Positions 1-21,855 of a stretch of DNA of 21,855 nt are shown here, piece by piece. The stretch spans positions 1 to 21,855 of the IMG/VR virus record IMGVR_UViG_3300042526_000881, one strand, 5' to 3'. The notes below the pieces were generated by a model. It was given only the letters and a program-made list of their open reading frames with translations, had not been told where the DNA came from and ran no database searches. Both the position numbers and the translations under genes were made by a program. Within the stretch, counting starts at the first letter, position 1; each line of letters begins with the position of its first letter. The stretch is from a virus.

Positions 1-373
1 GTTTCGTAATACTGGTCTCGTGGTTTCCTATTCCCAAGGCGACTATGTTCTTCGCGTAGGGCTCATAGAAGTCTGTGGCGGACCTTACCACTGCATCGAG
101 GTAGTCTCCTGTCTGGTGCTCAGGACGCACCCCGGTCTTGTTGGACCGAGGGTCCCATTTTCCACCCATTACGCAAAACAGATCTCCCCCATCGATGATC
201 CCAGCACCACGCTCCAATGCCTGGTCAAGGTGCTTCTTCTCCAGGTTTTGGTCGCAGTGAGGGTTATCATGATGGGCGTCCGACCTTAGCAAGAACCAAT
301 GCTCCTTCTGCTTGTTGCAGTCCAGTTTCACCCGTACCACATTCGGGCTGACGCCCTTTTCCAGTGAGAACAT
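1..373 (-). CDS. Metallophosphoesterase (calcineurin-like), 3' end cut by window edge
   Basis: An open frame of 124 codons reads leftward from ATG at 373 and leaves the window without a stop. It shows the metal-binding signatures of calcineurin-like phosphoesterases in order: D-x-H at residues 32-34 (SDAHH), GGD at 62-64 and GNHE at 116-119. The family uses two metal ions to hydrolyse phosphomonoesters or phosphodiesters; phage members act as nucleases, nucleotidases or phosphatases, and which one applies here is not visible. The start is supported by AAGGGG at 379-384, five bases upstream, which overlaps the stop codon of the preceding gene, suggesting translational coupling. It is the last visible gene of the leftward operon with two MazG-type enzymes, so a nucleotide or DNA-end processing role fits. 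The C-terminal histidine motifs lie outside the window. Confidence 0.85.
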   Translation of the reverse strand, partial: MFSLEKGVSPNVVRVKLDCNKQKEHWFLLRSDAHHDNPHCDQNLEKKHLDQALERGAGIIDGGDLFCVMGGKWDPRSNKTGVRPEHQTGDYLDAVVRSATDFYEPYAKNIVALGIGNHETSITK

Positions 374-382
374 CAGTGCCCC

Positions 383-760
383 TTATGCTTCAATGATATC
401 GATCGAACAGACGCAGGCCCCGGTGTTGGCAATCCCTCGCAGGACAACACTGGCGGCCAGGTAGAACACCGCGGACTGCCCCGCGGGGACCTTGATCATC
501 TTCACAATGGCCCCGGCGGAGGTCGGGCCGAACTCCACGTAGTTGGCTGTATCATGGTTGGTGATGCACACCAACCCGGGAGTTGTCAGGCCAGCAAGTG
601 AGATCACCGTATCGCTCGTGGGAACGGATACGCGGCCCGGTGAGGGGCCGCCTACCCCAGTCTGGGTAAACGTCTTGTTTGTCTTCAGGACCTGCTTGTC
701 GAATGACGCAGAAGCCTTACTGACATTCACGTTCAAGTTCATCCGGATTTCATCTGCCAT
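383..760 (-). CDS. Small beta-rich phage protein, possibly virion-associated
   Basis: This 125-aa frame starts at ATG 760 with GGAG about seven bases upstream on the minus strand. The sequence is rich in Val, Thr, Ala and Gly, with alternating hydrophobic residues and no catalytic motif or membrane segment. The part around residues 60-105 (CITNHDTANYVEFG, then a PAGQSAVFYL stretch) resembles small phage proteins that carry an 'N.D..NYVEFG' strand followed by a 'PGE..' turn, which are often annotated as structural or decoration proteins. That resemblance is from memory. Its place in an operon of nucleotide enzymes is odd for a structural gene, so it could instead be an unrelated early protein. 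It ends ten bases before the metallophosphoesterase start and is preceded by a 74-base gap with nothing recognisable in it. Confidence 0.75.
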   Translation of the reverse strand: MADEIRMNLNVNVSKASASFDKQVLKTNKTFTQTGVGGPSPGRVSVPTSDTVISLAGLTTPGLVCITNHDTANYVEFGPTSAGAIVKMIKVPAGQSAVFYLAASVVLRGIANTGACVCSIDIIEA

Positions 761-834
761 GTACTTCTCCGATCAGGGATACGATGAATATGCTGGGCAG
801 AGTAGCACAAACCGAGCGAAAAGCACAATCCAAT

Positions 835-1263
835 TCACCGGGGGTGGGTCAATTCGGTGAACGGTTCAACTGGATTAGGGTAATTCGCCAGGATCGCCTT
901 GATCTGATCAGCCACTGCCTCAGAAGGGTTGTTGCCCTTCGGAGGCCTGTTATCAGTCAGCTTGTCTTGTGCGGCAGCGTCAAGGAGGATTATGCAGCAG
1001 GCTGCTGCATGAGCAAGGTGGGGCATCCCGCTCTCCTTGTCGACATCTTCACCTTCCCACCATTGCATCATGTGCCGCATTGCTGCATCGTAGTAGACGT
1101 CTGACCGGACACCAACCACTCTCCAGTTGTGTGCTCCATACTTGCAGGCTCCGCTGAGGAGAGCCCCACCGATCTGGAACAGGGGACCGCAGGGAATGTG
1201 GTGGAGCGGCGGCTTTGTCGATCCAATGACGTCCTTGGGGTTGGAGGGTTTGGTCACGCTCAT
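835..1263 (-). CDS. dATP/dGTP diphosphohydrolase-like protein (DUF5664, MazG-type)
   Basis: This 142-aa protein matches the phage family annotated as dATP/dGTP diphosphohydrolase (DUF5664). Visible signatures are the N-terminal NPKDVIGSTKPPL at residues 8-20, a GACKYGAHNW block at about 38-47, and a helical metal-site region with RHMMQWWEGEDVDKESG followed by HLAHAAACCIILLDA. These enzymes belong to the all-alpha NTP pyrophosphohydrolase fold and cleave deoxypurine triphosphates to monophosphates plus pyrophosphate. The best-known relative, MazZ, supports synthesis of 2-aminoadenine in phages with modified genomes, but most family members have not been tested. The start at 1263 forms an ATGA overlap with the upstream gene and has GGAG just ahead. 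The last 40 residues lack recognisable motifs. No aminoadenylosuccinate synthase (PurZ) is seen in this window. Confidence 0.85.
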   Translation of the reverse strand: MSVTKPSNPKDVIGSTKPPLHHIPCGPLFQIGGALLSGACKYGAHNWRVVGVRSDVYYDAAMRHMMQWWEGEDVDKESGMPHLAHAAACCIILLDAAAQDKLTDNRPPKGNNPSEAVADQIKAILANYPNPVEPFTELTHPR

Positions 1264-1493
1264 ATTATCTCCAGTGCGGCTCGGGCTGTACGGACAGCCA
1301 GGTTCAACAAGTACGCCTTGTCTGCATGGTCATCCTTCTGAATCTGTTTGAGGTCTGAGATCAACCCACCAAAGGCTTTGTTATGGGCGAACAGTCTCAC
1401 TTCGTGCGTGGACATCGCCCTCGGCAATGCCCCATCATGTAGTACGAGTACGGCCCGTCCATCCGGCAGGACCTCGATATCATTCAGCAGCAT
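1260..1493 (-). CDS. Hypothetical protein, 77 aa
   Basis: I do not recognise this protein. The frame starts at ATG 1493 with a near-perfect ribosome-binding site (AAGGAGGTG at about 1497-1505, minus strand) placed inside the end of the MazG gene, which it overlaps by 14 bases. Its stop overlaps the next gene as ATGA. This coupling on both sides is the main evidence that it is real. The first 30 residues look like beta strands (LPDGRAVLVLHDGALP), and the remainder is probably two helices ending in an amphipathic segment (LLNLAVRTARAALEII). There are no cysteines or catalytic motifs. From its position it is co-expressed with the two nucleotide pyrophosphohydrolases. Confidence 0.75.
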   Translation of the reverse strand: MLLNDIEVLPDGRAVLVLHDGALPRAMSTHEVRLFAHNKAFGGLISDLKQIQKDDHADKAYLLNLAVRTARAALEII

Positions 1494-2028
1494 TAGACAC
1501 CTCCTTCACCCAGACCCCATTAGAGTTAAGGGATCCTTTACGGTTCTTGATCTCGTCGTACGCCGCGGCAACACACCGGTGGATATCCAGCTTGGCACAA
1601 CCTGCGACCATGACCAGCGTGACGAAGATGTCGCCAATGGCGTCGGCAAGTTTGTCCATGACCACACTGGTGTCTTCACCCGGCATCCCATTCAGCACGT
1701 TCAGGGCGGAGGCTTCTTCCACCAACTCCCGCACCTCCTCAACCGTCTTACGGCTCTGCCCGAGTGGGGTGCTGTTAGCCAGGATACCGCGGTCTCCGCC
1801 CCACTGGACGATGAGGGGGATGAGTTCGTTGACTGTCATGGCGTCAGGTTGTCTGAAACCAAAGAGGAGATGGTAATTGTGCTCACGGCGGGTTCTGAAG
1901 TCCCCCTCATCGTCTCTGAGGCAGAACACCCCTCCTTGGCTATCTCTAAGGACCTCGTAAACTCCTCCCTTTGTGAAGAAGCTGTCACCGTCTGTCACAT
2001 TCCGCACTCGATCTCCGACCTTAAACAT
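1480..2028 (-). CDS. MazG-like nucleotide pyrophosphohydrolase with SH3-like N-terminal domain
   Basis: This 182-aa protein has two parts. Residues 1-58 begin FKVGDRVRNVTDGD, contain a DDEGDFRTR stretch and look like a small SH3/KOW-type barrel. Residues 65-178 match phage MazG-like proteins: an EEVRELVEEA helix (97-106), DAIGDIFVTLVMVAG (129-143), and the family's closing pattern DEIKNRKGSL then GVWVKE. MazG enzymes use Mg2+ to convert NTPs or dNTPs to monophosphates and pyrophosphate. ATG 2028 is chosen because GGGAGG lies at 2034-2039, five bases away. An internal start at residue 64 would give the MazG domain alone, but no comparable binding site is seen there. This is the first gene of the leftward operon, facing the large intergenic control region. 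Confidence 0.88.
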   Translation of the reverse strand: MFKVGDRVRNVTDGDSFFTKGGVYEVLRDSQGGVFCLRDDEGDFRTRREHNYHLLFGFRQPDAMTVNELIPLIVQWGGDRGILANSTPLGQSRKTVEEVRELVEEASALNVLNGMPGEDTSVVMDKLADAIGDIFVTLVMVAGCAKLDIHRCVAAAYDEIKNRKGSLNSNGVWVKEVSNAAE

Positions 2029-2128
2029 ACCAACCTCCCAAGTGATGAAAAGAAACTGCCTCGGCGGAAAGCATCTCCGACAACGGATCCCCCGTCAATC
2101 CTTGGTGTAGATTTTCCCAGAACCAAGA

Positions 2129-2146
2129 TTGGCGTATTCCCGCCAA
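2129..2146. repeat. Inverted repeat TTGGCG-N6-CGCCAA ahead of long repeat copy A
   Basis: Six-base perfect arms at 2129-2134 and 2141-2146 flank six unpaired bases. The right arm runs directly into the CACT of repeat copy A. The second long repeat is preceded in the same way by a palindrome also ending in GCCA, so this is probably part of a composite binding unit. Protein binding is inferred. Confidence 0.55.
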
Positions 2147-2207
2147 CACTATACATATGCCAACTGTCGGAAGTGTCTGTCGTGTCAGGACAGGATGTTT
2201 CTCTGAC
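2143..2207 (+). repeat. Long control-region repeat, copy A
   Basis: The core at 2161-2207 is 47 bases long and matches 2284-2330 at 45 of 47 positions by direct reading. The flank CCAACACT-A-TACA at 2143 onward is also conserved with small changes. Inside are several CTGTC/GACAG half-sites, including CTGTC-GTGTCAG-GACAG and CTGACAG, consistent with multiple contacts by a dimeric regulator or replication initiator. No coding frame supports it as gene sequence. Confidence 0.85.
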
Positions 2208-2251
2208 AGTTGAGAGGTGTCAGTAGGGTATCCCCGCTATCGATGGAGGGC

Positions 2252-2267
2252 TGGCAGGATCCTGCCA
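2252..2267. repeat. Perfect 16-base palindrome TGGCAGGATCCTGCCA
   Basis: All eight base pairs match about the central GATC-containing core. It touches the start of repeat copy B, just as the TTGGCG/CGCCAA inverted repeat touches copy A. A perfect 16-base dyad in a promoter-proximal gap suggests an operator or initiator site. Confidence 0.75.
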
Positions 2268-2330
2268 AACACTGTACAGGTGTCAACTGTCAGAAGTGTC
2301 TGTCGTGTCAGGACAGTATGTTTCTCTGAC
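2265..2330 (+). repeat. Long control-region repeat, copy B
   Basis: This is the second copy, 123 bases downstream of copy A. It differs from copy A in the core at only two positions (G to A after CAACTGTC, and G to T before ATGTTTCTC). It also contains CTGTACAG at 2272-2279. After the repeat, copy A continues into GTTGAGAGG and copy B into AAAATTTACG, so homology ends sharply at CTGACA. Confidence 0.85.
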
Positions 2331-2356
2331 AAAATTTACGGAAAATCGATTTTGAC

Positions 2357-2386
2357 TTGACAGGTCGATTTGGGGTTTCGTAAACT
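2357..2386 (+). promoter_or_regulatory. Candidate sigma70-type promoter, rightward
   Basis: TTGACA at 2357-2362 is a perfect -35 consensus, followed by 18 bases and TAAACT at 2381-2386 (four of six). It lies just downstream of repeat B and points toward the primase operon and the hairpin chain. Prediction by eye only. Confidence 0.4.
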
Positions 2387-2416
2387 CAGGAATCACCTGG
2401 CTTCTCCTGGTCATGC

Positions 2417-2433
2417 CGGGCTATTCAAGCCCG
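2417..2433. repeat. Short hairpin CGGGCT-ATTCA-AGCCCG
   Basis: A perfect six-base stem (2417-2422 with 2428-2433) with a five-base loop. It has no T-run, so it is not a terminator. It sits in the presumed leader or operator region; its role is unknown. Confidence 0.5.
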
Positions 2434-2470
2434 ACAAGGTTTGTGTATAGTTAATAATAAGGTTAGTCTG

Positions 2471-2483
2471 CCTGTCGGACAGG
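2471..2483. promoter_or_regulatory. Palindromic operator candidate CCTGTCGGACAGG
   Basis: A perfect dyad of six-base arms around one central base. It contains the same CTGTC/GACAG half-site that recurs in repeats A and B. It is followed immediately by the overlapping small dyad AGGT-ATA-ACCT at 2481-2491. It lies just upstream of the AT-rich tract and candidate promoter, a normal place for a repressor site. Confidence 0.5.
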
Positions 2484-2500
2484 TATAACCTGGTATGAAA

Positions 2501-2529
2501 TTGATAACAGTACTACCTATCTATATTAA
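2501..2529 (+). promoter_or_regulatory. Candidate promoter TTGATA-N17-TATTAA
   Basis: TTGATA at 2501-2506, a 17-base spacer and TATTAA at 2524-2529, within the AT-rich tract. Alternative -10 boxes (TATATT, TATATAA) overlap nearby, so the exact start is unclear. It would drive the hairpin-rich leader and, if readthrough occurs, the primase operon. Confidence 0.4.
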
Positions 2530-2548
2530 TAGTATATAAATACTTAGT

Positions 2549-2566
2549 CAGGCCATTGATGGCCTG
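2549..2566. repeat. Hairpin CAGGCCA-TTGA-TGGCCTG
   Basis: A perfect seven-base stem with a four-base loop, located inside the pair of nine-base inverted repeats at 2510-2518 and 2575-2583. Together they could fold as a larger cruciform or a two-tier RNA stem. There is no T-run after it. Confidence 0.55.
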
Positions 2567-2603
2567 GCATAACCAGGTAGTACCCCGATTTGGACCAGAC
2601 AGT

Positions 2604-2615
2604 TTCCGACAGTTG
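2604..2615 (-). promoter_or_regulatory. Inverted copy of the CAACTGTCGGAA box
   Basis: TTCCGACAGTTG here is the exact reverse complement of the first 12 bases of the repeat A core (2161-2172). Copy B has the same box with one change (2284-2295). Three copies spread over 450 bases of non-coding DNA, one inverted, suggest a specific protein binding site. Confidence 0.5.
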
Positions 2616-2664
2616 AAAAATCTGAACACAGCCGTTGACACTCCACCAGATCGCTGCAAGACTG

Positions 2665-2761
2665 TGACTGCCGGGAGTGAAGGCCCGCATAGAAACAAAC
2701 AGGCGAACTCGCCTGCCGTAGACCCCTGCCTGAAACCTTCACTTCAGGCAGGGGTTTTTTT
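2665..2761 (+). ncRNA. Candidate structured leader or small RNA ending in terminator
   Basis: About 100 bases hold three consecutive hairpins and no credible reading frame: CGGG/CCCG at 2672-2675 with 2684-2687, CAGGCG-AACT-CGCCTG at 2700-2715, and a 13-base terminator stem at 2722-2755 followed by T-run. A perfect -35 box TTGACA lies at 2635-2640, but the matching -10 position (about 2658-2663, AAGACT) is poor, so a promoter of its own is uncertain; transcription could start further upstream. Either a small RNA ends here or this is an attenuator in the primase leader. The 5' end given is approximate. Confidence 0.4.
2722..2761 (+). terminator. Strong intrinsic terminator 23 bases before the primase start
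   Basis: A perfect 13-base stem (ACCCCTGCCTGAA at 2722-2734 with its complement at 2743-2755), an eight-base loop and a run of seven T residues (2755-2761). Only 23 bases separate it from the primase ATG, too few for a promoter, so primase transcripts must pass through it. Confidence 0.9.
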
Positions 2762-2784
2762 GTCCCCCAGACAGAGCCGTTTTG

Positions 2785-5043
2785 ATGGATCAACAACAGT
2801 ACCGTTCCAATTGCATCAACACAGCCATCCACCTGTGCAAACATGGTATCCGGGTGATGCCAGCACAGTTCCGGTCGAAGGCCCCCCTCGGAGGCGTGGG
2901 GGAGGAAGCCTGGAACCACATCGCGACAAACAACATCAACCAACTGGCCGGGCTCATGCCGGCCGGGGCCTTCAATATCGGAATGGTCTTCGGCCCGTCC
3001 TCTGGAGTCCTCGACATCGAGCCCGACTCCGTGGAGGCCTCAGCGATCATCGAGCGGTTGATGGTGGAGAACGGCGTCCAGACGCTGGCCTACCAGTCTC
3101 GCCGGGGCGTCCATCGTATTTTCAAGTGGACAGATAAGCTCTCCCACCTCGGTAACAACCCGAAGACGACGCACGGGCTCGAATGCCGGGTGGGGTCAGC
3201 CGACAGGAGTTTCTATTCGATCTGCCCTCCCTCGATCCACCCGGACACTGGCGAGGCGTATGAGTGGCTGCCGGGATCTGCTCCCTGGCAGATATCCCCA
3301 GCGGAGATCCCCCAGAACGTCCTTGATTATATTCTTGCCAATGTACGAGTCAGCAAGGCCGGGGAAAGGACTCACGAGGTCTATAAAGAAGGCGATGGGT
3401 ATCTTCCGGGTGAAGGTGGGAGGCACGACTACCTGCTGAGTTTCAGCAAGTCGCTTTACTGCGACTGGATGCTCCCCAAGGAGGACTGCATGGATTTGAC
3501 CCGGCATATGTCTATGCGTATCGGGTCGTACCAGGAGCCCGGTCGTGGCGAGGTTGAACTCATCAATCTCTTCAAAGATCTTACCCGCCCGTCTGACCCG
3601 GTGAAGGAGATGCAGGCCAGCATCAGCATTGGTACTGTCAATGAGGTCAGCGACTTTATTCATGAGAAGTACCGTGAGAACTTTGAAGGGCCTGACCAGG
3701 AACTACCTGCCGGAGTTATGCACCCATTGATCGAGGCGGCCTCACGGCACGCCCGTGACGCCCAGATGCCCCGTAACCTTTGGATCATGTCGATCATCTG
3801 TGCTGCAGCCTCTGCGTTGGGCACCAGTACCTTTGTGAGAGTAAGCCCCGATCATCCGGTGATGGCAAACCAGTTGTACTGTTTCGGGGTTGGTGGATCA
3901 GGAACAGGCAAGAGCAAAACACTCAATGCAATTAACGCACCGTTCGCTTCATCAGAGACGTTATTGACAGAATCAACCCCTGAAGCTCTCACAACCGCCC
4001 TGTCTAAGTACACCCGTGGAATCATACTGGAGTTCCACGAAGGTAAGGATTTTTACAAGATGCTGGGTCGATACAACCAGCAGCCTGGAGCAGGATCAGA
4101 TAACAGCCTCTACCATAAGTGCTGGTCTGGGGATCGCATCCGAATGCAGCGTCAAAAGGGATCATGTTGGATCGAGAGACCGCACCTTGTGGTATCAGCA
4201 GCCATCCAGCGGTTGAACTTGAACCAGTTACCACAGAACGACTTGGTTGACGGACTGGGTCAGCGAATGATCGTTTACCCAATCGGCTCGGTGCCGAAGA
4301 AGGCGACCCGAAAAGCCTTGGCCGAGCACGCCGAGTTCATGCACTTCTGGCACGAGGTACTGGCTCGATTGATGGAGGTCAAGGTCACTGTCGGGAGTGT
4401 CCCGCTGACAGCAATGATGAACGGCACAGGTACTGTGACAAAGCCCTTGATCAACACGCTGACGGAGGATGCTCGAGAGGTATGGGAGGAGTATGCTGCC
4501 CTCAAGCGGTCTGACCAGGTTGAGAGTCAGTGGAGTGATCCAGAGCACCCCTTCCGATCTGACATTGTCCGTCACGCTGAGATGGCGTTGCGACTGGCCA
4601 ACGTGATCTTCATGCTGGACCATGCTGTCAACAAACAGACTTGGTATGACTGGAACGTGGCTTCTCAAGACTTCGGATCCATCCCGGCTGATGTGATGAA
4701 GCGGGCTATCATCCTCATGGAGTGGCTGTGGAAGCACAAGCAGGTCTACTTCGAGGGGCTAGTTGAAGCGGCCTTTGCAGCGGTCACGGGGGGCCACCTG
4801 CAGAAGGCAGAGACTATCCCAGCGAAGGTAGCCAAGTACGTCGGGGAACGCCGCCTCCGCGTTGAGCGGCACGTCAAGGAGGAAAGCTTTACGCTCAGGG
4901 ACTACTACCGTCTTCTGAGTATTAAGAAAGTGGAAGCCCAGCTCGAGCTGGACCTGTTTTTGAGAGAGGGCCATCTCGTAGACTTGGGAGTGCCCGAGGG
5001 CGGTAAGGCAGTACGGTATAAGTTTTTGGAGGTGAATCAGTGA
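2785..5043 (+). CDS. Primase-polymerase fused to DUF3987-type helicase
   Basis: This 752-aa replication protein has an N-terminal archaeo-eukaryotic primase/PrimPol domain and a C-terminal P-loop ATPase of the DUF3987 type. In the primase part, the metal-binding D-x-E is D77-I-E79 (GVLDIEPDS), the motif II histidine is probably H110 (RRGVHRIFKW), and the family's SICPPSIHP block is at 145-153. In the ATPase part, the Walker A is GGSGTGKSKT around 370-379 and a Walker B-like strand is IILEFHEGKDF at 413-423, followed by the family's GLGQRMIVY block near 490-498. Such fusions prime and unwind the phage genome. ATG 2785 is preferred over TTG 2782, but the ribosome-binding site is weak (ACAGAG). 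The gene lies immediately after a strong terminator, and its stop overlaps the next start (GTGA). Confidence 0.88.
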   Translation: MDQQQYRSNCINTAIHLCKHGIRVMPAQFRSKAPLGGVGEEAWNHIATNNINQLAGLMPAGAFNIGMVFGPSSGVLDIEPDSVEASAIIERLMVENGVQTLAYQSRRGVHRIFKWTDKLSHLGNNPKTTHGLECRVGSADRSFYSICPPSIHPDTGEAYEWLPGSAPWQISPAEIPQNVLDYILANVRVSKAGERTHEVYKEGDGYLPGEGGRHDYLLSFSKSLYCDWMLPKEDCMDLTRHMSMRIGSYQEPGRGEVELINLFKDLTRPSDPVKEMQASISIGTVNEVSDFIHEKYRENFEGPDQELPAGVMHPLIEAASRHARDAQMPRNLWIMSIICAAASALGTSTFVRVSPDHPVMANQLYCFGVGGSGTGKSKTLNAINAPFASSETLLTESTPEALTTALSKYTRGIILEFHEGKDFYKMLGRYNQQPGAGSDNSLYHKCWSGDRIRMQRQKGSCWIERPHLVVSAAIQRLNLNQLPQNDLVDGLGQRMIVYPIGSVPKKATRKALAEHAEFMHFWHEVLARLMEVKVTVGSVPLTAMMNGTGTVTKPLINTLTEDAREVWEEYAALKRSDQVESQWSDPEHPFRSDIVRHAEMALRLANVIFMLDHAVNKQTWYDWNVASQDFGSIPADVMKRAIILMEWLWKHKQVYFEGLVEAAFAAVTGGHLQKAETIPAKVAKYVGERRLRVERHVKEESFTLRDYYRLLSIKKVEAQLELDLFLREGHLVDLGVPEGGKAVRYKFLEVNQ
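5021..5036 (+). promoter_or_regulatory. Strong ribosome-binding cassette, also present at 19121
   Basis: The 16 bases AGTTTTTGGAGGTGAA occur identically at 5021-5036 and 19121-19136, each placing GGAGG six or seven bases before a start codon (GTG 5040, ATG 19139). The two copies are read in different frames by the upstream genes, so selection on encoded protein does not explain them. They decide the starts of two short genes. Confidence 0.7.
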
Positions 5044-5213
5044 GCATACTTCAACAGATCAAAGCATTGGAAACACCCAAGGTCGAACCGCCTGTCGTGG
5101 AGCGGAAGTACGACAATCTTGTCGTACTTGACCCCAAACTTGACCCGGATCCTTTCGGACTTCATGGCATGTCCTTGGCATACCGGCTGCAGTGTATGGG
5201 GTGGAGGGAATAG
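5040..5213 (+). CDS. Hypothetical protein, 57 aa
   Basis: A short frame begins at GTG 5040, overlapping the primase stop as GTGA, and ends at TAG 5211-5213, whose last base is the first base of the next start (TAGTG). GGAGG at 5028-5032 is seven bases upstream, one of the best ribosome-binding sites in the window. The product is proline- and charge-rich in its middle (TPKVEPPVVERKYD, DPKLDPDPFG) and ends GMSLAYRLQCMGWRE. I do not recognise it. The tight coupling on both sides, strong start signal and lack of any other explanation for this stretch support a real gene. It may act with the primase or the methyltransferase-like protein. Confidence 0.7.
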   Translation: MSILQQIKALETPKVEPPVVERKYDNLVVLDPKLDPDPFGLHGMSLAYRLQCMGWRE

Positions 5214-5884
5214 TGGCCAGAATCCTTGTTGCGTGTGAATTCAGCGGGGCCGTACGCGATGCGTTTCGTACCCTCGGGTTTGAGGCATACTCCTGTGACA
5301 TCCTCCCAGCGGATCCACCGAGCGAGTTTCACATCCAAGGTGATGTAACGGAGGTTCTGAATCAGCAGTGGGACTTGGTGATTGCTCACCCACCCTGCAC
5401 GTATCTCTGCAACAGCGGTGTTCGGTGGTTGCTGACTGATCCGACCCGATGGGATCGGCTCCAGGAAGGGGCTGAGTTCTTCAAACTGTTTCTCAATCTT
5501 GAGCATGTGCCTCGGGTCTGCATTGAGAACCCTATCATGCACAAGCACGCCAAGGCTATCATCGGGCTGTACAACCGAAAGCCGCAGATCATTCAGCCTT
5601 GGATGTTCGGGCATGGAGAGACGAAGGCAACCTGCCTGTGGCTTAAAGGTTTGCCACCACTTGAGCCGACAGACGTTGTACCTGGTCGAGATAATAGGAT
5701 TCACAGGATGTCGCCCGGGAAGAACCGCGGGCACCTACGATCGATTACCTACTCTGGAATTGCGCAAGCCATGGCTACGCAATGGGGTTCCCTTCTATGT
5801 CAGTTTACATCTACGCCCGAGTCTCCACTTTCGAGCAGCACATTCACGGCTTCTCGGTGGACAACCAAGTCACGTCAGGACTGA
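5213..5884 (+). CDS. C5-cytosine methyltransferase-like protein (phage type)
   Basis: This 223-aa protein matches a phage family distantly related to DNA C5-cytosine methyltransferases. It opens with the SAM-binding strand ARILVACEFSGAVRDAF (motif I region). It then has HPPCTYLC at about 58-65, carrying the Pro-Cys of catalytic motif IV, an ENP at about 103-105 (motif VI), and the family's closing block RSITYSGIAQAMATQWG. The predicted role is cytosine methylation or another C5 modification of phage DNA; the recognition domain is short, so specificity is unclear. GTG 5213 is chosen over GTG 5192 because GGAGGG lies at 5203-5208. About 31 Ser/Thr-rich residues after TQWG are unusual; they are encoded where the recombinase start is read in another frame. 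Confidence 0.8.
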   Translation: MARILVACEFSGAVRDAFRTLGFEAYSCDILPADPPSEFHIQGDVTEVLNQQWDLVIAHPPCTYLCNSGVRWLLTDPTRWDRLQEGAEFFKLFLNLEHVPRVCIENPIMHKHAKAIIGLYNRKPQIIQPWMFGHGETKATCLWLKGLPPLEPTDVVPGRDNRIHRMSPGKNRGHLRSITYSGIAQAMATQWGSLLCQFTSTPESPLSSSTFTASRWTTKSRQD

Positions 5885-7377
5885 CGTACGCCAGACTCAA
5901 CGGACGTCAACTCGGAGAGGAGACTAACTGCGGGCTCCCCGGTGTCTTCGTTGACGGCGGCAAGTCAGCCTACACGAAGAAGCTGGGTGAACGCCCCGGC
6001 GGTCTACAAATGATCGGAGTGCTTCAGCCCGGTGACACTGTCATCGCCACCGCAACTCACCGGCTGTTCCGCCGCATGGGTGACATGGTAGCGACGATGG
6101 AGCACTGGATTGACCGAGGCATCACTGTCGTCTTCACTGACTACCCGATGCTGTCAACAGATAATCCGAACGGCAAGGCCATGCTGCGGATCTTCGCGAT
6201 CATTGCCGAGATGAAGTCTGACCTCACTTCCGCCCGCGTGCGGGAGGCCCGAGCGATTGCCAAGGTCAAGCCAAAGACTCCGAAGGAGAACAAGCCCGTC
6301 GTACTGCCACAGGCCGAGATCCTGTCAAAGGATGTTGGCAGCATCATGCAGGCCATCTCCACCGAGCGGGACAAGAGTAAGTTCACATTCACCGGCAAGA
6401 TCCGAGCGTACATCCGAGTCTCCACCAAAGAGCAGACGGTTGAGCAACAGCGGGTCTGCATCATGAACATGCTGCCACAGGACATGCGTCATGCGGAGGT
6501 CGTATGGTACTCTGATGAGGGGGCCAGTGCATTCAAGACCAGCCTGCCAAAGCGGAAGGCAGGGGCCAAGCTAATGCAGGATCTGCAGCCTGGCGATATC
6601 GTACTGGCACTTCGACCTGACCGGCTGTTCCGATCCCTGCTGGACATGAGCAGGACGACCGAGTCTATCCACGCCAAGAACGCTTTCCTCATGACGATTG
6701 AGGGCGGTATCAAAACCGATACGACGTTCGGCAGGATGATGGTCAGCCTACTCAGTCTGCTTGCTGAGGTGGAGTCACAGGAGATCAGCCGGTCAACTCG
6801 TCAGGGCTTGCTAGTGGCCGTTGGCACATCGGCTAAGGCCAGGGCCGTCCGGATGCCGAAGTTCCTTCGAGGCGTGACTAGGCATCACCGACAGACTCAC
6901 TTCGACTTCCGGCAGTTCTTCACTGCCGAGGAAGTCATGAGCATGTACATCCAGTTGACCCTGACTGGGAAGAACTACAAGGACCGCCGGACAGCCTGCC
7001 GAGTGATCTCCAACAAGTGGCTCCGGAGGAAGGGGCTGCCCAGTGTGACTGGTGAGACCGGCGACACGATGTGCCGGTACAGGGCCAAACTGAAGGAGAT
7101 GCAGAAGCAGGAATTCTCTGAGCGTCGGGCCAAGGTGCTTGATGTGCTGGACAAGTACGAAGACCATCAGGACGTGATGTACCCGATCAATGTCACAACG
7201 GTGGCGTGGGTTGACCGGAGGCAGACGGAGTGGATGCGAGTCGCGAAGACAATCCCTGGCCGTCTGAAGGACAAAGAGGGATTGACGGCGATGGCGGCAG
7301 CGTGCCGTGGGCCAGAGAGCATTGTGGATTTGATGAGGAAGATCAACCGTCCTGCTGAACCAAAGGTATCCACTTAG
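5797..7377 (+). CDS. Serine recombinase with two tandem catalytic domains
   Basis: This 526-aa protein holds two resolvase-type catalytic domains in one chain. Domain 1 (about 1-155) has YARVST with R8 and S10, the same numbering as gamma-delta resolvase, then ERP (R66) and THRLFR (R89, R92). The usual Asp before Arg is His88, and the later AExE is AEMK. Domain 2 (about 200-345) has YIRVST (R207, S209), R253, PDRLFR (D275, R276, R279) and AEVES, so it looks intact. The last 170 residues are basic and helical, without the zinc ribbon or large recombinase domain of known serine integrases. The family cuts DNA through a 5'-phosphoserine and rejoins it. ATG 5797 is preferred (GGGG nine bases upstream); ATG 5782 is possible. 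It overlaps the methyltransferase gene by 88 bases. Confidence 0.85.
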   Translation: MSVYIYARVSTFEQHIHGFSVDNQVTSGLTYARLNGRQLGEETNCGLPGVFVDGGKSAYTKKLGERPGGLQMIGVLQPGDTVIATATHRLFRRMGDMVATMEHWIDRGITVVFTDYPMLSTDNPNGKAMLRIFAIIAEMKSDLTSARVREARAIAKVKPKTPKENKPVVLPQAEILSKDVGSIMQAISTERDKSKFTFTGKIRAYIRVSTKEQTVEQQRVCIMNMLPQDMRHAEVVWYSDEGASAFKTSLPKRKAGAKLMQDLQPGDIVLALRPDRLFRSLLDMSRTTESIHAKNAFLMTIEGGIKTDTTFGRMMVSLLSLLAEVESQEISRSTRQGLLVAVGTSAKARAVRMPKFLRGVTRHHRQTHFDFRQFFTAEEVMSMYIQLTLTGKNYKDRRTACRVISNKWLRRKGLPSVTGETGDTMCRYRAKLKEMQKQEFSERRAKVLDVLDKYEDHQDVMYPINVTTVAWVDRRQTEWMRVAKTIPGRLKDKEGLTAMAAACRGPESIVDLMRKINRPAEPKVST

Positions 7378-7585
7378 CAAGTTCTTCCCGTACGACGTAC
7401 AACCGACCCCCAATTCGAACCCCGGACAACCAGAGATGGCTGCCCGGGGTTTTTTTGTTTTTCAGCCCACGGGTAACCCACAGTCGAACAGTATCGTCGG
7501 TCACCTCAATGCCATACGTGGCGAGGATCGCAACCACCTCCTTCGCAGAGAGGTAAGGCTTCGATGCTTCAACTGAGGGGGCCAT
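7343..7585 (-). CDS. DUF1580-like helix-turn-helix protein, candidate excisionase
   Basis: This 80-aa protein has the pattern of DUF1580/MerR-like small DNA-binding proteins: YLSAKEVVAILATYG (recognition-type HTH start), TVRLWVTRGL, then a wing and GVRIGGRLYVVREELAKWI. I associate DUF1580 with Planctomycetes. Such short HTH-plus-wing proteins act as excisionases, recombination directionality factors or small regulators. It faces the tandem recombinase gene and overlaps its 3' end by 35 bases, so a partnership in excision or control of recombination is a fair inference. The recombinase terminator lies inside this coding sequence, where the opposite strand encodes TPGSHLWLSGV. The start at 7585 has a weak ribosome-binding site. 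A candidate promoter lies at 7627-7655. Confidence 0.78.
   Translation of the reverse strand: MAPSVEASKPYLSAKEVVAILATYGIEVTDDTVRLWVTRGLKNKKTPGSHLWLSGVRIGGRLYVVREELAKWIPLVQQDG
7418..7456 (+). terminator. Intrinsic terminator of the recombinase operon
   Basis: AACCCCGG (7418-7425) pairs with CCGGGGTT (7444-7451), with a minor CCA/TGG pairing inside the loop, followed by T7 (7450-7456). It lies 40 bases after the recombinase stop and falls entirely within the convergent DUF1580-like gene on the minus strand. Confidence 0.85.
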
Positions 7586-7619
7586 GCCGCAAATCCGAGA
7601 AAGATGATAAAACCGAAAG

Positions 7620-7668
7620 TGATAGATTTATAACAGTACAGGTATTGCAAGTCTAGCCTTGATAGATT
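7620..7668. repeat. Direct repeat TGATAGATT, two copies 40 bases apart
   Basis: TGATAGATT occurs at 7620-7628 and 7660-7668 in the gap between the DUF1580-like gene and the scaffold gene. Between them lies ATAACAGTAC (7630-7639), also present at 2504-2513. The two boxes overlap the -10 regions of the leftward and rightward candidate promoters, so they could be operators. Confidence 0.45.
7627..7655 (-). promoter_or_regulatory. Candidate promoter for the DUF1580-like gene
   Basis: On the minus strand, TAGACT (7650-7655; four of six) is followed by 17 bases and TATAAA (7627-7632). It points to the start at 7585, about 42 bases downstream. It overlaps the rightward candidate promoter. By-eye prediction. 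Confidence 0.4.
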
Positions 7669-7673
7669 CTCAT
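7645..7673 (+). promoter_or_regulatory. Candidate promoter for the structural operon
   Basis: TTGCAA at 7645-7650, a 17-base spacer and TCTCAT at 7668-7673, each four of six to consensus. It ends 38 bases before the scaffold start. A modest match, so an activator or phage-specific factor may be needed. It is the only intergenic gap near the beginning of the morphogenesis genes. Confidence 0.3.
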
Positions 7674-7711
7674 AGTTGGGAATAGTCCTCCCCCAGACAC
7701 AAGGAACCCCC

Positions 7712-8767
7712 ATGTCCTTCCCGAATCAAGTAATGCCAGCGATGCCGTCGTTTGCTGATCTCCAAGCCCAGATGAGTCAGCAGCCACCAAACACAATGAG
7801 TGCTCCGTCTGGGGGAGCCAATAGCCTTCCCGCTCCGGTGGCAACACCGGGCGGGCAAGGTTTTTCCCCTCCACCTACGCAGCCTGTCCCACAGCCCGCA
7901 CCAGTACCTGAGTCATACCTTTCTCAGCTTGAACGAGCAGGCAAGGTTCCAGCAGGTCAGTTCAGATCAGAACGAGAACTGATTGACGCACTGTACAGTA
8001 CCGCCGAAGACCTTGCAAACCGCGTTGAACAACGACCGCCCGAAACACCTGTCGCACCAGCTCCGACCGTAGTACCGTCAATCAACTCAGACGACCTGAA
8101 CAAAGCTGCGACGATGTTCCAGCAGCAGGGATGGTTGTCAATGAGTAACGGGCAGTGGGTTGCATCAAACCCGATTGCTCAGGGTGCGGCTCAACAGCTT
8201 AACACTTCGATGTTGGAGGCTCAGGCCCGGCAGGCAGAACTGTCAGACCCGTCAGCCTTCATCGCCAAGTACGGTAAGTCAGTCATTGAACAGGCTCTGA
8301 CCCCATTCCAGCAGAGACTCGCTGAGATGGAGACCCAGAACTATGCACTGCAGGCACGCCTTGCAGAGACAATTCCCCGTCCTGATAAACAGTGGGTCGA
8401 AGCCAACAAAGCCCATCTGTGGACGACCGATCAAGCCGGATCGCAGACGCCCACGCCAGCCGGGAAACTCTACGGTCAGGCATGGGACATGGCTCAACGG
8501 TCAGGGATGAATGACCTGAACCAGATTCACGAGTACGCCCTTCAGGTAGTCCAGCCTTACATCACACAGACACAACCTATTGCTCCTCAGCCCCAAGTGC
8601 CGTGGATGCAGCAGGTGCAGAATAGTCCCGGGTCAGATCCGAGCTTCACGTCGCCCGGATCTTCATTTAGTGCCCAAGTCCCGCCCAGCAGTATCGGCAT
8701 CCCTGTCGGTAACGATGGGTTCCCGCAGTTCAGTATGCTTCAGGCCATGGGTTCCCAGGGCCGCTAA
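7712..8767 (+). CDS. Probable capsid scaffold or head assembly protein
   Basis: This 351-aa protein lies directly upstream of the major capsid gene, the standard position of a scaffold. The first 80 residues are rich in Pro, Gln, Ser and Met and likely disordered. The middle (about 80-225) is helical and charged, including YGKSVIEQALTPFQQRLAEM, a probable coiled coil. The C-terminus returns to Pro/Gln/Ser-rich sequence with short hydrophobic patches (GFPQFSMLQAMGSQGR). This composition fits scaffolds, which line the prohead and leave or are cleaved before DNA packaging. No protease motif is seen. ATG 7712 is chosen because AAGGA at 7701-7705 is six bases upstream; the longer frame from TTG 7676 has no binding site. 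Identification is from context and composition. Confidence 0.65.
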   Translation: MSFPNQVMPAMPSFADLQAQMSQQPPNTMSAPSGGANSLPAPVATPGGQGFSPPPTQPVPQPAPVPESYLSQLERAGKVPAGQFRSERELIDALYSTAEDLANRVEQRPPETPVAPAPTVVPSINSDDLNKAATMFQQQGWLSMSNGQWVASNPIAQGAAQQLNTSMLEAQARQAELSDPSAFIAKYGKSVIEQALTPFQQRLAEMETQNYALQARLAETIPRPDKQWVEANKAHLWTTDQAGSQTPTPAGKLYGQAWDMAQRSGMNDLNQIHEYALQVVQPYITQTQPIAPQPQVPWMQQVQNSPGSDPSFTSPGSSFSAQVPPSSIGIPVGNDGFPQFSMLQAMGSQGR

Positions 8768-8781
8768 CACCGGAGTAAAAC

Positions 8782-9927
8782 ATGGCTCATAGTCTTGTAC
8801 CGTCCACGGTATCAGGTCACATCAACAGTGTCCGTGACCTGGCACCACGTTACTGGAAAGGTATTTCGGACCTCACCGTTCGAAACTTCCTGACCTTCTA
8901 CAACCTGCGGAAGTGGGGGTCCCTGACCTTCAACGCCCGCTCACACAGCCAGGTGTGGAACGCTCGCGTTAAGCAGCCAACCATTCTGCCAGCCGTGGAC
9001 AACCAGCCGATTGAGTTCGTGAACTGGGACACTGACATCCAGTACTACATCGGTATCAAGGGATACCGTGGATCTGACTTCCTGCCAGAGCAGGAATACC
9101 TGCAGGCTCAAGGTGCTCCGGAGCAGATCACCAATCGATACGAACGCAAGTCCAAAGAGATTGCTCAGGCAACTCAGGAACGCTTGTGTCACTCGTTCTG
9201 GAAAGACGGTAACGTCGCTGCCAATGCGTACGACTTCACCGGCATCAAGACCCCACTGAGCTATACAGCCGGCACGACCGGTGCTGCTGACTTGGTTGGC
9301 CAGCCTGATGGAACGTACGCAGGTCAGTCCTGTGTGCTCGGCAACCTTGGTGGATCATGGTCAAGCAACATGGCCACGAAGCCAAACGCTAACCTTGCAA
9401 AGGACTGGCCTTTCGGTCAAGGCTCAAGCGAGTACGACGGCACTAGCCCACTGATCGTGAACTACGCTGCTACTGGCTGGGGCACTGGTGCAACTGATTG
9501 GGCAACCAACGCAGTTGCTGCTACGAGCTATGCTCAGACAGCAATGCTGCACCGCGGTGGCCAGTCAATGGTTGGTGCCAAGACTCAGGTGGCAATGGCC
9601 TCTGAAATGTTCACCGACTTCAAAAACTCATTCCGGGAAAACAACCGTCAGATCATGCCGTTCACGGACGGTGACCTGGGCTATCCAGGTGAGACTCTGA
9701 TGGTCGACGGCATGGTCTACTCAATGGACTACGCAATCCCATCAGGTGAGGCCTACATGTACTTGCCACAGTACCTGGAAGCTTTCTTCCTGCACAATGA
9801 CATCTACGGTGTCATGGGTCCTGAGTACAGCATCCCACACGTTGGGTACCTGTACTACATCAGCACCTACGGGAACTTCAAGTTCCTGCCGAAGTACTTG
9901 TGCCGATTCGTGTCTGAGACTGCGTGA
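8782..9927 (+). CDS. Major capsid protein (probable HK97 fold)
   Basis: The 381-aa product follows the scaffold gene and has the size and composition of a phage major capsid protein. It has few cysteines, many aromatic residues, an N-terminal helical arm (VSGHINSVRDLAPRYWKGI), a Gly/Ala/Ser-rich central loop region (about 165-255), and a C-terminal part with a run of beta strands. The segment around 85-135 (DTDIQYYIGIKGYRGSDFL, then a helix with RYERKSKEIAQATQERL) recalls capsid proteins that bind DNA-filled heads as T-number hexamers, but I cannot place it in a named family. GGAG at 8772-8775 precedes ATG 8782. A stable hairpin follows the stop, as expected for a highly expressed gene. Confidence 0.75.
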   Translation: MAHSLVPSTVSGHINSVRDLAPRYWKGISDLTVRNFLTFYNLRKWGSLTFNARSHSQVWNARVKQPTILPAVDNQPIEFVNWDTDIQYYIGIKGYRGSDFLPEQEYLQAQGAPEQITNRYERKSKEIAQATQERLCHSFWKDGNVAANAYDFTGIKTPLSYTAGTTGAADLVGQPDGTYAGQSCVLGNLGGSWSSNMATKPNANLAKDWPFGQGSSEYDGTSPLIVNYAATGWGTGATDWATNAVAATSYAQTAMLHRGGQSMVGAKTQVAMASEMFTDFKNSFRENNRQIMPFTDGDLGYPGETLMVDGMVYSMDYAIPSGEAYMYLPQYLEAFFLHNDIYGVMGPEYSIPHVGYLYYISTYGNFKFLPKYLCRFVSETA

Positions 9928-9945
9928 TAACCCGAGGCCGCCCTT

Positions 9946-9989
9946 AGCCCGGCACTACGGTGCCGGGCTCCTCTCCTGAATCTTTTTTT
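9946..9989 (+). terminator. Stable UACG-loop hairpin after the capsid gene, weak terminator
   Basis: AGCCCGGCAC (9946-9955) pairs perfectly with GTGCCGGGCT (9960-9969) around the loop TACG. C(UACG)G belongs to the extra-stable UNCG tetraloops. The T7 run comes only at 9983-9989, 13 bases after the stem, so this may protect the capsid mRNA's 3' end or partly terminate. The next gene starts 17 bases later. Confidence 0.65.
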
Positions 9990-10006
9990 CCATTGAGGAT
10001 ACTAAT

Positions 10007-10531
10007 ATGACCGTTACAGTTCAGGCCCGGCTCGGGTCAATCGATGTGATCAAAGACGCGAACTCCCTTGGGCAGATCGCAATGTTTCAGGATCAGGACC
10101 AGACGTCCCCTGACTCACCCATCATCAACTCCGGCACGCCTGTTTACGCGGTTCTCGTGAAGAACGGTTTGGCGGGTGTGGTTACTCCAGGTCTTGGTTA
10201 CACCTACAAGTCCGGCAAGATCGGCAAAGAGGTCGGTGCCTTGTCCGGTATCAACGCCATCTGTGATGGAGTGGCCGACCCGTTCTACACAGGCACGATC
10301 CCAGTAGGATCGTACTTCTGGCTAATCATTCAGGGCCCGATCGATATCAAGATTGGTGCTGGCGACGTCACAGCTAACGCCGAAGTTCAGACACTGGCGA
10401 ACGGCCTCTTTGGCACGGGCACGGCTGGAACGAACCCAATCGGGCACGTCGGCAAGGCTGTCGAAGCTGCGGTGTCTGGTGCTTCTGCACGAGTCTACTT
10501 CCGCTCACCATTCGCAGCAGTCAAACCGTAA
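10007..10531 (+). CDS. Head decoration-like protein
   Basis: This 174-aa protein immediately follows the major capsid gene, the usual position for a head decoration or stabilising protein. The sequence is rich in Gly, Val, Ala and Thr, has little charge, and shows many short strands (TPVYAVLVKNG, GSYFWLIIQGPIDIKIGAG, ASARVYFRSPFA). A strand pattern ending in an 'I..GD..TA' turn is like small capsid-associated proteins such as the DUF2190 group; that resemblance is tentative. GAGGA lies eight bases before ATG 10007. The hairpin at 9946-9989 separates it from the capsid gene, which may lower or fine-tune its expression. It could also be a minor head protein of another kind. Confidence 0.6.
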   Translation: MTVTVQARLGSIDVIKDANSLGQIAMFQDQDQTSPDSPIINSGTPVYAVLVKNGLAGVVTPGLGYTYKSGKIGKEVGALSGINAICDGVADPFYTGTIPVGSYFWLIIQGPIDIKIGAGDVTANAEVQTLANGLFGTGTAGTNPIGHVGKAVEAAVSGASARVYFRSPFAAVKP

Positions 10532-10567
10532 TCCCAGCAATGGGTAAGAAAGGTGGTGATCCAGTCT

Positions 10568-10684
10568 ATGGCAGAACCAGAACCCCGTCCGGCACCGTCC
10601 GGCATTCACTCTCAATCGGCGGCTCAAACCGTCCATGCGGGCAATCCGATCCAAGTGGACCTTAAGCCAAACACCCAGCGGTGA
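10568..10684 (+). CDS. Possible 38-aa proline-rich peptide
   Basis: A short frame from ATG 10568 to TGA 10684 reads MAEPEPRPAPSGIHSQSA and continues to PIQVDLKPNTQR. AGGTGG at 10551-10556 could be its ribosome-binding site, although the 11-base spacing is long. It fills the gap between the decoration-like gene and the terminator at 10704. A second frame from ATG 10540 to TAA 10665 (41 aa, beginning MGKKGGDPVYGRTR) overlaps it and has no binding site. Only one is likely real, and the proline-rich frame looks more like small phage proteins. I do not recognise either. Confidence 0.4.
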   Translation: MAEPEPRPAPSGIHSQSAAQTVHAGNPIQVDLKPNTQR

Positions 10685-10703
10685 TGCTGGACTATGACTT
10701 CTA

Positions 10704-10735
10704 GGGCAGGCAGGTTAAACTTGCCTGCCCTTTTT
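10704..10735 (+). terminator. Intrinsic terminator between head genes and polyvalent gene
   Basis: GGGCAGGCA (10704-10712) pairs with TGCCTGCCC (10722-10730), followed by T5 at 10731-10735. The next start codon is only 13 bases away and its binding site (TGGAG) begins within five, so downstream expression needs readthrough. Confidence 0.85.
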
Positions 10736-10748
10736 CTTTGGAGCATCT

Positions 10749-13586
10749 ATGGCCTCGATCCTCGACATACTGTCCGGTGCTGGCAATCTGCTTGACTTGC
10801 CTGGAAGCTCTCTACGGGACATTCTCGCCGGGCGGAACCCGTTCGACCAATGGGCGACCCCCTTCTCTGACGGTAACCGAGCAACTGGCCGTGACGTGTT
10901 GTATCCATTCCTCGGGGCCAATGAAGAGACGGGTATGTCCGGATGGATGGACAACCCGATGGAGGGCCTGAAGGACATGGCCGGCTTCGGCGTGGAGATG
11001 TTCTTGGACCCGATGAACCTGGTCCCTGCTGGGGCACTGACACGGGTTCTCAAGGGCCGCGGAGCGGCACGCAAGGTCAACCGAGGTATTGACGCTGTTG
11101 TGCAGCACCCTGAGCGTATGCGGCTCGCCAAGCAGATGCAGGAAGGATTCGGTGAGTCAGGCACGCACACGATGAATCTATTGGACTCATACGCAGTCCA
11201 CAATAAATTACCTGCAGAACAGGTGCATGGGCGTATTGACGTTGGTGATGTTCAGAATCCGATGGGTGGTGACACCCTGTCGCAGTCACCTCAACAAAGT
11301 GGCATAACCGATGAGTTCAGCGAAGCCGCAGGCAAGACAGCAAGACCCTGGAAGACAACGGCGGTCTATAAGGAATCACTGAAGCATATTAAGGCAGGGG
11401 ATCGCGTCGTCGATTACGGGTCAGGCCCGTATCAGTATGTGAAAGATTCCATAACGGGTGCCGGGGCGGAGTATGTCCCGTTTGACAGATTCGGGGGGAT
11501 CGGCTCCATCGACGATCTTAGAGATGCAGACGTGGTCATGGGTAGTAATGTCTTGAACACGGCTACGTACTCCCCAGACCCACAGGCTGCGTACTCCCAA
11601 GCGATTCGTGAGATGGCTGCAGCGATGAAGCCAGGGGCCTCACTTGTTGTAAATATGCCGGGCAGCGGTCCACGAGCAGAGTGGATGAGTCCATCCAGGT
11701 TGAAGGATGACCTTGGAGAGCTATTTGATGACGTTACAAGAAAAGGAGATGTGGTTGTAGCGAGATCTCCAAAAGCCGTTCAATCCCCGAGCAACCCAAT
11801 GGGGGGTACTGACGTACTGTTCCAGTCCCCGACCGACCCAGGCTACCGGTCTGAACCGTTCTACTCCAAGATCATGGAAGCGGTGGACGCTGGTAAGATT
11901 CCGAACAGGGTCGGGAGGGAGCAACTGTTGAAGACCCTCACTGGGTATGGGGTCAAGCAGGAAGAACTTGCCGACATGGCAGACGACTTCGACGAGTTGT
12001 TCTCTGGTGCGGACAAGGTCTCTAAGGATGATGTCTTCGCCCTGGCTGCGGATAAGGCGTGGGCACAGAACTCAGTGGAAGAGTTGACCCAGTGGCGTCA
12101 ACCGATAGAGAAGCAGATGTACGAACTGGATGACCAGATACGGGGACTCGATCGTGGGATTTCTGCGGCTCGAAGGGAGGGTAGAGATGACGTCGCTGAG
12201 CAGATTCTAGCTAAGGCTGACGAATTAGAGATGCAGATGGACGGTCTGTACGACCAGATGGATGACATGGAAGGTACGCCGGAAACCGGGTACAGTGACT
12301 ACCAGATACCGGGAGGTAATCCCGGCACATACCGGGAGTTGCTTCTTCGCAACCCGATGCACAAATACGACTCTCACTTCAAGGAGTTTGGATACCCGGA
12401 TGTGCAGGCCCACGCCCGCGTAGACGAAGTCACTTTGCCCTCCGGCGAGAAGGCGATGCGTATCCAAGAGATCCAATCGGACCTGCACCAGAAAGGGGCG
12501 AAGCGGGGGTACGCTGGAGAAGACTTCCCGATGGAGCCACGCACGGCTTTGCTACCCGTAGACGTTTCATACGAGGGACCCTCACTTGCTTCAGGCGGGG
12601 GCTTCCAAATAGTTCTCAGTGACGTATATGAGACGAGTGGGATGGGTAATAAGAACGTATGGGGGAGCACACTGGAAGAGGTGAGGAAGAAGGCTGTTGA
12701 ACGGGTTAACAGTCGGCTGGCACCCCGATATGGCCGGTTCGATGAAACACCTCTGCCCAGTATTGTATCGCGTAACTGGGAACGTATGCAGGGGAGGATG
12801 GCACCTGACGCACCGTTCAAGAAGTCATGGCCTGACCTCATGGCCAAGGTGATTCTACGGAACGCGGCTGAGAAAGGGTATGACACGGTCACCTTGGCAC
12901 CGGGTGAAGCCGCGGCTAGGGCGGTAGGCGGACCTCAGGAAGCTCTCGGGAAGTTCTACAATGACAAGATGACCAACATCATATCGAAGCTGGTGAAGAA
13001 GGGGGGCGGTACGGTTGAAAAGGCTACTGACGCCGCCGCTGAAAAAGGTCGCACCATCTTCAGACTATCGCCCCAGATGAAGGAAGAACTCCTTACCAAG
13101 GGTCAACCCCTCTACCAGAACCCGATATCCCCCCGGGGTCAGATCGCGTTTCAGGGGGATCGTATGCGGATCAGTCCCATCAGCCCAGACGCTTCGACAG
13201 CCCCACATGAGGCATCACACGCTGTCAGGCGAATGCTACAGCCAGAGCAGATGCAGGAAGCCGGGGGTATCTTTGGGAACAACTGGGATGTACCGGCAGA
13301 AGAGTCCTTCGCCCAAGGGGCGGAGTCCTGGCTCCAGCGTACCAGCACGACTAGCCCTGCAATGTCAGGAACGATGGGTTTCTTCAACCAAAATATGAAT
13401 GACATCTACCCGGACCCCATGAAGGCTCCAAGTGGGGCCGACCAACTCTACTCAAAGATATTCGGTATTACTTCGGGCAGATCTCCATTGGACCGAGCCA
13501 GCATGCCAGGTTACGCTGCACCTGCCGCAGCAGGTGCAGTCTATAATGCTCTGCAGGCAACCAACCGGCACGGTGGAGTTCAGTGA
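10749..13586 (+). CDS. Large multidomain 'polyvalent' phage protein with methyltransferase and zincin-like parts
   Basis: This 945-aa protein combines several modules. Residues 1-110 are an N-terminal region (GRNPFDQW, FLDPMNLVPAG). About 195-345 is a class I methyltransferase-like domain with motif I VVDYGSG (220-226), DVVMGSNVLNT and MKPGASLVVNMPG. About 443-508 is a charged coiled coil. About 515-755 is a domain common in giant phage virion and polyvalent proteins (HFKEFGYPDVQAHARVDEV, RIQEIQSDLHQKG, NDKMTNIISKLVKK). Near 820 a zincin-like HEASH (H820, E821, H824) is followed by E852 (AEESFA), a plausible third metal ligand. Such proteins are thought to be packaged and injected to act on host targets. 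NPMGG-x-L-QSP motifs at 170-181 and 349-361 flank the methyltransferase part, suggesting insertion. TGGAG precedes the ATG. Confidence 0.75.
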   Translation: MASILDILSGAGNLLDLPGSSLRDILAGRNPFDQWATPFSDGNRATGRDVLYPFLGANEETGMSGWMDNPMEGLKDMAGFGVEMFLDPMNLVPAGALTRVLKGRGAARKVNRGIDAVVQHPERMRLAKQMQEGFGESGTHTMNLLDSYAVHNKLPAEQVHGRIDVGDVQNPMGGDTLSQSPQQSGITDEFSEAAGKTARPWKTTAVYKESLKHIKAGDRVVDYGSGPYQYVKDSITGAGAEYVPFDRFGGIGSIDDLRDADVVMGSNVLNTATYSPDPQAAYSQAIREMAAAMKPGASLVVNMPGSGPRAEWMSPSRLKDDLGELFDDVTRKGDVVVARSPKAVQSPSNPMGGTDVLFQSPTDPGYRSEPFYSKIMEAVDAGKIPNRVGREQLLKTLTGYGVKQEELADMADDFDELFSGADKVSKDDVFALAADKAWAQNSVEELTQWRQPIEKQMYELDDQIRGLDRGISAARREGRDDVAEQILAKADELEMQMDGLYDQMDDMEGTPETGYSDYQIPGGNPGTYRELLLRNPMHKYDSHFKEFGYPDVQAHARVDEVTLPSGEKAMRIQEIQSDLHQKGAKRGYAGEDFPMEPRTALLPVDVSYEGPSLASGGGFQIVLSDVYETSGMGNKNVWGSTLEEVRKKAVERVNSRLAPRYGRFDETPLPSIVSRNWERMQGRMAPDAPFKKSWPDLMAKVILRNAAEKGYDTVTLAPGEAAARAVGGPQEALGKFYNDKMTNIISKLVKKGGGTVEKATDAAAEKGRTIFRLSPQMKEELLTKGQPLYQNPISPRGQIAFQGDRMRISPISPDASTAPHEASHAVRRMLQPEQMQEAGGIFGNNWDVPAEESFAQGAESWLQRTSTTSPAMSGTMGFFNQNMNDIYPDPMKAPSGADQLYSKIFGITSGRSPLDRASMPGYAAPAAAGAVYNALQATNRHGGVQ

Positions 13587-14224
13587 CAATCGATCTTCCA
13601 CTCTCAGTCAATTTCCCCGGACGACATCTGTGTCCCGCGTGCGGGCTACCGTTGCCGCCAAGTTCATTCTCCCCCAGAGGTGTGTGTATGTCATGCGATG
13701 AATCAGCAACAACAGCGGGTCAGATCGCCGTCATGGCAAGTAAGGTTCCCCAACGTGGATTCAAGGAGGCACTGGCCGAGGTCAAGAAGGCGGGGCGACC
13801 GCTTACACTTGACGTGGCCGAGGCGGCCATGGATGAGCTTGGTGGTGCCTCTCAGCTTGGCAGGATGATGGCTGAGGACCTCAAGAAGTTGAGGGGTGAA
13901 GGTCTATCCGAGGAGCAGATGGTCTTCCACGAGGTCGACTACAAAACCGTGAAAGGACTTTACGAGGCGTTGATACGCCTTGCCACTGAGCGTGACAAGA
14001 TGGTCGGTGAGACCGGGGACCCACTCGATGGGATCTCTGAGCAGGACTTGCTTGCAATCGCCAGTCAGGCGGCATCACTCCGAGTTGAGGCCGATCCTGA
14101 CTACCGGCGGCAGATCATGCAACAGGTCCTTGAACTGGACCACAACCTGATCCTTGAGTTCGCCGGCCTGGCTCTCGACATCGTTGACAGCGGCCCAAAG
14201 GTTGAGGTGATTGATGTCAACTAA
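13583..14224 (+). CDS. Zinc-ribbon protein, candidate small terminase subunit
   Basis: This 213-aa protein begins at GTG 13583, overlapping the previous stop as GTGA, with GGTGGAG just upstream. Residues 17-38 carry two Cys pairs (CPAC and CMSC), a likely zinc ribbon. The rest is helical: PQRGFKEALAEVKKAGRPLTLDVAEAAMDELGG could include a helix-turn-helix, and later helices are acidic. It overlaps the large terminase start by 11 bases, so the gene pair is probably translated together. Small terminase subunits recognise the packaging site and sit at this place, and DNA-binding motifs fit. A dedicated small terminase signature is not visible, so the call rests on position, size and DNA-binding potential. 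An N-terminal zinc ribbon is not typical of known small subunits. Confidence 0.6.
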   Translation: MTIDLPLSVNFPGRHLCPACGLPLPPSSFSPRGVCMSCDESATTAGQIAVMASKVPQRGFKEALAEVKKAGRPLTLDVAEAAMDELGGASQLGRMMAEDLKKLRGEGLSEEQMVFHEVDYKTVKGLYEALIRLATERDKMVGETGDPLDGISEQDLLAIASQAASLRVEADPDYRRQIMQQVLELDHNLILEFAGLALDIVDSGPKVEVIDVN

Positions 14225-15983
14225 CATTGATAAGATCAGGGCATCACTTACGCAGCGACGTGATATCCAGCAGGGTCTTGCGGCTGCAGCCAAGGTGGCC
14301 AAGCAGAAGCTCAACGCCTTGGATATGTTCAGGCCCACGATCTACCAAGAAGCCGTTGTCAAGTGCGATGCCTCCGAGATTCTGGTTCAAGGGGGAACTC
14401 GCTCCGGCAAGTCTACAATCGTCGCGGTGATGATCGCTGCGTACCTGCTCAACAAGCCCATCACATTTGCGGACGGCACTCAGCATAGCGTGCGAGAGCA
14501 GGGTTGGGCCGGACGTCCGGTCACAGTGTGGCTCATCGGTTTGCAACTCAACCACATCGGTCAGACGATCTATCGTTTGCTCTGTCGACCGGGTGCTTTC
14601 GATATGGTACGTGACAAGAAGACCGGGCTGTGGCGAGCGTGGCAGCCTGGCCGTATCCCCGGCGACGAGGACATCCCTGTTGAAGACCGCAAGCCCGCCC
14701 CGCCGTTGATCCCTCCATCAGAGATTGCATCTGAGTCATGGGACAACAAGGCCAAGCATGAGTTCGCCAGTCTCACCATGAGGGACGGATCATGGGTCTA
14801 CGCCTATGCGTCAAGCGGTGCGGTGAAACGCGGAGACCCTGTCAACCGCGTATGGATCGATGAGGAGATCGAGAACTCGGAGCACTACCCTGAATGGCAG
14901 AGTCGTCTGTCTGACCGCAAGGGAAGGATCTACTGGACATCGTGGCCGAACATGCGGACGCCCGCGTTAATCGCTCTGTACCGGCGGTGTGTGGCTCAAC
15001 GTGATGAGGTTGAACGTGGGGTCCGGGTAAAGGCGGACGTTGTTAACTTCAAGTTCCGCGGATCCGACTCCCCCTTCGTAGACGATGAGGAAAAGCGGAA
15101 GCGTGCCGAAGGTTGGACCGAGGATCAGCTTCGAGCCCGCGATCACGGGGACTTCGTCATGGACACAATCCAGGCGTACCCCGAGTTCAACGTGAAGTAC
15201 CACTGTGTGGACTACGGCCCCAACAGCCCCCTCAATGACAAGGTCACGGAGGCAATGCGGAAGCTGAACTGGAACGTCCCACACGACTGGTGCGTCGACC
15301 TAATCCTCGACCCAGGTACAACTAGGCCTGCCTTGCTGTGGGCGGCCATACCCCCCAAGGAATTCTGGGACGACGGGGAACCCTACCACATCATCTTTCG
15401 AGAGATGGCCATTCCCAATATCGATGCCGCCATGATGGGATTGCGAGCAAAAGCCGCGGATCCGGGGCGGAGATACTCCCGTTTTATCGGGGACCGGAAG
15501 GCTGGAGACCAGACACCGATGGGGTTTGCGTGGGACGTGTTCGAGCAATACTCCCGGGAGTTCCGCAAGGCGGGGTTGAAATGTCAACTAACAGGTGATA
15601 TGTTTCTCAGAGGTGAGACCATCTGGGTTACACGGTCTATGAAGTTGCGGAGCCTTATGCGGTCTCGACCGAGCGGAAGGCCCCGCCTCCGCGTAGTTCC
15701 GCACATGTGCCCCACGCTGGTTAAGCAATTGGAGACCACCGTCAAACAGGTGGCCAAGGAAGCTGTACTAGACAAACTGGCCCCGGGGCAGGTACATGAC
15801 GTCTTGGATACCTGCGAGTATTACGCGGGGTTTGAGCCTACATTCTTATCACCGCCGCCGGGGCCAGCGATCAGCGACCCAGGTCAAGCCATGTTTGACA
15901 GTGATAAGAAGTTCCTTGACGGGATCTTCAAGTTGAATAAGAAAAACGATACCAGGGGACCGATCGTTCTTGGTATGCCATAA
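14214..15983 (+). CDS. terL: Terminase large subunit
   Basis: The 589-aa protein is the ATP-driven DNA packaging motor and headful or site nuclease. In the ATPase domain, Walker A is GGTRSGKS at 60-67, Walker B is VWIDEE at 213-218, and the coupling motif is TSWPN near 242-246. In the RNase H-like nuclease domain the three acidic clusters are visible: D366 (LILDPGTT), D427 (FIGDRKAGDQ) and D532 (DVLDTCEYY). It acts at the portal vertex of the prohead. ATG 14214 is preferred over the TTG at 14211 because GAGGTG at 14204-14209 gives sensible spacing. It starts inside the end of the small-terminase candidate. The length is within the normal range. No intein or frameshift is seen. Confidence 0.95.
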   Translation: MSTNIDKIRASLTQRRDIQQGLAAAAKVAKQKLNALDMFRPTIYQEAVVKCDASEILVQGGTRSGKSTIVAVMIAAYLLNKPITFADGTQHSVREQGWAGRPVTVWLIGLQLNHIGQTIYRLLCRPGAFDMVRDKKTGLWRAWQPGRIPGDEDIPVEDRKPAPPLIPPSEIASESWDNKAKHEFASLTMRDGSWVYAYASSGAVKRGDPVNRVWIDEEIENSEHYPEWQSRLSDRKGRIYWTSWPNMRTPALIALYRRCVAQRDEVERGVRVKADVVNFKFRGSDSPFVDDEEKRKRAEGWTEDQLRARDHGDFVMDTIQAYPEFNVKYHCVDYGPNSPLNDKVTEAMRKLNWNVPHDWCVDLILDPGTTRPALLWAAIPPKEFWDDGEPYHIIFREMAIPNIDAAMMGLRAKAADPGRRYSRFIGDRKAGDQTPMGFAWDVFEQYSREFRKAGLKCQLTGDMFLRGETIWVTRSMKLRSLMRSRPSGRPRLRVVPHMCPTLVKQLETTVKQVAKEAVLDKLAPGQVHDVLDTCEYYAGFEPTFLSPPPGPAISDPGQAMFDSDKKFLDGIFKLNKKNDTRGPIVLGMP

Positions 15984-16004
15984 CCCCAGACCGGAGCATT
16001 CCCA

Positions 16005-16307
16005 GTGCGTCTTACAGATTTGATCCGCGAGTTCACGATCGATAAAAACCCGATCACGGTTGCCATCGGCGATGTGGTTTGGCTGTTCAACGAGAACCAA
16101 CTTGATGCCATGCCTCACGTCGCCACCGTCACGGCATTCGGCGAGGACAACATGGTTGACTTGACATACAACGCGGTAGTCGGAAGCAGACTCGTACCGG
16201 TACAGGGTGTATGCCTTGTTGGTGACGAGCGGCTGAAGAATGCCAACTACCGCAAGCGTGGGTCCTGGATTCCACGAGGGGCGTTCCCTTCGCTCAACCT
16301 GAAGTAG
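16005..16307 (+). CDS. Hypothetical small SH3-like protein, 100 aa
   Basis: The frame starts at GTG 16005 with GGAG at 15992-15995 and ends just before the portal start. After a short N-terminal helix (RLTDLIREFTI), the sequence is strand-rich: ITVAIGDVVWLFNENQ, HVATVTAFGEDNMVDLTYN, GVCLVGDERLKN. A 'GD.VW' start and a turn-rich middle look like a small beta barrel of SH3/KOW style, a fold used in phage neck and packaging accessories. No membrane segment or catalytic motif is seen. I do not recognise a family. Its position between terminase and portal suggests a role in assembly or in DNA packaging. Confidence 0.75.
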   Translation: MRLTDLIREFTIDKNPITVAIGDVVWLFNENQLDAMPHVATVTAFGEDNMVDLTYNAVVGSRLVPVQGVCLVGDERLKNANYRKRGSWIPRGAFPSLNLK

Positions 16308-16314
16308 GCAACTG

Positions 16315-18495
16315 ATGCAACCAACGGCAGAAAATATCCAGCAGTACCTGCTCGGACCCATTGTCAGTCAGTGGTACTCTCGCTTCACTTCCGCGGAGAA
16401 GGCGAAGGAGCGATTCAATGTCATGGCGAAGTTATGCCGTCAGTTCCTCGGATCCTCTGCCAAGGCAATGTGGGAGGATACGTTCCGTGAAGAGTTCTAC
16501 CCGAAGGTGGCAGCACCTCAGTTCATGGTATCGCTCAACAAGGCGTTTGAGCTTGTAGCCATCATCGGGCCTACCCTCTACTGGCAGAACCCGGCGAGAG
16601 AAGTCCAGAGTAAAGACGCGATTGATCAGACACGTATCGCCCAACTGATGGGCGTGGTTGATGAGGAGATGCTGAAACAGGTTCAGCAACAGCAGGCACA
16701 AGATACAGAGCAGAAGGAGATCCGCAACTCCCTCGCTACTACAGTCATGGAGTACATTGGTCGTGAGCATCCCGGCGGGACAAAGATTGACAACGAACTC
16801 TCCATCCAGGACGCCCTTGTCACCGGGCGTGGATGCATGTGGACTGAGACGTACTCTAACCGGTCTACCGGTGAGCCGATGGTGGGCTCCTTCTACGACC
16901 CAGTGGATAACCTACTCATCGACCCTGACGCCAAGGATCCCGCATGGAGAGACGTGCGGTGGATCGCTCGTCGCCATGTCGAACCGGTCTGGGTTGTTGA
17001 GCGTCGATTTGGATACGAACCCGGCTACTTGAAAGGCCGAGGTACGCACATCTCATCCGAGTACATGTCTCGTATGGAGGTGGAGGTCGGCAAGGGCAAC
17101 TCCATGTACCAGGACCAGATCGAATGGTACGAGATCTGGAGTACCGGTGGTATCGGTGCTCGAGTCACCGGCATTGACGCACAGATGGGTCAAGCCCTCG
17201 ACCAGTTGACTGGCGATAACTGTTACCTATGCATCACACGCAACCTCATGCACCCACTGAACCTGCCACCAATGTTGGTGAGTCAGGGCGGCCCGGAGCA
17301 CATCCAAGATGCACTGCGGTGGCGTACGTCGAGATACGGGTCGGTATTCGAACTGTGGCGTGACCGTAAGTGGCCGGTCGAAGTGGTGGACTTCTACCCA
17401 GTCATCGGATCGTGCTGGCCGATGGCGGTACTCGGCCCCGGTATCGGCTCACTGCTGGCGATGAACATTCTGTTGGTATCTCACCTGTCGATGTCATGGG
17501 ACCGGCGGCGAGATATCATTGCGGCTAACGGTGCCTACGCCGACGAGGTCGAGGCAGCGATCAAGGGTGAAAACAACCCGGCGATTATCAAGATCAACTC
17601 TGCTTCACAGATGGGTATCTCCGACCTTGTCGCATTCGTACAACGGCCAGAGGTGCAGGGCAATCTGCTGGAGTGGGTTCAGTACCTCGACAACCAGTTC
17701 CAGATGGCCACGGGGCTGGATGACATTCACTACGGTGTCAGCCAGAAGCAGGCCCGTGTCAGCGCGGACGTGAACGCCAAGCAGTCTGCTGCCAACGTAC
17801 GGCCGGAGAAGATGGCCACCGACGTCCACGAGTTTGTGGTCAACATTGCCAAGAAGGAACTCTGGCTGGCCGCTCAGTACATCAAGGGAGAGCAGTTGCG
17901 GTCACTCCTCGGAACATGGGGAGCTATGGCGTGGGACACCCTCCTCGGGTCAATGGACATCGACACGCTGTTCCGTGAGATGGAAGTTATCATCGAAGCC
18001 ACCGACATGCGTCGGCCAAACCGTGACAAGGACATGTCTGACCTGAACGCCATCGCCCAGTTCTACTTGCCGGCTTCCCAGAAGTACAGTGAAATGACTG
18101 GCGACGAGAAGCCGCTTAACGCTTTCATGCACAAGTACTTCTCTTCGATGCAGATGAAGAACCCAGAAGACTTATTCTTCGGCCCATGGCACCCAGCACC
18201 TGATCCACAGATGCAGCAGATGCAGGCTGAGGCTCAACAGGTTGAGATGGCTAAGACCGCGGCGACCACCGAAGAGATTAAGGCCAAGACAGTTGCAAGA
18301 CTGGTGGATGCCCAGTATAAACAGCAGGGGGCTAACGCTCCTGCTGCCCAGAAGATGAAGTGGGCTGAGATGTTCAACGCTCAGAAGATGAAGATGCAGG
18401 ACGAGTCCCACCTGCAGAAGATGGTCCATCTGCAAGAGCAGGCGGACATACAGGCCGAGGCGGCCCGTAACAAACCCAAGCCGGGAGGCAAGTAG
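16315..18495 (+). CDS. Portal protein
   Basis: This 726-aa protein forms the dodecameric ring through which DNA enters and leaves the capsid. Evidence is its position after the terminase, size, and features of large portals. The N-terminal region has YWQNPAREVQ and a Gln-rich segment (about 120-135). The central part has SFYDPVDNLLIDPDAKDPAWRDVRWIARR, a motif style typical of portals, a VVDFYPV strand and a long helical stem region. Near 465-500 is QMATGLDDIHYGVSQKQARVSADVNAKQ, like the 'S...TATE' helix of portals. The last 100 residues are a Met/Gln/Lys-rich coiled coil, probably the barrel and tail end. The upstream binding site is weak (AGG), so translation may be coupled to the preceding gene. 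Confidence 0.88.
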   Translation: MQPTAENIQQYLLGPIVSQWYSRFTSAEKAKERFNVMAKLCRQFLGSSAKAMWEDTFREEFYPKVAAPQFMVSLNKAFELVAIIGPTLYWQNPAREVQSKDAIDQTRIAQLMGVVDEEMLKQVQQQQAQDTEQKEIRNSLATTVMEYIGREHPGGTKIDNELSIQDALVTGRGCMWTETYSNRSTGEPMVGSFYDPVDNLLIDPDAKDPAWRDVRWIARRHVEPVWVVERRFGYEPGYLKGRGTHISSEYMSRMEVEVGKGNSMYQDQIEWYEIWSTGGIGARVTGIDAQMGQALDQLTGDNCYLCITRNLMHPLNLPPMLVSQGGPEHIQDALRWRTSRYGSVFELWRDRKWPVEVVDFYPVIGSCWPMAVLGPGIGSLLAMNILLVSHLSMSWDRRRDIIAANGAYADEVEAAIKGENNPAIIKINSASQMGISDLVAFVQRPEVQGNLLEWVQYLDNQFQMATGLDDIHYGVSQKQARVSADVNAKQSAANVRPEKMATDVHEFVVNIAKKELWLAAQYIKGEQLRSLLGTWGAMAWDTLLGSMDIDTLFREMEVIIEATDMRRPNRDKDMSDLNAIAQFYLPASQKYSEMTGDEKPLNAFMHKYFSSMQMKNPEDLFFGPWHPAPDPQMQQMQAEAQQVEMAKTAATTEEIKAKTVARLVDAQYKQQGANAPAAQKMKWAEMFNAQKMKMQDESHLQKMVHLQEQADIQAEAARNKPKPGGK

Positions 18496-18497
18496 CC

Positions 18498-19151
18498 GTG
18501 GAACGATTCAAAACCAGACGAGAGAATCTTGAGTACGACGCGGTCCTGCAGGCAGGGCCTCACGCGGTGGAAGCCTTTGACCGCATGATCGCCAAAGGGG
18601 AGTCTGTCTCCATGGCGGCTCAACTCGCGACGAAGTCTCCTCCACGGGGAGGCATCAGTGACCAGCTTCTGCAACGTAACACCAAGAGTGTTACGGAGCA
18701 GTTCAAGGGCTGCCCGGCGATGCTTGACCTGTACCGAAAGAACTACAAAACCCAGACCGGAGAGAACCTACCGGAGGACGCGGTTATCTATCGCAGCCTC
18801 GCCGAGTATCCCGGAGACCCAGGCTGTATCGTGACGCACAAGCAGAGCCTGTCTGACGTGCGGAAGATCATGAAGGACCGGAACAAGCTGGTTGAAGGTG
18901 ACTGGGAGAACCATCCAGTATCCCAGGCTCCAGAGCCACAGGTTGTCCGCATGAACGAGAATGTTATGTCTCGATACCTGTCCGAGTACCGGCAGGAAGA
19001 GGAGTTCGCCAATCTCGACGAGCGAGAGCTACGAGAGATGATCATCGACAATCACACACAGGTGGTGACAGCCGATGATGCGATGAACGCCCCGACATCT
19101 ATCGACCAGGTTAATCAAGAAGTTTTTGGAGGTGAACAATGCATACAGTAA
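18498..19151 (+). CDS. Conserved-type phage protein of unknown function, 217 aa
   Basis: GTG 18498 lies three bases after the portal stop, with GGAGGC at 18484-18489. The first half is helical (HAVEAFDRMIAKGESVSMAAQLAT). The central segment VIYRSLAEYPGDPGCIVTHKQSLSDVRKIM resembles a 'LAR.PGDP.A.V...' block in uncharacterised phage proteins, which I recall but cannot name, and a basic segment KGCPAMLDLYRKNYKTQ precedes it. The C-terminal 60 residues are acidic and helical (RQEEEFANLDERELREMI). It may be an internal head or portal-associated protein on the basis of position alone. Its end overlaps the next gene by 13 bases, including the ribosome-binding cassette at 19121-19136. Confidence 0.75.
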   Translation: MERFKTRRENLEYDAVLQAGPHAVEAFDRMIAKGESVSMAAQLATKSPPRGGISDQLLQRNTKSVTEQFKGCPAMLDLYRKNYKTQTGENLPEDAVIYRSLAEYPGDPGCIVTHKQSLSDVRKIMKDRNKLVEGDWENHPVSQAPEPQVVRMNENVMSRYLSEYRQEEEFANLDERELREMIIDNHTQVVTADDAMNAPTSIDQVNQEVFGGEQCIQ

Positions 19152-19357
19152 TCCACCCAGCAGAGCGAGCGGTTCTTGAAGAGAAGTTGCGGTCAGTCCT
19201 TGGTGGCGGTGCCGCAACGACAGCCCTGCTGAAACTGCTGGACGCTGTCAACGACAACTTGGCCCCGTACACAGAAGTGGTACCGGTCGCTGATCTTGAA
19301 ATAGCCCTACCTGTCGAACCCGCTCCCGAAGTTCAGGTCACTGAAAGCTCTCCATGA
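19139..19357 (+). CDS. Hypothetical protein, 72 aa
   Basis: ATG 19139 has GGAGG six bases upstream within a 16-base cassette that also precedes the 57-aa gene at 5040. The first half is probably two helices (ERAVLEEKLRSVLGG, TALLKLLDAVNDNL); the second is acidic and rich in Pro and Val (ADLEIALPVEPAPEVQVTE). The stop overlaps the next start as ATGA. I do not recognise it. Size and location between the portal and connector genes are common for small assembly factors or chaperones, but no specific role is visible. Confidence 0.7.
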   Translation: MHTVIHPAERAVLEEKLRSVLGGGAATTALLKLLDAVNDNLAPYTEVVPVADLEIALPVEPAPEVQVTESSP

Positions 19358-20511
19358 TCACAGTCTCCGACATGATGGGTCACATTGCCGTCCAGATCAA
19401 CGCCTCACTCGGCGGGATGCTGGAGGGTAAGGTACGCACGGCTGTGCTGACAGCGTGGTCCCGGCTACTCAGCATGTACGACTGGGCTTACTTCCATCGC
19501 ATGGGGAGTATCATCACCTACGCTGGTCAGACGACCGGCACCATCGACTTCAATGCGTCGACTCGGGTCGTCACCTTAACGGGTGCAACGTGGCCGACTG
19601 ACGCCACGATAAAACACGTACGCTTGGATCACAACTGGTATCCCATCTATAAAAGAACTAGCTCTACGGCGATTGAGCTTTTCGAGGGTAAACACCCTGA
19701 AGCGGATCTGGATGACCAGGCGTATTTGCTACAACAGATTCTGTACCCTCTCCCACCTGACGTAGGCGATATCGTACAGATTCTTGAAGGGTCGCAGAAC
19801 CTACAGATGCTGCGGCTCAACCTACTGGAGGCCCACCTGATTCAAGAGGGCATGACTTGGTCACCGTCGCTGCCAACGTGTTACTCGCTGATAGCTGATA
19901 GTGCCAACCCCGGCCGGTGGAATCTCTGGCTACCAACTGAGCAGGCAACATCGACAACACTCCAGTATCTCTACGTGGCCCGCAAGCCAAGTACTTCTTT
20001 GGTTCGTGAGATGAGGGGGACTGTCAGTGTCGCTTCAGGCGTTGCCACATTCACAGATGCGGTTGTCAGTCCTCTGTGGGAAGGTGCTGTCCTGCGTATC
20101 GGGAAATCCGACACCGCCCACCCGACTGGGGAGTTTGGCGATGTTCCTGCTAACGATCTGGTTTACAATCGTGACTGCTATGAAGTTCGTGTCGTAAAGG
20201 TACTGACCACCACGGCCTGTCAAGTCAGCGACACATCGATCAGTATCAGTGACGTGGCGTACCATGCGTCAAGTATGATTGACGTGTGTGACGGTGCAAT
20301 GACCATGCTCTTGCAAAGGCTATGCGAAGATGAGTACGGTTCTAAAATGGTTGGTAACCACACTGAGAAACTGGTTAGTGATCGTAGGCTTGCTCAAGCC
20401 TTTAACGATGCGAAAGCGTCTGACGGCAGATATGTTCGAAACAAAGGCCCTGCATCTCAATGGTACGGCCTTAGACTCCGGGACGTCGGGTACGTTGGTA
20501 CTGGAACTTGA
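19354..20511 (+). CDS. Head-tail connector or adaptor-like protein, 385 aa
   Basis: ATG 19354 overlaps the previous stop by four bases. The N-terminal 60 residues (VQINASLGGMLEGKVRTAVLTAWSRLLSMYDWAYF) form helices with a W-x-x-L-x-x-x-x-D-W pattern seen in phage adaptor proteins that bind under the portal ring. The middle is beta-rich (GTIDFNASTRVVTLTGATWP, GTVSVASGVATFTDAVV), suggesting an inserted Ig- or barrel-like domain. The C-terminus is helical again with KLVSDRRLAQAFNDAKASDGRYVRNKG. Helical ends around a beta insert and the location after the portal support a neck or adaptor role at the head-tail junction. Assignment rests on fold-style and position rather than a clear family match. 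Confidence 0.6.
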   Translation: MITVSDMMGHIAVQINASLGGMLEGKVRTAVLTAWSRLLSMYDWAYFHRMGSIITYAGQTTGTIDFNASTRVVTLTGATWPTDATIKHVRLDHNWYPIYKRTSSTAIELFEGKHPEADLDDQAYLLQQILYPLPPDVGDIVQILEGSQNLQMLRLNLLEAHLIQEGMTWSPSLPTCYSLIADSANPGRWNLWLPTEQATSTTLQYLYVARKPSTSLVREMRGTVSVASGVATFTDAVVSPLWEGAVLRIGKSDTAHPTGEFGDVPANDLVYNRDCYEVRVVKVLTTTACQVSDTSISISDVAYHASSMIDVCDGAMTMLLQRLCEDEYGSKMVGNHTEKLVSDRRLAQAFNDAKASDGRYVRNKGPASQWYGLRLRDVGYVGTGT

Positions 20512-20533
20512 GCTTGTCCCGACGAAGGTTCTG

Positions 20534-20737
20534 ATGGCCGAACTGGCCAGTCGATACGATGCCTTTGTGATTGTTGGCACCAAGTACCTGGCAAAGGAAA
20601 GAAGTCGAAGAGAGTTGATGTGGAACGGGGACATCGACGACATGGTTGAAAGTATTGATATCGCCCGGGGTATCGTGATTGATGACTACGAGAACCAAGA
20701 CAAAAGTACCAGTGAGGAAATAGATGGCGAATCCTGA
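20534..20737 (+). CDS. Small neck-region protein, 67 aa
   Basis: The frame is open from far upstream inside the preceding gene. ATG 20534 is the best start: GAAGG at 20524-20528 is five bases ahead, and it begins 22 bases after the previous stop. Starts at 20330, 20408 or 20432 would overlap the connector gene by 80 to 182 bases and have weaker or no binding sites. The product reads MAELASRYDAFVIVGTKY, then a charged helix (KERSRRELMWNGD) and an acidic tail (DDYENQDKSTSEEIDGES). Short proteins with a 'LA.RYD..VIVG..Y' start are common in phage neck regions, but I cannot name a function. Its end overlaps the next gene by 14 bases. Confidence 0.65.
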   Translation: MAELASRYDAFVIVGTKYLAKERSRRELMWNGDIDDMVESIDIARGIVIDDYENQDKSTSEEIDGES

Positions 20738-21254
20738 CTGGGCAATACTTGACAGATCGTACCGTATTTTACAAACCGCGGCTGCCAACGGAGAATTCGT
20801 GGCAGCACAAGGAGAACGGGTACGATCTGTCATTCCACAAGCGGTACGGATATGGAAAGTGGTAGAAGGTAGCGACCGCAATCGGACACCAGACGGAATG
20901 CAGAACATGATCCTCCCGGGGATTCTCGTCACAGCATTGCCGGTTGAGTCGACCCTCGGGGCCGGACTCAACTGTGCTGACGACGAGGTTCACCGGATTG
21001 CAATTCAAATAGTCGACTCGATCCCACACCAGCATGAAGGTCCGAATCGAACCTATACGAACTGGATGAACGAGATCCGGCTGAAGTTCACCACGGTGCC
21101 CAACCCCTTCTTGCAGGATGCCGATGTTAACGAGTATGATCCATTCGTAGTACACCCTCTCAAACGATTGCCCGCAGAAGCCCAGAGTCTGGTACGGCAT
21201 GAACAACAAGTCGCAATGTTCACATTCCAGGTAATGGTCAGACATCACAGATAG
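20724..21254 (+). CDS. Probable head closure or tail completion protein, 176 aa
   Basis: ATG 20724 has GAGG about seven bases upstream, within the end of the previous gene. The sequence has an N-terminal helical stretch (DWAILDRSYRILQTAAANGE), then strands around GILVTALPVEST and HRIAIQIVDSIPHQ, a YTNWMNEIRLKF helix and a closing strand (QVAMFTFQVMVRH). An alpha/beta protein of this size just before the tail tube, with 'R.A.Q..D......' and terminal '..F.V.....' strands, is what tail terminator or completion proteins look like. The assignment is mainly positional. It could also be a head closure (stopper) protein. Confidence 0.55.
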   Translation: MANPDWAILDRSYRILQTAAANGEFVAAQGERVRSVIPQAVRIWKVVEGSDRNRTPDGMQNMILPGILVTALPVESTLGAGLNCADDEVHRIAIQIVDSIPHQHEGPNRTYTNWMNEIRLKFTTVPNPFLQDADVNEYDPFVVHPLKRLPAEAQSLVRHEQQVAMFTFQVMVRHHR

Positions 21255-21262
21255 GTATAAAC

Positions 21263-21855
21263 ATGGCAATCAGCGTAGCAATCGACGTCCGGATGATGAT
21301 CAACGGCAGTAAGTTCTGCTTCGCCAAGTTCCTCGACCAGTCGAGCTTTGAACGAATCCAGAACCCTGATGCGATCTGTGGCAACCGCGACCCGCTGATT
21401 AACCGCACAGCCGCTGGCCGCCGCAAGATCCAGTTCACCACATTCCATGACATCACAAACCCGATTCTTGTTGCACTCCTGCCTCTGGCCGGCATGACGT
21501 TGGCCACCGGAGCATACACGGCGAACCAGACCGTCAGCACGATCCCGATCATCATTGATAAAGTTGGAGCCGTCCATGAGTACACAAATTGCCGCATGAC
21601 CCGGATGATCCTCCGCGGGCAAGTCGGAACGATGCCGGTGTCGATGGAGTGCACTTGGATTGCTGAAGACGAACTGGAAGACGCAGCCACGTCTTGGGTT
21701 GACGGAACAGTCGATAACCTGTTCGGCTTCCCCGGCACGACGTACACGGTCGCTGCGGCCGCTTACGGCATCGACCGATTCGCCTTTGTGATTGACAATA
21801 AGTTGGTTCAGTCTTGGAACGCCAGCTACACTGTCACCGACGTTGGGCCAGGACC
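21263..21855 (+). CDS. Tail tube-like protein, 3' end cut by window edge
   Basis: An open frame of 197 codons runs from ATG 21263 to the right edge with no stop. It begins MAISVAIDVRMMINGSKFCF and continues with strands and short turns (KIQFTTFHDITNPILVALLP, TIPIIIDKVGAVHEYTNC, MTRMILRGQVGTMPVSMECT). It then has acidic EDELEDAATSW and a fresh strand set after 150 that may be a second domain. Small beta-barrel proteins with an N-terminal strand, a 'G....V.ME.TW.A.D' end and this position are typical tail tube subunits of long-tailed phages. The upstream binding site is weak (AGGT). The identification is moderate and the gene may be longer than one domain. Confidence 0.6.
   Translation, partial: MAISVAIDVRMMINGSKFCFAKFLDQSSFERIQNPDAICGNRDPLINRTAAGRRKIQFTTFHDITNPILVALLPLAGMTLATGAYTANQTVSTIPIIIDKVGAVHEYTNCRMTRMILRGQVGTMPVSMECTWIAEDELEDAATSWVDGTVDNLFGFPGTTYTVAAAAYGIDRFAFVIDNKLVQSWNASYTVTDVGPG

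Follow-up and report, generated by a model that had tools for sequence, protein, structure and literature searches.

Here, we show using profile searches, structure prediction and comparison with related phage records that a tailed phage encodes a serine recombinase whose single chain contains two genuine catalytic domains of the resolvase fold. The gene lies in a 21.9 kb fragment (IMG/VR record IMGVR_UViG_3300042526_000881; 21,855 nucleotides), the whole of which is called the window below. Known serine recombinases carry one catalytic domain per chain and assemble in fours, and the preliminary description of this DNA had marked the doubled domain as a departure from them. This assessment is borne out by 50,697 phage and 72,556 plasmid records, in which no place covered 80% of the tandem protein and the matches listed were all single-domain. 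A literature search likewise returned no paper describing tandem resolvase domains. The architecture is therefore unusual relative to the records searched; a protein with two Resolvase domains may already be listed in a database.

Two resolvase-fold domains in one reading frame

The recombinase is encoded by a single, unbroken frame (Table 1). An alternative in-frame ATG at 5782 would yield 531 aa; homologues begin at the 5797 codon. Both YxRVST starts reported for this frame, at S10 and S209, are present, as are the RLFR boxes that follow them (R89/R92 and R276/R279). A PF00239 search of the contig returned exactly two matches, both within this stop-free frame and both far above the cut-off of 23.3 bits: one at 5803–6270 (profile 1–142, E 4.4e-27, 88.9 bits) and one at 6406–6813 (profile 3–137, E 1.6e-29, 96.9 bits). 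PHROGs and NCBIfam likewise give two recombinase-similar stretches, and domain 2 aligns with gamma-delta/Tn3 resolvase over its whole length (phmmer 5e-10). The features that define the serine recombinase superfamily, PF00239 with a nucleophilic Ser and core Arg/Asp, thus occur twice. Chance does not account for this pattern, because two matches at E<1e-26 coincide with the same architecture in other contigs.

Table 1. Recombinase locus and surrounding features, in window positions.
Feature	Position or residues	Strand	Remarks
Prim-Pol/DUF3987 primase-helicase	2782–5043		5' of recombinase
Tandem (two-headed) serine recombinase	5797–7377	+	526 aa; open frame, two PF00239 matches, homologues
Catalytic domain 1	5797–6270	+	residues 1–158; PF00239 88.9 bits, catalytic columns, dN/dS
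Domain 1 residues	S10 5824–5826; H88 6058–6060, then R89, R92; K140 6214–6216; R147		
Domain 1 helix-E-like helix	residues 124–154		resolvase-like predicted secondary structure
Inter-domain linker, variable	6271–6396	+	residues ~159–200; dN/dS 0.10–0.12, pLDDT <50
Catalytic domain 2	6397–6831	+	residues 201–345; PF00239 96.9 bits, phmmer, dN/dS
Domain 2 residues	S209 6421–6423; D275 6619–6621; R276, R279; E326 6772–6774		
C-terminal all-helical domain	6832–7374	+	residues 346–526; no Pfam match in 8 members
Small convergent HTH protein, 80 aa	7343–7585	−	weakly HTH_17/excisionase-like
Conserved non-coding block	7586–7675	.	between HTH gene and scaffold-like gene; alignment of 8 genomes
Scaffold-like protein	after recombinase locus		named by position and appearance; no family match
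Capsid-like protein	8782–9927		named by position and appearance; no family match
Large terminase	14211–15983		
Portal	16315–18495		

An AlphaFold model built from 8 sequences contains two resolvase-type alpha/beta domains with helix-E-like helices, and its C-terminal part is helical. Gamma-delta and Tn3 resolvases are the top PDB matches of the predicted halves in Foldseek, and are the closest solved structures by sequence as well as by fold. The relative placement of the domains carries no confidence in the whole-chain model, and their arrangement is uninformative because the pTM is only 0.36.

Is the chain made and maintained as one protein? The linker has no family-wide start codon preceded by a ribosome-binding site, which makes a separately translated domain 2 unlikely, and an internal start yielding such a protein was discarded as a candidate. 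In close relatives, pairwise dN/dS is 0.017–0.032 for domain 1 and 0.030–0.049 for domain 2, compared with 0.05–0.11 for the C-terminal part and 0.10–0.12 for the linker; the low values in both domains indicate that both are maintained. The sole wider pair, the window and relative G002, gives 0.215 for domain 1 and 0.078 for domain 2, higher than in close pairs and at near-saturated synonymous sites.

Relatives in two phage groups

With the capsid and terminase proteins as queries, we collected 27 related records, of which 13 have PF00239 matches, always exactly two and always in a single open frame. The proteins of these 13 contigs (group A) lie at the same locus and are full-length and colinear with the window protein (51–67% identity). 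Records without a match are mostly fragments: a sibling contig begins inside the recombinase gene (residue 448), and the other match-less contigs whose ends were inspected start or break off close to the locus. Four group-A relatives are circles of 64.7–67.9 kb, with terminal overlaps of 87, 127, 181 and 967 bp.

A DNA-pattern scan of IMG/VR for the DRLxR...G...YxRVST spacing added three contigs of 67, 91 and 107 kb (group B), the largest with a 129-bp terminal overlap. Their protein has 475 aa and two PF00239 stretches, and is colinear with residues 1–396 of the window protein at 30% identity (E 7e-47). Gene order is shared with the window, and capsid, terminase and portal are 26–33% identical. 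Further two-domain proteins, which the preliminary description had proposed to look for, thus exist in both groups. It had also named a sequencing error joining two genes as a finding that would overturn it; as the fusion recurs in 13 more contigs of group A and in a relative of only 30% identity, a sequencing or assembly artefact linking neighbouring genes has a negligible probability.

In a tree of the separate domains, domain 1 of group B groups with the other domain 1s (support 94/82) and all tandem domains stand together against 15 single-domain recombinases (93/96); branches are long and support for domain 2 is weak (51/45). The simplest reading of these sequences is that one old tandem event, either duplication or fusion, preceded the split of groups A and B. 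Further degenerate pattern scans of IMG/VR gave only chance matches beyond group B. Among 398 Pseudomonadota genomes there was no profile match at E≤1e-20, a weak negative, and a single tandem-pattern match (L155), the reversed control pattern matching in three genomes. Three other candidates (L172–L174) proved to be ordinary single-domain resolvases.

Beyond the tandem recombinase, the complete genomes contain neither a PF00239 protein nor a tyrosine integrase. Some encode an HTH_3 regulator, and a temperate life style is therefore possible. The distant, circular L149 (relative G429, 106.7 kb) has an HTH_3 regulator of the Cro/CI type and no tyrosine integrase. No integrated copy or close relative emerged when 84,980 genomes were scanned by pattern. 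Inverted-repeat pairs of at least 18 bp at a distance are absent from four complete genomes, and no inversions separate near-identical contigs. We therefore set aside a DNA-inversion switch, for which short imperfect sites would escape the search.

Active sites, the C-terminal domain and neighbouring genes

In gamma-delta numbering, Y6, R8, S10, Q14, Q19, D36, R45, R68 and R71 are kept in 17 of 17 group-A domain copies. Seven of them (Y6, R8, S10, D36, R45, R68 and R71) are invariant in both domains even when the distant group-B protein is included; gamma-delta/Tn3 resolvase and Hin/Gin share these seven residues and the same catalytic fold. S10 is the nucleophile, and R8, R68 and probably R71 contact the scissile phosphate (PMC4499144). 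By alignment, both domains carry apparently intact sets of active-site residues.

The two sites are nonetheless not the same. The preliminary description had found the expected Arg, Asp, Arg and Glu in domain 2, and D275, R276, R279 and E326 are indeed retained. It had also noted that domain 1 keeps the Ser and the Args with His88 in place of Asp and Lys in place of Glu, which is as we find it: His88 occupies the D67 column and Lys140 the E118 column, where domain 2 has Asp275 and Glu326. Across the family these two changes differ in standing. The E118 column holds Lys, Arg or Ala in domain 1 of both groups and always Glu in domain 2, and this loss is a common trait; the His at D67 is confined to group A, group B having Asp, and does not extend beyond one clade. 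Judged by these columns, domain 1 could be impaired, through D67H in the group-A clade and through loss of E118 in all members. R125 is present in every domain 1 and lost in domain 2 of group A, a weaker point because of a one-residue alignment ambiguity.

What follows domain 2 is less familiar. Modelled alone, the ~180-aa C-terminal domain reaches a pLDDT of 75.6 and a pTM of 0.69, and has no PDB fold match at E<1; a falcilysin match was weak and judged to be chance. NCBIfam gave no match for this part and Pfam only chance-level ones, and a resolvase-type HTH match after domain 2 is absent. Recombinase (PF07508) and zinc ribbon (PF13408) domains are absent from 8 of 8 members scanned at E≤3, in agreement with the earlier statement that the C-terminal part lacks both, and we rejected its assignment to either type. 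The domain is presumed to serve DNA binding and/or oligomerization.

The HTH gene overlaps the 3' end of the recombinase gene in convergent orientation and is found in every contig that covers its place (48–72% identity). Its consistent position beside the tandem recombinase is new in this analysis. Some members show weak similarity to HTH_17 (E 0.019) and to the phrog_66 excisionase (E 0.014). In group B, an HTH protein of 82 aa occupies this place in the same orientation (L149:10716–10964), with only marginal homology to the group-A protein. The HTH protein is a candidate accessory or directionality factor of the recombinase. As the gene is divergent from the scaffold–capsid operon, it may be such a factor, a regulator of this late operon, or both. 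Its reading frame spans a terminator-like hairpin with a T-run on the opposite strand (7418–7458). The adjoining non-coding block carries TATTGCAA, GATTCTCAT and CCCCAGACA and is probably a promoter region, a resemblance for which we discarded it as a crossover site.

In all genomes the recombinase locus marks the boundary between primase and scaffold. Upstream, an open reading frame on the plus strand (5192–5884) overlaps the start of the recombinase gene by 88 bases in another frame; it has no Pfam match and looks methyltransferase-like by eye. A non-coding stretch of ~750 bp 5' of the primase gene (2030–2780) includes 64-bp direct repeats (2145–2208 and 2268–2331, 91%), and relatives have many short ACCTGGT-type repeats at the equivalent place; it is a candidate replication origin or regulatory region. 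Window positions 1–364 are 93% identical to 2567–2930 of relative G016, compared with ~73% for the rest of the genomes, which points to recent local exchange; the G002/G014 pair has a comparable locally exchanged stretch of 464 bp. Most relatives share a dATP/dGTP diphosphohydrolase gene (PF18909; 835–1263, minus strand). The idea of a Z-genome derived from this gene was dropped: PurZ family matches are absent from the relatives, and there is thus no sign of a 2-aminoadenine genome.

How does the tandem protein relate to known systems? Small serine recombinases have one N-terminal catalytic domain, whereas the window protein and all its homologues have two; their short HTH directly follows helix E, where here a ~180-aa domain of unmatched fold is found, and domain 1 differs from them in lacking E118. 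Large serine recombinases, or serine integrases (phrog_95, CcrA/B/C, Bxb1), are phage-borne, similar in chain length and likewise extend C-terminally beyond the catalytic domain, but they contain PF07508 and a zinc ribbon; the tandem protein has neither and doubles the catalytic domain. TnpA of the IS607 family is a further serine recombinase whose dimer and order of domains are unusual, and it is associated with a winged-helix module for DNA binding (PMC6188088, PMC4058570). TnpA has a single catalytic domain and its DNA-binding domain is N-terminal in the same chain, whereas here domain 1 starts at residue 3 with no IS607-type winged helix before it and the HTH is encoded by a separate neighbouring gene. 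In terms of a phage integrase module, with integrase and excisionase at an attP, the adjacent small HTH gene, weakly similar to HTH_17/excisionase, could be the excisionase counterpart.

Assembly on DNA and alternative readings

How could a chain with two catalytic heads act? Serine recombinases occupy each crossover site as dimers, and their active assembly is a tetramer (PMC4499144, PMC9943657). We consider the chances evenly balanced that the protein is an active site-specific recombinase in which each chain is a covalent asymmetric dimer and two chains make up the four-domain synapse. An ancient tandem duplication or fusion would have joined the two catalytic domains; one chain would then supply both catalytic domains of the dimer on one crossover site, and its one new C-terminal domain would help to recognize the DNA. 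A synaptic complex of four catalytic domains would consist of two chains, S10 and S209 would both cut via 5' phosphoserine links, and strands would be exchanged by rotation, the HTH protein presumably acting as accessory or directionality factor. Because the domains differ, domain 2 alone having an E118 equivalent, the dimer on DNA would be inherently asymmetric. The two-chain pseudo-tetramer of the preliminary description is plausible. We advance only tentatively the stricter proposal of a new class of obligate covalent asymmetric dimers, in which both domains would cut, each at a half-site position fixed by the one novel DNA-binding domain of its chain and by the HTH protein as dedicated accessory, two chains sufficing for the entire four-strand exchange. 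The ~40-aa linker would allow domain swapping between chains, which counts against an intrachain dimer. The lack of distant inverted-repeat pairs and of inversions among near-identical contigs, the low-confidence placement of the domains and the possible impairment of domain 1 also weigh against the main reading. The biological role may be integration or resolution.

The preliminary description had suggested that one half might be regulatory. In its plain form, domain 1 would be structural or regulatory and only domain 2 would cut, a synapse then requiring four chains or half-site cleavage. The absent E118 equivalent (always Lys, Arg or Ala), the His for D67 in group A and the position of the DNA-binding candidate directly after domain 2 only are in its favour. 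A pseudo-enzyme, however, should have lost one or more core residues, whereas Ser, Tyr6 and the core Arg/Asp are invariant in domain 1 of every homologue across both groups, and in close pairs the dN/dS of domain 1 is the lowest of the protein. Since core residues are kept and both domains are under strong purifying selection, we do not favour a regulatory half and hold this reading to be rather unlikely. Less probable still is an eight-domain machine, with domain 1 forming a regulatory tetramer that bridges accessory sites and domain 2 a catalytic one. The flexible, fast-evolving linker and the conserved asymmetric changes would fit two assemblies, and regulatory Sin/Tn3 subunits bridge accessory sites in such a way; regulatory resolvase subunits have the same fold (PMC9943657; PMC2428073). 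Against it, no DNA-binding segment follows domain 1, and a domain with a regulatory task only could dispense with the catalytic serine and arginines. The same retention weighs on domestication, in which the protein no longer recombines DNA and regulates the late (capsid) operon or serves genome resolution or packaging: the full catalytic set is kept twice, and a pure regulator needs none. Its core position beside capsid genes in two phage groups and the failure to find an invertible segment or a host-integrated copy speak for such a role, to which we nevertheless assign a small probability.

In serine recombinase tetramers the subunits are identical, and position-specific roles within the complex are therefore hard to probe. 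The tandem protein offers two non-identical heads that can be mutated separately: S10A and S209A mutants could show which half-site each head cuts, and also whether all four cuts are needed. In addition, nature would here offer a precedent for recombinase tools made of a single chain that address asymmetric sites without the mixing of two proteins.
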